From Aureimonas sp. ME7 (GTDB lineage Bacteria; Pseudomonadota; Alphaproteobacteria; Rhizobiales; Rhizobiaceae): a stretch of 64,000 bases of DNA. The stretch lies in assembly GCF_903970965.1 (NCBI RefSeq), contig NZ_CAJCKW010000012.1:1-64000 (forward strand), in the 5' to 3' direction. The translations under genes and the position numbers were made by a program. Below are positions 1 through 64,000 of the stretch, piece after piece (position 1 is the stretch's first letter; each line of letters opens with the position of its first letter). Below the pieces are notes generated by a model, which did not search any database, was not told where the DNA came from, and saw only the letters and a program-made list of their open reading frames with translations.

Positions 1-76
1 GCACCTGCCGCCGCGCTATGGCCGGCTGCGCCACCCCAACCCGCTTCGCCGGCCACCTCAACCGTGGTCGCCAAAC

Positions 77-301
77 CTACCATGCATTAGATTTGAACCG
101 GACCACCTGATAGGGGCAGGCCACGACCGGCGCGAAATGGAGCCGCTTGTTTTTGAAGAGATCGGGCCGCGGCAGGGTCAGCATTTCCGGCCGCTTGTCC
201 GGCAATTTCCACAACCCAGGGGTAAGATCGCAAGGTTTGAGTAGGAACGTTGTGGGAAAGCTGAGGCAACCGTTTTTCTTGGCACCATCCGGACACCGCA
301 A
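77..301 (-). CDS. Small hypothetical ORF (doubtful)
   Basis: A 74-residue open frame that ends at the left edge of the window. I do not recognise it. The C-terminal half has strongly GC-biased third codon positions, as real genes here do (stretch around LFKNKRLHFAPVV), while the first half does not, so the true start may be an internal codon. No clear ribosome binding site. It could be noise, or a small protein divergent from the gene at 304. I see no alternative coding signal in bases 1-303 other than a 30-codon Ala/Pro-rich open stretch ending at 90, possibly the tail of an upstream plus-strand gene. Confidence 0.22.
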   Translation of the reverse strand: MRCPDGAKKNGCLSFPTTFLLKPCDLTPGLWKLPDKRPEMLTLPRPDLFKNKRLHFAPVVACPYQVVRFKSNAW

Positions 302-303
302 CC

Positions 304-678
304 ATGGCCCGCGCTCCCCATCGGCCGACCTCCTTCGACCAGTGGCTTTACGAAGAAAGCACCTGGGACCAGAAGCACGACGACCGGGAATACACGCCCC
401 AGCTTTCCGCCCGCGACGCTCATGACCAGCCCTGGCGCATTCCCCGGCTGGTTCGCGTCTACGAGACCGCCAAGCAGCTGTTCCTCGTGGTGGAGAACCG
501 CCCGCTTCCCGCCACCATCGTGACCGGGCTCTTCGACGACAAGGGATCGCTGGCGGTGACGGTTTCCACGCCGGACTGGCAGAAATTCCTTCTGCCGTTC
601 TTTCAGCTGGCCTGGCGGGCGGAAAACGAGAAGCCCGACACGGTTTCCTTCGCCATCGCCGACCGATCCAGTCTCTAG
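304..678 (+). CDS. Hypothetical protein, 124 aa
   Basis: Not recognised. The 124-residue product has no signal peptide or membrane segment and looks like a soluble cytoplasmic protein: charged N-terminal third (QWLYEESTWDQKHDDREYT), then a hydrophobic beta-rich stretch (QLFLVVENRPLPATIVTGLF) and an amphipathic C-terminus. Codon third positions are GC-rich as in the neighbours, so it is likely a real gene. The ATG follows directly on a region with no strong Shine-Dalgarno. It stands alone; the next transcript on its right, the small RNA ending near 722, runs towards it. Confidence 0.6.
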   Translation: MARAPHRPTSFDQWLYEESTWDQKHDDREYTPQLSARDAHDQPWRIPRLVRVYETAKQLFLVVENRPLPATIVTGLFDDKGSLAVTVSTPDWQKFLLPFFQLAWRAENEKPDTVSFAIADRSSL

Positions 679-721
679 CGATCGAGGGGAAATCCTCCGG
701 GTAACCGCCAAAGACTGGGCG

Positions 722-840
722 CCCAAAACAAAAACGCCTGCCGGGGGAGGACCGGCAGGCGCTAAGGGTTGCCCTTGGGCTGGGAGGAGGTAGCCCTCAG
801 GCGATCCACACAGGCTATTTGGGAGGAAGAAGCCTGTGCG
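722..840 (-). ncRNA. Anti-Shine-Dalgarno small RNA (cuckoo/CcsR/alpha-r14-like)
   Basis: Read on the minus strand, this stretch forms three successive hairpins, each showing a C-rich anti-SD motif in its loop. Stem AGCCTGTG... (831-838 with 809-816) has TTCCTCCC in the loop. A GGGCT stem (777-781 with 792-796) has CCTCCTCCC in the loop. A 9-bp stem (752-760 with 736-744) has TCCTCCC in the loop, followed by GTTTTTGTTTTG, a Rho-independent terminator. Known family: alphaproteobacterial 'cuckoo'/alpha-r14 and Rhodobacter CcsR sRNAs carry CCUCCUCCC in hairpin loops. The 5' end and promoter are not resolved; I saw no convincing -10/-35. There is no ORF in it. Assignment rests on the motif and structure. 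Confidence 0.72.
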
Positions 841-1305
841 AAACTCTATGACCAGAAGGTACGGATGTTTTGTGCGCTGCGATAGAGCCGAGATCGCATG
901 GCTGCCTTGCAGGAATGAAGGGGCTGAGCCAGCGCCGGACACGAAATGCCTACATTCCCAGCCGTCGCCTGGTGGAAATCGGTGCAAACGTCGCGCATCG
1001 GTGCAGATCATCTCTCGATACGCCATTGTCACGAAAGCGCAATCTGATACCAAATCCATCCGAGCTGCGTTGCGCCGGCGAGCTGCACCGGCTTCGAAGC
1101 CCGTCGGCTCTTGGGAGGGAGCCGGCGGGCTTCCTCGTTTCGGCCCTTTGCCGCGCGACCGGAGCCGCGGATCCAAGCGCCGGCGATGTCGACCCCGGCC
1201 GGCCGCCGCCCTAGAAACGGCTTCAAGCCACCGGTGCGGCGTGGGCGCTCGGCGGGACGTTCCACCCCACGCTCCCTCCATACCCCTAACCCCATAGGTT
1301 TCCTC
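841..1305. other. Intergenic region, nothing recognised
   Basis: About 460 bases between the small RNA and the next plus-strand gene. The open frames crossing it (plus and minus) lack coding-like codon bias and recognisable motifs. The left part must hold the minus-strand promoter of the small RNA. The right part (about 1200-1300) must hold the promoter of the gene at 1306. No clear sigma-70 boxes, repeats or hairpins stood out. Confidence 0.4.
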
Positions 1306-1602
1306 ATGCCCTCTTCGGACAACACCCTGCGCGTCATGGCGGAGGCGATCATGAAGCTGCAGGCGCAGGTTCACGCCCAGGACCTCCTGATCCAGGCGCT
1401 CTACGCCGAGCGCGCCCTCCAGCGCGGCACGTTTCCGCAGGAAGCGGCCGAGGAGGTTCTGGCTATCAACGCCCAGATGGAGCGTGGAGAGGACGAGGAC
1501 GGCTTCGAAGGCCAGACCCAGCACCTCGCCGACGTCCAGGCGGCGGTGCGCGCTTTCGCCATGGGTCTGCGGGCGCGGCTGGAGGAAAGCCAGCAGATCT
1601 AG
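1306..1602 (+). CDS. Hypothetical protein, 98 aa, helical
   Basis: A 98-residue, acidic, almost entirely helical protein (residues 8-45 look like a long amphipathic helix, MAEAIMKLQAQVHAQDLLIQ, and a second helix covers the C-terminal 35 residues). No signal peptide and no recognised domain. I chose the ATG at 1306; upstream codons in the same frame are not protein-like. A 9-bp perfect inverted repeat (1614-1622 with 1629-1637) lies just past the stop and may act as an intrinsic barrier, though it has no U-run. Function unknown. Confidence 0.6.
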   Translation: MPSSDNTLRVMAEAIMKLQAQVHAQDLLIQALYAERALQRGTFPQEAAEEVLAINAQMERGEDEDGFEGQTQHLADVQAAVRAFAMGLRARLEESQQI

Positions 1603-1792
1603 CGAGACCGTTTCGATCGACCCCCGAAGGTCGATCGCACGGCCTTCGGGCGCTCCGACCTCAGTCCCCGAGCGACCAAATGTCCGATGGCCGACCCCGC
1701 GCGGATCGGGGACAAGCCCTCGCCAGACGGCCCGCCCATTCCCTCCCCGCCACGGGGACGGGCGGGCGCCGTTTCGGGACCGGGAGGGGCGA

Positions 1793-2605
1793 ATGGGCTT
1801 TCGCGACGAGACATGGGTGGAGGCAGGCCCGGGCCTTCGCGCCCTGCGCCGCGGCACCCGGCCGATCCGCCACATCCAGATCTTCGGCCAGCGATGCAGC
1901 GGCACCAACGCGCTCGCCCGGCTCCTGGAGGGCAACTTCGGCACCGGCGTTCCCACTCGCGCCTACGGCTTCAAGCACTGGTTCGTGCCCGAACAAACCC
2001 TGTTCCACGAAGAGGTTCTGGTTCTCGTGGTGGCCCGCAACGTCTTCGACTGGCTGCGCAGCCTGCACCGCCAGCCCTGGCACGCCCATCCCGAGCTGAA
2101 ATCGCTTCCCTTCGCCGAGTTCATCCGCTCGCCCTGGCATTCCTACTGGGACGACGAGTTCGGCGGGATCGGGCCGGACCATCCGCTGCGCGGGCTGGAA
2201 ATGCCCCACGAGCGCGATCCCATCACCGGCGAGCGCTTCCGCCACCCGATCGCCAAGCGCACCGCCAAGCTCCGGCACTGGTCCGAACTCGGCGCGCGCG
2301 CCCACAACGTCGCCCTCCTGTCGCATCAGGCGCTGGAGGACGATCCGGCCGGCGTGGTGGAGGCCCTCGCCCGGCTGACCGGTCTGTCCCCGCTCGGAGC
2401 CTTCCAGCCCGTCTGGTCCTACAAGGGCAACAACAATCGCGCCTACGAGCCGACGCGATACGAGGCGATCGACCCCGCGGACCTCGCCTTCATAGGGCAC
2501 GAGGTCGACCCGGAGATCGAAGCCAGGTTCAGTCTTCTCTGCCATCCGACCGAGCGCGAGGCTCCGACCCCCGGCGAAGGGCAGTCATGGGAAAGAACAG
2601 GGTAA
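1793..2605 (+). CDS. Sulfotransferase-like P-loop protein
   Basis: 270 residues. Near residues 28-42 lies IFGQRCSGTNALARLL, matching the G-x-R-x-S-G-T-N phosphosulfate-binding loop of sulfotransferase-fold proteins. VVARNVFDWLRSLHR (about residues 80-94) resembles their second, 3'-phosphate-binding motif. By family knowledge such proteins move sulfuryl groups from PAPS, or are relatives of that fold; substrate unknown. The ATG at 1793 is preceded by a good SD (GGGAGGGG). An open frame extends upstream to 1484 but overlaps the previous gene out of frame. The neighbour on the right is an envelope lipoprotein, which gives no clear functional hint. Confidence 0.6.
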   Translation: MGFRDETWVEAGPGLRALRRGTRPIRHIQIFGQRCSGTNALARLLEGNFGTGVPTRAYGFKHWFVPEQTLFHEEVLVLVVARNVFDWLRSLHRQPWHAHPELKSLPFAEFIRSPWHSYWDDEFGGIGPDHPLRGLEMPHERDPITGERFRHPIAKRTAKLRHWSELGARAHNVALLSHQALEDDPAGVVEALARLTGLSPLGAFQPVWSYKGNNNRAYEPTRYEAIDPADLAFIGHEVDPEIEARFSLLCHPTEREAPTPGEGQSWERTG

Positions 2606-2666
2606 AGGCACCGCTACCGGAATCGGTCAACCTTTCGGAAACGGACTCGCCCTTAGCCTTCGGGCC

Positions 2667-3254
2667 ATGAAAGCTTCTGCCCAGCGCCTTCTCGCCCTGG
2701 CCGCCGTCCTCGCGCTGGCCGGCTGCGCCTCCGCTCCGAAGATGACCGGCAACGCCTGCGCGATCTTCGACCAGCGCTCCGGTTTCGTGTCCGACTGGCG
2801 GGGCGACGCGGAGCGCGCGTCGGCCGAGTTCGGCGTACCGGTCCACGTCCTGATGGCGACGATCCAGGCGGAATCCAACTTCGACGGCCGCGCCCGCCCG
2901 CCGCGCCGCTGGATCCTCGGCTTCATCCCGGGCAAGCGCATCTCCACCGCCTACGGCTACGCCCAGGTTCTGGACGGGACCTGGGACGAGTACCAGCGCC
3001 GCACCGGCCGGCATGGCGACCGGCGCAACGACTTCGCCGACGCGGTCCGCTTCATCGGCTGGTACCACGCCGACACGAGCCGCCGTCTCGGCATCGCCAA
3101 GTCCGACGCCTACAACCTCTACCTCGCCTACCATTCCGGCCATGCCGGCTACGAGCGCGGCGTCTGGCGCAACCGCCCGGAAGCGTTGCGCGGGGCCAAG
3201 CGCGCGCGCGACATGGCCGCACGCTACGCCGCCCAGCTTCAGCGCTGCTCCTGA
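2667..3254 (+). CDS. Lipoprotein with lytic-transglycosylase (SLT-like) fold
   Basis: 195 residues with a classical lipoprotein signal: a positively charged start, a hydrophobic core and lipobox LAGC (Cys 20). The remainder reads as a lysozyme-like SLT domain: ATIQAESNFDGRARPP contains the catalytic-Glu region (IQAESNF), followed by AYGYAQVLDGTWDEY, typical of the G-x-x-Q motif, and YLAYHSGHAGYERG. It probably sits in the outer membrane and cleaves, or once cleaved, peptidoglycan. Shorter than Slt70/MltC. It converges with the protease gene starting at 3258; only three bases separate the stops. Confidence 0.75.
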   Translation: MKASAQRLLALAAVLALAGCASAPKMTGNACAIFDQRSGFVSDWRGDAERASAEFGVPVHVLMATIQAESNFDGRARPPRRWILGFIPGKRISTAYGYAQVLDGTWDEYQRRTGRHGDRRNDFADAVRFIGWYHADTSRRLGIAKSDAYNLYLAYHSGHAGYERGVWRNRPEALRGAKRARDMAARYAAQLQRCS

Positions 3255-3257
3255 CGC

Positions 3258-4067
3258 TCAAGGGTCGCCGATCGCGCTCGCAAAGGCCGAGGCGAGGACG
3301 CCGAGGGCCGTCATGTCCTCGCCCTGCCCGCCGACGCTCGCCACCGCGATCGCCGCGAGCCGCCCATCGGCGTCCAAAAGCGGGCCGCCGGAATAGCCGG
3401 GGATGATGGGGCAACGCACCGCCAGGAGATGGAGGCCCGCCGGTCCTTCCACCCGGCACCCTTCGGCCACCGTCAGCGCGTAGGCGCGGTCGCGGCCGAA
3501 GCCGGCCGCCCGCAGCGCCGTGCCGGGTGCCGGCGCCTGCGGGAGGAGCGGGATCGAGGCGATCGAGGCGGGCGCGGGGGCGGCGAGATCGAGCAGCGCC
3601 CAGTCGCGACCAAGTGCCGCCAACGAGCGGTCGCCGTTCTGCGCCCCGTCCATGCGGATCGCCCGCGCCACGCTTTGGAACGCGTAGGCGCCCCGGTCGT
3701 AGCCCAGCATGAAATGGATGGAGGCGGGCGGCAGGAAGCGCCCGGTCGCCGGGTTGAACACGCAGTGCGCCGCCGTCACCGCGAGATCGGCTCGCAGAAG
3801 CACGCCGGTGCAGCGTCCCTGCGCGCCCGTGTTGACCTGCCCGATCGCCGCGAAGGGCGCTTGCGCCGGGTCGACCCGGTGGCGCAGCGCGCCCGCCTCG
3901 CCCCCGTCGCCGGCCCCGGGCCGGCACCAAGGACCATTACAACGCCGAACAGTCCCATCGAGATTCGAAGACCGCGCGTCAGGCGGCCGGCAGCGGCTCG
4001 GCGAGCGAGGATGCGCGTTGGATGAGGGCGAACCTTCGCATGGGACGACGGGCCGTGAGCCTCCCAC
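3258..4067 (-). CDS. Trypsin-like serine protease, probable N-terminal frameshift
   Basis: The frame ending at 3258 encodes a chymotrypsin-fold protease with all three catalytic positions visible: His in LAVTAAHC, Asp in GRDWALLDLA and Ser in GYSGGPLLD. Its N-terminal part in this frame (from 4067 to about 3900) is Pro/Arg/Ser-rich and unlike a secreted protease. The neighbouring frame over 3890-3958 reads like a signal peptide (MGLFGVVMVLGAGPGPATG, ATG at 3958). The two would join if the G5 run near 3900 had one more G. So this is either an assembly or sequencing indel, or a genuinely broken or restarted gene. Likely a periplasmic V8/trypsin-type enzyme if intact. Start uncertain. Confidence 0.65.
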   Translation of the reverse strand: MGGSRPVVPCEGSPSSNAHPRSPSRCRPPDARSSNLDGTVRRCNGPWCRPGAGDGGEAGALRHRVDPAQAPFAAIGQVNTGAQGRCTGVLLRADLAVTAAHCVFNPATGRFLPPASIHFMLGYDRGAYAFQSVARAIRMDGAQNGDRSLAALGRDWALLDLAAPAPASIASIPLLPQAPAPGTALRAAGFGRDRAYALTVAEGCRVEGPAGLHLLAVRCPIIPGYSGGPLLDADGRLAAIAVASVGGQGEDMTALGVLASAFASAIGDP

Positions 4068-4114
4068 GGCCGGCCGCCGTCGCAGCGACGTTTACGAGGT
4101 GGCACGCCGCCGCC

Positions 4115-5362
4115 TCAGGCGTGAACGGGCGCGGGGCCGAGCACCGCCCGGCCCCGGTCGAACACCTCGCTCAAGGCCTCGACGCTCATCGGGCGCCCGA
4201 GGAGGTACCCCTGAAGCGCCTGCACGTCGAGCCCGCTGAGGGCTTCGAGTTCGGCCGGCGTTTCCACGCCTTCCGCCACCACGCGGCAGTCGAACTGGTT
4301 GGCGAAGCCGACCAGTGCCGCCGTCAGCGCGCAGCGCATCGGATCCTTGTCGATCGAGCGGGCGATGCCGAGGTCGAGCTTCATGATGTCGGGGCGGATC
4401 GCCACGATATGGCTCATGCTGGCGTAACCCGCCCCCACGTCGTCGACCGCGATCTTGATCCCGGTGCGGCGAAGCCGCGCGAACGCCTCCACCAGCGGGG
4501 CATAGTCGCCGATCTTCTCGTGTTCGGTGAGTTCGATCACGATCCGGTCCGTCGGATAGCCGTCGAAGCAGCGGATGAAACGCTCGTCGCGGATCGTCGT
4601 GGCCGAGGCGTTGATCCCGAGCTGGAAGCGATGGCGCCGCCAAAGGGGCGCGAAACCCTGGAGCGCGTTGCGAACGGCGGCCAGTTCCAGCTCGGCCTGG
4701 AGTCCCACGTCGGCCGCATCGCTGAACCAGGCATCCACCGACTGGCGGACCCCGCCTTCGGGAAAGCGCGACAGCGCCTCGGCGCCCGCCGGGCGCAACC
4801 CGTCCGCCAGGAACACCGGCTGGTAGACGATGGAAGGCCCCCCGGCGTCCAGAAGCTGGCGGATGCGCGCGCGCCTCGCCGATGCGAGGCTTTCGGTCTG
4901 CAGGCCGCGATCCACGCGCTGCGCCACGATGCCCGCCACCACGCGCAGCATCGCGACGTCGCGCGTGTCGAGGTGGTGATGGGGTTCGTGGCCGACGCAG
5001 CAGAGCGTACCGTAGACCATGCCGTTGGACAGGCGGATGGGAACGCCGACATGGGAGCCCACCGGCAGGTCGTGCGTGACGGGCAGAAGCTGCGCCTGCG
5101 GCACGCGCCGCGTATCGGGCATGACCTCCGGCAGCCGTCCGTCCACGATATGGGCGCAGTAGCTGTCGCGTAGATCGGTTTCGTCGCCTTCCACGATGCC
5201 GGAGTGGCGCGATGGCGCATCGACGCAACGAAAGATCCGCCGGTCGCCCGAGAACTCGCTGACGAAGGCGATGTCGAGACCGAGGTTCTGACGCACGAGA
5301 CGCAACATGCCGCGCATGTCCGCCGTGTCGTCGTTGGAGGGAACGTCCACCTTGTCCAGCAT
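4115..5362 (-). CDS. GAF-EAL cyclic-di-GMP phosphodiesterase
   Basis: 415 residues. The N-terminal 170 residues form a GAF-type sensor (SHVGVPIRLSNGMVYGTLCCVG is typical). The C-terminal 240 residues form an EAL domain with AEALSRF (EAL motif), ELTEHE, DDVGAGYAS (the DDFGTGYSS-type loop) and VAEGVET. The metal and catalytic residues look conserved, so the domain should hydrolyse c-di-GMP to pGpG. There is no GGDEF domain and no membrane segment, so it is cytoplasmic and responds to a small ligand or redox cue bound by GAF. Transcribed alone; the neighbours on each side are unrelated. Confidence 0.88.
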   Translation of the reverse strand: MLDKVDVPSNDDTADMRGMLRLVRQNLGLDIAFVSEFSGDRRIFRCVDAPSRHSGIVEGDETDLRDSYCAHIVDGRLPEVMPDTRRVPQAQLLPVTHDLPVGSHVGVPIRLSNGMVYGTLCCVGHEPHHHLDTRDVAMLRVVAGIVAQRVDRGLQTESLASARRARIRQLLDAGGPSIVYQPVFLADGLRPAGAEALSRFPEGGVRQSVDAWFSDAADVGLQAELELAAVRNALQGFAPLWRRHRFQLGINASATTIRDERFIRCFDGYPTDRIVIELTEHEKIGDYAPLVEAFARLRRTGIKIAVDDVGAGYASMSHIVAIRPDIMKLDLGIARSIDKDPMRCALTAALVGFANQFDCRVVAEGVETPAELEALSGLDVQALQGYLLGRPMSVEALSEVFDRGRAVLGPAPVHA

Positions 5363-5774
5363 GGAGTACGACCAGACCCAGTATCGGGTTACGTCATTCT
5401 ATCTAGGGTTATGGGACATGAATGAAAGGTTACTCCTTTGGAGAAACCTTGTCAGCTAGGAACGCGAAAAAGCCGCCAGGTTCGACCCAGCGGCTCCGCA
5501 TGGCGCTTCGGACGAAAGACAACCGAAACGCGTGATCCGACCCCTCGGGGCGCCAGTACATCCGTGGTCGAACGAAAGGCCGGATTTTCGGGCGTTCGCT
5601 TCGAACCGGATATCCGGGAAGCATCGCCTGAACCCGATATGGGACCGCCAGGCGGCAGGTACAAGAGGCCGCGTTCTTCGATGTGCCTTCCGTCGCGTTT
5701 CGCTTCTCGCGCCCTGCCGCCGGGCGCCATCCGTACGCGTCTGCCGCCCTTGAGGTTCGCTCGGAAGCGTCCGG
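5363..5774. other. Intergenic region
   Basis: About 410 bases. The left end holds the promoter of the EAL gene, with AT-rich DNA around 5385-5450. A minus-strand terminator lies at 5466-5495. From 5500 to 5774 no gene is convincing: short open frames exist on both strands but without motifs. It may be the long 3' untranslated region of the channel gene, or an unrecognised minus-strand small RNA that uses the terminator. Confidence 0.35.
5463..5495 (-). terminator. Rho-independent terminator
   Basis: Minus strand: AGCCGC stem pairs with GCGGCT (5490-5495 with 5471-5476) across a 13-base loop and is followed by TTTTTCGCG. It would stop minus-strand transcription coming from the channel gene, or from a small transcript in between. 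Confidence 0.6.
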
Positions 5775-6578
5775 TCAGTCCCCGCCCTCGTCCGGGATCG
5801 CCAGGATCTCGCCGCAGGCCTTGCAATGCACCGCATCCGGCTCGTGCCGCTCCAGCGCGCAACGCGGGCAGCGGAAGAACACCTTGTAGGGACGGAAGAT
5901 CGTCTGGGCGAGGCGCACGAAGAGCGAGATGCCGACGATCATGATGACGACGGAGGTGAGCTTGCCCTGCGGTCCCGGCAGCGTCACGTCTCCGAAGCCC
6001 GTCGTCGTCATCGTCGCCACGGTGAAATACAGGGCGTCGACATAGCCTTCGATGCCCGACCCCTCGCGCACGAAGGCCGTGTAGATGAAGCCGGTCGCCA
6101 GAAACAGGCAGGTCAGGAGATTGATCACCGCCCGTCCCGCTTCCTCCCAGGCCTGCCAGCCTCGGCGGCGCAGCGAGCGCCACAGGACGTCCTTGCGCGA
6201 CAGGGTCCACAGCCGCAGGATGCGCAGGAAGCCGAGGTTGAAGAAGACGCTCGGCAGAAGCAGCGTCAAAAGCACCAGCGCGTCCACCCAGATCACCGGA
6301 CGCTTCGCCCAGGCCTTGAGGCTCGGGGCCGCCAGCGCGCGCGCCGCGAAATCCAGCGCCAGGAGCCCCGCCAGCGAATAGTCGAGCCAGAGGAAGTAGC
6401 GCTTTTCCTGCAGCACCGGGCTGAACACGAAGAAGGCGATGATCACGAGATCGACGATCGCCACCCAGCCCTGGAAGCGCACCGCCGTCGGATGGTCGGC
6501 ATGGTACAGGAAGTCGAGGCGGCGGCGCATCGCGCGCCAACCCCGGGAAGGCTTCGAAGGGGAGTGGGAAACGTCCAT
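5775..6578 (-). CDS. Two-pore-type potassium channel with C-terminal zinc ribbon
   Basis: 267 residues. Several hydrophobic helices (about residues 38-55, 66-82, 96-112, 150-170 and 205-228). A pore loop with selectivity filter TTTGFGDV between the last two places it in the voltage-gated-like K+ channel superfamily (T-x-G-[YF]-G-D). An S4-like segment FLRILRLWTLSRK has only a few spaced Arg, so voltage gating is unsure. After the last helix comes a four-Cys ribbon (FRCPRC ... HCKACGE) that probably binds zinc and faces the cytoplasm. ATG at 6578. Stands alone, with a terminator downstream. Confidence 0.82.
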   Translation of the reverse strand: MDVSHSPSKPSRGWRAMRRRLDFLYHADHPTAVRFQGWVAIVDLVIIAFFVFSPVLQEKRYFLWLDYSLAGLLALDFAARALAAPSLKAWAKRPVIWVDALVLLTLLLPSVFFNLGFLRILRLWTLSRKDVLWRSLRRRGWQAWEEAGRAVINLLTCLFLATGFIYTAFVREGSGIEGYVDALYFTVATMTTTGFGDVTLPGPQGKLTSVVIMIVGISLFVRLAQTIFRPYKVFFRCPRCALERHEPDAVHCKACGEILAIPDEGGD

Positions 6579-6696
6579 GCGGGGAGATGATAGGCGTTTC
6601 CGGCGCCTCGACAGGGTGCGGGGTCGCTTTGCCTTATGCCGGGCGGCTCGGGAGAGTTCGGGACGACGAACTCCCCCGCTGGAACCGGAGGCATGC

Positions 6697-6724
6697 GGGC
6701 GAAGGGGCCAAGCCCCCTTCGCCC
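6697..6724. terminator. Hairpin downstream of the porin gene
   Basis: Eleven-base perfect inverted repeat GGGCGAAGGGG / CCCCTTCGCCC (6697-6707 with 6714-6724) just past the porin stop. There is no U-run on either side, so it may stabilise the mRNA 3' end rather than terminate. Confidence 0.5.
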
Positions 6725-6737
6725 GTTCGTCGTTCGA

Positions 6738-7982
6738 TCAGAAGCCGCGCTGGAAGCGCAGGAAGCCGCTGACCTGGTCGGTCTCGCCGATCGGGCCGGA
6801 GAAATCGACGTTCTTGTAGGAGACTTCGGCGAGCGTCGCGAAGTTGTTGGTGATCTGGTAGCCGACGTTGCCGACCACCGCATAATAGTCCGCCGAGGCG
6901 GTATAGGGCGTCACGACGCCGTTGTTGTTGAGGAAGAACGTCGTGTCGAAGGTCTCGCCGTACTGGCCGGCAATCGCCACACCGAACTTGCCGAACGCCT
7001 GGGCATAGCCCGCGCCGACCGCGTATTCCAGGAAGATCGGGATCGCGCCGGGCGTCGGGTTGAGGATGTTCGGGTTGTTGGCGGCAAATCCGGCCACCGT
7101 GTCGACACCCGCGAGAGTCGCGTAGACCGTCGGATCGAAGGCGTAGTGACCCTCGATCTTCAACTGCGACTTCGGTGCGATCAGGTCCTTCAGGAGGACG
7201 CCGCCCTTGAGGGCGAAGGCGTCGTTGTTGCCGTCCTGAAGAAGGGTCGGCGTCACGCCGGCGAGATTGATGAAGCCGAGATTGGTGCCGTAGGCCCGGC
7301 GCACGTCCTCGCGGTTGAACGTCTCGTCGTAGACACCCGAAATGTACGCACCGCCCCAGGCGCCCGAGTACACGAGCTTGGCATGGACGTCGGGAACCAC
7401 GTCGCCCGTGCCGTCGTCTTCGATACCCAGCGTCGCGGCAAAACCGCCGGACGTGAAGGTGTAGGATGCCTGGTTGGTGTTGAAGTCGCCGACGACGAGA
7501 TCGGTGTCGGTCAGAAGACCGTCCTCGATGCCGCCGATGCCCGAGGACCACAGCGAGTCGCGGTAGCCGAGGAGCAGGCCGCCGAGCTGGATGTAGGCCT
7601 GGTTGATGTCCACCCCGTTGGAGCCGCCGGACGTGTTGGTGGCCTGGAGACGGGCGAAGGCGCGCAGGGTGCCGAGCTCGGTTTCTTCGCGGGCGTCGAA
7701 GTTCAGACGGGCGCGAACGCGGCTGGCGACCTGGTAGTCGTCGCCTTCGAGGTTCACGGCCGGGTCACCGGCGACGTTCACCTGGAAGCGGACGTAACCG
7801 CCGACCGAAAGGCAGGTCTCGGTGCCCGGGATGTAGTAGAAGCCCTTGCCGTACACGTCGCAGACGCGGACGTAGTCGACCGGCTCGGGCTCGACGGCCA
7901 CGATGGCGTCGGCAGCGCGGGCGCCGGAAACTGCGACGAGGGCCGCGGCCGTACCCAGGAAGAGATGTTTGAGATGCGCCAT
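6738..7982 (-). CDS. Omp2-family outer membrane porin
   Basis: 414 residues from the ATG at 7982, giving a clean Sec signal peptide (MAHLKHLFLGTAAALVAVSGARA) cut before ADAIV. The open frame extends 19 codons further upstream without a better start. The rest is a beta-barrel pattern with the Porin_2 hallmarks of Rhizobiales: an early paired-cysteine segment (RVCDVYG ... ETCLSVGGYVRF) and a C-terminal barrel strand ending in Phe (FLRFQRGF). Forms a general diffusion pore in the outer membrane. Purine-rich SD-like AGAAGAAAAA precedes the ATG. Likely highly expressed. Confidence 0.9.
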   Translation of the reverse strand: MAHLKHLFLGTAAALVAVSGARAADAIVAVEPEPVDYVRVCDVYGKGFYYIPGTETCLSVGGYVRFQVNVAGDPAVNLEGDDYQVASRVRARLNFDAREETELGTLRAFARLQATNTSGGSNGVDINQAYIQLGGLLLGYRDSLWSSGIGGIEDGLLTDTDLVVGDFNTNQASYTFTSGGFAATLGIEDDGTGDVVPDVHAKLVYSGAWGGAYISGVYDETFNREDVRRAYGTNLGFINLAGVTPTLLQDGNNDAFALKGGVLLKDLIAPKSQLKIEGHYAFDPTVYATLAGVDTVAGFAANNPNILNPTPGAIPIFLEYAVGAGYAQAFGKFGVAIAGQYGETFDTTFFLNNNGVVTPYTASADYYAVVGNVGYQITNNFATLAEVSYKNVDFSGPIGETDQVSGFLRFQRGF

Positions 7983-8383
7983 TTTTTCTTCTGAAGAACT
8001 GATGTGGAAGGGTTCAAATCTGCTCCACAGACATGACATCCCCCTCGCTCGGTCTTCAACCGCCTAATCGGCTGCAGTATTCGCAAGAGCAAGCGAGTGT
8101 GCCGATCAAGGCACATAATCTTCGGTTGTCTTATGAATACGACGTTTCTGCCGATAGGCTTCCATCGATCTCAGCCGAGATCGAAAAACGGCAGATTTTT
8201 CCTTGCTTTTACACGCTGGCGACACCGTTTTGCCGCAATGCGGCGGAATGCGCCGCCGCTACTCCATTCGGATGGAGAGCGAACCTTGCGGGAAGTTGTC
8301 GCGGTGAGGTCCTTGCCTCCTTCCGCCTTTCCCGCCGCCCACAACCCGACGTCGCGCTTCGAACTCCTCCCCGGAGGCTGGAC
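7983..8383. other. Intergenic region with porin promoter
   Basis: About 400 bases between porin and hslV, both on the minus strand. It must hold the porin promoter and 5' leader. Reading minus strand there are TTG-containing hexamers around 8090-8120 but no convincing -35/-10 pair. A small hairpin lies at 8240-8256. Part of this region is relatively AT-rich (8100-8220), which fits a strong promoter or regulator sites. No gene seen. Confidence 0.35.
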
Positions 8384-8412
8384 GCAAAAACGCCGCCGGC
8401 GAAGCGGCGGCG
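8380..8412 (-). terminator. Rho-independent terminator of hslV
   Basis: Minus strand: an 8-bp GC stem (8405-8412 with 8391-8398) with a six-base loop, followed by TTTTTGCG. It lies 28 bases past the hslV stop codon. Confidence 0.8.
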
Positions 8413-8439
8413 CTGCATGAGGCTCGAATGCGGATCGCC

Positions 8440-9003
8440 TCAGTCGGCGGCGTCGAGGCTTTCCAAGACCACGTTGCCGTTGGTGTAGATGCAGATCTCG
8501 CCCGCGATGCGCATCGCGCGCCGCGCGATCTCCTCGGCCGAATAGTCCGTCTCCGCCAGTGCCCTTGCCGCCGCCAGCGCGTAGTTGCCGCCCGAGCCGA
8601 TCGCGATCACACCGTTTTCCGGCTCCAGGACGTCGCCGTTGCCGGTCAGCGTCAGCGTCACCTGTTTGTCGGCGACGATCATCATCGCCTCCAGCCGCCT
8701 GAGATAGCGGTCCGTCCTCCAGTCCTTGGCGAGTTCCACGCAGGCCCGCATCAACTGGTCGGGATACTGCTCCAGTTTGGCCTCCAGCCGCTCCAGAAGC
8801 GTGAACGCATCCGCCGTCGCACCGGCAAACCCGGCGATCACCTGCCCCCCCTTGCCGATGCGCCGGACCTTCCTCGCATTCCCCTTCATCACCGTGTTCC
8901 CGAGCGACACCTGCCCGTCGCCCGCGATCACCACCTTGCCGCCCTTGCGCACCGTGACGATCGTCGTCGCATACATCTTCGCCGGGTCGTGCTGGTCCAT
9001 CAT
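8440..9003 (-). CDS. hslV: ATP-dependent protease subunit HslV
   Basis: 187 residues. Peptidase chamber of the HslVU (ClpQY) protease. After a 12-residue leader the sequence [20 protein letters not shown] gives the catalytic N-terminal Thr exposed by processing. The [14 protein letters not shown] segment near residue 125 is also a family signature. The ATG at 9003 (MMDQHDP) was chosen over an upstream one at 9033 because alphaproteobacterial HslV proteins begin with a similar short leader. Its partner hslU lies about 9 kb away, beyond the his cluster, on the other strand, so the two are not in one operon here. Confidence 0.95.
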
Positions 9004-9088
9004 CGTCGCTCGAATTCCTCGTCTCGTTCGCACCCCATATGGGAACGCCGCCGCGTTGCGGACAAGGGTGGCGAGTGGTGGGACGTTG

Positions 9089-9222
9089 CGGGGCTATCGC
9101 CCCGAACCCCATCCGGGAAGGACTTCCCGGACCCTTCTTTTCGTTTGGACTTAATTTCCGAGATCGGGGAGGGGTCCAGGGGAAATCATTTCCCCTGGCG
9201 GGGTTTGGGGGCGGAGCCCCCG
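9089..9222. repeat. Hairpin mosaic repeat, copy A
   Basis: Intergenic between hslV and hisB. A string of small palindromes: CGGGGC...GCCCCG, CCGGGAAG...CTTCCCGG, GGGGAAATCATTTCCCC and GGGGGC...GCCCCC. Two blocks match copy B at 37,396-37,570: a 40-base stretch at 9171-9210 (positions 37,521-37,560 in B) is identical, and 9131-9170 matches with one base difference. Looks like a dispersed noncoding element of REP or mosaic type. Confidence 0.7.
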
Positions 9223-9304
9223 ATCTTCCCACCACCCGCGCTCCTTGTTGGCGCAGGCGGCGGCGTTCTGTATGAAGTGGCGAACGATGCGGGGATTTCG
9301 AGCG

Positions 9305-9913
9305 ATGAGCGGAACGGCGGGACGGCGGGACGGGGCGGTCGAACGAGCGACCAAGGAGACCCGGATCAGCGTTCGTGTCGATCTCGACGGTGAGGGGCGG
9401 GCGGAGGTGAAGACCGGGGTCGGGTTCTTCGACCATATGCTGGATCATCTGGCGCGCCATTCCCTGATCGACATTCGCGTGGCGGCGGAGGGCGATTATC
9501 ATATCGACGACCATCATACGGTGGAGGATGTGGGGATCGCGCTGGGGCAGGCGATCCGGCAGGCGATGGGCGAGCGTCGCGGCATCCGGCGCTATGCGTC
9601 GCTCGATCTGGCGATGGACGAGTGTTTGACGCGCGCGGCGATTGACGTGTCGGGGCGGCCGTTCCTGGTGTTCCGCACGCGGTTTCCGACGGAGAAGATC
9701 GGCGCGTTCGACACGCAGCTGGTGCGCGAGTTCTTCCAGGCGTTTGCGGTCAATGCCGGGCTGACGCTGCATATCGAGACGCTTTATGGCGAGAACTCGC
9801 ATCATATCGCGGAAACCTGCTTCAAGGCGGTGGCGCGCGTGCTCGGCGAGGCGCTGTCGATCGACCCGCGCCAGGCCGACCTCGTGCCCTCCACCAAGGG
9901 CATGCTGGCGTGA
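9305..9913 (+). CDS. hisB: Imidazoleglycerol-phosphate dehydratase
   Basis: 202 residues; step 7 of histidine synthesis (imidazole glycerol phosphate to imidazole acetol phosphate). Family motifs: [23 protein letters not shown] and ENSHHIAE, the His-rich loops that bind the two Mn ions. I chose the ATG at 9305 ([21 protein letters not shown]); the open frame continues upstream to 9245 without homology-like sequence. First gene of hisB-DUF2628-hisH-hisA-(Uma2)-hisF-hisE. The next gene overlaps its stop by four bases. Confidence 0.95.
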
Positions 9914-10371
9914 GGCGATACCGCGTCTTCGAGCCGCCGAGCGTTGAGGGCCGGAGCGAGAGCGCCGTGTTCCTGCGCGACGGGTTCGGCTGGTGGGCGC
10001 TCTTGCTCCCATGGGTCTGGCTGCTTCGCTTCCGCCTCTGGTTCTGGGCGGCGGGTGCGTTTCTGCTCGATCTCCTGATCAAGATCGCGGCCGGAGAGAC
10101 GACGGCTGCGCTCGGCCTGTCGCTGCTTCTGGGCGCGCTGGTGGCGCTGGAAGGGCCGAGCCTTCGCGCCGCGCGCCTCCTACGCAAAGGCTGGCGCGAG
10201 GCTGGCGCGGTTTGGGCGCAGGGCGAACGGGATGCCGAAGTGCTTTACTTTGCCGGCGAAGCGGAGCCAGCCGAGGTATCGGCACCCCTGGATACTCCGC
10301 AGCATACTACGGCGACCAACGTTTCGCCGCTGCGCCCTGGCCGCACCTTGTTCGACCTACGCGGAGCCTGA
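9910..10371 (+). CDS. DUF2628 membrane protein of the his operon
   Basis: 153 residues. GTG start overlaps the hisB stop (GTGA). The N-terminus ([10 protein letters not shown]) and the two or three hydrophobic segments at about 25-65 and 70-85 ([29 protein letters not shown], split here for length) identify the DUF2628 family, which commonly sits between hisB and hisH in Rhizobiales. No enzymatic motif is visible. Role unknown; its fixed place in the operon suggests co-expression rather than a step in histidine synthesis. The C-terminal 50 residues are polar and probably cytoplasmic. Confidence 0.8.
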
Positions 10372-10376
10372 TCGCG

Positions 10377-11030
10377 ATGTCCGTCACCGTCATTATCGAC
10401 TACGGCTCGGGCAACCTGCGCTCGGCCGCCAAGGCCTTCGAGCGCGCCGCACGCGAAGCGGGTGTCGAGACGCGCGTTCTCGTCACCGACGATCCGGAGA
10501 CGATCGCGCGCGCCGACCGCCTCGTCCTGCCGGGCGTCGGCGCCTATGCCGACTGCCGGGCCGGGCTCGATGCCGTTTCCGGTCTCCTTCCAGCGCTGCG
10601 CGAGGCGGTGGAGGACAAGGGCCGACCGTTCCTCGGCATCTGCGTCGGCATGCAGCTGATGTCCGAACGGGGCCTGGAAAAGACCATCACCCATGGCCTC
10701 GGCTGGATCCGGGGCGATGTCGAGCCCATCGTGCCGAGCGACCCCGGCCTGAAGATTCCGCAGATCGGCTGGAACACGATCCGGGTGAACCACGCCCATC
10801 CCCTTCTGGAGGGGGTCGCAACGGGGCCGAACGGGCTGCACGCCTATTTCGTCCATTCCTATCACCTGAACCCGGGTGACCGCTCCCAAATCGTCGCCAC
10901 CACCGACTACGGTGGCCCGGTGACCGCGATCGTGGCCGACGGCAACAAGGCCGGGACGCAGTTCCATCCCGAAAAGAGCCAGACGCTGGGCCTCGCCCTC
11001 CTCGCCAACTTCCTGCGCTGGAAACCCTGA
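10377..11030 (+). CDS. hisH: Imidazole glycerol phosphate synthase glutaminase subunit
   Basis: 217 residues. Class I glutamine amidotransferase that supplies ammonia to HisF for step 5 of the pathway. Visible motifs: [11 protein letters not shown] at the N-terminus, nucleophile Cys in GICVGMQLM (about residue 84) and the His-x-Glu pair in FHPEKSQ near the end. ATG at 10377 lies six bases after the DUF2628 stop. hisA starts at the base immediately after its stop codon, so translation is probably coupled. Confidence 0.95.
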
Positions 11031-11765
11031 ATGCCGATCCTCTTTCCCGCCATCGACCTCAAGGACGGCACCTGCGTCCGCCTCAAGCTCGGGCTGATGG
11101 AAGAGGCAACCGTCTACAACGCAGACCCGGCGGCGCAGGCGTGCGCCTTCCAGGCTCAAGGCTTCACCCATCTCCACGTCGTCGATCTCAACGGCGCCTT
11201 CGAGGGCCGGGCGGTGAACGCCGAAGCCGTGGAGGCGATCCTCGGTGCTGTCGGGGAGACGATGCGGGTGCAGCTCGGCGGCGGCATCCGCACACTCGCC
11301 GACGTCGAGCGCTGGCTCGGCGCCGGCCTTGCCCGCGTCATCCTCGGCACGGTGGCGGTGCGCGATCCCGCCTTGGTGCGCGAAGCCGCCCGGCGCTTCC
11401 CCGGACAGGTCGCCGTCGGCATCGACGCCAAGGGCGGCCGGGTCGCGGTGGAGGGCTGGGCGGAATCCTCCGAGCTGACCGCCGTGGACCTCGCCCGCCG
11501 CTTCGAGGACGCAGGCGTGTCGGCGATCATCTACACCGACATCGACCGCGACGGGATTCTCGCCGGCATCAACTGGGACGCCACGATCGATCTGGCCGGC
11601 ACCGTGCGCATTCCGGTCATCGCCTCGGGCGGTCTTGCCTCCATGGCCGACATCGAGCGCCTGGCCTCGCCCGAGGCCACGATCCTGGAAGGCGCCATTT
11701 CCGGCCGCGCCCTCTACGACGGGCGGATCGACCCGGCGGAAGCGCTGGCTCGTCTCCGGGGGTGA
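11031..11765 (+). CDS. hisA: ProFAR isomerase
   Basis: 244 residues; (beta/alpha)8 enzyme converting ProFAR to PRFAR (histidine step 4). Motifs: [14 protein letters not shown] with the catalytic Asp near residue 8, LGGGIRT, and IYTDIDRDG with the second catalytic Asp; VIASGGLAS is the phosphate-binding loop. No gap from hisH. Downstream the operon is interrupted by a parS-like site and a Uma2 gene before hisF. Confidence 0.95.
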
Positions 11766-11771
11766 AGTCAA

Positions 11772-11787
11772 TGTTTCACGTGTGACA
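11772..11787. other. parS-like ParB site, degenerate
   Basis: TGTTTCACGTGTGACA matches the bacterial parS consensus TGTTTCACGTGAAACA at 14 of 16 positions. It lies in the hisA-Uma2 gap, about 24 kb left of the presumed origin. Weakest of the four sites in the window; could be chance or a decayed site. Confidence 0.5.
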
Positions 11788-11833
11788 CCCGACGGCCCTT
11801 TGCGGAAACGACGCGTTCCATTAGGTTGGACGC

Positions 11834-12391
11834 ATGAACATTCAGGTTCCGGCGATCAGAACTGCGGATGATTTCCTGCGGGCCTTCGAAGTTCTCGAAG
11901 GGAAGCGGGAATTCGTGCGCGGAAAGGTGGTCGACTTGACGATCAATGTCTCTCGCAACCATGCGAGATTGACGACGGCATTGACGGTGGTTCTGGCGCG
12001 TCACCTCGACCCCGACCGGTTCGAGGTCGGTGCGGCGGACTTCGGTGTGCGAACGCGCGACGGTGTTCGTTTTCCCGATGTTCTGGTGGATACCGCGGGC
12101 GGCAACGGCAGAGACCTGACGGCGCATGCGCCACTTCTCGTCGCGGAAATTCTCTCGCCCTCCTCCATGGCTCGGGACTTCGGCGAGAAGGTCGGGGAAT
12201 ACACCGCCCTTCCCTCGCTCCTCCACTACGTCGTCCTGGCGCAGGACGAGCCGCGCGTCTGGCTGTGGCAGCGCGGCGAGGACGGCGCCTTCGGCACGCC
12301 GGAGATGATCGCGGGTGCGGGCGAAAGCCTCCCCCTGCCCGGCTTCGGCTTGACCCTGCCGCTTGCCGAGCTTTATCGCGGCATCGCATAA
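11834..12391 (+). CDS. Uma2-family (DUF820) putative endonuclease
   Basis: 185 residues with the PD-(D/E)XK fold of the Uma2 family: a Glu-Gly-Lys start (LEGKREFVRGKVV), RFPDVLVD containing the catalytic Asp, VAEILSPSS containing the E-x-[IL]-S-P-S motif, and DFGEKVGEY supplying a Lys. The family is common in cyanobacteria and patchy elsewhere; its biological role is unknown. It sits between hisA and hisF, a place normally without a gene, so it is probably an insertion into the operon. It has its own 5' gap of 68 bases with the parS-like site. Confidence 0.82.
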   Translation: MNIQVPAIRTADDFLRAFEVLEGKREFVRGKVVDLTINVSRNHARLTTALTVVLARHLDPDRFEVGAADFGVRTRDGVRFPDVLVDTAGGNGRDLTAHAPLLVAEILSPSSMARDFGEKVGEYTALPSLLHYVVLAQDEPRVWLWQRGEDGAFGTPEMIAGAGESLPLPGFGLTLPLAELYRGIA

Positions 12392-12444
12392 GCTGAAACG
12401 ACGCGGCGCTCGGCCCAGACGCCCCGCATGGAGTTCGCCCGGAC

Positions 12445-13251
12445 GTGACCCTGAAAGCCCGCATCATCCCCTGCCTCGACGTCAAGGACGGACGCGTCGT
12501 CAAGGGAGTCAACTTCGAGGGGCTGGTGGATGCCGGGGACCCGGTGGAGGCGGCGCGCGCCTACGATGCGGCGGGCGCCGACGAGCTCTGCTTCCTCGAC
12601 ATCACCGCCTCCTCCGATAACCGCGAGACGATCTTCGACGTCGTCGCGCGCACGGCGGAAGCCTGCTTCATGCCCGTCACGGTCGGCGGGGGCGTGCGCG
12701 AGGTCGCCGATATCCGCAAGCTCCTGCTCGCGGGAGCCGACAAGGTGTCGATCAATACGGCGGCGGTGAAGCGGCCGGAATTCGTGGCGGAAGCCGCCGA
12801 CAAGTTCGGCAACCAGTGCATCGTCGTGGCGATCGACGCCAAGCGCGTCTCGGGGATCGGCGAAACCGATCGCTGGGAAATCTTCACCCATGGCGGGCGC
12901 ACCTCGACCGGCATCGACGCGGTCGAGTTCGCGCGCCGCGTGGTCGCGCTGGGGGCGGGCGAGATCCTCCTGACCTCCATGGACCGCGACGGCACCAAGG
13001 CGGGCTTCGACCTTCCCCTCACCCGCGCGGTGGCGGACGCCGTCCCGGTGCCGGTGATCGCATCCGGCGGCGTCGGCACGCTCGATCATCTCGTGGCCGG
13101 CGTTCGCGATGGCGGCGCGACGGCGGTGCTGGCCGCCTCGATCTTCCATTTCGGCACCCACACGATCGCCGAGGCCAAGCGCCACATGGCGGCGGCCGGC
13201 ATTCCCATGCGGCTCGACGGCGCGAGCACGCTCGCCCCCGCCGTGCCCTAA
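12445..13251 (+). CDS. hisF: Imidazole glycerol phosphate synthase cyclase subunit
   Basis: 268 residues; makes IGP and AICAR from PRFAR with ammonia from HisH. Motifs: [18 protein letters not shown] with catalytic Asp near residue 11, [19 protein letters not shown] with the second catalytic Asp, and VIASGGVGT. The start is GTG at 12445. The 53-base gap to the Uma2 gene is short enough for one transcript. A little longer at the C-terminus than typical (255-258 residues). Confidence 0.95.
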
Positions 13252-13268
13252 ACCGTTCGAGGCGCCCC

Positions 13269-13589
13269 ATGTTCGATCTCGCCGCCCTCGAGGCGATCGT
13301 CGCCGCCCGCGCCACCTCGGGCGATCCGAACTCCTACACCGCCAAGCTCGCCCGTCGCGGCGTTCCCAAGGTCGCCCAGAAGCTCGGCGAGGAAGCGGTG
13401 GAGACGGTGATCGCCGCCGTGTCGCAGGACCGCGGCGAGCTCGTCGGCGAGGCCGCCGATCTTCTCTACCACCTGACCGTGCTTCTCCACTTGCGCGACG
13501 TTCCGGTCGCCGAGGTCATGGCCGAGCTCGAACGGCGCACCGCCCAGACCGGGCTCGAGGAAAAGGCCGCCCGGCCCCATGCCGGGTAG
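13269..13589 (+). CDS. hisE: Phosphoribosyl-ATP diphosphatase
   Basis: 106 residues, all-alpha NTP-pyrophosphohydrolase (MazG-like) fold; histidine step 2. Motifs: [14 protein letters not shown] with the metal-binding Glu residues and [14 protein letters not shown]. It is not fused to hisI here. ATG at 13,269 is 17 bases after hisF. Its end is seven bases before the coaA start chosen here. Confidence 0.94.
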
Positions 13590-13596
13590 GACGGCC

Positions 13597-14553
13597 ATGG
13601 ACCAGCTCGCCTCCCCGCCCTTGTCGCCCTACCACTTCTTTTCGGCCGCCGAATGGGCGACGTTCCGCGGACGTGAAACGCTGACCCTGACGCAGGGAGA
13701 GGTGGCGCGCCTGCGCTCGCTCGGCGACACGATCGATGTCGACGAGGTGGAGCGCATCTACCTGTCCATCTCGCGTCTTCTCTATGCCCATGTGGAATCC
13801 AGTCAGGCGCTGTTTCGCCAACGCAAGCGCTTTCTGCGTGGGCAGGAGCAGGTGAAGACCCCCTTCATCATCGGCATCGCCGGGTCGGTCGCGGCGGGAA
13901 AGAGCACGACGGCCCGCATTCTCAAGGAGCTTCTTGCCCGCTGGCCGGGAACGCCCAAGGTCGATCTCGTCACCACCGACGGCTTTCTCTATCCGAACGC
14001 TGTTCTGGAGCGTGAGGGCCTGATGCAGCGCAAGGGCTTTCCCGAAAGCTACGATGTCGGGGCCATCCTGCGCTTCCTGTCCGACATCAAGGCCGGCGCG
14101 CGCTCGGTCACCGCCCCGGTCTATTCCCACTTCGTCTACGACGTGGTGCCCGGCGACCGGATCGAGGTCGATCAGCCCGATATCCTGATCTTCGAGGGGC
14201 TCAACGTCCTCCAGACGCGCGAGATGCCGAAGGACGGCAAGTTCGTGCCCTTCGTTTCGGACTTCTTCGACCATTCGATCTACATCGACGCGGACGAGCG
14301 CGACCTGCATCGCTGGTACGTGTCGCGCTTCATGCGCCTGCGCGAGACGGCGTTCCGCGAGGAAAGCTCGTTCTTCCATCGCTATTCCAAGATTTCGGAG
14401 GCCGAGGCGCTGGAGGTCGCCGAACGCCTCTGGTCGACGATCAATGCGCGAAACCTCTACGAGAACATCCTCCCCACCCGCCCTCGCGCCGACCTGATCC
14501 TGCGAAAAGGGGGCGATCACCTCGTGGAGGAGGTGGCGCTCCGCAAGATTTGA
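13597..14553 (+). CDS. coaA: Type I pantothenate kinase
   Basis: 318 residues; phosphorylates pantothenate, the first step of coenzyme A synthesis. Walker A GSVAAGKS near residues 96-103, then [10 protein letters not shown] and KGFPESYD, which are type I CoaA signatures, and FEGLNVLQ. I chose ATG 13,597 ([15 protein letters not shown]); an ATG at 13,579 overlapping hisE is possible. The his-coaA linkage is common in Rhizobiales. CoaE, the last enzyme of the same pathway, lies at 33.8 kb in this window. Confidence 0.95.
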
Positions 14554-14667
14554 TGAGGTGGGGCCAAGCGGGGCGCGGCCTTCGCCAGCGCATGCGGTGA
14601 GTTGACTTTCACCCGCGACCGGCCCAACTCCCCCGCGCGCAATCCGAAGCGGAACACAAGGACGCCG

Positions 14668-16230
14668 ATGACGATCGATCTGAACCGACGCGAACTGATG
14701 ATGGGTCTCAGCCTTCTCGGCCTGGCCGGTGCGACAGGCACCGCGCTCGCAGCCGACGGCGACCTTCTCCAGTTCGGGGCGCCCGAGCCCTTCTCGTTCG
14801 ACGCGTTGGTGGAGCGGGCGAAGGCGCTCGCCGTCGCCCCTTACGTGCCGGAAGTGCCGCGCTCGGGCGACACGCTGGAGCGGATCGACTTCGACCAGCA
14901 CTGGCGCATTCAGTACAAGAAGGACCAGACCCTTCTCCTGAACGACGGCAAGGCGCCGATCCGCTTCTTCCATCTCGGGCGCTACTTCAAGCTGCCGGTC
15001 GGCATCCACGTGGTGGAAGGGGGTCAGGCCCGCACGCTGCGCTACGACCCGAACCTCTTCACCATTCCGGCGGACTCGCCGGCCAAGGAGCTCCCGGACG
15101 ACATCGGCTTTGCGGGTTTCCGCGTCCTGGAGCCGAATTCGGACGCCGACTGGATCGCGTTCCTCGGCGCCGCCTATTTCCGCACGTCTGGCGAGGACAA
15201 CCAGTTCGGCATGTCGGCGCGCGCGCTCGCCATCGACGTCGCGATGCCCACCCCGGAAGAGTTTCCCCGCTTCACCGACTTCTTCCTCGAGCCTTCCCCC
15301 GATGGCCGGCTCGCGATCTCCTGCCTCCTCAACAGCCCCCGCGTCGCCGGCGTCCTGCGCATGGATATCCAAAAGGGCGGCCCGATCGTCATGGACATCC
15401 AGGCGCGCTACTTCGCGCGCGACGACATCGCCCGCTTCGGCATCGCCGCCCTCACCTCGATGTACTGGTACTCGGAGACCGACAAGGCGCGCCGCATCGA
15501 CTGGCGGCCGGAGGTCCACGATTCCGACGGCCTGGCGATGTGGACGGGCTCGGGCGAGCGCATCTGGCGCCCGCTCAACAACCCGCCGCGCGTCATGACC
15601 TCGAGCTTCACCGACGCCACCCCGCGCGGCTTCGGCCTTCTCCAGCGCGACCGCGACTTCGCCAACTACGAGGACGACGGCGTCTTCTACGAGAAGCGCG
15701 CCAGCGTTTGGGTGGAGCCGAAGGGCGACTGGGGCGGGGGCGCGGTGCAGCTCGTCGAGATCCCGACCGACGACGAGATCCACGACAACATCGCCGCCTA
15801 CTGGGTGTCGTCGAAGCCCGTGCGCCGGGGCGACGCGATCGCGCTCGACTATAAGCTCCACTGGGCGAACAAGGAGCCCTATCCCGGCGACGTCGGCAAG
15901 GTGGTGGCGACCCGCCTCGGGCGGGGGGGCATCGCCGGCCAGCCGCGCCCGGCCGGCGTGACCAAGATCGTGGTGGACTTCGACGGCGGCCTCGTCGCCG
16001 CGCTCGGGCGCGAGGAAAAGGGCGTCGAAGCGCTCGCCACCACCTCGCGCGGGACGGTCGGTAAGGTCGACTGCTACTCGATCAAGGTCGGCACCGCCTG
16101 GCGCGTCACCTTCGATCTGACGGCGGAGGGCAGCGACCCGGTGGAGCTGCGCCTCTACATGCGCCAGGGCGACAAGGTGCTCACCGAAACCTGGGCCTAC
16201 CAGTTCCTGCCCGTTTCGATGGGCAGCTGA
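14668..16230 (+). CDS. Periplasmic glucan biosynthesis protein (MdoG/OpgD family)
   Basis: 520 residues. A twin-arginine-like signal (LNRRELMMGLSLLGLAGATG, cleavage near ALAAD) suggests Tat export, as known for OpgD rather than OpgG. The mature part has the MdoG family pattern: FSFDALVERAKALA, FHLGRYFKLPVGIHVV, FRTSGEDNQFGMSARALAID and FYEKRASVWVEP. It shapes the branching or backbone of osmoregulated periplasmic glucans. No glucosyltransferase (opgH) is next to it in this window. The ATG at 14,668 gives the sensible signal peptide; the frame is open back to 14,602. Confidence 0.88.
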   Translation: MTIDLNRRELMMGLSLLGLAGATGTALAADGDLLQFGAPEPFSFDALVERAKALAVAPYVPEVPRSGDTLERIDFDQHWRIQYKKDQTLLLNDGKAPIRFFHLGRYFKLPVGIHVVEGGQARTLRYDPNLFTIPADSPAKELPDDIGFAGFRVLEPNSDADWIAFLGAAYFRTSGEDNQFGMSARALAIDVAMPTPEEFPRFTDFFLEPSPDGRLAISCLLNSPRVAGVLRMDIQKGGPIVMDIQARYFARDDIARFGIAALTSMYWYSETDKARRIDWRPEVHDSDGLAMWTGSGERIWRPLNNPPRVMTSSFTDATPRGFGLLQRDRDFANYEDDGVFYEKRASVWVEPKGDWGGGAVQLVEIPTDDEIHDNIAAYWVSSKPVRRGDAIALDYKLHWANKEPYPGDVGKVVATRLGRGGIAGQPRPAGVTKIVVDFDGGLVAALGREEKGVEALATTSRGTVGKVDCYSIKVGTAWRVTFDLTAEGSDPVELRLYMRQGDKVLTETWAYQFLPVSMGS

Positions 16231-16234
16231 GGGA

Positions 16235-16861
16235 TCAGGGCCGCGTCACCCGGCGAAGCGTCAGGTTGATGCGGCCCTCCCCCTTCAGGAGGGTCGAGGT
16301 GCCCGGATAGATCCGGTCGATCCCGTGGAACACGAGGCGGCTCGGGCCCCCCATGACGAGGACATCGCCGGACGAGAGGCGCAGCGAGCGCGTCGGCCCG
16401 CCGCGCTCCGTGCCGCCGATGCGAAACAGCGCCTCGTCGCCGAGCGAGACCGACAGGACGGGGGCGTCGAGATCGGTCTCGTCCTTGTCCTGATGCAGGC
16501 CCATCCGGGCGCCCGCCTCGTAGAAATTGACGAGGCAGGCTTCCGGCGGATGGGCGTAGTCCGACAGTTCCGCCCAGAGCGCGAGGAGCATGTCCGGGAT
16601 CGGCGGCCAGGGCTCTCCCGTTTCGGGGTGAACCGGCTGGTAGCGGTAGCCGCCCGCGTCCGACACCCAGCCGAGCGCGCCGCAATTGGTCATCCGCACG
16701 GAAAACTGGCGCCCGCTTCCGGGCATGCGGGGCCGGTAGAGCGGTGCCTTGGCGACCACGTCGCGGATGCCTTGGAGAAGGGTCGCCTGCTCGCCCGGAT
16801 CGAGGCGGAGGGGGTAATGGTGGAGCCCCGGCGGCAGCGGCCCCGGCGCCCGCGCGCTCAC
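16235..16861 (-). CDS. alkB: AlkB-type Fe(II)/2-oxoglutarate dioxygenase
   Basis: 208 residues. Repairs methylated bases in DNA or RNA by oxidative demethylation. Motifs: MTNCGALGW near residue 57, NFYEAGARMGLHQDKDE with the iron-binding H-x-D, LVFHGID with the second iron His, and RINLTLRRV with the 2-oxoglutarate Arg. It converges with the glucan gene (4-base gap). Its start overlaps the stop of the LuxR-type gene by four bases on the same strand, so the two are probably co-transcribed and coupled. Confidence 0.92.
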   Translation of the reverse strand: MSARAPGPLPPGLHHYPLRLDPGEQATLLQGIRDVVAKAPLYRPRMPGSGRQFSVRMTNCGALGWVSDAGGYRYQPVHPETGEPWPPIPDMLLALWAELSDYAHPPEACLVNFYEAGARMGLHQDKDETDLDAPVLSVSLGDEALFRIGGTERGGPTRSLRLSSGDVLVMGGPSRLVFHGIDRIYPGTSTLLKGEGRINLTLRRVTRP

Positions 16862-17580
16862 GAGAGGTAGCCGAGCTGGGCGGCGAGCGCGACCGCGTGC
16901 GTGCGGTTGGACGCGTCGAGCTTGCGCGTCGCGGCCGTCAGGTACTGCGAGATCGTGTGCTCGGAAAGCTTCAGGATCGTGCCGATCTCGGACGAGGTCT
17001 TGCCGAGCATCGCGAGCTTCAAACAGTCGCGCTCGCGCCCCGTCAGCGGGTTGTTGCGCCGGTTCTCCTCGAAGCGGCAGGACGCGAGGACCCCGAAGGC
17101 GGAGAATGCCAGAAGCTGGAACGCGTCCCCGCCCGCCTCGTCCGTCACCGGCTGCGGGCCGGAGAGGGACAGGACGCCCGTGAAGCCGTTGATCCCGTGC
17201 ACCGGACAGTAGATGCCCGACAGGCAGCCGTTCGCCGCCAGGAACCGCCCTTGCGGCGAGGAGCCATCGGGATCGGCCGGATCATAGCCATGGAGGAACT
17301 CCGCGTCCCAGACGAAGGGCAGCGTCCCGTTGATCAGCGAGCGGAGCACCGGCGAGAAGCGATGGAGCGCGAAGCGCTCGAAGCCGACGCGGAACTCGTC
17401 CTCCCAGTTGGACAGGACGGGTCGCATCTCGGCGCCCGCCGCATCCGTGGAGGGAATGCTGAGGAGGGCGAAGCGGGTGAAACCGTTCTCGGCGGCAAGA
17501 CTTCCGAGCGCCGCCTTGAGGCCGCCTTCCGTCCAGGGTCTCTCGAGGCGGGGGATCAGTCCGGCACCGGCTCCCCTCAT
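16858..17580 (-). CDS. LuxR-family regulator with AHL-type sensor domain, orphan
   Basis: 240 residues. The N-terminal 165 residues look like an autoinducer-binding domain: SNWEDEF (TraR Trp57 region), FVWDAEF (Trp85) and GCLSGIYCPVHG. The C-terminus is a LuxR HTH: LTGRERDCLKLAMLGKTSSEIG, then LSEHTISQYLTAATRKLDA. The usual Asp-Pro pair that holds the AHL amide reads Ser-Pro (HRFSPV), and Tyr61 appears to be Phe, so the ligand may differ. No luxI-type synthase is in the window, so it is a 'solo'. Directly upstream of alkB with a four-base overlap. Confidence 0.82.
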   Translation of the reverse strand: MRGAGAGLIPRLERPWTEGGLKAALGSLAAENGFTRFALLSIPSTDAAGAEMRPVLSNWEDEFRVGFERFALHRFSPVLRSLINGTLPFVWDAEFLHGYDPADPDGSSPQGRFLAANGCLSGIYCPVHGINGFTGVLSLSGPQPVTDEAGGDAFQLLAFSAFGVLASCRFEENRRNNPLTGRERDCLKLAMLGKTSSEIGTILKLSEHTISQYLTAATRKLDASNRTHAVALAAQLGYLS

Positions 17581-17903
17581 GCGGCGCGCGCAGCGCGGCG
17601 GAAACGGATGAACGGCGAAGGGGCGGCCATGACGATCCTTTCCAACGGAGGGAGGCCAAGGGATCGCCGGGGAAACGGGGGGCGAGCCTTTGTATCCTTT
17701 ATCCTATCGCGAAGGCGCCGCGATGGGACCCCCTTTCCGCCACCTTTTTCCCGTCGCGCGCCATCGATCCGCTCAAGGCGAGAGGCGCGCGGGACTGGCG
17801 CGAGCCTTCGCGCATTCCCATGTGATGCCTCGCCGCGCGGTGGATCCCGATCCGTCCGGGCGGCGATCCGACCATCCCGTTTTCTTCGAGATCCCAAGAT
17901 TCG
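17581..17903. other. Divergent promoter region luxR-type / hslU
   Basis: 323 bases between divergent genes. It should hold both promoters. No heat-shock sigma-32 consensus in front of hslU was evident to me, and no palindrome resembling a lux box. Short open frames here look like shadows. Confidence 0.35.
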
Positions 17904-19217
17904 ATGACCGACTTTTCCCCCCGCGAGATCGTGTCCGAGCTGGACCGCCACATCATCGGCCAGAAGGACGCCAAGCGCGCGGTGGCCGTCGCCCTTCGCA
18001 ACCGCTGGCGCCGGCAGCAGCTGGACGGCGCGCTTCGCGAAGAGGTGATGCCGAAGAACATCCTGATGATCGGCCCGACGGGCGTCGGCAAGACGGAAAT
18101 CTCGCGCCGCCTCGCCAAGCTCGCGGGCGCGCCCTTCATCAAGGTGGAGGCGACGAAGTTCACCGAGGTCGGCTATGTCGGGCGCGACGTCGAGCAGATC
18201 ATCCGCGACCTCCTCGAGATCGGCATCGCGCTGACGCGCGAGAAGCGGCGCGAGGACGTGCGCGCCAAGGCCCATGCCGGTGCCGAGGACCGGGTGCTGG
18301 ACGCGCTCGTCGGCAAGACCGCCTCGCCGGCGACGCGCGACAGTTTCCGCAAGCGCCTGCGCGCCGGCGAGCTCGACGACAAGGAAATCGACGTCGAGGT
18401 GGCCGATACGTCCAATCCGCTCGGCGGCATGGACATTCCCGGCATGCCGGGCGGCAATATCGGCGTCCTCAACCTGTCCGAGATGTTCGGCAAGGCGATG
18501 GGCGGCGGGCGCACCAAGACGCGCCGCACCTCGGTGAAGGATAGTTACGCCCTTCTGATCAACGAGGAATCCGACAAGCTCCTCGACAACGAGGCGTTGG
18601 TCGCCGACGCCATCCGCGCGGTCGAAAACAACGGCATCGTGTTTCTCGACGAGATCGACAAGGTCGCCAACAACGGCGATGGGCGCGGCGGCGCGGGCGT
18701 CAGCCGCGAGGGCGTCCAGCGCGATCTCCTACCCCTTGTTGAGGGCACCACGGTCGCGACCAAGCATGGGCCGGTGAAGACGGACCACATCCTCTTCATC
18801 GCGAGCGGAGCCTTCCACGTCTCGAAGCCCTCGGACCTTCTGCCCGAACTCCAGGGCCGCCTGCCGATCCGCGTCGAGCTGCGCGCCTTGGAGCGCGACG
18901 ACTTCCGCCGCATCCTGACCGAGACCGAGGCCTCGCTCCTCAAGCAGTACGTCGCGCTCCTCAAGACCGAGAACGTCGATCTCGAGATCACCGACGACGC
19001 GATCGACGCGATCGCCGACGTCGCGGTGGCGCTGAACGGCTCGGTCGAGAACATCGGCGCCCGCCGCCTCCAGACGGTGATGGAGCGGGTGCTGGACGAC
19101 ATCTCCTTCGAGGCGCCGGACCGGGGCGGCCAGAGCTACCGGGTGGACGGCGACTACGTCCACAAGGCGCTGGACGGGATCGCCGGCAACACCGATCTGT
19201 CGCGCTACATTCTCTAG
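17904..19217 (+). CDS. hslU: HslU ATPase of the HslVU protease
   Basis: 437 residues; AAA+ unfoldase that feeds HslV. Walker A GPTGVGKT at residues 57-64, Walker [12 protein letters not shown], and the HslU-specific inserted I-domain (roughly residues 110-230, [20 protein letters not shown] at its start). The C-terminal SRYIL tail is the peptide that activates HslV. Start ATGACCGACTTTTC at 17,904. Followed by a strong hairpin at 19,225. Confidence 0.96.
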
Positions 19218-19224
19218 GACACAC

Positions 19225-19250
19225 AAGGGCCGGACGAGCGATCGTCCGGC
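19225..19250. terminator. Convergent terminator hslU / SDR
   Basis: Perfect 11-bp stem GGGCCGGACGA / TCGTCCGGCCC with GCGA tetraloop between two convergent genes. On the minus strand it is followed by TTGTGTGT, so it probably serves mainly the SDR gene. Confidence 0.65.
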
Positions 19251-19265
19251 CCCTCGTCGCCCGGA

Positions 19266-20036
19266 TCAGCCCTGCGCGGCGCGCGCCTTGTTGGCGAATT
19301 CGTTGAGCTGGGTTACCGTCTCGTCGAAGCGGCCGTCGCGCTCGGCATGACGCAGGAACTGGACGCGCTCGACGAGGATCTCGGGCGGCGTCGGCGCTTT
19401 CGCGAACAAGCTCATCACCTCGTCGATGAACTCGGGCAGCGGCATGTAGCCTTCCCGCGTTTCCTGGCCCGGCGTCAGCCCGGTCTGGACGGCGGGCGGC
19501 GCCAGTTCGATCACCTCGATCTTGCCCTTCAGCGCCTCGCGCAGCGAGACCGTGTAGGAGTGGATCGCCGCCTTGGTGGCGTTGTAGGTCGGCGTCGCGA
19601 CGAGCGGCACGAAAGCGAGGCCCGACGTCACGTTGACGATCGCCGCGTCGCTCTGTGCGCTGAGATGCTCCACCAGCGCGTTGGTCAGGCGGATGGGGCC
19701 GAGGAGGTTGGTCGCGATCGTGTCCTCGGCGTCCTTCAGATCGCGCGTCCGGCCGAGATCCTCGAAGCGCATGATGCCGGCATTGTTGACGAGGACGTTG
19801 AGCTTGGGAAAGCGAGCGATTACCTCCGCCGCGAAGCGCTGGACGCCCTCCTCGCCGTCGACGTCGAGAACCACGCCCTCGATGCCGGGATGATCTTTCG
19901 CGATGGCATCGAGCCGGTCCTGCCGCCGCCCGGCGACGATCACCGTATTGCCGGCTTCGTGGAAGCGAAGCGCGAGAGCCTCTCCGATACCGCCCGTGCC
20001 ACCGGTGACGAGAATGGTGTTGCCTGTGGTCTTCAT
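19266..20036 (-). CDS. Short-chain dehydrogenase/reductase
   Basis: 256 residues. Classical SDR: cofactor loop TGGTGGIG near residues 11-18, NNAG at about 88, Ser in VTSGLAF and YNATK (Tyr-x-x-x-Lys) at about 155. GRRQDRLD after the second strand suggests NADP(H). Substrate unknown; the pattern is like DltE/YdfG-type SDRs. ATG at 20,036 chosen; an in-frame ATG lies 12 codons upstream. Divergent from an HxlR regulator, which probably controls it. Confidence 0.85.
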   Translation of the reverse strand: MKTTGNTILVTGGTGGIGEALALRFHEAGNTVIVAGRRQDRLDAIAKDHPGIEGVVLDVDGEEGVQRFAAEVIARFPKLNVLVNNAGIMRFEDLGRTRDLKDAEDTIATNLLGPIRLTNALVEHLSAQSDAAIVNVTSGLAFVPLVATPTYNATKAAIHSYTVSLREALKGKIEVIELAPPAVQTGLTPGQETREGYMPLPEFIDEVMSLFAKAPTPPEILVERVQFLRHAERDGRFDETVTQLNEFANKARAAQG

Positions 20037-20144
20037 GGAAACCGCCTTTGTTTCGGTCGCGATATCCGTCATATGGGAGATGACGCTTCCCATTGGGAAG
20101 AAGGCACCCAAAAGAATGATACGCACCGAAAGGAGAGTGTCGGC

Positions 20145-20534
20145 ATGAACGCTCCCGCCCGCCATGTCTCGCCCGCAGGCGAGGTCGCCGATCCGCGCGT
20201 CGAGGCTCTGGTCAACGACCTGATCGGCGCCGTCGCCGACAAGTGGACGCTCCTGATCCTGGAGGAACTGGAACAGGCGGGAACCCTGCGCTTCAGCGAG
20301 ATCGGGCGGCGCGTGCCCACGATCAGCCAGAAGATGCTGACGCAGACGCTGCGGGCGATGGAGCGCAACGGCCTCGTCTCGCGCACCGTCCATCCCGTAG
20401 TGCCGCCGCACGTGGACTATGGCCTGACCGATCTCGGCCAAAGCCTCGGGGCGGCCTTCTGCGGCGTTTGGATCTGGGCCGAGAAGCATTGCGACAGCGT
20501 GGAAGCGGCCCGCGAGCGCTTCGACCGCCGCTGA
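20145..20534 (+). CDS. HxlR-family transcriptional regulator
   Basis: 129 residues. HxlR winged helix: VNDLIGAVADKWTLLILEEL, LRFSEIGRRVPTISQKMLTQTLR and LERNGLVSR-type sequence (MERNGLVSRTV). Start fixed by a good SD (AAAGGAGAG) 8 bases before ATG 20,145. The 108-base gap to the divergent SDR gene probably contains its operator; an inverted TTCCCATTGGGAA motif lies in it (around 20,088-20,100). HxlR proteins usually sense reactive small molecules such as quinones or aldehydes. Confidence 0.9.
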   Translation: MNAPARHVSPAGEVADPRVEALVNDLIGAVADKWTLLILEELEQAGTLRFSEIGRRVPTISQKMLTQTLRAMERNGLVSRTVHPVVPPHVDYGLTDLGQSLGAAFCGVWIWAEKHCDSVEAARERFDRR

Positions 20535-20539
20535 ACGCG

Positions 20540-20571
20540 AAAAGGCGCCGACCCCGGGGGCCGACGCCTTG
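20540..20571 (-). terminator. Terminator of ilvD (bidirectional)
   Basis: Inverted repeat AAGGCG...CGCCTT with a GC-rich inner stem, 26 bases past the ilvD stop. The minus strand ends in TTTTCGCG. It can also stop the convergent HxlR transcript. Confidence 0.65.
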
Positions 20572-20596
20572 CAGCGATCGTCGCGACGAGGCCGGC

Positions 20597-22441
20597 TCAG
20601 TCGAGCTGGCGAACCGCGCCCTTGGCCGCGCTCGTCGCCATGGAGGCGTAGGCGCGCAGCGCCAGCGTCACCTTGCGCTTGCGGATCTCGGTCGGCTTCC
20701 AGGCGTCCGCGCCGCGTTCAGTCATCTCGGCCCGGCGGCGCGCGATCTCGGCGTCGTCGACGGCCAGATGGATGCGCCGGTTGGGAATGTCGATCTCGAT
20801 CGGATCGCCCTCCTCGACGAGCCCGATCAGCCCGCCTTCGGCCGCTTCCGGCGAGACGTGGCCGATGGACAGGCCCGACGAGCCGCCCGAGAAGCGCCCG
20901 TCGGTGACGAGCGCGCAGGCCTTTCCGAGGCCCTTCGACTTCAGATAGCTCGTCGGGTAGAGCATTTCCTGCATGCCCGGCCCGCCGCGCGGCCCCTCGT
21001 AGCGGATCAGCACGATATCGCCGGGCGTCACCTCGTTGGACAAGATCGACTTCACCGCCGCGTCCTGGCTCTCGTAGACGCGCGCGCGCCCGTTGAACGT
21101 GAGGATGCTCTCGTCGACGCCCGCCGTCTTCACGATGCAGCCGTCCTCGGCGAGATTGCCGAAGAGGACGGCGAGGCCCCCGTCCTGGCTGAACGCGTGC
21201 TCGCGGTCGCGGATGACGCCCCCGGCGCGGTCGGTGTCGAGCTCCTTCCAGCGAGCGTTCTGGCTGAAGGCGACCTGGGTCGGCACGCCACCCGGCGCCG
21301 CGCTGAAGAGCTTCAGCGCCCTTGCGTCCCGGCTCGTCGCGATATCCCACTTGGCGATGGCCTCGCGCATCGTCGCGGTGTGGACGGTCGGCACGTCGAG
21401 ATTGAGAAGGCCGGCCCGGGCGAGTTCGCCCAGAATCGCCATGATGCCGCCCGCGCGGTGGACGTCCTCCATGTGGACGTCGGCCTTGGCCGGCGCGACC
21501 TTGGACAGGCAGGGCACGCGGCGCGACATGCGGTCGATGTCGGCCATGGTGAAGTCGACCTCGGCCTCGTGCGCGGCGGCGAGAATATGGAGAACGGTGT
21601 TGGTCGAGCCGCCCATGGCGATGTCGAGCGCCATCGCGTTCTCGAAGGCGGCCTTGGTGGCGATGGAGCGCGGCAGCGCCGTCTCGTCATCGCCCTCGTA
21701 GTAGCGCTTGGCGAGCGCCACGATGCGCTGCCCGGCCTCCAGGAACAGGTCCTCGCGGTCGGCATGGGTGGCGAGCGTCGAGCCGTTGCCGGGCAAGGAA
21801 AGCCCCAGCGCTTCCGTCAGGCAGTTCATCGAATTGGCGGTGAACATCCCCGAGCACGAGCCGCAGGTCGGGCAGGCCGAGCGCTCGATGACCTGGACGT
21901 CGGCATCCGACATCCGGTCGTCGGCGGCGGCCACCATGGCGTCGACGAGGTCGAGCGCATGGATCTTGCCGTCGCTGAGCTTGACCTTGCCCGCTTCCAT
22001 CGGGCCGCCGGACACGAACACGACGGGAATGTTGAGCCGGAGCGAGGCCATCAGCATGCCCGGCGTGATCTTGTCGCAGTTGGAAATGCAGACCATGGCG
22101 TCGGCGCAGTGCGCGTTGACCATGTATTCCACCGAGTCCGCGATCAGCTCGCGCGAGGGGAGCGAGTAGAGCATCCCGTCGTGGCCCATCGCGATGCCGT
22201 CGTCGACCGCGATCGTGTTGAACTCCTTGGCGACGCCGCCGGCCGCCTCGATCTCGCGCGCCACGAGCTGGCCGAGATCCTTGAGGTGGACATGGCCCGG
22301 CACGAACTGGGTGAACGAGTTCACCACGGCGATGATCGGCTTGCCGAAATCCTCGTCCTTCATGCCCGTGGCACGCCAAAGGCCGCGTGCGCCCGCCATG
22401 TTGCGGCCGTGCGTGGTGGTGCGGGAGCGATAATGGGGCAT
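20597..22441 (-). CDS. ilvD: Dihydroxy-acid dehydratase
   Basis: 614 residues, the normal length. Fe-S enzyme of valine, leucine and isoleucine synthesis that dehydrates 2,3-dihydroxy acids to 2-keto acids. Cluster-binding Cys motifs: [13 protein letters not shown] and [19 protein letters not shown]; the C-terminal [12 protein letters not shown] contains the catalytic Ser. The ATG at 22,441 gives [19 protein letters not shown], the standard start; the frame extends 12 codons further. Single gene with its own terminator. Confidence 0.97.
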
Positions 22442-22613
22442 GGGTCGGGGCCTTTCCTCTAGAGGCGTACCCGGCATTACACCTGTTGACGCCTCGCGCC
22501 AACCGTCAATTTGAAAACGGCGATAATCGTTCCAGACGACCGGGAATCCGGCCGTTCCGCAAAGGACTTAAGATCGTGGCAAATGGGCGGGGCGTGCCGC
22601 AATCGCGCCACGA

Positions 22614-23411
22614 TCAGGCGGCGTGCCGCGCCCGGACGCATGCTTGGGGGCCGACCTCGAAGGCACGCAGCCAGGCCCCCTCCGGCCCCGCTTCCAGGAC
22701 GCTGCCGGGCGGCAGGGCCGACCAAAGGCTCGGGTCGTCGCCGCAGGGCTCGGAGGCGACGAGGACGCCGCCCGCCTCGACGCGCCAATACAAGGACGGC
22801 GGCTGGCCGTCGCTCGCCCAGCGAAAGGCGAAGAGCCGTCGCCCGTCGGTGTGGACGGCGGCAAAGCGCGTCGGCTCGGCGCCTTCCGCCTTCAGGGCCT
22901 CCACGGTGCCGAGCGTCCGGGCATAGGCGCCGGCGGGGTCGCGCTCCAGCCCGTGGGCGAGGGCTGCCAGAAACAGCGCCTCGGAATCGCAGGTGCCGCG
23001 CCGGCTCTCGTAGGCGGCGTCGGGGATCATCGCCTCCACCTGTCGGCGCAGGCGCCCGTAGTCGCCGATCTGGCCGTTGTGCATGAAGAGGTGTCGCCCG
23101 AGCGCGAACGGATGGCAGTTGGCGGTGGACACGCCCCCGGAGGTCGCCGCGCGCACATGGGCCAGAAACAGGCCGGAGCGGATCTGCCCGCAGAGCGAGG
23201 CGAGGTTGGCGTCCGACCAGGCCGGCAGGACGCCCCGATAAAGGCCGGGCTCGGGCCGCTCTCCGTACCAGCCGAGGCCGCAGCCGTCGCCGTTGACCAC
23301 CGTGCGCGCCTCTCGCGCGGCCAGCGACTGCGACACGAGCGAGCCTTCGGGCCGGATCAGGAGGTCCTCCAGAAACAGCGGCGTTCCGAGATAGGCGAGA
23401 AGACGGCACAT
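22614..23411 (-). CDS. Class II glutamine amidotransferase (EgtC/YafJ-like)
   Basis: 265 residues starting MCRLLAYLG, where Cys2 becomes the N-terminal nucleophile, followed by DGCGLGWYG, LAHVRAATSG and FMHNGQIGDYG, the Ntn-hydrolase glutaminase motifs. No synthetase domain is fused. Relatives include EgtC of ergothioneine synthesis and YafJ, but no egtB or egtD lies nearby, so I leave the substrate open. Probably cytoplasmic. The racemase gene upstream on the same strand ends 63 bases before it, so the two may be co-transcribed. Confidence 0.85.
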   Translation of the reverse strand: MCRLLAYLGTPLFLEDLLIRPEGSLVSQSLAAREARTVVNGDGCGLGWYGERPEPGLYRGVLPAWSDANLASLCGQIRSGLFLAHVRAATSGGVSTANCHPFALGRHLFMHNGQIGDYGRLRRQVEAMIPDAAYESRRGTCDSEALFLAALAHGLERDPAGAYARTLGTVEALKAEGAEPTRFAAVHTDGRRLFAFRWASDGQPPSLYWRVEAGGVLVASEPCGDDPSLWSALPPGSVLEAGPEGAWLRAFEVGPQACVRARHAA

Positions 23412-23474
23412 CGGCGAGCGGTCCTGCGGCGAGCGGTCCTGTTCCCTGGGGATGGAGCCCCGAAGGGACCGACC

Positions 23475-24200
23475 CTACGCCGCCTTCCGTTCGCGAGGCT
23501 GGCCGGCTTCCCCCAGCGCGAAGCGGCTGGCGGCCGCCACATGGATCGCGGTGGAATCGAAGCCGGGCAGGACCTGCGCGGCGGGGTCCAGCGACAGGAC
23601 GATCTCCGTGCAGCCGAGGATGACGCTGTCGGCGCCCGCCTCCCGCCCGCGCTCCACAATGGCCTGGAGCTGGCGACGCGAGGCATCGAGGACGCGGCCG
23701 GCGCAAAGCTCCTCGAAGATGATGCGATGGACGCTCTCGCGGTCCTCCGCCTTCGGCACCATGGGGCGGATGCCGGTGGATGCTTCCATCCGGTCGGCGT
23801 AGAAGCCGTGCTCCATCGTGTAGCGGGTGGCCAGGAGCAGCGGACGCCGACGCCCCGCCGACGCCAGCGACGCGCCCGTTTCCTCGATGATGTCGACCAG
23901 CGGAATGGAAACGGCGGCCTGAACCTCCGCCGACACGAGGTGCATCGTGTTGGTGCAGATCAGGACGCAGTCGGCGCCCGCGCGCTCCAGCCGGCGCGCG
24001 CTGTCGCAAAGCGCCTCGGCCGCCAGATCCCAGCGGCCCGCGCGTTGCATCTCGACGATCTCGGCGAAGTTGACGGAATGCAGGAGGATGTCGGCCGAAT
24101 GAAGCGGACCTTCCACCGCCCGCACCGTCTCGTTCAGGAGGCGATAATAGACCGCCGTGGATTCCCAGCTCATCCCGCCGATCAGTCCAATACGCTTCAT
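23475..24200 (-). CDS. Aspartate/glutamate racemase family protein
   Basis: 241 residues. The two catalytic cysteines are visible in ICTNTMH (about residue 83) and LGCTEI (about 197), with [11 protein letters not shown] at the N-terminus, the pattern of YgeA/RacD-type amino-acid racemases. PLP-independent. Divergent from an Lrp-type regulator, a common arrangement for amino-acid metabolism genes, so it may be induced by its amino-acid substrate. It could convert L- to D-aspartate, -glutamate or -homoserine; not resolvable from sequence. Confidence 0.87.
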
Positions 24201-24363
24201 AGCTTATACCCCATCCGAGTTCGAACGTAGACTACCGCGCGCCTTGTGCAATCGGTTCGCCAATTCGGGGAAGCGAAGGGCTATCGATGCACATTGGAAG
24301 CGCCCAACCGGCTTTCGGCGCTATTCAGTTGCGCCCAACGCCGAAACACTGCATTCCACCGGC

Positions 24364-24825
24364 ATGCTCGATGATCGCGACCGACTGCTTCTCGACCTTC
24401 TCCAAGAGGATGCCGACCGCCCGGTCGGGGAACTGGCCGAGCGAGCCGCCCTGTCCCCATCCGCCTGCTCGCGGCGCATCCAGCGCCTGCGCGACGAGGG
24501 CTACGTGAAGCGCCGCGTCGCGCTGGTGGACCGGCGGCGGATCAACCTTCCGACCACCGTCTTCGTCATCGTCAAGACCTCGCGCCATTCCGGCGGGTGG
24601 CTCGAAGAGTTTAAGTCGGCGCTCGCCGCGATCCCCGAGATCGTCGAGGTCCACCGGCTGACCGGGAACGTCGATTACATCCTGAAGATCGTCCTGCCCG
24701 ACGTCGAGCACTACGACACGATCTACAAGCGTTTGGTGTCGCGCATCGAGCTGTTCGACGTGTCGGCCTATATCTCGATGGAGACGGTGAAGTCGGAAAC
24801 CGCCGTGCCGACGCGCTACGCCTGA
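24364..24825 (+). CDS. Lrp/AsnC-family transcriptional regulator
   Basis: 153 residues. N-terminal HTH ([19 protein letters not shown], then [20 protein letters not shown]) and a C-terminal RAM ligand-binding domain ([23 protein letters not shown]). Binds amino acids and forms octamers or dimers of dimers. Divergent from the racemase gene, its probable target. The frame is open back to 24,157 but only from [10 protein letters not shown] does it resemble the family, so I chose the ATG at 24,364. Confidence 0.92.
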
Positions 24826-24836
24826 TCCGGCCGAAA

Positions 24837-24852
24837 TGTTTCACGTGAAGCA
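24837..24852. other. parS-like ParB site
   Basis: TGTTTCACGTGAAGCA, 15 of 16 matches to parS, just past the Lrp-type gene stop and about 11 kb left of the presumed origin. Confidence 0.8.
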
Positions 24853-24975
24853 ATCGGTGCTTCTGTGTCCGATCGGGCGCACCTGAGATCTCGGTTCGGC
24901 ACCCTTTCCCAGCTCGGACGGGTTTTTGATTTTCCTACGAGGCTGAATGCGCTAGCGCGAGGGGATAGGTGCCGC

Positions 24976-25932
24976 ATGTCCCGGAACCGGTCGATGATCC
25001 GTCCCATTCTTCTCGCTCTCAGTCTTTGCCTCGCCATGCCGGCGCTCGGTGCCGTGCGGGTGCCGCCCGGCAACCGGCATGCCGAGCAACCCGCCATCCC
25101 CGGCGGGTCGAGCTCGCGCACCAAGGCGACACGCTCGAGCTTCGAGGCGAAGTACCGCAAGATCCACGATCTCCTGGCCGAAAACCGCGATCTCCAGGAC
25201 AAGATCCGCCGCGCCGCACGGGCCTACGGAATCCAGCCGATCCACATCGCCGGCGCGCTGGTCGGAGAGCACACCTACAATGTCGATGCGCTGGACCGGC
25301 TGCAGACCTACTACGTCAAGGCCGCCTCGTATCTGACCTCCGGCGTCGCCTTCGCCTATCGCGGCGAGACGGTGGCCGATTTCGTCGCCCGGCCCCAGTT
25401 CGCGACATGCGCGGGCGCGAAGAACGACACCGCCCTCTGGTCCTGCCGGGAGCGCGTGTTCGAGACGCGCTTCCGGGGGCGCACGGTGGACGGCACCGCC
25501 TTCCCCGACAACCGCTTCGGCGCGGTGTTCTTCCAGCCCTTCTATGCCGGGCAGACCTTCGGCCTCGGTCAGCTCAACCCGCTGACGGCGCTCTCGGTGT
25601 CCGATATCGTCCATCGCCGTTCGGGCTATCCCGAGCTCGACATGCGGGATGCCGGCGAGGTCTACGAGGCGATCATGGATCCCGACAAGACGCTGGCCTA
25701 CATGGCGGCGGTGATCCGCACTTCGATCGACGCCTACACGCAAGTCGCGGGCTTCGACATTTCCGACAATCCCGGGGTCGTGGCGACGCTCTACAATGTC
25801 GGCGACCCGTATGGCCGCGCCGCCCGGCTCGCGGCCGAGAACCGCTCGGGCTCCCGCCGCCTGCCGGAGGAGAACTACTACGGCTGGCTGGTCAACGAGA
25901 AGCTCGCCGAGCTCAAGGCGATCTTTCCTTGA
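24976..25932 (+). CDS. DUF1402 family exported protein
   Basis: 318 residues. Signal peptide (MSRNRSMIRPILLALSLCLAMPALGA, cleavage near LGA-VRV). The mature part matches what I know as DUF1402, a Rhizobiales family with a lysozyme-like feel: IQPIHIAGALVGEHTYNVDALD contains a conserved Glu, then QTFGLGQLNPLTAL and VATLYNVGDPYGRA. It may be a periplasmic cell-wall glycosidase relative; this is inference. ATG 24,976 gives the signal peptide. It ends inside the left arm of the inverted repeat at 25,932. Confidence 0.82.
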   Translation: MSRNRSMIRPILLALSLCLAMPALGAVRVPPGNRHAEQPAIPGGSSSRTKATRSSFEAKYRKIHDLLAENRDLQDKIRRAARAYGIQPIHIAGALVGEHTYNVDALDRLQTYYVKAASYLTSGVAFAYRGETVADFVARPQFATCAGAKNDTALWSCRERVFETRFRGRTVDGTAFPDNRFGAVFFQPFYAGQTFGLGQLNPLTALSVSDIVHRRSGYPELDMRDAGEVYEAIMDPDKTLAYMAAVIRTSIDAYTQVAGFDISDNPGVVATLYNVGDPYGRAARLAAENRSGSRRLPEENYYGWLVNEKLAELKAIFP

Positions 25933-26127
25933 GAGACTGGTTCGGAAGTCCCTGGCGGAGGATCGGCGAGGAATTTTCGTTCCTTGCTAGGAGCCGAGCG
26001 CAGTCGATGCCGCCGGCATCGGCGAGCGTCCGAAGGGCGGGCGAGACCAGTGGCTCGCCCCGAAGCAACGAAGCGGGGCGCGAAAAGAATCGGCGAGCCG
26101 ACCCGGCGGACTTTCGAAACAGTCTCT
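25932..26127. repeat. 196-bp element bounded by 20-bp inverted repeats (MITE-like)
   Basis: Left arm AGAGACTGGTTCGGAAGTCC (25,932-25,951) and the reverse complement of the right arm (26,108-26,127) agree at 18 of 20 bases. Inside are further hairpins: CGATGCCG/CGGCATCG, GGGCGAG/CTCGCCC and CCCCG/CGGGG. The last base of one flanking stop codon and two bases of the other fall within the arms. No ORF. Could be a miniature inverted-repeat element or a large convergent terminator structure. Confidence 0.55.
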
Positions 26128-26530
26128 AAGCCTTCTGGCGCCGGCGCGCCTCGCGCTGGGCGGCTTCGGCGCGCGCCACCGCTTCGAGCAGCAGCGTGTC
26201 GAGGGCGGCGATGTCCTCGGCGCTCAGAAGGGCGATGGATTCGGCCAGACGGTTGGCGAAAGCCGTGGCGCCGGGCCCGAGGCTCCCGGTTTCCAGCACC
26301 ACCTTGGGATGGCTGAGCTCGGCGAGGCGTTCCAGCTCTTCCGCGTCGTCCCAGATGACGTGGAGAAAGCCGATGATGCGCTGGAGCATCGACCAGGTCG
26401 GGCGCCCGCGCTTGCCGTGCTCGAGCTGGGAGAGATAGGCGCCGGACACGCCGAGCGCCTTGGCCATCTCGCCTTGCGTCACCCCGCGCGCGGCGCGCAG
26501 CTCGCGCACCTTTTCGCCGAACGGGGTCAT
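26126..26530 (-). CDS. XRE-type helix-turn-helix regulator
   Basis: 134 residues. N-terminal Cro/C1 HTH: FGEKVRELRAARGVTQGEMA then LGVSGAYLSQLEHGKRGRP, with the recognition helix at about 28-40. The C-terminal half is helical (ALDTLLLEAVARAEAAQREA) and probably dimerises. The gene starts with a four-base overlap (ATGA) to the stop of the Smr gene, so it is the last gene of mltA-smr-HTH. This HTH next to smr is common in Rhizobiales. Target unknown. Confidence 0.9.
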   Translation of the reverse strand: MTPFGEKVRELRAARGVTQGEMAKALGVSGAYLSQLEHGKRGRPTWSMLQRIIGFLHVIWDDAEELERLAELSHPKVVLETGSLGPGATAFANRLAESIALLSAEDIAALDTLLLEAVARAEAAQREARRRQKA

Positions 26531-27072
26531 CGCCGCCGCACCCGCACATAGAAGGCCCCCTCGCCGCCATGGCCGCGCTCGGCTTGCTCGAAGCCCGACA
26601 CGAGGGCGCGGAACTCCGGGGTCGAGAACCAGTGCGGCAGGGCGCGCCGGAGCGAGCCGGTGGAGCCGAACGAGGCGCCGCGCCCGGTGATCACCAGGAC
26701 GTGGCGGAACTGGCTGGTCTGCGCGCGGCGCAGGAAGAACAGGAGCGCGCCGTGGGCGATCGCCTCCGTCTGGCCGTGGAGGTCGATGCGGTCCTCCAGC
26801 TCGATCCGCCCCTTGCCGATCTTGCGCCGCGTCGGGCGCTCGATCGGGTGGAGGGCGGGCGCCGTGGAAGGCACCGCGCGCTGCCCGGCTCGGGCGGCGG
26901 AGGTCGTCGGCAGGCTCGGGATCGGCTTCGACAGCGGCACCGCGGGTTCGGGCGCCGGCACAGGCTCCGGCGGCGGCTCGGGCATCGTCTTGCCGTGCAG
27001 CGGCACGGCGGAGCGCGCGACGCTCGCCCACAGGCGCTTTTCCTCGCCCGACAGATCGCGCCGCCGTCTCAT
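26527..27072 (-). CDS. Smr-domain protein
   Basis: 181 residues. The C-terminal 90 residues are a Smr (MutS2-type) domain: IDLHGQTEAIAHGALLFFL and HVLVITGRGASFGSTGSLRRALPHW, with the D-L-H-G and T-G-x-G motifs linked to nuclease or nucleic acid binding. The N-terminal half is a Pro-rich low-complexity linker (PEPPPEPVPAPEPAVPL). Stand-alone small Smr proteins may act in DNA repair or on ribosome-associated RNA. Overlaps mltA by four bases. Confidence 0.9.
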   Translation of the reverse strand: MRRRRDLSGEEKRLWASVARSAVPLHGKTMPEPPPEPVPAPEPAVPLSKPIPSLPTTSAARAGQRAVPSTAPALHPIERPTRRKIGKGRIELEDRIDLHGQTEAIAHGALLFFLRRAQTSQFRHVLVITGRGASFGSTGSLRRALPHWFSTPEFRALVSGFEQAERGHGGEGAFYVRVRRR

Positions 27073-28205
27073 CGGCCCGCCTCGGCGAGGGCCACGGGCA
27101 GGAGCGCCGTGAAGGCGGCGGGATGGCGGATCGCACCGGCGATCGCGCCAGCCGCCAGGCCCGACCCGACGAAGAGGTCGCCGCGCGCGGGGCCCAGAAT
27201 GGCCGAGCCGGTGTCCTGCGCCACCACGAGCCGGCGGAACGGCCGGTCTTCGATCGCGAGCCCCGGCGCATCGACGAAGACGGGCATGCCGTAGGGATGG
27301 ATCGCGGCATCCACCGCCAGCGAGCCGAGCGGGGTGAGCGGCACGCCGGCGCCGCCGATCGGCCCCTCGCCTTCGCGCGCTTCCACTTCGCGAAAGAAGA
27401 TGAAGGAGCGGTTCTGGTGGAGAAGCGCTTGCGTCTCGCCGGGATGGGCGGCGAGCCAGCGCCGGATGCCGGCCATATCGGCCTCTTCCAGCGGCAGCGC
27501 CCCGCGCGACACGAGAACGCGGCCGATCGCGGTGAAGCGGTGGCCGTTCTTGGCGTCGTAGCCGACGCGCATCGTCTCGCCTCCGGGCAGGGAAAGCCGT
27601 GCCGAGCCCTGGATGTGGACGAAGAAGGCGTCCACCGGGTTTTCCAGCCAGACGAGTTCCAGCCCGCGCCCGCGCAGCCAACCGCCGTCGATCGCCGCGC
27701 GGTCGGGATAGGGGCGCAGGCGCCCGTCCTCGGCTCGCCACGCAAAGCGCGTTTCCCCGTCCATCCCGTCGAGGCGCGTCTCAGTCGGAAGCCGCACGAG
27801 ATCGCCGGGCGTCCGGTAGAGCGGAACCGAGAAGCGCGCGCTGCGCTCGCGCGAGGCCGGCAGTTCCGGCTCGTAGTAGCCTGTCAGGAAGCCGGGCGCG
27901 GGAGCCCCGCCGTCCAGAATGGCGAAGGGCCGGAAGAAACGCTCGAAGAAGGTGCGCGCTTCGCGCTGCGTCGGCGGCCCCTTCGCTTCCAGCGCCCGTT
28001 CGGCGGCGGGGGCGAAATGGGCGGGGCCGAGCCCGGAGCGCGCCGAGGCTGTGTCGGCGCGAAGGATGGATGGCGCGGAACGCAGAAACGCGGCGAAGGC
28101 CGGTCGAGGGTCGGCATCGCGCCAACCGGCCAGCGTGTCGAACGACCGCTCGGCGAAGCGCCGGCGCCACGAAGCGTCCGGCTGGGGAGGGGTGGAGGCG
28201 GACAT
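27069..28205 (-). CDS. mltA: Membrane-bound lytic murein transglycosylase A
   Basis: 378 residues. Glycan-strand cleaving 1,6-anhydromuramic-acid-forming enzyme. MltA domain with FLTGYYEPELPASRER, FFVHIQGSARLSLPGG, then the 3D (DPBB) domain where VVAQDTGSAILGPARGDLFVGSG supplies the catalytic Asp. No lipobox or clear signal peptide in this start, unlike E. coli MltA; that holds for many Rhizobiales sequences. Follows the Tim44-like gene by 30 bases on the same strand, probably one operon with smr and the HTH gene. Confidence 0.93.
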   Translation of the reverse strand: MSASTPPQPDASWRRRFAERSFDTLAGWRDADPRPAFAAFLRSAPSILRADTASARSGLGPAHFAPAAERALEAKGPPTQREARTFFERFFRPFAILDGGAPAPGFLTGYYEPELPASRERSARFSVPLYRTPGDLVRLPTETRLDGMDGETRFAWRAEDGRLRPYPDRAAIDGGWLRGRGLELVWLENPVDAFFVHIQGSARLSLPGGETMRVGYDAKNGHRFTAIGRVLVSRGALPLEEADMAGIRRWLAAHPGETQALLHQNRSFIFFREVEAREGEGPIGGAGVPLTPLGSLAVDAAIHPYGMPVFVDAPGLAIEDRPFRRLVVAQDTGSAILGPARGDLFVGSGLAAGAIAGAIRHPAAFTALLPVALAEAGR

Positions 28206-28235
28206 CGCGGGACTGTCCCGGATCGATGGGACGGA

Positions 28236-28934
28236 TCAGTCCTCGGATTCGGTTTCCACGAGCTTCCAGTTCGGATCGCGCGAGCGCGTGTCGCGGGCAA
28301 ACGTCCAGAGGTCGATGACTTCGACCACGGTTTCCGGGTCGCCGTCCACCACGGTGCCGTCGCTCTTCAGAGTCGCGGAAATCAGCTGCGACACGAGCCG
28401 CACGGTGACGAGCGCCTCGCGATCCTTCATCTCGGCACCGGTGACGGTCGCCTCGTTGATGCCGATGAACGAGGACTGGAGCCGTTCGCCCTTGGCCTCG
28501 CGATCCGTGATCGAGGCGTCGAAGCCGCCGTAGACCTCCGGCGACAGGAGGTTCTTGAGGAGCTTGCGGTCGCCGTCGGCGAAGGCCGTCACCACCATCT
28601 CGTAGGCGATCTTGGCGCCGTCCACGAACTCGGCGACATCGAAGGCGGGATCGGCGTCCTTGATGCGACGAAGCCCTTCGTTGGCGGGGGTGCCGGGCAG
28701 CGCCACCTTGTCGATCGCCTCATAGGGGGAGGCAGCGGCGGGCGCGTCGTCCGCGTTGACGCGGCGCGACGGAAGGGTGACGACGTTGCCCTGCGAGGGA
28801 GCCGCCCCGTCGCTCGGCCGGGAATAGGGGTCGAAAGGCGGGCGCTCGTTGCCCGTGCGCCGGCCGAGCACGGACCGCAGCTGATACAGGACGATCGCCG
28901 CCACCACGATGAAGAAGATCGTCCCGAAGCCCAT
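28236..28934 (-). CDS. Tim44-like membrane-anchored protein
   Basis: 232 residues. N-terminal membrane anchor (MGFGTIFFIVVAAIVLYQLR), a polar linker to about residue 80, then a Tim44/MRPL45-like domain (DVAEFVDGAKIAYEMVVTAFADGDRKLLKNLL and VVEVIDLWTFARDTRSRDPNWKL, each read here in parts). Bacterial TimA/Tim44-like proteins face the cytoplasm or periplasm and may help place or assemble inner-membrane proteins. The gene is divergent from fxsA-secB, and this block is conserved in Rhizobiales. Confidence 0.9.
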   Translation of the reverse strand: MGFGTIFFIVVAAIVLYQLRSVLGRRTGNERPPFDPYSRPSDGAAPSQGNVVTLPSRRVNADDAPAAASPYEAIDKVALPGTPANEGLRRIKDADPAFDVAEFVDGAKIAYEMVVTAFADGDRKLLKNLLSPEVYGGFDASITDREAKGERLQSSFIGINEATVTGAEMKDREALVTVRLVSQLISATLKSDGTVVDGDPETVVEVIDLWTFARDTRSRDPNWKLVETESED

Positions 28935-29105
28935 GAAATTCCGTTCGCCTATGATCAGACCAGGACGCTGGTCACGCGGGTTTCATATAGTCCGCCGGGC
29001 CCTTCCATTCAAATTCACGAAAGCGCGTCTTATCTAGGGTGCGAATTTCGGACGCGGGCGACTTCCCTCCCGCGTACAACCCTGCCGAGGAGATTTCGTT
29101 TCCCG

Positions 29106-29621
29106 ATGCCGCTGATCCTTCTTCCCCTGTCGCTCCTGGCGCTGCCGCTTCTGGAGATCGGGGTCTTCATCTGGGTCGGCGGCCGGATCGGCGTCGGCTG
29201 GACGCTGCTTCTCGTGGTCGCCTCCGTGGTGCTCGGTGCGGTTCTCCTCAAGCGTCAGACCTTGTCGACCCTCCAGGCGGCCAGAGCCCAGGCGCGCGCC
29301 GGCCGGGTGCCGGAGCGCGAGATCGTGCACGGCGCGATGATCGGCTTGGCCGGCATCCTCCTGATCCTGCCCGGCTTCCTGACCGACATCGCCGGCCTTC
29401 TCCTGTTCCTGCCCCCGGTGCGCGACCTCGTCTGGCGCCAGCTGCGCTCGCGCATCAAGGTGGTGACGCCGCAGCGGCGCGACGCGCCCTATCGCCCGAA
29501 CGCGGGTCCGGAGGTGATCGATCTTTCGGGCGGCGAGTTCCGGCGCCGCGAGGGCGAGGGCGACAGCCCGTGGCGGGAGATCACGGACGAAGATCCGAAG
29601 GGCCCGCGCACCCTGCACTGA
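29106..29621 (+). CDS. fxsA: FxsA family membrane protein
   Basis: 171 residues. Three or four hydrophobic helices in the first 110 residues ([57 protein letters not shown]), the FxsA family pattern with E-I-G-V-F and L-x-P-G-F-L-T-D. In E. coli the protein relieves F-exclusion of phage T7; its normal function is unclear. C-terminal 45 residues are polar. The ATG at 29,106 is chosen; the longer frame from 27,123 is a shadow of mltA. secB follows at 29,782. Confidence 0.9.
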
Positions 29622-29715
29622 AGCCCCTGGGAAGCCCCTAGGGCGCGGGCGCGCTTGTTTCCGCCCCCGACCCCGTGATAGCTGCCGCGACAGCGGCGAG
29701 CGTCCTCAAACGGTC

Positions 29716-29749
29716 GCCAACACCCGAACGCGGCCAACACCCGAACGCG
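29716..29749. repeat. 17-bp direct repeat, two copies
   Basis: GCCAACACCCGAACGCG occurs twice head to tail in the fxsA-secB gap, 33 bases before the secB start. Probably slippage; it could alter the secB leader. Confidence 0.85.
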
Positions 29750-29781
29750 GCCGACGCGACACGCTTCAGGGAGGACCCTCC

Positions 29782-30300
29782 ATGTCCCAGATCGACAACA
29801 CCTCGACGAACGGCGCCAACGGAGCCAACGGCTCGGCCGCGCCCGAGCAGCCGGCCCTCAACATCCTCGCCCAGTACATCAAGGACCTCTCCTTCGAGAG
29901 CCCGAAGGCGCCGGCCTCCTTGCGCGGCCAGACCCGCGCGCCGGGCATCAACATCGGCGTCAACGTCGGGGCCAACCCGGTTCAGGGCGGCGATCAGGAA
30001 TACGACGTGCGCCTGACCTTGAACGCGCGCGCCGGCGAGGGCGCGGAAACGCTGTTCCACGTCGAGCTCGAATATGGCGGCGTGTTCCGCCTCGCCGGCT
30101 TCCCGCAGGAGCACATGCTGCCCGTGCTCTTCATCGAGTGCCCGCGTCTTCTCTTCCCGTTCGCGCGCCAGATCGTCGCCGACGTGACGCGCAATGCCGG
30201 CTTCCCGCCGCTGATGATCGACCCGATCGATTTTGCCGCCCTCTTCACCCAGCGCCTCGCCGAAGAGCGCGCCAAGGCACAGGTCCAGCCGGTCGCCTGA
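29782..30300 (+). CDS. secB: Protein-export chaperone SecB
   Basis: 172 residues. Tetrameric chaperone that keeps secretory precursors unfolded and delivers them to SecA. Motifs: [37 protein letters not shown] and [26 protein letters not shown] (in parts). An Asn/Gly/Ala-rich N-terminal tail of about 25 residues precedes the fold. Located near dnaQ-coaE-aroE-maf as in most Rhizobiales, though here three other genes intervene. Confidence 0.96.
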
Positions 30301-30320
30301 GGGCGGCCACGAAGAATTTC

Positions 30321-30350
30321 GAACTTCCGGGCGTTCGCGCCCGGAGGTTC
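30321..30350. terminator. Convergent hairpin secB / hydrolase
   Basis: 13-bp stem (30,321-30,333 with 30,338-30,350, one G-U pair) capped by a TTCG tetraloop, between convergent genes and touching the hydrolase stop. No strong U-run. Confidence 0.6.
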
Positions 30351-31515
30351 AGGTCCCGCCGAGAATCCGGCTGGCCAAGACGAACGGGCTGGCCACGGTC
30401 GCCCCCGCCGCATCGAACACATAGGCCCCGGCGCGCCCGATCGAGCCGAGCGGCCCGCCGTCCCTCGCCGCTTCCCGCGACTGCAGCGCCGCGAAGCGGA
30501 CGAAGCGGTCGTGCCGCGCCCCGTCGCCCGCCGTGACCGACGAGATGTCGACGATGCGAAGGTTCGCCCTCGTCGCGACGGCCTGCAGCTCTGGATCGCC
30601 GACATCCACCGCCCCGACGCGCCCGCGATTTCCCGAAAGCCGCCGTGAAAGGGCCAGCGCCCGATCGTCTCCCGCGACCAGAAGCGTCAGCGGCGGATCG
30701 AGCGGCCCGACGACGTCGAGCTGCCGGCGGAACACGTCGACGTCGATGTCGGGCGCGGCCAGCGCGACGTCGAAGCGGGCGATCAGCGCATCGCGCTTTT
30801 CGAGGCGCAACTGGCGAAGGGTTTCCATCACCAGCCAGCCGCCCATGCTGTGGCCGGCGAGGAAGATCCGGCCGCTGGTCTTCGTTCGGCCGACGATCTT
30901 CATCACCTCCGCCAGATCGTCGCGGGCATAGGTCGCCGCGTCCCGGTCCGCGACATAGCCTGTGACGGCACCTTCCGAGGGCCAGGAAAACAGGATCGGC
31001 ACATCGACGCCCGCCGTGTCGGCGGAAAGCTGGGCGGTGCGGAAGGCCGCCTCCGCCAGAGTGTAGTTGTAGCCGTGGACGAAGATGCCGATCGTGCCCT
31101 TGGGGCCCGCGCGTGCCGCAATAGTGCGGGCGAAGGCGGCCTTGTCCAGCACCCGTCGCCCCGTCACCACGAAGCTCCGGGACGGATCGCCGGCGCCCGC
31201 CTCGCTCCACTCGACGGCTCCGCTCTGGTGGTCCGGCGGAACGGAGACCGTCAGTTCCATGTAGTTCAAGGCCGCCCGTTCGACGGCGGTGCCGACGGCC
31301 TTCTCCTCCAGCGGCGCGGGGTCGGTGGCCACGAAGATCGTGACCTGCCGGGCACCGGACGGGGCGCTACCGCCCGGCGCCAGGGCCGTGTCCCCGGGGC
31401 GGGTCGCGCAGCCCGCCGTCAGAAGAACGACGAGCAGCAGGAGCACGAGGGCAAGGTTCGGCCGCAGCCGAAGGGCCGAGCATCGAAAAGGGAAGGACGG
31501 GGCGGACGGGACCAT
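30349..31515 (-). CDS. Alpha/beta-hydrolase lipoprotein (DUF900)
   Basis: 388 residues. Signal with lipobox LTAGC (VLLLLVVLLTAGCATRPG). The hydrolase fold follows: GTIGIFVHGYNYTLAEA (HG oxyanion region) and FLAGHSMGGW with the nucleophile Ser in G-H-S-M-G, as in DUF900 proteins; the acid and His are probably Asp in VAGDDRALAL and His in GARHDRFV. Anchored in the envelope; substrate unknown, likely an ester or lipid. ATG 31,515 gives the signal; the frame is open further upstream over the next gene. Confidence 0.85.
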   Translation of the reverse strand: MVPSAPSFPFRCSALRLRPNLALVLLLLVVLLTAGCATRPGDTALAPGGSAPSGARQVTIFVATDPAPLEEKAVGTAVERAALNYMELTVSVPPDHQSGAVEWSEAGAGDPSRSFVVTGRRVLDKAAFARTIAARAGPKGTIGIFVHGYNYTLAEAAFRTAQLSADTAGVDVPILFSWPSEGAVTGYVADRDAATYARDDLAEVMKIVGRTKTSGRIFLAGHSMGGWLVMETLRQLRLEKRDALIARFDVALAAPDIDVDVFRRQLDVVGPLDPPLTLLVAGDDRALALSRRLSGNRGRVGAVDVGDPELQAVATRANLRIVDISSVTAGDGARHDRFVRFAALQSREAARDGGPLGSIGRAGAYVFDAAGATVASPFVLASRILGGT

Positions 31516-31588
31516 GCTCAAGCGTTTCGGACCGGCTCGTTCAGCGGATTGATGTCTACAGGGCTCGAACGCTCGATCATATCGAACA

Positions 31589-31927
31589 TCAAAGGAACAG
31601 ACCCGAGCCACCGAGCCGCTCCGTCCCGCGCGTCGCCGTCCAGGCGTTGCCGGCCTCGTCGCTCGCGATCTCGAACAGCCAGCCGTCGCCCAGATCGATC
31701 CGCACACGCATCTCGCTCGGCGTGTAGCCGATCTCGGCGCTGTATTCGCGATCCTTGTGGGTGACGACGAAACGCCCCCTCGGATCGTCGAGAAGGCTCG
31801 GGTCGTGGGGCGATCCGGTGAAGACGCAGTCGATCGTACCGGCCGGCGGCCATTCGCCCTCGTGGGCGGCGAACAGGAGGAAACCGAGGTCGTCCTCGTC
31901 CCGCGTCCGGATCACGAAACTGGTCAT
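31589..31927 (-). CDS. Hypothetical protein, 112 aa
   Basis: Not recognised. 112 residues, soluble, acidic, beta-rich: begins MTSFVIRTRDEDDLGFLLFA and ends in WTATRGTERLGGSGLFL. No signal peptide, no membrane helix and no Cys cluster. Codon bias is normal for this genome, so it is likely real. It lies 37 bases downstream of the EamA-type transporter gene and 73 bases upstream of the hydrolase gene, all on the minus strand, so the three could form an operon. Confidence 0.6.
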   Translation of the reverse strand: MTSFVIRTRDEDDLGFLLFAAHEGEWPPAGTIDCVFTGSPHDPSLLDDPRGRFVVTHKDREYSAEIGYTPSEMRVRIDLGDGWLFEIASDEAGNAWTATRGTERLGGSGLFL

Positions 31928-31964
31928 GGCTTGTGTTTCCTCCCTGCCGTTCGAAATCTCGAAG

Positions 31965-32870
31965 CTAGCCGCGTTGGCTTCGCGCGCCAGCCCTTGCCTG
32001 CCAGCGCGGATACAGGAGGCCGAGAACGAGCCCGGACAGGACGAGGAGCGCGGCGCCGACCTTCCAGAAGGGCAGGGGCTCGCCGAGAATCCAGGCCGAG
32101 GCGCCCATGCCGAACACGGGGACGAGAAGCGCGAGCGGGGTGACGAGGGCTGCCGGGTGGCGCGACAGGAGCCAGCCCCAGGCGGCATAGCCGAACAGGG
32201 TGTTGCCGACCGACTGCCAGGCGACCGCGGCCCAGGTGCCGGCATCGGCCGCCGCCAGCCCGCGCGCGATCGCCGCCGGCCCTTCCAGGAGAAGCGAGAG
32301 GGCGAGAAGCGGCGGGGCGGAAAAGAGGCCCGCCCAGGCGACATAGGGCAGCATGTTGGTGACCCCGCCCCGGCGCGCGACCGTGTTGCCGCCCGCCCAG
32401 GATAAAGCCGCCAGGAGCACGAGCGCGAGACCGAGCGGCGTGGTCGTCCCGTCGGTATGGGTGAGGATCACGAGAAGGCCGGCGAGACCGAGCGCCAGCG
32501 CCACCCATTGGAAGGGCCGCACCGTTTCGCCCGACAGGCGCATGGCGAGACCGATGGTGAAGAACACCTGCGCCTGGATGACGAGGGATGCGAGCCCCGG
32601 CGAGATTTCGCTGCGCATCGCCACGAACAGGAGACCGAACTGCCCGGCGCCGATCAGGATGGCGTAGGCGGCGAGCTGGCGCCAGGGAACGCGCGGGCGC
32701 GGCAGGACGAGCACCGCCGGAAAGGCCACGAACACGAAGCGCAGGGCGGCGAAGAGAAGCGGGGGAAGCGCTTCCAGCCCCCGGTGGATCACCACGAAGT
32801 TGGTGCCCCAGACCGCCACCACGGCAAGCCCCAGAAGAAGGTGGCGAAGCGGAAGGGTGGCCTGATTCAT
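31965..32870 (-). CDS. EamA-family (DMT superfamily) transporter
   Basis: 301 residues, ten hydrophobic helices in two EamA repeats. Starts MNQATLPLRHLLLGLAVVAV, then WGTNFVVIHRGLEALPP, the family's W-G-x-N-F pattern. The second repeat is recognisable by LALVLLAALSWAGGNTVARR. Inner-membrane exporter of metabolites or amino acids; substrate not predictable (RhtA/YdcZ/EamA-like). Two further in-frame ATGs occur up to 32,888; I took 32,870. Confidence 0.87.
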   Translation of the reverse strand: MNQATLPLRHLLLGLAVVAVWGTNFVVIHRGLEALPPLLFAALRFVFVAFPAVLVLPRPRVPWRQLAAYAILIGAGQFGLLFVAMRSEISPGLASLVIQAQVFFTIGLAMRLSGETVRPFQWVALALGLAGLLVILTHTDGTTTPLGLALVLLAALSWAGGNTVARRGGVTNMLPYVAWAGLFSAPPLLALSLLLEGPAAIARGLAAADAGTWAAVAWQSVGNTLFGYAAWGWLLSRHPAALVTPLALLVPVFGMGASAWILGEPLPFWKVGAALLVLSGLVLGLLYPRWQARAGARSQRG

Positions 32871-32975
32871 GGAAGGCATTCCCGGCATGGACCCGATGCG
32901 AAAGCCGGACGGACTTTCGCTTGCGGTCTCCTCTAGGCGCCCGGCCTTGCGTTGGAAAGCCTCGGAGGCCTGCCG

Positions 32976-33689
32976 TCAGCCTTCGTCGAAGCCGGGAACC
33001 TGACGCCACAGCGCGCCCTCGCCCATGCCTTCGACGAAGCGGCGATGCGCCTCGATCTCGGCCGCCGTCAGGCGCGGGGGGAGGGGCGCGGGGCGGGGCG
33101 GCAGGGCGCGGGTGACGCCGCCCGCCGCGTCCTCGTTCATGCGCGCCTCGTCCTCGGTGACGAGGCGAAGCGCCGACTGCCGGCCGCCGATCAGCTCGAT
33201 ATAGACCTGGGCGAGAAGCTCGGAATCGACGAGCGCGCCGTGCTTGTCGCGCTTGGTCGTGTCGATGGAAAAGCGCGAGCACAGGGCGTCGAGCGTGGCG
33301 GGCGCCATCGGGAACTTGCGCCGCGCCATGGTGAGCGTGTCGATCAGCCGTTCGTTCGGGATCGGCGGGCGAGCGAGGCGGGCGAGCTCGGCGTTGACGA
33401 AGCGCATGTCGAACGTGCCGTTGTGGGCGACCAGCGTCGCCCCCTCAAAGAAGGCGAGGAAATCCTCCACCACCTCGGCGAAGACCGGCTTGTCCTTGAG
33501 GAAGTCGTCGGAAATGCCGTGGATGTCGAAGGCGCCGGGATCGACCTTCCGGCCCTGCGGTCGGATGAAGCGGTGGAACTCGCGCCCCGTCGGAATGTGG
33601 TTCCAGAGCTCGATCCCACCGATCTCGATCACCCGGTCCTCGGCAAAATCGAGCCCGGTGGTTTCCGTGTCGAAGACGATCTCGCGCAT
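32976..33689 (-). CDS. dnaQ: DNA polymerase III epsilon subunit
   Basis: 237 residues. Proofreading 3'-5' exonuclease. Exo I FDTETTGLD at residues 6-14, Exo II HNGTFDMRF and Exo III-epsilon HGALVDSELLAQVY. The C-terminal part from about 180 (Pro-rich linker and ALWRQVPGFDEG) is the polymerase alpha-binding tail. The ATG at 33,689 (MREIVFDTETTG) is the normal start. It lies 63 bases downstream of coaE in the maf-aroE-coaE-dnaQ operon, reading away from the presumed origin. Confidence 0.95.
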   Translation of the reverse strand: MREIVFDTETTGLDFAEDRVIEIGGIELWNHIPTGREFHRFIRPQGRKVDPGAFDIHGISDDFLKDKPVFAEVVEDFLAFFEGATLVAHNGTFDMRFVNAELARLARPPIPNERLIDTLTMARRKFPMAPATLDALCSRFSIDTTKRDKHGALVDSELLAQVYIELIGGRQSALRLVTEDEARMNEDAAGGVTRALPPRPAPLPPRLTAAEIEAHRRFVEGMGEGALWRQVPGFDEG

Positions 33690-33752
33690 GGGGTCCGGCC
33701 TTTCGGATGGTTCGCCTTTCCATGTCGGACGCGCGGGCGCGCGGCGCAAGCC

Positions 33753-34340
33753 TCAAGTTCGGGGGGTGAGGCTTTCCACGAGGGCGGCGACGGCGCCGCG
33801 CGCCGCGTCCAGTCCATCGCCCGTGTCGATCACGAAATCGGCCCGTCGGCGTTTCTCCGCGTCCGGCATCTGCTGGGCGAGGATGGCGTCGAATTTCGCC
33901 TCGCTCATGCCGGGGCGCGCAAGGACGCGGGCGCGCTGGACGTCGGCCGGCGCGGAAACGACGAGCGTCCGGTCGACGCGCCCCTCGCCTCCCGTTTCGA
34001 ACAGGAGCGGGATGTCGAGAACCGCGAGCGGCGCGCCCGAGCCGCGCGCGGTTCTGAGAAAGGCGCGCTCCTCCTCGCGCACCAGCGGGTGCACCAGGGC
34101 TTCCAGCGCGGCCAGCGCCTCCGGATTTCCGATGACCGCCGCGCCGAGCGCCGCCCGGTCTACGACGCCGTCGCGCACCGTGCCGGGAAAGCGCGCCTCG
34201 ACGAGCGGCGCGGCGCGGCCGGCATAGAGCCGATGTACCGCCGCGTCCGCCGAGTGGACGGGAACGCCAAGCGCCTCGAACATGGCGGCCGTGGTGCTTT
34301 TGCCCATGCCGATCGAGCCGGTGAGGCCGAGAACGATCAT
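33753..34340 (-). CDS. coaE: Dephospho-CoA kinase
   Basis: 195 residues; last step of coenzyme A synthesis. P-loop [14 protein letters not shown] at residues 5-18, [13 protein letters not shown] (D-A-x-x-H), and [10 protein letters not shown]. Start ATG 34,340 overlaps the aroE stop by four bases (ATGA). The neighbouring order aroE-coaE-dnaQ is the usual one. Confidence 0.95.
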
Positions 34341-35173
34341 CCCGCCGGCGCCGCGATATCGCCGATCACCGCCTCGCGAAGCGTCCCGCGAACCTCGGGA
34401 CGACGACCGAACCAGCGCTCGAAGCCGGGCACCGCCTGATGGAGAAGCATGCCGAGACCGTCCGCCGTTCGAAGACCGCGCGCGACGGCGGCTTCCAGGA
34501 TCGGCGTTTGGAGCGGCACATAGACGATGTCGGTGACGAGCGCGCTGGCGGGCAGGGCATCCAGCGCCCGCGCGTCGGCCTGGGCGCCGTCCGAATTGGG
34601 TGCGCGCGTGTTGACCACGAGATCGGCCCCGCCCGCCAGCGCCGCGAACGCCGCTTCGCCGTCGGCCGAGACGCCGAATTCGGCCGCCAGCCGCTCGGCG
34701 CGCGCTTGCGTCCGATTGAGGACGGTGATGCGGGGAATGCCGGCCCCCTTCAGGGCATGCACCACGGCCCGCGCCGCGCCCCCCGCCCCCAGCACCAGCG
34801 CCGAGCCGGCCTCGCGCCAACCGGCGAGGCGCTCGTCGAGATTGGCGGAAAAGCCGTAGGCGTCCGTGTTGCCGCCGACGAGCGCGTCCCCCTCGAACCA
34901 CAAGGTGTTCACCGCCCCGATCGCCTCGGCCGCGCCGTCGCGCCGGGCGCAGGCCGCGAACGCCGCCTCCTTATGGGGGATGGTGACGTTGCCGCCGACG
35001 AAGCCGTCGGCCCGCAGACCGCCGAGGAAGGCGCCGAACTCTTCGGGCGGCACCGCGATCCGCTCGTAAGAGCCGGGAAGTTCCAGCTCGCGCAGCCAGG
35101 TGTTGTGGATCAGCGGCGAGCGGGAATGGTGGATCGGCCAGCCGGTGACGAAGGCGCGTGGCGTGTCAGCCAT
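34337..35173 (-). CDS. aroE: Shikimate dehydrogenase
   Basis: 278 residues; NADPH-dependent reduction of dehydroshikimate in aromatic amino-acid synthesis. Motifs: [14 protein letters not shown] at the N-terminus, [12 protein letters not shown] with the catalytic Lys, [20 protein letters not shown] (Rossmann loop) and [11 protein letters not shown] for NADP. Overlaps the end of maf by eight bases. Confidence 0.95.
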
Positions 35174-35765
35174 CGATCGCGCCCCGCGATCGGAGCTCGG
35201 CCAGAAGCGGCAGCATGGGCAGGCCGATGATGGTGAAGAGATCGCCCTCGATGTGGCTCATCAGCCGGATCCCCAATCCTTCCACCTGATAGGCGCCGAC
35301 GCTCGTCAGAACCCCATCGCCGGCCACCGCGAGATAGCGCCCGATCTCGGGGGGGCTCAACTCGCGAAAGGTGATCGAGGCGCGCGACACGTGGCGCCAC
35401 ACGGCCTCGCCGTCCTTGGCGAGCACCACGGCGGAGTCGAGATGATGGGTGCGCCCCGACAGCTTGAGAAGCGTGCGCCGCGCCCCTTCCATATCGGCCG
35501 GCTTGTGCAGCACCTCGTCGCCGACGGACAGGACCTGATCGGCGCCGATCACCAGGGCGCCGGGATGGCGCTCGGACACGTCCACGGCCTTCGCCTCGGC
35601 CAGAACCAGCGCCACCTCGTCCGGCGTCGCGCCCGAATCCTTCAGGGGCGCTTCCACCAACCGCTCGTCCAGCGTCGAGGGGTCCGCCATCGCCTCGATG
35701 CCGGCCTGTCGCAGAAGCGCCTGCCGGTGGCGGCTGCCGGATGCCAGAATGAGGGTTTGCGTCAT
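35166..35765 (-). CDS. maf: Maf-type nucleoside triphosphate pyrophosphatase
   Basis: 199 residues. House-cleaning NTP pyrophosphatase of the Maf/YceF family: [52 protein letters not shown] 35,765 (MTQTLIL) is the normal start. First gene of the leftward core operon next to the presumed origin. In many relatives the PPDK regulatory protein gene (DUF299) lies between maf and the origin; it is missing here. Confidence 0.94.
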
Positions 35766-36360
35766 CGAGCGATCCTTCCTCGCGAGCCCTCCCCGTTCAT
35801 ACGGGAGCGGACACCGCTTCGGAAAGCCCGAGAGCCTGGCGGACGGACTCGATTCGGCCCCTCGTGGCAAGGGAGCCCCCGCGAAAACCCCGTGATTCCG
35901 GGGCCTCTGTGGGAATCAGCGGACAAGGTCCGTCAAGCCTTGGAGCGAATTTTCGCCCCTTTTGAAAACCCCGCCGTCATCCACAGATCGGCACCCCATC
36001 CCCCCTGTGGACGAGTGCTTGTGAAAAGCGGGTCTTTCCCACTTCCGCTACACTCGCTTCGGAAAGCCAGAACCCATGCGCTCCAAGGGTTTCCAACGGC
36101 TGCGAAACGATCGCGGTGCGGCCGGGCATTCGCAGCCTTTTCCGGTGTCCCCTGTGAATTCCCATGATCCACCGACTCATAGAATCAGAATCTCTCTTTT
36201 CATGGATTTCTTTTCTAAGAGGGGAGGACGGGAAAACCTCTGCGGCCCATCTCCCGAACCGGAGGCGCCCGCCGCCAACCCTTCTGAGAAAGCACTGGAC
36301 GGGGCGCCCGAGGGGCGGCATCCCTGCTCCGACAATCCTCCCGGTTTCGAAAGGTCCTTC
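35766..36360. other. Probable chromosomal replication origin (oriC)
   Basis: 595 bases with no gene between divergent maf and hemE, the place of the origin in Caulobacter and many Rhizobiales. DnaA-box-like sites: TCATCCACA (35,977-35,985), TGTGGACGA (36,006-36,014, opposite strand) and TGATCCACC (36,165-36,173), each one or two changes from TTATCCACA or TGATCCACA. An AT-rich block (36,178-36,221, about 70% A+T in a GC-rich genome) next to the last box could be the unwinding element. Flanking core genes read outward on both sides. No ORF here is convincing. Confidence 0.7.
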
Positions 36361-37383
36361 ATGGAAGAGCGAAAGCTTCTGCGCGTCCTCGCCGGCGAGA
36401 CGGTGTTTCCGCCCCCCGTCTGGCTGATGCGCCAGGCCGGGCGCTACCTGCCGGAATACCGCGAGACGCGCGCCAGGGCCGGCGGCTTCCTAGACCTCTG
36501 CTACAATCCCGATCTCGCCACCGAGGTCACGCTCCAGCCGATCCGGCGCTTCGGCTTCGATGCGGCGATCCTCTTTTCCGACATCCTGGTGATCCCCGAC
36601 GCGCTCCAGCGCAACGTGCGCTTCGTGCAAGGCGAAGGGCCGCAGATGGACCCGATCGCCCCCCACGAGATCGCCGCGCTCGATCCGAGCCGCGCCGAAA
36701 CGCACCTCGCCCCGGTGATCGCGACCGTCGCGCGCCTGCGCGCCGAGCTTCCCCCTGAGACCGCCCTCATCGGCTTCTGCGGCGCGCCCTGGACGGTGGC
36801 GACCTACATGATCGCCGGCCACGGCACGCCCGACCAAGCCCCCGCCCGCCTCTTCGCCTACCAGCACCCGGAGGCGATGGACGAACTCCTCGCCCTCCTC
36901 GCCGAGATGAGCGCCGAATATCTGATCCGCCAGCTGGAGGCCGGGGCCGACTGCGTCCAGATCTTCGATTCCTGGGCTGGCGTCCTCGACGAGTTGTCCT
37001 TCCACCGCTTCTCGATCCGTCCGACGAAGGTGATCGTCGATCGCGTGCGCGCGGCCGTCCCCGGCGCCCGCATCATCGGCTTCCCCAAGGGCGCCGGCCC
37101 CCTCCTCCAGGCCTACCGCGAGGGCACCGGCGTCGACGCGCTCGGCCTCGACTGGTCCGTTCCCTTCTCTCACGCCGCCGAGCTCCAAAAATCCGGCCCC
37201 GTCCAAGGCAATCTCGACCCCCTCCGCCTCATCGCCGGCGGCCGAGCGCTCGACGAGGGCATCGACACCATCCTCGAGCGCCTCGGCGCCGGCCCCCTCG
37301 TCTTCAACCTCGGCCACGGCATCACCCCCAACGCCCCCATCGCCCACGTCGAAGCCTTGCTCGAACGCGTGCGGCGCGGGTAG
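36361..37383 (+). CDS. hemE: Uroporphyrinogen decarboxylase
   Basis: 340 residues; removes four carboxyl groups from uroporphyrinogen III to give coproporphyrinogen III. Signatures: [21 protein letters not shown] near residue 20 (quoted in part: [14 protein letters not shown]) and [20 protein letters not shown] carries a conserved Asp. ATG at 36,361 follows a GAAAGG SD. Borders the presumed origin, as in Caulobacter, and reads away from it. Confidence 0.96.
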
Positions 37384-37395
37384 CGGATGGAATGG

Positions 37396-37570
37396 CGGGG
37401 CTGCCGCCCCGGTCCCCGCTCGGGAAGGAATTCCCGAACCCTTCTTTTCGTTTGGACTTATTTCCGAGATCGGGGAGGGCCAGCGGCCCTCCCTGATCTC
37501 GGACACATCCCCAACGAAGAGGGGTCCAGGGGAAATCATTTCCCCTGGCGGGGTTTGGGGCTGAGCCCCA
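37396..37570. repeat. Hairpin mosaic repeat, copy B
   Basis: Downstream of hemE. Same palindromic blocks as the copy at 9,089-9,222, but with an extra piece (37,479-37,520) that extends GAGATCGGGGAGGGCC into a long hairpin closed by GGCCCTCCCTGATCTC (about 37,465-37,500). A 40-base block at 37,521-37,560 is identical to copy A. The long hairpin may also terminate hemE. Confidence 0.7.
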
Positions 37571-37678
37571 TGCCACCCGTCCGCCAACCCTCGCCCCATG
37601 CCCTTGGACAAAGCGTCGGCTTTTGTTTGGAAGGGTTCTGGATTAGGCAGGTTGGAAGATGATGAGGGTGGTTGGTCG

Positions 37679-38209
37679 ATGAGCGTTCAGGGGTCTTCGG
37701 AGGTGGCGAAGGATCGGTCGCTGTTGGTTTCGCTGGCGGGCGGGCTGGTTCTGGCGGTGGTGCTGTTCGGGTTCGTTCCGCTGGAAGCGGAGCTCTGGGT
37801 AAAGAGCCTGCATATCCTGGCGGTGATCTCGTGGATGGCGGGAATGCTCTATCTGCCGCGCCTCTTCGTGTACCACACGGAGGCGGGCGTCGGCTCGGCG
37901 CAGGCCGAGACGTTCAAGGTGATGGAGCGGCGCCTGATGCGCGGCATCATCAACCCGGCGATGATCGTGACCTGGGTGGCGGGACTGTGGCTGGCCTACG
38001 AGGTCTATGCGTTCCGGGGCGGCTGGCTGCATGCCAAGCTTCTGTTCGTGGTGCTCCTGTCGGGTGTGCACGGCTATCTGTCGGCCTCGCGCAAGCGCTT
38101 CGAGCGCGACGAGATCACCAAGACCAGTCGACACTGGCGCATCGTCAACGAGGTGCCGGCGCTTCTCATGGTCGCCATCGTGATCCTGGTGGTGGTGAAG
38201 CCGTTCTGA
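37679..38209 (+). CDS. hemJ: Protoporphyrinogen oxidase HemJ
   Basis: 176 residues, four or five transmembrane helices. Heme-binding, membrane protoporphyrinogen IX oxidase of the HemJ (CopD-like) type: WVKSLHILAVISWMAGMLYL and LPRLFVYHTEA contain the conserved His and Arg; WLHAKLLFVVLLSGVHGYL has two more His. Penultimate step of heme synthesis, next to hemE. ATG 37,679 (MSVQGSSEV) chosen; the open frame back to 37,598 runs into the repeat. Confidence 0.9.
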   Translation: MSVQGSSEVAKDRSLLVSLAGGLVLAVVLFGFVPLEAELWVKSLHILAVISWMAGMLYLPRLFVYHTEAGVGSAQAETFKVMERRLMRGIINPAMIVTWVAGLWLAYEVYAFRGGWLHAKLLFVVLLSGVHGYLSASRKRFERDEITKTSRHWRIVNEVPALLMVAIVILVVVKPF

Positions 38210-38286
38210 CGGGCGGCGGTGCTTGCCTTTCGGCGGAGCGGCGCGATCTTGGGTGTCGTCCGTTCCATGGAGCCGCGTCCGTTCCC

Positions 38287-38835
38287 GTGTCCCAGCCTTC
38301 CCCCGTTTCCGGCCGCCCCACCTGTCTCGTCGTGATGGGGCCGTCGGGCACGGGCAAGACCACGACGGCCAAGGGGCTTGCCGCGCGCCTCGGTTGGCGT
38401 TTCGCGGAAGCCGACGAGTTCCATCCCCCTGCCAACATCGAGAAGATGCGGGAGGGCGTTCCCTTGAACGACGAGGACCGGGCGCCGTGGCTGGCTTCCA
38501 TCCGCGACTGGATATCGGAGCGCGCGGACGCGGGGGCGAGCGTCGTGATCACCTGCTCGGCGCTGAAGCGCCGCTACCGCGACACCCTGCGCGAGGCACG
38601 CTCGCATGTGCGCTTCGTCGAGCTGGAAGGCGACATGGACGTGATCCGCGAGCGGATGGAAAAGCGCCGGGGGCACTACATGCCGCCCTCGCTCCTCGCC
38701 TCGCAGTTCGCCGATTTCCAGCCGCTGGAAGCCGATGAGGAAGGCGTGCGCGTGTCGGTCGCGCAGGCGCCGGACGCGGTGGTGGAGGATGCCCTGCACC
38801 GCCTGGGGCTCGAAGCGCAGGCCTCCTCCGCTTAG
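38287..38835 (+). CDS. Gluconokinase
   Basis: 182 residues. GntK/IdnK-type kinase that makes 6-phosphogluconate: VVMGPSGTGKTTTAKGLAAR (P-loop), FAEADEFHPPANIEKMREGVPL, a strong gluconokinase signature, then DRAPWLASI and CSALKRRYRD. GTG start at 38,287 chosen to include the first beta-strand; the only nearby ATG lies within the P-loop strand. 77 bases after hemJ. Confidence 0.92.
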   Translation: MSQPSPVSGRPTCLVVMGPSGTGKTTTAKGLAARLGWRFAEADEFHPPANIEKMREGVPLNDEDRAPWLASIRDWISERADAGASVVITCSALKRRYRDTLREARSHVRFVELEGDMDVIRERMEKRRGHYMPPSLLASQFADFQPLEADEEGVRVSVAQAPDAVVEDALHRLGLEAQASSA

Positions 38836-39012
38836 ATACCCGCGCGCCCCGCCCGCTCCGATCCCATCTTGCGGGGCGTCGGCGGGTCCGCTATAGGATT
38901 CTTCGTCTATCCCGCCTCAAGGCGCGACGCGGCATGGCCGATCGTCCCGTCTGCTTCTGCCGAACCCCTCGCCTTGCTGTTCCGGCCGAGCCCATCCCCC
39001 GTTGATTTACGC

Positions 39013-39047
39013 CCCCATCGCCGAGCGGCCTGACGGCCCGGATGGGG
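39013..39047 (+). promoter_or_regulatory. Hairpin in the rho leader
   Basis: CCCCATC (39,013-39,019) pairs with GATGGGG (39,041-39,047) with an inner GGCC/GGCC stem, ending 15 bases before the rho ATG. Rho is known to autoregulate by attenuation in E. coli; whether this hairpin matters is a guess. Confidence 0.3.
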
Positions 39048-39062
39048 TGGAGCCCTATTTCC

Positions 39063-40328
39063 ATGTCCGAGATCAAACTCCAGGACCTCAAGAACAAGAA
39101 CGCCGCCGAGCTCGTCGCCTTTGCCGAGGAGAACGAGGTCGAGAACGCGTCCGTCCTGCGCAAGCAGGAGCTGCTTTTCGCCATCCTGAAGCGCTTGGCC
39201 GCGCAGGATGTCGAGATCATCGGCGAGGGCGTCGTCGAGGTGCTGCAGGACGGCTTCGGCTTCCTGCGCAGCCCCGAGGCCAACTATCTGCCGGGCCCCG
39301 ACGACATCTACATCAGCCCTTCCCAGATCCGCCGCTTCTCCTTGAAGACCGGCGACACTGTGGAAGGCACGATCCGCTCCCCAAAAGACGGCGAGCGCTA
39401 TTTCGCGCTTCTCAAGGTCAATACGATCAACTTCGACGACCCGGAGCGGATCCGCCACAAGAGCCACTTCGACAACCTGACGCCGCTCTATCCGAACGAG
39501 CGGTTCAAGATGGAGAATCCGGATCCGACCAAGAAGGATCTGTCGGCCCGTGTGATCGACCTCGTCGCCCCGCTCGGCAAGGGCCAGCGCGCGCTGATCG
39601 TCGCCCCGCCGCGCACCGGCAAGACGGTGCTCCTCCAGAACATCGCCCATTCGATCACCGCCAACCATCCCGAGTGCTACCTCATCGTGCTGCTCATCGA
39701 CGAGCGGCCGGAGGAAGTCACCGACATGCAGCGCTCGGTGAAGGGCGAGGTCGTGTCCTCGACCTTCGACGAGCCGGCGACGCGCCACGTCCAGGTCGCC
39801 GAGATGGTGATCGAGAAGGCCAAGCGCCTCGTCGAGCACGGGCGCGACGTGGTGATCCTTCTGGATTCCATCACGCGTCTCGGCCGCGCCTACAACACGG
39901 TGGTTCCCTCCTCCGGCAAGGTGCTGACGGGCGGCGTCGACGCCAACGCCCTCCAGCGCCCCAAGCGCTTCTTCGGCGCGGCACGCAACATCGAGGAAGG
40001 CGGCTCGCTCACCATCATCGCGACCGCGCTGATCGACACGGGCTCCCGCATGGACGAGGTGATCTTCGAGGAGTTCAAGGGCACCGGCAATTCCGAGCTC
40101 GTGCTCGACCGCAAGGTCGCCGACAAGCGCATCTTCCCGGCCATGGATATCCTCAAGTCCGGCACGCGCAAGGAGGACCTCCTCGTGCCGCGCCAGGACC
40201 TGCAGAAGATCTTCGTCCTGCGCCGCATCCTGGCGCCGATGGGCACCACGGACGCGATCGAGTTCCTCAACGACAAGCTCAAGCAGACCAAGTCCAACGC
40301 GGACTTCTTCGACTCGATGAACACGTAA
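39063..40328 (+). CDS. rho: Transcription termination factor Rho
   Basis: 421 residues, the usual alphaproteobacterial length. Hexameric RNA helicase. N-terminal SAP-like and OSB RNA-binding domain ([21 protein letters not shown]), Walker [14 protein letters not shown] near residue 178, Walker [17 protein letters not shown] (DSITR), Q-loop and R-loop regions [18 protein letters not shown] 39,063 (MSEIKLQDL) is the known start type; an upstream ATG at 39,042 lies within the leader hairpin. Followed by a perfect terminator. Confidence 0.97.
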
Positions 40329-40350
40329 GGGGGGACATTTCCCCTTTCCG

Positions 40351-40382
40351 AAGGCCGCCGTGGCGACACGGCGGCCTTTTTC
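40351..40382 (+). terminator. Rho-independent terminator of rho
   Basis: AAGGCCGCCGT / ACGGCGGCCTT type stem with a short loop, followed by TTTTT. 22 bases past the stop. Confidence 0.92.
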
Positions 40383-40435
40383 GTGCGCGAACGGAGTGCT
40401 AGAGCCCGGCGAACAGGACAGGAGCCAGCCCCGCC

Positions 40436-40921
40436 ATGACCGACCAGCCGAGCCGACCGGATGCGGTGCGCCGCGTCGAGATCGCGGCGCTCGCCAAAAG
40501 CCTTGCCATTCGCGTGGTGGAAACGCAGACCATCGCGCGCACGGCCGAGGAAGCCGCCGCCGCCGTGTCGGTCTCGGTCGGGCAGATCGTCAAGAGCCTC
40601 GTTTTCCGGGGCAAGGAGACGGGCACCGCCTATCTGCTTCTCGTGTCGGGCGCCAACCGGGTGAACGAGAAGGCGGTCGGCGCCGTGATCGGCGAGGCGC
40701 TCGGCCGCGCCGACGCCGATTTCGTGCGGGACGCCACGAGCTTTGCCATCGGCGGTGTCGCGCCGCTCGGGGCCCCCACGCCGCTGCGCACCTTCATGGA
40801 CCGCGACCTCCTCGCGTTTCCCTTCGTCTGGGCGGCCGCCGGCACGCCGTTCCACGTGTTCGAAACGGTGCCGGACGCGCTTCGCGTCGCCTGCGACGCC
40901 GAGGTGATCGGGGTGTCATGA
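40436..40921 (+). CDS. YbaK/ProX-type aminoacyl-tRNA deacylase
   Basis: 161 residues. Trans-editing fold that hydrolyses mischarged tRNA (Cys-tRNA-Pro or Ala-tRNA-Pro types). Conserved catalytic Lys in VGQIVKSLVFRG and the GGVAPLGAP loop. Its stop overlaps the mnmE start (ATGA), so it leads the mnmE-GNAT-mnmG-rsmG-parAB run. Confidence 0.9.
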   Translation: MTDQPSRPDAVRRVEIAALAKSLAIRVVETQTIARTAEEAAAAVSVSVGQIVKSLVFRGKETGTAYLLLVSGANRVNEKAVGAVIGEALGRADADFVRDATSFAIGGVAPLGAPTPLRTFMDRDLLAFPFVWAAAGTPFHVFETVPDALRVACDAEVIGVS

Positions 40922-42225
40922 CGGACACGATCGCCGCCCTGTCGTCCGGCACCCTGCCCGCCGGCATCGCGGTCCTGCGCGTCAGCGGGCCGGCGGCGCG
41001 CGGGGCGATGGAGAACCTCTCGGGCGGCGTTCCCGAACCGCGCCGCGCGGTCTTGCGCACGTTTCGGGGTGCCGATGGCGCGCCGATCGACCGGGGCCTC
41101 CTTCTGTTCTTCCCCGCGCCCGGCTCGGTATCGGGCGAGGATCTCGCCGAGTTTCACATTCATGGCGGGCGAGCGGTGGCGAGCGCCATGCTGGCTGCCC
41201 TCACCCGCCTTCCCGGCATCCGACTGGCGGAGGCCGGCGAGTTCACCCGCCGCGCCTTCGAGAACGGGCGGATCGACCTGACGGAAGCCGAAGGCCTTGC
41301 CGATCTCCTGGCAGCCGAAACGCAAGGCCAGCGCGCCCAGGCGCTGGCGCAGGCCGACGGCGGCATGCGCCAGTTGGCCGACGGCTGGATGCGCCGCCTT
41401 CTCCACGCCCGCGCGCTGCTGGAGGCCGATTTCGACTTTTCCGACGAAGGCGACGTGTCGGACGACGTCTCGCAAGGGGTCGCCGCCGAGATCGCGCGTC
41501 TCCTCGCCGACATGGAGGAGAGCCTTTCCGGCGCCCGGCGCGGCGAAATCTGGCGCTACGGATTCCACGTCGTGATCGCGGGCGCGCCGAACGCCGGCAA
41601 GTCCAGCCTTCTCAACGCGCTGGCCGAGCGCGAGGTCGCGATCGTCTCGCCCGTTCCCGGCACAACGCGCGACGTGATCGAGCTGCGCCTCGACCTCGGC
41701 GGCATTCCCGTGCGCTTTTCCGACACGGCGGGCCTGCGCGAGGCCGGCGACGCCGTGGAGCGCATCGGCATCGAGCGCGCCCGTGCCGCGATGGAGGCCG
41801 CCGGGCTCGTGCTTCATCTCACTGAGCCGGGCGGGACGAACGAAAACCTCGGGCTCGATCCGGCTATTCCGAGCTTGCGCATCCGCACCAAGTCCGATCT
41901 CGGCGACACGGCTTCCCGGCCGGACGCCGACCTTGCCATATCGGCGCAGACGGGCGCGGGTCTTCCCGAACTGATCGCGCGCATCGCCGCCCATGCCGGC
42001 GCGGCGGTGGGCGACCCCGCCGCCGTTCTGCCGGCGCGCGAGCGCCATCGCGAGATCATCGCGGGCACGCTTGGCCTCCTCCGGGACTTCGATACGACCC
42101 TCCCCCCGGAAATCGCCGCCGAAACCCTTCGCCTTGCCGCCGACCGGCTCGGGAGCCTGACGGGGCGAACCGGCGTCGAGGACCTTCTTGGCGTCATCTT
42201 TTCCGAGTTCTGTATCGGCAAGTAG
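40918..42225 (+). CDS. mnmE: tRNA modification GTPase MnmE
   Basis: 435 residues. With MnmG it makes the 5-carboxymethylaminomethyl group on U34 of tRNA. N-terminal tetrahydrofolate-binding domain (DTIAALSSGTLPAGIAVLRV), G1 GAPNAGKSS near residue 221, G3 DTAG, and the C-terminal FCIGK with the conserved Cys. ATG overlaps the YbaK-type stop. The mnmE-mnmG-rsmG-parA-parB order is classic for the origin region. Confidence 0.97.
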   Translation: MTDTIAALSSGTLPAGIAVLRVSGPAARGAMENLSGGVPEPRRAVLRTFRGADGAPIDRGLLLFFPAPGSVSGEDLAEFHIHGGRAVASAMLAALTRLPGIRLAEAGEFTRRAFENGRIDLTEAEGLADLLAAETQGQRAQALAQADGGMRQLADGWMRRLLHARALLEADFDFSDEGDVSDDVSQGVAAEIARLLADMEESLSGARRGEIWRYGFHVVIAGAPNAGKSSLLNALAEREVAIVSPVPGTTRDVIELRLDLGGIPVRFSDTAGLREAGDAVERIGIERARAAMEAAGLVLHLTEPGGTNENLGLDPAIPSLRIRTKSDLGDTASRPDADLAISAQTGAGLPELIARIAAHAGAAVGDPAAVLPARERHREIIAGTLGLLRDFDTTLPPEIAAETLRLAADRLGSLTGRTGVEDLLGVIFSEFCIGK

Positions 42226-42270
42226 GGGCGCGGCCCCTGGAACTGGGGGGCGTCCTTGGATCGTGGTCGA

Positions 42271-42825
42271 ATGCCGAGACCAGCCGCCGTCCCCAGCGAC
42301 CCGTTCGTCATCCGCGGCGCCGAGCCGGGCGATGCCGACGGCATCGCGGCCCTGTGCAACCTGCCGGCCTTTCGGTTCGGCACGCTGCGCCTGCCCTTCG
42401 AGACCGGCGACAAGGTCCGGCGCCGCCTGTTCGAGGGGCGGTCGGACCTCACCCTCCTCGTGGCCGAAATCGGCCCGCAGATCGTGGGCACCGCCTCGCT
42501 CCATCGCGACGCCGGGCGGCGGGCGCATGTCGGGGCGATCGGCATGGGCGTCCACGACGATTTCCACCGCCGCGGCATCGGCCGCGCCCTTCTGTGCGCG
42601 CTCCTCGATCTGGCCGACGATTGGCTCGGCCTCCTGCGGCTCGAACTCGACGTCCAGGTCGACAACGATCCGGCCGTCTCGCTCTACCGCTCGGCCGGCT
42701 TCGAGATCGAGGGGCGGGCGCGCCAGTCCACCCTTCGCGCCGGCGCCTATGTCGACTGCTTCATCATGGCCCGCCTGCGACCGGTTCCGACGACGCCCTC
42801 CTCGACCCCGCCGCTCGCACCCTGA
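42271..42825 (+). CDS. GNAT-family N-acetyltransferase
   Basis: 184 residues. Acetyl-CoA site GMGVHDDFHRRGIGRALL (motif A with R-R-G-I-G) near residue 95-112, and NDPAVSLYRSAGFEIEGRAR (motif B). Close to RimI/YhhY-type enzymes; target unknown. ATG 42,271 chosen; a TTG at 42,256 is possible. Inserted between mnmE and mnmG, which are usually adjacent. Confidence 0.88.
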   Translation: MPRPAAVPSDPFVIRGAEPGDADGIAALCNLPAFRFGTLRLPFETGDKVRRRLFEGRSDLTLLVAEIGPQIVGTASLHRDAGRRAHVGAIGMGVHDDFHRRGIGRALLCALLDLADDWLGLLRLELDVQVDNDPAVSLYRSAGFEIEGRARQSTLRAGAYVDCFIMARLRPVPTTPSSTPPLAP

Positions 42826-42888
42826 CCGCATCGCGTTCGTACGGCATCGATTGACAGCCCGGCGGCGCCAAGGCTTAACCCTTGTCCC

Positions 42889-44772
42889 ATGACACAGGAA
42901 CCAGTCGAACTCGTCGCCGACGTCGTGGTGATCGGCGGCGGACACGCGGGCGTCGAGGCCGCAAGCGCGGCCGCGCGCGCCGGGGCGTCCACCATTCTCC
43001 TGACGCACGCCTTCGAGACGGTCGGCGCGATGAGCTGCAATCCGGCGATCGGGGGCATCGGCAAGGGCCATCTCGTGCGCGAGATCGATGCGCTCGGCGG
43101 CATCATGAGCGAGGCCGCCGACCGGGGCGGTATCCAGTTCCGCCTCCTCAATCGACGCAAGGGTCCGGCCGTTCGCGGCCCTCGCACCCAGGCCGACCGC
43201 AAGCTCTACAAGGCGGCGGTGCAGGCCGCGGTGCGCGCGCAAGCCGGGCTGCGGGTGGTCAAGGGCGATGCCTTCGATCTCGATCTAGATGAGGGCAACC
43301 GCGTCCGGGGCGTCGTCTTGGAGGACGGCCGGCGCATCCGCTGCGGCGCGGCCGTCATCACCACCGGCACCTTCCTGAACGGCCTGATCCACATCGGCAC
43401 CACCAAGATCCCGGCCGGGCGCGTTGGGGAAAAGCCCTCGCTTGGGCTGTCCGTGACGCTGCGCCGCCTCGGCCTGCGCCTCGGCCGCCTGAAGACGGGT
43501 ACGCCGGCGCGGCTCGACGGGCGTACGATCGACTGGGCCGGGCTCGACATGCAGCGCCCGGACGACGAGCCTTACCCGTTCTCGTATCTGACGACCCGGA
43601 TCGACAATCCGCAGATCGACTGCGGCATCACCCGCACGACGCCCGAGACCCACCAGATCATCCGCGACAACCTCCACCGCTCGGCCCTTTATTCCGGGGA
43701 TATCGAAGGCGTCGGCCCGCGCTATTGCCCCTCGATCGAGGACAAGATCGTCAAGTTCGGCGACCGCGACGGGCATCAGGTGTTTCTGGAGCCGGAAGGG
43801 CTGGACGACCCGACGGTCTATCCGAACGGCCTGTCGACATCGCTTCCCGCCGACGTGCAGGAGGCCTTCCTCCGATCGCTTCCGGGTCTCGAACGCGTCG
43901 CCATCCTGAAGCCCGGCTATGCCATCGAATACGACCATGTGGACCCGCGCGAGCTTACCCGCTCGCTGGAGGTGCGCGCGGCGCGAGGCCTGTTCCTCGC
44001 CGGGCAGATCAACGGAACGACGGGCTACGAGGAGGCGGCGGCGCAAGGGCTGCTCGCCGGGCTCAACGCGGCGCGCCGCGCGGGCGGGGCCGAGCCCGTC
44101 GTGGTGGACCGCTCCGACGCCTATCTCGGCGTGATGGTGGACGACCTGACGAGCCGGGGCGTGTCCGAGCCCTATCGCATGTTCACCAGCCGCGCCGAGT
44201 TCCGCCTGTCGCTGCGCGCCGACAACGCCGACCGGCGGATGACGCCGCTCGGGATCGAGTGGGGTTTGGTGGACGGCAGGCGCCGCTCGTTGTTCGAGGC
44301 CAGCGAACTGGCGCTGACCGACGCGCGCAAGCGCCTCGAATCCCTGTCGCTGACCTCGACCGAGGCCGCCCGCAACGGGCTACCGGTCAATCAGGATGGA
44401 CGCACGCGAACGGCGTGGCTGCTCCTGTCGCATGCCGACATTTCGCTCGATATGCTCATCAAGGTTTGGCCGGAAATCCAGGATATAAAAGGATCGGTTC
44501 GGGAGCGGATCGAAATCGAGGCGGGTTATGACGTTTATCTCGATCGCCAGCGCCGCGACCAGTTGCAGTTGAAGCGGGACGAGGCGCGAGCCATTCCGCA
44601 AACGCTCGATTTCGCCGCCATCAAAGGCCTGTCGAACGAGCTTCGCCAGAAGCTGACGGAGCGTCGGCCCACGACGGTCGCCGAAGCCGAGCGCATCGAC
44701 GGGATGACGCCGACCGCCCTCGCCCTGATCCTCGTCGCCCTTCGAAAGGTGGACCTTGCGCAAGCCGCTTGA
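42889..44772 (+). CDS. mnmG: tRNA uridine-5-carboxymethylaminomethyl modification enzyme MnmG
   Basis: 627 residues; FAD and NADH enzyme partner of Mnm[16 protein letters not shown] (FAD loop) near residue 14, [41 protein letters not shown] and the C-terminal helical domain. Start ATGACACAGGAACC at 42,889. Overlaps the long rsmG frame by 17 bases if rsmG starts at TTG 44,756. Confidence 0.97.
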
Positions 44773-44830
44773 TCGAAAGGCGGCTCGCCCCGCCGCCTCC
44801 CCGAAGCGCTCGACCCCTCCCCGTCCCCGC

Positions 44831-45487
44831 ATGGGCAAGGCGGCGACGGAGGCGAAGCTTGCCGAAGAGCGCTCCGCTGTCCTGTCACGCAACGCTGTTT
44901 CACGTGAAACAGTGGAGCGGTTGGACGCCTATGTCACTCTCCTACGCACGTGGCAGGCACGCATTAACCTGATCGCGCCTTCCACCGTGCCGGAAATCTG
45001 GACGCGCCATATCGAAGACGGTCTGGTCCTCGGCGAGAAGGCGAAAGCTGTTTCGCGCTGGGTCGATCTCGGCTCGGGTGCCGGACTGCCGGGGATCGTT
45101 CTCGGTATTCTTATGGCCGAGCGTGAGGGCGGGTCGGTGCATCTCATTGAGAGCAACGACAAGAAGGCAGCGTTCCTGCGCACGGCCGCGCGCGAGTTGA
45201 ACCTTCCGGTGACGGTCCATGCGGAGCGGATCGAGGGCTGCGGAGGCGTGCTGGCAGCGGCGGACGGCATCAGCGCCCGGGCGCTGGCCTCGCTCGCCGA
45301 TCTCTTCTCCCTCGTTGCCCCGCACAAGCGTGAGGACACCATTCTCTGGTTCCTCAAGGGGCGCTCGCACGAGAGCGAAATCGCGGAAGCTGCTGCCCAT
45401 TGGCGTTCTAACATGGTAAAGCATCCCTCACCCGTCGAGGATGGCTCGGTGGTCCTGGAAATCCGCTCCCTCCAGCGGATCGCCTAA
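44831..45487 (+). CDS. rsmG: 16S rRNA (guanine-527 N7) methyltransferase RsmG
   Basis: 218 residues from the ATG at 44,831 (a TTG start at 44,756 overlapping mnmG would add 25 residues of basic, Pro-rich sequence). SAM-binding WVDLGSGAGLPGIVLG near residue 72, HIEDGL, and SARALASLADL. It contains the parS site in the codons for AVSRETVERL, where the protein motif V-S-R-E-T coincides with TTTCACGTGAAAC. Upstream of parAB. Confidence 0.94.
   Translation: MGKAATEAKLAEERSAVLSRNAVSRETVERLDAYVTLLRTWQARINLIAPSTVPEIWTRHIEDGLVLGEKAKAVSRWVDLGSGAGLPGIVLGILMAEREGGSVHLIESNDKKAAFLRTAARELNLPVTVHAERIEGCGGVLAAADGISARALASLADLFSLVAPHKREDTILWFLKGRSHESEIAEAAAHWRSNMVKHPSPVEDGSVVLEIRSLQRIA
44896..44911. other. parS site, perfect
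   Basis: TGTTTCACGTGAAACA, a perfect 16-base palindrome identical to the bacterial parS consensus, inside rsmG and about 640 bases before parA. ParB nucleation site about 8.8 kb right of the presumed origin. Confidence 0.96.
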
Positions 45488-45547
45488 ACCCGCCGGCCTT
45501 TGGAATGACGCTCGCGCGCACCGCGCCCGGGTTGGAGACGACAGAAC

Positions 45548-46357
45548 ATGGACACGCTTTCCGTTCCGCGTATGCGCGTCATTACGGTCGCGAACCAGAA
45601 GGGCGGCGTCGGCAAGACCACGACCGCGATCAATCTGGCGACGGCGCTGGCGGCGATCGGCAAGCGCACGCTCCTGATCGACCTCGACCCGCAGGGCAAC
45701 GCTTCCACGGGTCTCGGCATCGACCGGGAGGACCGCGCGACCTCGTCCTACGACGTCCTCGTCGAGAACGCCTCGATCTCGGAATCGGCGATGGCGACGG
45801 CCGTTCCGAACCTGTCGGTCGTGCCCTCAACGCTGGATCTCCTCGGTGTCGAGATGGAGATCTCCAACGCCACGGGGCGCGCCTATCGCCTGCGCGACGC
45901 GCTGCATTTCCACGGCGAGGAAGGCACCCAGTTCGACTTCGTGCTGGTGGACTGCCCGCCCTCGCTGAACCTCCTGACGATCAACGCCATGGCGGCGGCG
46001 GACGCGATCCTCGTGCCGCTCCAGTGCGAGTTCTTCGCGCTGGAAGGGCTCAGCCAGCTTCTGGAAACGGTGGAGCAGGTGCGCGACACGCTGAACCCCG
46101 CCCTGTCGCTGCACGGCATCGTTCTCACCATGTTCGACGGGCGCAACAATCTGGCGAGCCAAGTGGTGCGCGACGTGCGCTCCTACATGGGCGACCACGT
46201 CTACGAGACGATCATCCCGCGCAACGTGCGGGTGTCGGAGGCGCCGAGCTTCGGCAAGCCGGCGATCCTCTACGACATGAAATGCCCGGGCAGTCAGGCC
46301 TATATCCGCTTGGCGTCCGAGGTGATCCAGCGCGAGCGCGATCTGGCGGCCGCCTGA
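45548..46357 (+). CDS. parA: Chromosome partitioning ATPase ParA (Soj)
   Basis: 269 residues. Deviant Walker A KGGVGKTT at residues 18-25, DLDPQGNASTGLG (Walker A'), and LVDCPPSLNLLT (Walker B). DNA-binding, dimerising ATPase that moves ParB-bound origins. Small, without an N-terminal HTH, as in chromosomal type Ib systems. 60 bases after rsmG; parB follows 67 bases later. Confidence 0.97.
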   Translation: MDTLSVPRMRVITVANQKGGVGKTTTAINLATALAAIGKRTLLIDLDPQGNASTGLGIDREDRATSSYDVLVENASISESAMATAVPNLSVVPSTLDLLGVEMEISNATGRAYRLRDALHFHGEEGTQFDFVLVDCPPSLNLLTINAMAAADAILVPLQCEFFALEGLSQLLETVEQVRDTLNPALSLHGIVLTMFDGRNNLASQVVRDVRSYMGDHVYETIIPRNVRVSEAPSFGKPAILYDMKCPGSQAYIRLASEVIQRERDLAAA

Positions 46358-46424
46358 GCGAATTCGAAACGACAACGAAGGGCGGGCCGAACCGTCCGGT
46401 GCTGACCACATGCAGGAGACGCGT

Positions 46425-47429
46425 ATGAGCGAGGACAAGGGTCGCCAGAGGCTGGGGCGCGGGCTCGCCTCCCTGATCGGCGGATCGGCTTCCTCCGGCC
46501 TGCCGCAGCGCGCCGCCGGCGCCTTTCCCGCGCCCGTACGCGGGGGAGAGGGGAGCGGCGGTGGCGAGCGGCGCGTGGCCGTGGGCGAGCTTCGCGCCAA
46601 CCCGAAGAACCCGCGCCGGCATTTCGACGAGACGGATCTCGCCGAGCTCACCGCCTCCGTTCGCCAGCACGGCGTGGTGCAGCCGATCCTGGTGCGCAAG
46701 GTGGAAGGGGCGGCCGGCTTCGAGATCGTCGCCGGCGAGCGGCGCTGGCGCGCGGCCAAGGGCGCGGCGCTGAAAGACGTGCCGATCGTCCTTCGCGAGA
46801 TTTCCGATCGCCAGTCGCTTGAGATCGCGATCATCGAAAACGTCCAACGCGCCGATCTCGACCCGATCGAGGAAGCGATGGGCTACGAGATGCTGATCGC
46901 CGAGCACGACTATACGCAGGCCGACCTTGCGGACGTCGTCGGCAAGAGCCGCTCCCATGTCGCCAACACGCTGCGCCTCCTGAAGCTGCCCGACAGCGTC
47001 AAGGCGATGGTGAGCCAAGGCCAGCTGTCGGCGGGCGCGGCGCGCACCGCCGTGGTGCAGGACGACCCGGAAGCCTTCGCCCGGCGCATCGTCGAGGAAG
47101 GCCTGTCGGTGCGCGAGGCCGAGGTGCTGGCGCGCGGGCCCGAGACCCCGGCGCCCTCCCCCTCCCCCTCCCCTGTGTCCGCTTCCAAGCCGAGCCCCCG
47201 GCGCCGCACGCCGATGGCCCCCGCCTCGCCCGAGGCGTCCGACGCGCGCGCCCTCGCCCAGCTTCTCACCGAAACGCTGTCGCTTCCCGTCGCTATCGAG
47301 ATGGCCGGCCAGGGCGGGACCCTGCGCCTCGACTTCCGCAATCTCGACCAGCTCGACGCGATCTGCCGCCTTCTCCAGTCGGGCGGGCCGCAGGAGGAGA
47401 ACAAGGGACCGCGCGTTCGCTCGCTCTGA
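46425..47429 (+). CDS. parB: Chromosome partitioning protein ParB (Spo0J)
   Basis: 334 residues. N-terminal ParA-stimulating segment RLGRGLASLIGG, then the CTP-binding motif GERRWRAAK (about 107-115) and an ENVQRADLDPIEEA motif, HTH that reads parS (YTQADLADVVGKSRSHVANTLR, in parts), a Pro-rich linker, and a C-terminal dimerisation domain (IEMAGQGGTLRLDFRNLDQL). ATG 46,425 has SD CAGGAGAC; an in-frame ATG lies five codons upstream. Confidence 0.96.
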   Translation: MSEDKGRQRLGRGLASLIGGSASSGLPQRAAGAFPAPVRGGEGSGGGERRVAVGELRANPKNPRRHFDETDLAELTASVRQHGVVQPILVRKVEGAAGFEIVAGERRWRAAKGAALKDVPIVLREISDRQSLEIAIIENVQRADLDPIEEAMGYEMLIAEHDYTQADLADVVGKSRSHVANTLRLLKLPDSVKAMVSQGQLSAGAARTAVVQDDPEAFARRIVEEGLSVREAEVLARGPETPAPSPSPSPVSASKPSPRRRTPMAPASPEASDARALAQLLTETLSLPVAIEMAGQGGTLRLDFRNLDQLDAICRLLQSGGPQEENKGPRVRSL

Positions 47430-47561
47430 GCGCTCGGCTTCGGGGCGCCGGAACCGGACGTTCGAGATGGGCATGAACTCGAACGATCCGCTCGTATGGG
47501 GACGCCGCGCCACGTTCGAGTTCGGCCGTTTCGCCGAAATTCTTCTCCCCCGAAAAGGGTA

Positions 47562-47966
47562 TCAGTTCGGCGGGAGTGGGCAGCTGAGGTCGCCCTCGCC
47601 GCAGGCGAGATAATCCTTCAGGTCGCCGGTTCGCCTGTCCGTCAGTTCGGCGCGGCATTGCGCGTTCACCATCGGCTCCGCGCTACCGCCCTCGGTCCCT
47701 GAGACGGCGAAGGTGCATTCGGCGTCGCGAAACGCCACCCAGGCGCGCTGGGCGGCCCGCAGGAGGTCGCGGCGCGGGGGCTCCCCCTCCAGGCGTTCCA
47801 GAACTTCGGCATAGGCCGTGTTCAGCTTGTCGTCGGCCTGTTCGAACTGCTGCGCGGCGCAGGCGCTGAGGGCCGTCTGGGTGGTCTGGTCGTCGCAGAT
47901 GTCCGCCGCACTCGCCATCGTGGAACCGATGAGGACGGCAACGATGCAGAAAGCGAAAGTCCGCAT
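47562..47966 (-). CDS. LprI-type (DUF1311) exported protein
   Basis: 134 residues. Signal peptide MRTFAFCIVAVLIGSTMASA. The mature part has the LprI N-terminal domain: CDDQTTQTALSACAAQQFEQADDKLN (in parts) with A-Q-R-A-W-V-A-F-R-D-A-E-C and paired cysteines. Family members include a lysozyme inhibitor of mycobacteria; function here is inferred only. Convergent with parB. A CGTTCGAG repeat and hairpin (47,459-47,485) lie in the gap. Confidence 0.85.
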   Translation of the reverse strand: MRTFAFCIVAVLIGSTMASAADICDDQTTQTALSACAAQQFEQADDKLNTAYAEVLERLEGEPPRRDLLRAAQRAWVAFRDAECTFAVSGTEGGSAEPMVNAQCRAELTDRRTGDLKDYLACGEGDLSCPLPPN

Positions 47967-48025
47967 GGTGGTTTCCTCCAGTTCGACGCAGGCGGTGCGA
48001 TCGTCTTTCGCAGACCCCGGTCCGC

Positions 48026-49069
48026 TCAGCCGCGATCCATAACGAGGTCGGCCGGGCCGAAGCGGTCGCGCGAGGTGTTCTGCTGGTGCCAGTAGGGATA
48101 GATCACCGGCGGCCGGCTGACCTCGTCGAGACGCCGACGCTCCTCGTCCGACAGGGTCAGCGCGGCGGCGGCGATGTTGTCGCGGAACTGGTCCTCGCGT
48201 CGCCCGCCGATCACCAGCGAGGCGACGGCCGGGCGCCCGAGCAGCCAGGCGAGCGCAACTTGAGCGGCCGAAACGCCTCGTCCCTTCCCAATCTCCACCA
48301 GGGCGTCGACGATGCGCCACAGGCGATCCTCGTCGCGGATCGGCGGCTCGGTCCAACCGGCGGTGAGACGGCTTCCCTCGGCGGTCGCTCCCTTGCGATG
48401 CTTGCCGGACAGAAGACCGCCGGCGAGCGGGCTCCAGACAAGGACGCCGAGCCCCTGGTCCACCGAAAGCGGCAGGAGCTCGTACTCGGCCTCGCGCGCT
48501 TCCAGCGTGTAGTGGATCTGCTGGGTGATGAAGCGCGGATGATGGCGGAGATCGGAAATCCCGAGCCCCTTCATCACCTGCCATGCGGAATAGTTGGAAC
48601 AGCCGATATAGCGGATCTTGCCCTGGGCCACGAGCGTGTCGAGGGCGGCGATCGTTTCCTCCAGCGGCGTCGTGCCGTCCCATTCGTGGAGGTAGTAGAT
48701 GTCGATCACATCGGTGCGCAGCCGCTTCAGGGAGCGCTCGCACTCGCGGATCACGTGGTGGCGCGACAGACCCTCGTCGTTCGGCCCTTTTCCGATGCGC
48801 GCGCGGACCTTGGAGGCGATCAGGACGTCGTTCGGACGCTTGGCCCCCAGCGCTTCGCCGATGATCTCCTCCGACAGACCGGCGGAATACATGTTGGCCG
48901 TGTCGATGAGGTTGATGCCGGCATCGAGGCAAATGTTAATGAGGCTTTTCGCCTCCTCGAGACCGGTCGCCCCGGTGGCGCCGAAGACGCCCGAGCCGCC
49001 GAAGGTCATCGTGCCCATGGTGAGCGCGGAGACCTTCAGTCCCGAGCGTCCGAGCGTGCGGTATTCCAT
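48026..49069 (-). CDS. Aldo/keto reductase
   Basis: 347 residues, (beta/alpha)8. NADPH-dependent carbonyl reductase. MEYRTLGRSGLKVSALTMG at the start, catalytic DTANMYSAG (Asp and Tyr), IASKV (Lys) and YYLHEWDGTTP (His). Resembles YajO/Tas-type reductases. 59 bases before the next gene upstream of it on the same strand is LprI-type; the next on its right, holA, ends 59 bases away. Confidence 0.92.
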   Translation of the reverse strand: MEYRTLGRSGLKVSALTMGTMTFGGSGVFGATGATGLEEAKSLINICLDAGINLIDTANMYSAGLSEEIIGEALGAKRPNDVLIASKVRARIGKGPNDEGLSRHHVIRECERSLKRLRTDVIDIYYLHEWDGTTPLEETIAALDTLVAQGKIRYIGCSNYSAWQVMKGLGISDLRHHPRFITQQIHYTLEAREAEYELLPLSVDQGLGVLVWSPLAGGLLSGKHRKGATAEGSRLTAGWTEPPIRDEDRLWRIVDALVEIGKGRGVSAAQVALAWLLGRPAVASLVIGGRREDQFRDNIAAAALTLSDEERRRLDEVSRPPVIYPYWHQQNTSRDRFGPADLVMDRG

Positions 49070-49128
49070 GGGTTTCCCTCCCGTTTCTACGGGATGCGAA
49101 GGGATCCTCCGCCCTTCGCTTGTCCCGG

Positions 49129-50172
49129 TCAGCGCCGGTTGCGCGCGCGCCGGCGCGCGGCGTCGACGCCGATCTCCATCAGGCTACGGCGCATGATCGT
49201 GATCGCCAAGGCGCTTTCGCGGCGCGACAGGAGAATGTTGGCTTCGAGCCGCGCCAGAACGCCGGAGATGCCCGCTCCGTCCCAGGCGCCGAGCGCGGCT
49301 TCCAGCGCCGGGCGTCGGCGGAAATGCGGGCGGCGCTTTTCGACCGCCGCCGAGACGGGCATGCCCCGCTCCACCTCGGCGCGCAGGAGCTGCAAGCCTT
49401 GGAAGAAGCGCAGAAGCGCGCCGTGCAGCTGGAAGGTGGACGTGCCGCCCGAAACGAGGCGACCGATGACCTCTGGCAGGCGCTTCACCTCGCCGCTGGC
49501 GGCCGCGTCCACCGCCTCGTCCACGGTTTCGGCCGACACGTCGCCGACGATGGCCTCGACGTCCTCCACCGAGATCTGGCTTTTGCCGAGCGCATAAAGG
49601 CAGAGCTTGCGGACCTCGCCGCGCGAGGCGCGCCGGTCGGCGCCGAGGCGATCGCGCAGTGCCTCGCGCGCGGTGCGGTCGATCGTGAGCTTGGCTTCAG
49701 TCAATTCCTCGTCGATCATCCGATCGAGCGCCTTGTCCTCGTCCTGGTAGCAGGGCAACGCCATCGCGGCGCGCCCGCGCTCGGTCTGGGTGCGCAGGGG
49801 CGCGGACTTCTTCAGGTCCCCCGCCTCGATGACGATGGTGCAGCCCGGCGGCGGCTCGGCGGCGAGATCGGCGACGGCGTCGGCGAGGTTTCGCCCGTTG
49901 CCCGCGCCCTTGACGCGCACGAGGCGGCGGCCGCCGAACATCGAAACGGTGCGCGCTTCGTCGAACAGGCGGCCGATGTCGCGCTCGAGCTCGTCGGCCT
50001 GGAGAACGACGTGAGCGAAGGGGTCGCCCGCTTCGACGCCCGACAGCCGGGCCGCGACCTCGGCCCGCTCCGACACGAGGCCGGGATCGGGTCCGTAAAG
50101 GAGGATCACCGGGAAGGACGTGTCGGGCCGCGACAGGAAGGCGTCGACCTCGTGCGCCTTTTTCTGGGCCAA
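49129..50172 (-). CDS. holA: DNA polymerase III delta subunit
   Basis: 347 residues. Opens the beta clamp in the clamp loader. AQKKAHEVDAFLSRPDTSFP then ILLYGPDPGLVSERA (P-loop-like, no ATPase), and a GDVSAETVDEAVDAAASGE segment; the C-terminal collar LSRRESALAITIMRRSL. I chose TTG at 50,172, because the frame further upstream overlaps lptE. Last gene of leuS-lptE-holA, the usual alphaproteobacterial operon. Confidence 0.9.
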   Translation of the reverse strand: MAQKKAHEVDAFLSRPDTSFPVILLYGPDPGLVSERAEVAARLSGVEAGDPFAHVVLQADELERDIGRLFDEARTVSMFGGRRLVRVKGAGNGRNLADAVADLAAEPPPGCTIVIEAGDLKKSAPLRTQTERGRAAMALPCYQDEDKALDRMIDEELTEAKLTIDRTAREALRDRLGADRRASRGEVRKLCLYALGKSQISVEDVEAIVGDVSAETVDEAVDAAASGEVKRLPEVIGRLVSGGTSTFQLHGALLRFFQGLQLLRAEVERGMPVSAAVEKRRPHFRRRPALEAALGAWDGAGISGVLARLEANILLSRRESALAITIMRRSLMEIGVDAARRRARNRR

Positions 50173-50185
50173 GCCGGCTTCCCCG

Positions 50186-50743
50186 TCAGTTCTTGGCGAC
50201 GGTCGGGGTCTGGAAGGCCTCGCGCTGGAGAACGGGCGCGATGGCGCCGAGGATGCGCTCGGCCGCGCCCTCGCCCGCCTGATCGCGCGCATCGATCACC
50301 GCGCGCTCGGCGGCGAAGAGCTGGTTGGTCCGGTCGTAGGGCACCATGGCCGAGCGCGTGCCGTTGGCGATCTGCTTGTTGTCGCTCGTGCGCACGAGCT
50401 GGTACTGGACGCTCATGCGATAGATCGCGGCGCTCGGCGTGCCCGTGCCCGCTTCCACCGAAGCGACCTGATCGGTGCCGGTGACGGTGTAGCGCAGCTC
50501 GTAGAGCGGCGCGGACACGGGCGTCGCGCCGTTCAGCTTGTAAAGGACGGCGTTGCGGAAGACCTGCGCGGTGCGCGTCGAAGCCGGCGTCACGGCGATG
50601 CGCCCGCGAAGATCGGTGAGGATCGAGGAGCGCGCGCCGGTCGCCGGATCGACATGGGTCGTGCCGTAGAGCGGGCCGGAGGTGCAGCCGGCCAGAAGCA
50701 GCGCCGAGGCGGCCAGAAGTGCGAGGCGGCTAGACGACGACAT
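50186..50743 (-). CDS. lptE: LPS assembly lipoprotein LptE
   Basis: 185 residues. Lipobox LLAGC after a short hydrophobic signal ([20 protein letters not shown]). LptE fold: [14 protein letters not shown] and [19 protein letters not shown]. Partner of the LptD barrel at the outer membrane, needed for LPS insertion. Start overlaps the end of leuS by 14 bases. Confidence 0.9.
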
Positions 50744-53372
50744 TGATGATCCTTCCCGGAACCACGACGAGGCGTTTGGGGCTGGCGCCGGCAAGCGCTT
50801 CCACCACGAAGGGAAGCGCCAGGGTGGCGGCTTCCACGTCTTCCTTGGCGGCCTTGGCCGAGACGGTGATGTCGCCGCGCTTCTTGCCGTTGATCTGCAC
50901 CGGCAGGGTGATCTCGTCGACCGCAAGGAGCGCCGGGTCGGCCTTTGGCCAGCGCGCGGCCGCGCACAGGCCGCTTTCGCCCAGCGCGCGCCAGCATTCT
51001 TCGGCCAGATGCGGCATCATCGGCGCGACCAGCCGCACGAGAATGGACAGCGCTTCGCGCGCGGCCTCGCGCAGCGACACGTCGGCCTTCAGGGCTTCCG
51101 GGGTCAGGGCGGCGGACAGGGTGTTGACGAGCTCGTAGAGCCGCGCGACGCCCTTGTTGAAGGCGAGGCGCTCGATGTCGTCGCCGACACCCGCCGCCGT
51201 CCGGTGCGCAGCGCGGCGAACGGCGGTGGCCGCGCTGCTCGTTTCCGCAAAGCCCTGTTCCAGCCCGTTCAGGACCTCGGCGGTCTCGGCCACGAGCCGC
51301 CAGACGCGCTGCACGAAGCGGTGCGCGCCTTCCGCGCCCGCTTCCGTCCAGATCACGTCGCGCTCGGGGGGCGAATCCGACAGCATGAACCAACGGGCGG
51401 TGTCGGCGCCGAGCGAGCCGATGATGTCGTCGGGATCGACGACGTTCCGCTTCGACTTCGACATCTTCTCGATGCCGCCGATCTCGATCGGAGCGCCGGT
51501 GGACAGGCGGCGGGCGGTGCGGGACCCTTCGATCTCCTCGATCGCGACATCGGCGGGCGGCACCCATTCCCGCCCGTCGCGGTAGGTCTCGTGCACCACC
51601 ATGCCTTGGGTGAAGAGGCCGCGGAACGGCTCGTCGAAGCCGACATGGCCGGTGGCGCGCATCGCGCGGGTGAAGAAGCGCGAATACAGAAGATGCAGGA
51701 TCGCGTGCTCGATGCCGCCGATATACTGGTCCACCGGCAGCCAGCGGTCGGCGACCGCCGGAACGGTCGGCTCGGGCGCGCGGGGGCTTGTGAAGCGCGT
51801 GAAGTACCACGAGGAATCGACGAAGGTGTCCATCGTGTCGGTTTCGCGCAGGGCTTCGCCGCCGCATTGCGGGCAGGTGGCGTGGCGCCAGGTCGGATGG
51901 CGGTCGAGCGGGTTGCCGGGCTTCTCGAAGTCGATGTCGTCCGGCAGGCGCACGGGCAGGTTCTCGCGGCGCTCCGGCACGACGCCGCAGGCTTCGCAAT
52001 GGAGAACCGGGATCGGGCAGCCCCAGTAGCGCTGGCGCGAGATGCCCCAGTCGCGCAGGCGGAAGTTGACGCGGCGTGTCCCCACCGGGCGATTGCCGAG
52101 CGTTTCGGCTTCCAGGCGCGTCGCCACGGCGTCGAAGCCTTCCGCCGGGGTCAGCCCGTCGAGGAAGCGCGAGTTGAAGAGGCGCCCGTCCCCGTCATAG
52201 GCGGTCGCCTCCACATTGAAGCTCGAAGCGTCGCCGCCGTCCGGCAGGACCACGGGCGTGACGGGGAGGCCGTACTTTCGCGCGAAGTCGAGGTCGCGCT
52301 GGTCGTGCGCCGGGCAGCCGAAGATGGCGCCCGTGCCGTATTCCATCAGAACGAAGTTGGCGACATAGACCGGCACCGTCCATTCGGGGTCGAGCGGATG
52401 GACGGCCCGCAGCCCCGTGTCGAAGCCGCGCTTTTCCGCGGTCTCGATCTCGGCCGCCGCCGTGCCGCCGCGCTTCACCTCGTCGATGAAGGCCTGGAGG
52501 TCCGGGTTCGCTTCGGCGGCCGCCTTGGCTAGTGGGTGATCAGGCGCCACTGCGAGGAATGAGGCGCCGAACAGCGTGTCGGGGCGCGTCGTGAAGACCT
52601 CGATCTCCGGTCGAATCTCGTCGCCTGCGACGATCGCGGCTGAAAGCGCCGTACCGGATTCTAGCGCCCAGCGTACCGACAGACCTTCCGACTTGCCGAT
52701 CCAGTTGCGCTGCATGGTGCGCACCTTGTCCGGCCAGCCGGGCAGCGCGTCGAGCGCGGACAGAAGGTCGTCGGCATAGTCGGTGATGCGGAAGAACCAT
52801 TGCGTCAGCTCTCGGCTTTCGACCTCGGCGCCCGAGCGCCAGCCGCGCCCGTCGATCACCTGCTCGTTGGCGAGCACGGTCTGGTCCACCGGGTCCCAAT
52901 TCACCTTGGACTTGCGCCGGTAGGCGAGACCCTTGTCCAGCATGTCGAGGAAGAGGCGCTGCTGCTGCTCGTAGTATTCGACGTCGCAGGTGGCGAACTC
53001 GCGGGACCAGTCGAGCGACAGGCCCATGCTTTTGAGCTGGCCGCGCATGGTGGCGATGTTCTGGTAGGTCCATTCGCGCGGATGGACCTTGTTCTGCATG
53101 GCGGCGTTCTCGGCCGGCATGCCGAACGCGTCCCAGCCCATCGGGTGGAGGACGTTGAACCCTTGCGCCCGCTTGTAGCGCGCCACGACGTCGCCCATCG
53201 CGTAGTTGCGCACGTGGCCCATGTGGATGCGGCCCGAGGGATAGGGGAACATCTCGAGGACGTAGTAGGGCTGGCCGTCGGCGTCCGTGTCCGTCTCGAA
53301 AAGCTTCGCCTGCCCCCAAGCCTCCTGCCAGCGGGGTTCGGCGGCGCGGGGATTGTATCGTTCGATGGCCAT
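50730..53372 (-). CDS. leuS: Leucyl-tRNA synthetase
   Basis: 880 residues, standard length. HIGH motif in [14 protein letters not shown] near residue 45, CP1 editing domain with [16 protein letters not shown] in [10 protein letters not shown] near 620, and a C-terminal anticodon-binding region. ATG 53,372 ([16 protein letters not shown]) chosen; the open frame continues 23 codons upstream. Transcribed leftward with lptE and holA. Confidence 0.97.
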
Positions 53373-53432
53373 TTCGGGCGGTGGTTCCTGCGGAGACGTG
53401 GATGCGGGCGGGCAAGGCGCGGAGCCTCGGGC

Positions 53433-53452
53433 ATAAGTCAATATTGACTTAT
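53433..53452. promoter_or_regulatory. Perfect 20-bp palindrome upstream of leuS
   Basis: ATAAGTCAATATTGACTTAT is its own reverse complement and AT-rich in a GC-rich region. It lies 61 bases before the leuS start. It looks like a dimeric repressor operator; no family consensus matched with confidence. Confidence 0.55.
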
Positions 53453-53533
53453 CGCCGCCTTCACAAGCTCGCGGGGAGACCGCATAACAGCGCCTTCGAA
53501 GACAGAAGCAGACGCGCGACGCCAGCCCGCGCC

Positions 53534-53718
53534 GCCGCGGAGGATGAGCCCCCGCGGCCTTGGCATAGGCTTTGTCTTCGAAAGGAGTGATCGCGATGTG
53601 GTTGATACCGCTGTATCATCACGCTTGAGATGAAACGGCCCCGGAGAGGCCGGCAAGCTATCCTCCGGGTCCAACTCTTCATCTAAGGCGAAGGGTGTCG
53701 GAGTTAGCGCTCCGGCAC
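53534..53718 (+). ncRNA. Structured leader-like RNA with a 10-codon ORF
   Basis: In the leuS-yggS gap: hairpin GCCGCGG/CCGCGGC (53,534-53,558), then extended SD AAAGGAGTGATC (53,581-53,592), a 10-codon [13 protein letters not shown] (53,596-53,628), a long hairpin (53,629-53,683; GATGAA pairs TTCATC, GGCCCCGGAG pairs CTCCGGGTCC) and a 9-bp hairpin GTGTCGGAG/CTCCGGCAC (53,695-53,718). Could be an attenuator leader or a dual-function sRNA for the YggS transcript. No U-run terminator is seen. Confidence 0.45.
53596..53628 (+). CDS. Ten-residue leader-type peptide
   Basis: ATG 53,596 with a strong, extended SD (AAAGGAGTGATC, 3 bases upstream of the codon, core spacing good). The product [10 protein letters not shown] is rich in aromatic, branched and His residues and stops before a large hairpin. 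Too short for homology. Reality rests on the SD and position. Confidence 0.35.
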
Positions 53719-53764
53719 CTGCTCCTCAATCTAATTCGAAACCGTGCTGCCTTCAAGGAACGCC

Positions 53765-54448
53765 ATGAGCGAGACCGCCGTCCAACGCCTCGAGGAGATC
53801 CGGGCCCGCATCCGCGCCGCCGAGGAAGAGGCCCGACGCCCCGCGGGTTCGGTGGAGCTCGTCGCCGTGTCGAAGACCTTCGAGGCCGACGACATCCGCC
53901 CCGTGCTCGGGGCCGGACAGCGCGTCTTCGGCGAGAACCGCGTTCAGGAAGCGGGGGCGAAGTGGCCGGCCCTGCGCGAGGAGTTCACAGGCGTCGAACT
54001 CCACTTGATCGGCCCGCTCCAGAGCAACAAGGCGGCGGAGGCGGTGGCGCTGTTCGACGTGATCGAGACTGTGGACCGGGACAAGATCGCCGGCGCGCTC
54101 AAGAAGGAGATGGAACGCCAGAACCGGCGTCCGCACCTCTACGTGCAGGTCGATATCGGCGAGGAAGCGCAGAAGGCCGGCATCGCGCCGCGCGAGGCGG
54201 CCGAGTTCGTTCGGCGCTGCCGCGAAAGCCACGGTCTCGCGATCGAGGGGCTGATGTGCATTCCCCCCGTGGCGGAGCATCCCGGGCCTTATTTCGCGCT
54301 TCTCCAGAAGATCGCCGGGGAAGCCGGCGTCCCGAAGCTGTCCATGGGCATGTCGGGCGACTTCGAGCGCGCCATCCCGTTCGGCGCGACGAGCGTTCGC
54401 GTGGGGTCGGCGATCTTCGGCCATCGCGCGGCCAAGGACCCGGCCTGA
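53765..54448 (+). CDS. YggS/PLPBP family pyridoxal phosphate homeostasis protein
   Basis: 227 residues. TIM-barrel-like PLP-binding protein without known catalysis. LVAVSKTFEADDIRPVL carries the PLP Lys; GENRVQEA, HLIGPLQSNK and MSGDFERAIPFGATSVRVGSAIFG are family signatures. ATG 53,765 chosen; a GTG at 53,744 would add seven residues. Divergent from leuS. Confidence 0.93.
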   Translation: MSETAVQRLEEIRARIRAAEEEARRPAGSVELVAVSKTFEADDIRPVLGAGQRVFGENRVQEAGAKWPALREEFTGVELHLIGPLQSNKAAEAVALFDVIETVDRDKIAGALKKEMERQNRRPHLYVQVDIGEEAQKAGIAPREAAEFVRRCRESHGLAIEGLMCIPPVAEHPGPYFALLQKIAGEAGVPKLSMGMSGDFERAIPFGATSVRVGSAIFGHRAAKDPA

Positions 54449-54627
54449 CGGGCGGCGAGCGGCGCTCCGGCAGGGCTGGGGTCCCTGCCGTGCGCCGCGC
54501 ATGTTCCCGAGGGGGCGGGGCGCCTTATATGCCCGCTCGCGATCCGACGCTCGTGCCGGAGCGCCCATGGCCCCGAACGGCGGATCCCTGACAAGGGACC
54601 CGGCCCTTCCCATCCGGATCGACCCCC

Positions 54628-55698
54628 GTGACCGATACATCCGCGCCCGACGCCGCCGTTCCCCCGCGCCTCGCCTATCGAACCGTGACGATGGCGGCGA
54701 TCGTCTTGGGCCTGATCCTCCTCGTGGTGGTGTTCTCGCTGGCGGCGTCCGCCTTCTTCCTGATCTTCGCGAGCCTCCTGATCGCGGCGATCTTCTGCGG
54801 CCTCGCCCGGCTTCTCCAGCGTACAGGCATGCCCCGTTGGCTGGCGCTCGCCATCGTCTATCTCGTGACCTTCGCGCTCATCATCGCCCCCGTCGCCTGG
54901 GGCGGCGTCGCCCTGGTGCAGCAGTTCAACGATCTGATTGGGGGCGTTCGCAACCAGGCGAACCAGCTCTTGTCCTCGCTTTCGGACATGGGCCTTCCCG
55001 TCAGCCAGGAGATCAAGTCGGGCGACATCCAGTCGATCGTCTCCGACCCGTCCGGCTTCATGTCCTCGGCCGGCCAGGCCGTGTTCGGGGCGCTCGGAGG
55101 GCTCGGCAACTTCTTCGTCGTCCTGTTCCTGGCGATCTTCGTGTCGTGGCAGCCGACGCTCTACCGCGACGGGCTGGTGTCCTTGTTTCCCAAGGAGAAG
55201 CGCGCGCGAATTTCCGAGGTTCTCGAAAAGAGCGCGCATTCGCTCCTGATGTGGGTGGCGGGCGATTCCATCTCGATGCTGCTGATCTTCACCGTGTCCT
55301 GGGCGGGCCTTGCGCTGATCGGGGTCAACGGCGCGTTTCTTCTGGCGCTGCAGGCCGGCATCCTCGCCTTCATCCCGACGCTCGGCGCGTTCGTGGCCGG
55401 CGTCATCATCGTGCTCGCCTCGCTGGCGCAAGGGGTGGACACCGCGCTTTGGGCGCTCGGGCTGTATCTCCTGATCCAGGGCGTCGAGAGCAACATCGCC
55501 CAGCCCATCGCCCAGCGCTACACGACTGCCCTTCCCCCGGCGCTGACGCTGTCCACCCAGATCGTTTTCGGGCTCCTGTTCGGCCTCCTCGGCTTCGTGC
55601 TCGCCGTGCCGGTGGTCGCCGTCCTGATGACGATGATCCAGGAGCTCTACGTGAAGGACGTTCTGGGCGGGCCGGTGGAAAGCGCCGAAGACGCCTGA
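54628..55698 (+). CDS. AI-2E family transporter
   Basis: 356 residues, about seven or eight transmembrane helices with the TqsA/PerM-type arrangement: long hydrophobic segment at 24-60, a soluble stretch at about 95-150, and a C-terminal pair (LSTQIVFGLLFGLLGFVLAVPVVA) with the conserved GLLG-x-x-x-A-V-P. GTG start at 54,628. Exporter of unknown substrate; AI-2 is only the name-giving case. Upstream gap 179 bases from yggS. Confidence 0.9.
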   Translation: MTDTSAPDAAVPPRLAYRTVTMAAIVLGLILLVVVFSLAASAFFLIFASLLIAAIFCGLARLLQRTGMPRWLALAIVYLVTFALIIAPVAWGGVALVQQFNDLIGGVRNQANQLLSSLSDMGLPVSQEIKSGDIQSIVSDPSGFMSSAGQAVFGALGGLGNFFVVLFLAIFVSWQPTLYRDGLVSLFPKEKRARISEVLEKSAHSLLMWVAGDSISMLLIFTVSWAGLALIGVNGAFLLALQAGILAFIPTLGAFVAGVIIVLASLAQGVDTALWALGLYLLIQGVESNIAQPIAQRYTTALPPALTLSTQIVFGLLFGLLGFVLAVPVVAVLMTMIQELYVKDVLGGPVESAEDA

Positions 55699-55792
55699 AC
55701 CCGATAAAGGTTTCTTCGGGCGGGGAGCCGTTCTAGTCTGCGAGGCGAAGCGCCAGCCGGGAGCGGCGCGGAGCCAACGCGGAGGACTTTGA

Positions 55793-57742
<1,950 letters not shown>

Positions 57743-57770
57743 GCCGGCTTACGGTCTAGCTTGAGCCGGC
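57743..57770. terminator. Convergent hairpin acs / HD-GYP gene
   Basis: GCCGGCT (57,743-57,749) pairs with AGCCGGC (57,764-57,770), overlapping the end of the HD-GYP gene. No U-run; weak candidate. Confidence 0.35.
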
Positions 57771-58759
57771 GAACGATTGGCGTTGGAGGGTTTCTGGCCC
57801 TTGACGCCGATGCTGCGGAAGAACTGGTCGAGCAGCACCCGGTCGAAATGGCCCTCCCATTCCCACATGCGGCGGAAGGCGGTCTTGGCCGACCACGCTT
57901 CCTTGTAGGGGCGCACCGAGGTCACCGCGTCGTAGACGTCGCAGATCGCCGCGATGCGGACACCGAGCGAGATTTCGTCGTCGGCAAGGCCTTTGGGGTA
58001 GCCGGCCCCGTCGATCCGCTCGTGATGATGGAGGCAGACCTCGCGCACCATATCCGGCAGGTCCTGGTTTTCCAGCATGCGAAAGCCTTCGAGGGGATGG
58101 GTGCGCATCAGCGCCATCTCCTCCTCGCTCAAGGTGTCGCGCTTGCCCAGGAGCTCGCTCGGGAGCGTCGCCTTGCCGATGTCGTGGAAAAGGCCGGCAA
58201 GCCCGAGCGTCTGGACGAATTCCGGATCGAGACGCAGGAAACGCCCGAAATGCGTCATCAGCGCGCAAACGGCGACCGAGTGGAGATAGCTGTACTCGTC
58301 CTTGGTCTTCAACCGGGTGATGCCGAGAAGCGCATGGGGCCGATGGCGCATCGCGCTCGCCACCTCGTCGACGATCGCCGCCGCCCGTCCGGGATGGATG
58401 GGCTGGCCGCCGCGCGCGTCGTCGAAGAGTTCGCGCAGCGCACGCGTGGTGCGGCGAAGGGTTTCGCGCGCCCGCGCGATCTGCGGGTCGACGGGTGCGC
58501 GGCCAAGGCGAGGCGAGGCGGCGGTGGATCGGATGGCCGAAAGGGGCGGGGAGGGGGGAAGTTTCTGCACCTTCGGACCCAGCCCCTTGTCCAGGTCGAT
58601 GACGAGGGTGCTGACGCTGCTGTTCTGCAGCTTCAGGAGCGAGTCGTGGTCGTTGATGACGAAGCGCTGCGTCCAGAAGGGGTGGTCGAGCCACGACCCT
58701 TCAAGGCTTTCCACGAACATGCCCAGGCGCGCTTGATGGCGCTCGATCCGCAACAGCAT
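57749..58759 (-). CDS. HD-GYP domain phosphodiesterase
   Basis: 336 residues. N-terminal DUF3391-like region (MLLRIERHQARLGMFVESL) and a C-terminal HD-GYP domain: HSVAVCALM, LFHDIGKATLP (HD), VCLHHHERIDGAGYPKGL (the G-Y-P motif), CDVYDAVTS. Metal ligands appear present, so it should hydrolyse c-di-GMP. No response-regulator receiver domain. ATG 58,759 chosen where the conserved N-terminus starts. Confidence 0.92.
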   Translation of the reverse strand: MLLRIERHQARLGMFVESLEGSWLDHPFWTQRFVINDHDSLLKLQNSSVSTLVIDLDKGLGPKVQKLPPSPPLSAIRSTAASPRLGRAPVDPQIARARETLRRTTRALRELFDDARGGQPIHPGRAAAIVDEVASAMRHRPHALLGITRLKTKDEYSYLHSVAVCALMTHFGRFLRLDPEFVQTLGLAGLFHDIGKATLPSELLGKRDTLSEEEMALMRTHPLEGFRMLENQDLPDMVREVCLHHHERIDGAGYPKGLADDEISLGVRIAAICDVYDAVTSVRPYKEAWSAKTAFRRMWEWEGHFDRVLLDQFFRSIGVKGQKPSNANRSPAQARP

Positions 58760-59038
58760 TCGACCTTTTCCGCACTCCCGGTCGGACACTTCAATCTTGC
58801 ACGAAGCATTTAAGGTTGCGTTGCAGGGGCTTTCGGGCCGGACGGGTAGATGGGAAGACGGCTGAAGATCAGGTTCCCGCACGGTTTTCCGCTTGGCGAA
58901 CACAGCCCGCTCCCGCGATCGCATCGGGCATGCCCTCCGAACCCGAAGGGCTGCTCGAAGGACGACGATCGCCAAGGTGCCTTGAAGTGAAGTTCCGGCG
59001 AACGGGCTGATCGAATTGCCGCATCGCCCCCTTCGCCC
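58760..59038. other. Upstream region of HD-GYP gene
   Basis: About 280 bases. Promoter of the minus-strand HD-GYP gene should lie at 58,770-58,830 (slightly AT-rich, TTAAGG-type sequence), but no clean boxes. Nothing else recognised. Confidence 0.3.
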
Positions 59039-59067
59039 TTGCGCTCCTTGCTTGAGGACCCCATACT
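59039..59067 (+). promoter_or_regulatory. Predicted sigma-70-type promoter
   Basis: TTGCGC (59,039-59,044), 17-base spacer, CATACT (59,062-59,067). Transcription would start near 59,074, some 30 bases before the short ORF at 59,105. Confidence 0.5.
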
Positions 59068-59104
59068 TTCTCTCGTTTTCAACGAAGCGAAAGGAGGTGA
59101 TCCG

Positions 59105-59182
59105 ATGTCGAGTGATTTCCGAGTGCCGGCCGGGTCCATGGGTTCTATGGTGGCGACGAAGCAGCCTTCTTCGCTGATCTGA
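59105..59182 (+). CDS. 25-residue small protein with extended SD
   Basis: MSSDFRVPAGSMGSMVATKQ... 25 codons and TGA. It is preceded by AAAGGAGGTGATCC (59,090-59,103), fully complementary to 14 bases of the 16S rRNA 3' end, far stronger than ordinary sites here. A promoter lies at 59,039 and a terminator at 59,239, so it has its own transcript of about 200 bases. No membrane segment. Not recognised. Confidence 0.5.
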   Translation: MSSDFRVPAGSMGSMVATKQPSSLI

Positions 59183-59238
59183 CGACCTCGCGGTACCGGC
59201 AGCGGTCAGCAGACCCGCCGGCACGCCAGACTTCACGG

Positions 59239-59273
59239 AAGGCCGTTTCCTCAAAAGGGAAGCGGCCTTTTTT
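59239..59273 (+). terminator. Rho-independent terminator after the small ORF
   Basis: AAGGCCG (59,239-59,245) pairs with CGGCCTT (59,263-59,269), an inner TTTCC/GGGAA stem, and a TTTTTT tail. Strong. Confidence 0.88.
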
Positions 59274-59300
59274 CATGGGCGCTTCATCGTCTTTTCCGCT

Positions 59301-59377
59301 CGAACGCGGCGTTCGATCACGTCCGCTTGACCAAAACCCGCGACGGGTCCATATGCCGGAAAGGTCAAGCGTTTTTT
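59301..59377 (+). terminator. Second Rho-independent terminator, small structured stretch
   Basis: Hairpin CGAACG-CGG-CGTTCG (59,301-59,315), then a 9-bp stem CGCTTGACC/GGTCAAGCG (59,324-59,332 with 59,363-59,371) with a 30-base loop and TTTTTT (59,372-59,377). It may end a second short transcript, or back up the terminator at 59,239. Confidence 0.6.
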
Positions 59378-59546
59378 GCTCTTGCCTCCTCCCGAAACCG
59401 ATCCCGAGAAGGATCATGCCCAGCAACGATCTCAGTCGATCGACCGAGCCGCTCGGTCGCGCTCGAAGCCTGGGTTGAGTTTCACGCTCGCCTGAGGGCT
59501 TGAGGGCGGCCGGCGGCCGGTCCCCCATCCCGAAGGTTCAAGCGTC
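59378..59546. other. Upstream region of the DUF1003 gene
   Basis: About 170 bases. No clear promoter boxes. Contains CTCAGTCGATCGACCGAG, a palindromic stretch (about 59,431-59,450), and GGCCGGCGGCCGG, near the start of the DUF1003 gene. Confidence 0.3.
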
Positions 59547-60044
59547 ATGAACACGGCTATCCGTTTCGTCGCCGGCCATCTGCGCCGCGTGTCCCCCGCC
59601 CGCGATCCCAACGAGATGTTCAACGAAGGCATGACCTTCGGCGAGCGTCTGGCCGATCGCGTCGCCACCATCGGCGGCTCCTGGAGCTTCATCGTCGGCT
59701 TCGCGCTGTTTCTGGCAGCGTGGGCGATCCTCAACGTCTGGATCCTGGCGGCCAACGCCTTCGATCCGTTTCCCTTCATCTTCCTGAACCTGATGCTGTC
59801 CATGCTGGCCGCGCTTCAGGCCCCCATCATCATGATGAGCCAGAACCGGCAGGCGGCCAAGGATCGCTTCGAGGCGCGCCTCGACTACGACACCAACCAG
59901 CGCGCCGAGGCGCAGATCAACGCGCTCAGCGATCAGGTGGCGGAACTGCGCGACGAGATCCGCTTCCTGGTCGCCGCTCAGCGCGAAAGGCTGGACGATG
60001 CCGGGCTCGAGGCCGTCGAAACGCGGCAGCGCCTTCAGGCGTAG
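59547..60044 (+). CDS. DUF1003 family membrane protein
   Basis: 165 residues. Two transmembrane helices (WSFIVGFALFLAAWAILNVW and FIFLNLMLSMLAALQAPIIM) and the family motif MSQNRQAAKDR after the second, then a charged coiled-coil tail (YDTNQRAEAQINALSDQVAEL). Function unknown. Convergent with the methyltransferase gene; the two overlap by ten bases. Confidence 0.9.
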   Translation: MNTAIRFVAGHLRRVSPARDPNEMFNEGMTFGERLADRVATIGGSWSFIVGFALFLAAWAILNVWILAANAFDPFPFIFLNLMLSMLAALQAPIIMMSQNRQAAKDRFEARLDYDTNQRAEAQINALSDQVAELRDEIRFLVAAQRERLDDAGLEAVETRQRLQA

Positions 60045-61324
60045 AGGTCGGCGCGCGTCGGCGGCAGGCCGGACGGACCCTTGTCCCGCTTCGAGACGAG
60101 GGTCTGGTTGATCATCACCGTGCCGCGCTCGAAGGCGAGCGCGCAGCCGGCGAGATAAAGGAGCCAGAGCCGGGCCACCGGCTCGCCGGCCTCCGCGGCC
60201 GCCGCCTCGAAATTCTCGTGCAGCCGCTCCGCCCAGATCCGGCAGGTGCGCCCGTAGTGCTCGCGCCAGTTCTCGACGTCGTGCACCTCGAAACGGTGCG
60301 CTTCCAGCCGTTCGAGCGAGTGGCCGATATAATCGAGCTCGCCCCCTGGGAAGATGTAGCGGGTGATGGCGCGATATTCGCGCGAACCCTTGTGGAAGGT
60401 CTTCAGGTTCTTCTTGGCGGGCCGCGTGATCGCGTGATGGAGGTAGAGCCCGCGCGGGCGCAGGAGCTTTCGCACCGCGCCGAAATATTCGTCGTGATGG
60501 GCAAAGCCCACATGCTCGAACATGCCGATCGAGGCGATCTTGTCGAACGTGCCCGTCAGTTCCTGAAAGGGCTTGAGCTCGATCGTCACGCGGTCCTCAA
60601 GCCCGGCCTCGCGCACGCGCCGCGTCGCCAGATCGAACTGCGCCTTGGAAAGGGTGACGCCGTGCCCAATCACCCCGTGGCGCGAGGCGGCATGGATCAG
60701 GAGCGCGCCCCAGCCGCAGCCGATATCCAGGAACCGATCGCCGGCTCCCAGCCTGAGCTTTCGGCAGATCATCTCGAGCTTGTCTTCCTGGGCCTTATCG
60801 ATATCGCCGTGCCAGCCGTCGAAGTAGGCGCAGGAATAGACCATCCGCTTGTCGAGGAAGAGTTCGTAGAAACGGTTGGAAACGTCGTAGTGGTACTGGA
60901 TCGCCTGTTTGGTGGAACCGCTGGCCCCGGCGTCGGCGCCGGCCTGCGCGAGCCCGGTGTCGGCCGCGCCCTTGCGTGTGCGCCAAAGGGCGGGCAGGAG
61001 CCGGGCGAGGCCGATCTTGTCGATCCGCTTCCAGGCGCCGCGCGAGCGTCCCTTCGATCCACGCCGATCGGCCAGATCCAGAAACGATCCGCCGACGATG
61101 TCGATGCTCTTGTCCATCCACAAGCCGACCAGCGTTTCCACCTTGGGCTTGAACACGAGGCGGGACAAAGCCTCGGCATGCGCGATGCGCACCGCCGGAC
61201 CCTGACTGTCGCCAATGCGCTCGCCCGTCCAAAGTTCGACGGGAACGCCGAGATCGAGCGTGCGAACGAGATCGGCGAGGTTTTTCGCGATGCGGACGTC
61301 GTCTTGTGTCGGGGTAGAGGTCAT
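60035..61324 (-). CDS. Cyclopropane-fatty-acid synthase-like methyltransferase
   Basis: 429 residues. SAM-dependent methyltransferase of the CFA/MmaA family: YHYDVSNRFYELFLDKRMVYSCAYF (in parts), SAM loop FLDIGCGWGALL, and the C-terminal E-H-Y / YRAITRYIFPGGELDYI stretch with the conserved bicarbonate-site residues. It methylates the double bond of membrane fatty acids. ATG 61,324 chosen; an in-frame GTG at 61,345 lies in the parS-like site. Confidence 0.88.
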   Translation of the reverse strand: MTSTPTQDDVRIAKNLADLVRTLDLGVPVELWTGERIGDSQGPAVRIAHAEALSRLVFKPKVETLVGLWMDKSIDIVGGSFLDLADRRGSKGRSRGAWKRIDKIGLARLLPALWRTRKGAADTGLAQAGADAGASGSTKQAIQYHYDVSNRFYELFLDKRMVYSCAYFDGWHGDIDKAQEDKLEMICRKLRLGAGDRFLDIGCGWGALLIHAASRHGVIGHGVTLSKAQFDLATRRVREAGLEDRVTIELKPFQELTGTFDKIASIGMFEHVGFAHHDEYFGAVRKLLRPRGLYLHHAITRPAKKNLKTFHKGSREYRAITRYIFPGGELDYIGHSLERLEAHRFEVHDVENWREHYGRTCRIWAERLHENFEAAAAEAGEPVARLWLLYLAGCALAFERGTVMINQTLVSKRDKGPSGLPPTRADLYA

Positions 61325-61337
61325 GGAGCCGAACAGA

Positions 61338-61353
61338 TGTTTCACGTGAAACC
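61338..61353. other. parS-like ParB site
   Basis: TGTTTCACGTGAAACC, 15 of 16 matches to parS, in the gap (or at the start) of the methyltransferase gene, about 25 kb right of the presumed origin. Confidence 0.85.
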
Positions 61354-61389
61354 CGTTCTAGACCCCTCGGCCGCCCCTGTCCGCCTGTT

Positions 61390-61710
61390 TCAGGACGACG
61401 AGGCGTATTTCATCAAGACGATGCCCGACAGGATCAGGATCGCGGCGGCGATGCGCAAGGGGCTTGCGCTTTCGCCGAACCAGACGAGGCCGACGACGAA
61501 GGCGCCGAGCGCCCCGATTCCCGTCCACACGGCATAGGCCGTTCCAAGCGGAAGGGTGCGCATGGCGCTGGCCAGAAGGCCGAAGCTTGCCAGCATCAGG
61601 ACGACGGTCAGAAGGCTGGGGCCGAGACGGGTGAACCCGGCGGACTGCTTCATCGCGGAAGCCCAGCCGATTTCCAGGAGACCGGCGACGAAGAGGAAGA
61701 TCCAAGGCAT
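61390..61710 (-). CDS. sugE: SugE/Gdx-type SMR guanidinium exporter
   Basis: 106 residues, four transmembrane helices. MPWIFLFVAGLLEIGWASAM has the conserved Glu; GTAYAVWTGIGALGAF is the SMR signature with W-T-G-I-G, typical of the SugE/Gdx subgroup rather than EmrE. Gdx exports guanidinium in exchange for protons. Consistent with the guanidine-II riboswitch just upstream. Confidence 0.93.
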   Translation of the reverse strand: MPWIFLFVAGLLEIGWASAMKQSAGFTRLGPSLLTVVLMLASFGLLASAMRTLPLGTAYAVWTGIGALGAFVVGLVWFGESASPLRIAAAILILSGIVLMKYASSS

Positions 61711-61734
61711 GGACGGGACTCGATCCTTGAAATC

Positions 61735-61797
61735 CGGGTCGTCCCGTCTCGTTCGGCCGCACCGTTTGGGCGGACCCGAGCAGGGTCGTCCCTGCCT
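61735..61797 (-). promoter_or_regulatory. Guanidine-II (mini-ykkC) riboswitch
   Basis: On the minus strand, two hairpins each capped by an ACGA loop: GCAGGG-ACGA-CCCTGC (61,780-61,795) and CGGG-ACGA-CCCG (61,735-61,746), separated by 33 bases, 24 bases before the sugE ATG. Two stems with ACGR loops are the hallmark of the guanidine-II class, known to control sugE/gdx. TCCCGTC just before the ATG can pair with GACGGGA of the second hairpin, a possible switch. Confidence 0.88.
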
Positions 61798-61930
61798 GGA
61801 CTCGCAGATGGGACCGACCCGCGCGGATTCAAGCCGGGGAGGCGCGGCTTGAGACCGGTGAGCTGTGCGTGGACGGTGGGGCAGGAAAGTGAAAAGGGGC
61901 TCACGCTTGGACCTTCCCCGTGCGAGCCCC

Positions 61931-62407
61931 TCAACCCCGACGCACCCCGACGCGGGGCGATCCGAGCCCCGCCGCTGCGCACCAGTTGCGCCGGCGTCCG
62001 CCGTCATAGGCATCCACATGCCCTTCGCGCAGCAGGCGGGCTCCAAGGTCGGGTTCGTCCGCCGTGGCGACATCCGCAAGGACGCGGCCGAAATACTTGT
62101 CACCCGAAACCCGCGCGAGACGAACCGGACCCTTGCCGATCAATTCGACGAGCCGGTCCCGTGCGGCGGCGGCCGCATCCCGCTCGGCGGGGCACTCGCC
62201 CTTGAGTTCGGGCGCATCGACGCCGCGCAAACGGACGGCGACGCGGACCGTCTGCATCGGCCAGATGAAGGCTTCCACCTCGATCGTGTCGCCATCGCGC
62301 ACCTTGACGACATCGGCGAGGATCGGCCCTTCGATCTCGCGCGGCATCTCACCTCCCCAAGCGGGGACGATCGAAGCGGCGAAAAGGAGGAGGGGGAGAC
62401 AGCGCAT
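61931..62407 (-). CDS. Thermonuclease-like (SNase) exported protein
   Basis: 158 residues. Signal peptide MRCLPLLLFAASIVPAWG. SNase-fold features: VVKVRDGDTIEVEAFI and RLRGVDAPELKGECP (Arg-x-x-x-x-D-x-P-E), KYFGRVLADV, and GHVDAYDGGRRRNWC at the C-terminus. Short single-domain member; the catalytic Glu/Arg set seems largely present but DNA cleavage is not certain. Confidence 0.83.
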   Translation of the reverse strand: MRCLPLLLFAASIVPAWGGEMPREIEGPILADVVKVRDGDTIEVEAFIWPMQTVRVAVRLRGVDAPELKGECPAERDAAAAARDRLVELIGKGPVRLARVSGDKYFGRVLADVATADEPDLGARLLREGHVDAYDGGRRRNWCAAAGLGSPRVGVRRG

Positions 62408-62569
62408 GTCGACAGTTCTGACGGCAAGGGATTAAATTCCCACAACCGTTTCATGCGTCGGTAGTTCCGAGGATAAACGGCGCTCAAATCCGTCCGAAGA
62501 TGAGATACATCCTGCATCAAGCAGAGGGCTTGCACTCACTCGCAGGACGTGTGTCCTAACACGAGGTGA

Positions 62570-62788
62570 TCAGAAATCCGAGACGATCCCGTTCTTCTCC
62601 CAGTCGCCGAAGCGCGTGGGTTCGGCGCCGCCGCGCCCGTTCACCTCCTCCGGCAGCCTCGCCGCCGTGGCCGCCGCGCGGCGCGCCTCGGCCTCCGCCA
62701 GCGCGCGACGGGCGGCGGGCAAGAGGTCTTCCGGGCGGCGCTCGGGGCTGGCGGGAAAAGGAACGGTGGGGTCGGTCGGCTCGCTCAT
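62570..62788 (-). CDS. DUF1674 (SdhAF4-like) protein
   Basis: 72 residues, with the C-terminal signature [22 protein letters not shown] typical of the DUF1674/SDHAF4 family, which helps assemble the succinate dehydrogenase flavoprotein. The N-terminal part is Pro/Glu- and Ala/Arg-rich. Divergent from htpX with a 184-base gap. Confidence 0.88.
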
Positions 62789-62972
62789 GATGGCTCCGGA
62801 TCGCTCACGGCATCGGGATCGGGTGGGGCGGTCCGGCGCCGCCTCGAAGGCGTTGACCCGAACCCTTGCCCTCCCCAGTTGTTTCCCGACAGATCGGGTT
62901 TGGCGCGGGCCCCTGCAAGCGAAAAATCCGGGCCGTCGCCCATTCCCGCATCGAAGGAGTTCGAAAACGCCC

Positions 62973-63914
62973 ATGAACGCCACCAAGACCGCCATGCTGA
63001 TCGCCGCGATGACGGCCCTCTTCATGGGGGTCGGGTTTCTCTTAGGCGGCGGGCGCGGCATGGGGATCGCCTTCGTGATGGCGGCGGCGATGAACCTCTT
63101 TTCCTACTGGAACGCCGACAAGATGGTGCTGCGCATGCACGGCGCGCGCGAGGTCGATGCGCGCACGGCGCCGGAATACTATCGCATCGTTGAGGAGCTA
63201 ACGGCGCGCGCCGGATTGCCGATACCGCGCGTCTACCTGATGGAGAACGACCAGCCGAACGCGTTCGCCACGGGACGCAACCCCGAGAACGCGGCCGTCG
63301 CCGCCACCACCGGCCTTCTCCGGCGCCTGTCGCGCGAGGAGATCGCCGGCGTGATGGCGCACGAACTCGCCCACGTGCAGAACCGCGACACGCTGATCAT
63401 GACCGTGACGGCGACGCTGGCCGGCGCCATCTCGATGCTCGGCAACTTCGCCTTCTTTCTCGGCGGCAACCGCGAAAACAACAACCCGCTCGGGTTCATC
63501 GGGGTTCTCGTCGCCATGCTCGTCGCCCCCTTCGCCGCGATGATCGTGCAGATGGCGATCTCGCGCACGCGCGAATACTCCGCCGACCGGCGCGGGGCGG
63601 AAATCTCGGGCAACCCGATGGCGCTCGCCTCCGCGCTCGCCAAGATCGCCAATGCGGCCGGGCGCAGCGTCAACATGCCGGCCGAGCGCAATCCGGCGAC
63701 GGCCCATATGTTCATCATCAATCCCCTGAACGGCCAGCGCATGGACGGGTTGTTCTCCACCCACCCGGACACGCAGAACCGCATCGATGCGCTCGTCGCC
63801 ATCGCAGGCGAGATGGGGCAGGGGCGTTTTTCCGCGCCGTCGCCCACACCCGCCGCCGTCCGGCAGGGGCCGTGGTCGGGCAACGCCAAGCCGCGCAAGG
63901 GCCCCTGGGGCTGA
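62973..63914 (+). CDS. htpX: Membrane zinc metalloprotease HtpX
   Basis: 313 residues. Heat-stress quality-control protease of the inner membrane, M48 family. N-terminal helices ([20 protein letters not shown]), [10 protein letters not shown] (zinc-binding HExxH, about residue 130), two further helices, and [10 protein letters not shown] with the third ligand. C-terminal low-complexity tail rich in Pro and Gly. SD GAAGGAG upstream of ATG 62,973. Confidence 0.95.
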
Positions 63915-64000
63915 GGAGCCGGCGAGTTTCGGCTCTTCGGTCCGGCGTCGTCGGACGACACTCGAGCCTCGCGCGCTCGAGGGCGGCTCAAGTCCGATCC
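63915..64000. other. Window end, hairpins after htpX
   Basis: GAGCCG/CGGCTC and GTCCG/CGGAC inverted repeats follow htpX within 45 bases. No U-run. No gene start is visible before the window ends. Confidence 0.4.

Follow-up and report, generated by a model that had tools for sequence, protein, structure and literature searches.

A predicted stand-alone αr14 small RNA with a VtlR/LsrB-type upstream box in Aureimonas sp. ME7

RESULTS AND DISCUSSION

An αr14 RNA with three anti-Shine-Dalgarno loops

The 64,000-nucleotide stretch of Aureimonas sp. ME7 DNA analyzed here (the window) holds on its minus strand what is, judged by sequence, an ordinary, well-preserved member of the already catalogued αr14 family of small RNAs (sRNAs), which shut down mRNAs by occluding their ribosome-binding sites. 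We put at about 0.9 the probability that it is a stand-alone αr14 (NfeR1-type) trans-acting sRNA of about 118 nt, which would have its own promoter under a VtlR/LsrB box and would repress mRNAs at their Shine-Dalgarno (SD) regions. The structure, the family, the box-like sequence, and the gene order can all be read directly from the DNA. The main result is an extension of a known family.

To assign the RNA to a family, the whole window was searched with cmscan. A single match rose above any gathering score: Rfam family RF02344 (ar14), at 846-729, with 73.0 bits (cut-off, 58.8 bits) over all 123 model positions. Matches to all other families stayed below their gathering scores, in a scan that is insensitive for AbcR, as the AbcR-looking loci L099 and L103 were also without an Rfam match. 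With a lax threshold, the same place matched CcsR1 (RF02791) at 28.8 bits (cut-off, 65.3) and anti-hemB at 19.3 bits (cut-off, 49.5). The initial annotation had proposed an RNA of cuckoo, CcsR, or αr14 type at 722-840 on the minus strand. The strand and the αr14 membership were upheld by the covariance model, which makes the RNA slightly longer on its 5′ side.

The minimum-energy fold of 846-729 (-58.0 kcal/mol) consisted of three consecutive hairpins with an anti-SD motif in every loop, as had been proposed from the letters alone. Shuffled versions of the sequence averaged -35.3 kcal/mol (z = -6.97), and none of 200 was equally stable. A terminator scan recovered the last hairpin, previously described as a U-tailed terminator, with 12 pairs and a T-rich tail. 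The complete 9-nt motif is confined to hairpin 2, the other two loops having just its 7-nt core, UCCUCCC; this core occurs three times in the window copy, once per hairpin loop. The features are collected in Table 1.

Table 1. Features of the αr14 locus and its upstream region, in window coordinates
Feature	Position	Strand	Basis
αr14 small RNA gene (RF02344), three hairpins	729..846	-	cmscan, model positions 1-123 of 123; fold
Anti-SD motif UUCCUCCC, loop of hairpin 1 (DNA TTCCTCCC, 828-821)	821..828	-	Unpaired in minimum-energy fold
Anti-SD motif CCUCCUCCC, loop of hairpin 2 (DNA CCTCCTCCC, 790-782)	782..790	-	Unpaired in minimum-energy fold
Hairpin 3 (intrinsic terminator), with UCCUCCC in the loop, 751-745 (DNA TCCTCCC)	733..763	-	Terminator scan
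-10-like element GTACCT (relatives CTAnnT)	857..862	-	Alignment; putative
-35-like element CTCTATCG	880..887	-	Conserved block in alignment; -35 assignment putative
VtlR/LsrB-type box, 13/15 identical to CAATGCAGCCATGCA	895..909	-	Position and sequence conserved in 8 aligned copies
Divergent two-hairpin element, GGGAGG in terminator-like loop	1054..1143	+	Conserved; candidate second small RNA, function speculative

Three displayed motifs are the family rule

A motif in the terminator loop had been thought possibly unusual for the family. This idea was refuted. The RF02344 consensus carries an anti-SD motif in every loop, that of the terminator too, and αr14 RNAs are described as having in common three hairpins with CCUCCUCCC in each (PMC10746234), a description also given in PMC7143759. 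Because both the consensus and the published descriptions have them, three displayed motifs are the rule of the family and not an oddity. In other genera of the family, three complete CCTCCTCCC nine-mers were found in 27 of 30 loci (the best matches of 30 genomes). SmelA075 and SmelA099 have been reported with three and four hairpin loops bearing this motif (PMC3927594). The terminator loop of the window copy is, if anything, shortened, in a form typical of the genus; the motif is shorter in this genus than elsewhere, and the terminator-loop sequence GGTCCTCCCCC is present in the 3′ part of 39 of the 40 genus copies above the RF02344 cut-off.

The RNA is conserved in relatives, a comparison that the initial annotation had suggested. 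RF02344 matches were found in all 21 genomes of the genus, with 40 copies over the cut-off, and in 146 of the 151 genomes of a family sample (over the cut-off in 137). Genus rows below 36.7 bits were dropped before counting; 71 rows were kept, several of the weakest of which are AbcR-like by eye, and GGTCCTCCCCC was present in 69 of these 71 copies, AbcR-like ones included. The source genome has three copies over the cut-off and two weak matches (18.3 and 17.7 bits), which on inspection resemble chance hits. We also aligned 31 copies picked by hand, 26 from the genus and 5 from other genera. Of the 18 consensus pairs predicted from this alignment, 15 had changed on both sides with pairing kept; these pairs cover stems 1 and 3, not stem 2.

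Motif completeness varied among the 40 above-threshold genus copies: 15 had two complete nine-mers, 18 had one, 7 had none, and none had three. Because no copy has three, the strict three-complete-motif form fails to separate members within the genus. The seven-base core was present three times in 38 of the 40, the window copy among them.

A VtlR/LsrB-type box upstream of promoter-like elements

VtlR is the Brucella name for LsrB (PMC11975290) and is also used in an Agrobacterium paper (PMC7486931). A published VtlR motif is CAATGCAGCCATGCA (PMC12595884), and a degenerate box, GCAT-N3-TG-N3-T, has been given as well (PMC7486931). The box in the window starts 63 nt before the RNA and has 2 mismatches to the VtlR motif. 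It fits the degenerate form when read on the opposite strand, a form that occurs five times in the window. To the S. meliloti LsrB motif, worded TGCA-N6-GCAT in PMC10746234, its match is inexact.

We compared the regions upstream of the genus copies that lie directly behind a DUF1127 gene (linked copies) and of those that do not. A VtlR-like motif (0 to 4 mismatches) was present within 130 nt upstream of 12 of 12 unlinked copies versus 0 of 28 linked copies; among 3550 Markov-resampled upstream sequences, 2.2% had one. The 12 box-bearing copies belong to 8 genomes, and some are orthologs of one another, so that they do not represent 12 independent events. The box was located at about -62 in six of them and at about -107 in the other six. 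Genome-wide, with at most 2 mismatches, the VtlR motif occurred 5 times and its reversed control 4 times; in the window, with at most 3 mismatches, there were 2 matches versus 1.16 expected. The motif by itself is thus weak, and the box is meaningful by its position and conservation only.

Eight stand-alone copies were aligned, two of which (L076 and L077) are below the cut-off. They have in common the box, a CTCTAnCG-like block, a CTAnnT element (GTACCT in the window), and promoter-like spacing. A scan with the sigma-70 consensus found no promoter for the window copy, and its -10 is a poor fit to CTAnnT.

A candidate for the regulator was found in the source genome, where trxB is followed by a LysR-family gene (Pfam HTH_1 and LysR_substrate; L114 4058-4954, minus strand) and, just downstream of it, by a CCTCCTCCC motif preceded by a box of VtlR type. 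Among the 25 NCBIfam models listed, none matched this gene at cut-off; by its gene order, which matches the published trxB-vtlR-abcR order (PMC7486931), it is a putative lsrB, and L114 is probably the lsrB/vtlR-abcR locus of this genome.

In S. meliloti, NfeR1 is activated by LsrB and silences ntrBC through pairing at the translation start; its three motifs are functionally redundant (PMC10746234). Its known targets are ABC-transporter and ntrBC mRNAs. It is from S. meliloti NfeR1 that we infer expression, LsrB activation, and target pairing for the window RNA. LsrB/VtlR would turn on leftward transcription of αr14 from its own promoter, and the anti-SD loops would then pair with the translation start regions of several mRNAs, blocking their translation. 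Activation by LsrB, taken by itself, is a reasonable expectation, held less firmly than the reading as a whole. A search for the target-site pattern GGGAGGAGG upstream of ATG gave 5 sites versus 6 in the control, no excess.

The poor -10 element would also suit a decayed or silent extra αr14 copy, as would the motifs, only one of which is complete, loops 1 and 3 being shortened. There is precedent for silence in S. meliloti, where one of six NfeR1 loci was reliably detected by Northern blotting (PMC7143759). Decay is harder to reconcile with three intact hairpins and a good terminator, and the shortening itself is shared: the loop-3 form is the one seen in 39 of 40 genus copies, and the triple core is kept here as in the other 37 of the 38 copies that have it. 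The box and its flanks are conserved as well. We consider a silent copy unlikely and favor a stand-alone αr14 gene with its own putative promoter.

Two gene layouts in one genus

By Pfam coordinates, which superseded for the 40 above-threshold copies a regex-based count of DUF1127 linkage (42 of 71), 28 of the 40 lie directly behind a same-strand DUF1127 gene. The distance from the DUF1127 domain to the linked copy is 28 to 70 nt, except for one copy at 162 nt, which lies behind a tandem αr14. The remaining 12, the window copy included, have no such link. Both other αr14 copies of the source genome are of the DUF1127 type (L002, G000:C3:308950-309210; L003, G000:C9:90543-90800). In other genera, a profile built from this genus detected a DUF1127 frame upstream in 6 of 30 loci. 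Genomes G013 and G020, both of the genus, have 11 and 10 matches to the αr14 model, mostly below the cut-off, many of them behind DUF1127 genes.

Linked copies also had VtlR-like motifs, farther up: with at most 3 mismatches, 15 of 28 had one 131-500 nt before the RNA, versus 0.7% of resampled sequences. At the level of sequence, these data point to a VtlR/LsrB regulon for αr14 in both genus layouts. At the C9 locus (L003), a VtlR-type box with one mismatch is located upstream of the DUF1127 gene.

In Rhodobacter, the DUF1127 gene ccaF1 gives rise, by processing of its 3′ region, to CcsR1-4 (PMC10253847, PMC8625941). The prevalence of the linked layout in the genus, which extends to both sister copies in the source genome, and the weak CcsR1 match raise the question of whether the window RNA is likewise of CcsR type and released by processing of a DUF1127 mRNA in its 3′ region, and CcsR membership had been among the initial proposals. 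No DUF1127 match precedes the window copy, however, and the CcsR1 score is far below the RF02791 cut-off; on these two grounds the CcsR-type identity was rejected. The window copy also has a box and promoter-like elements of its own, and we regard processing from a DUF1127 transcript as highly improbable.

Scarcely credible is a third explanation, that the hairpins are part of a minus-strand gene, as its terminator or within its coding frame, and that the loops arose by chance: the third hairpin is indeed a good terminator and a 592-aa open frame (178-1956, minus strand) spans the whole place, but this frame has no Pfam match, lies opposite both plus-strand frames 304-678 and 1306-1602, and has codon-position GC values (0.73, 0.56, 0.68) unlike theirs (0.65, 0.44, 0.83 and 0.77, 0.37, 0.88), the RNA fits a family of three hairpins over its full length, and we take the frame for a chance frame in GC-rich DNA.

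Relation to named systems

The stand-alone αr14 gene favored here resembles αr14/NfeR1 (Smr14C2, SmelC397; RF02344), in having three hairpins with an anti-SD core in each loop, the third being the terminator, and in standing alone, with promoter-like elements preceded by an LTTR-type box. It differs in that loops 1 and 3 of the window copy have only the 7-nt core and in that the box departs from the S. meliloti LsrB motif as worded. CcsR1-4 of Rhodobacter sphaeroides share CCUCCUCCC-type loops with it, and the sister copies in the genus follow DUF1127 genes in the way that CcsR follows ccaF1 (PMC10253847); the window copy differs in the absence of such a gene and in its low RF02791 score. AbcR (αr15) RNAs also have anti-SD motifs, and AbcR promoters in relatives are under VtlR/LsrB control (PMC7486931, PMC8844928), but the window RNA has three anti-SD hairpins.

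Within one genus, αr14 occurs in two layouts, with its own putative promoter or in a DUF1127 gene's 3′ region, and thereby connects the αr14/NfeR1 arrangement of rhizobia with the CcaF1-CcsR arrangement of Rhodobacter. The cuckoo RNA family of Reinkensmeier and Giegerich (2015) reportedly has adjacent hairpins with CCUCCUCCC loops and variable stems, and the window RNA is like it in these respects. Among the papers searched, none joined DUF1127 with NfeR1, ar14, or Smr14C2 in exactly these Latin-letter spellings, and we claim no priority.

A divergent element beside αr14

About 210 nt upstream of αr14, the plus strand carries a two-hairpin element (Table 1) that is conserved beside αr14-type copies in five genomes of the genus: the source genome, G009, G012, G018, and G016, where the αr14-type copy is below the cut-off (50.7 bits). 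Three of the five element sequences are near-identical. A model built from the five (R1) gave 78-105 bits for those five, by construction, and elsewhere at most 32.3 bits in the 21 genus genomes and at most 41.9 bits in other genomes of the 151-genome family sample. Matches outside the founding five (at most 42 bits) were rejected; the seven shown look like ordinary terminators or chance folds. The predicted right-hand frames beside the element differ between genomes (by a crude frame filter, they lie on the plus strand in the window but on the minus strand in G009 and G018), which suggests that the element travels with αr14. No such element was found near 4 of the 8 compared stand-alone copies (G015, G020, G019, and G013), where only part of the candidates was scored.

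Read on the plus strand, the element has 26 pairs, 6 of them changed on both sides; read on the minus strand, it has 23, again with 6 so changed. The plus-strand fold is the better one (-39.8 versus -34.0 kcal/mol), and all five sequences keep a U-G pair that would become a mismatch if the opposite strand were the RNA. The element has a poor U tract, and in the minus-strand reading the element is simply another CCUCCC loop.

The element could form with αr14 a divergent two-RNA module, in which a second sRNA would mimic the SD sequence with its GGGAGG loop and act as a decoy, or sponge, for the αr14 anti-SD loops; we think this a long shot. The longest complementarity to the neighboring αr14-type RNA extends over 11 nt in the source genome and 10 nt in G016, counting one G-U pair each and partly involving stem bases, and over 8 nt in G009, G012, and G018. 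Uncontrolled co-fold gains were small (-1.2 kcal/mol in the source genome and -4.5 to -5.1 kcal/mol in the other four). We offer the element as a lead, on thin evidence; if expressed, it would make it simple to test whether anti-SD RNAs are served by decoys of their own.

The convergent plus-strand frame 304-678 encodes a 124-aa protein with no Pfam or NCBIfam match and with homologues in 3 of 21 genus genomes, its own included. Its use as a synteny marker was abandoned: in G010, the RF02344 match 620 nt from the homologue is weak (36.4 bits) and AbcR-like by eye, and no clear orthologous locus emerged.

Only one of the 14 scanned loci with R1 matches, L157, holds αr14, and there the match overlaps αr14 itself. 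In L157 (1179-1550, genome G061), three αr14-like RNAs, of which two exceed the cut-off and one scores 48.8 bits, follow one another in tandem on the same strand, an arrangement reminiscent of the CcsR1-4 cluster.
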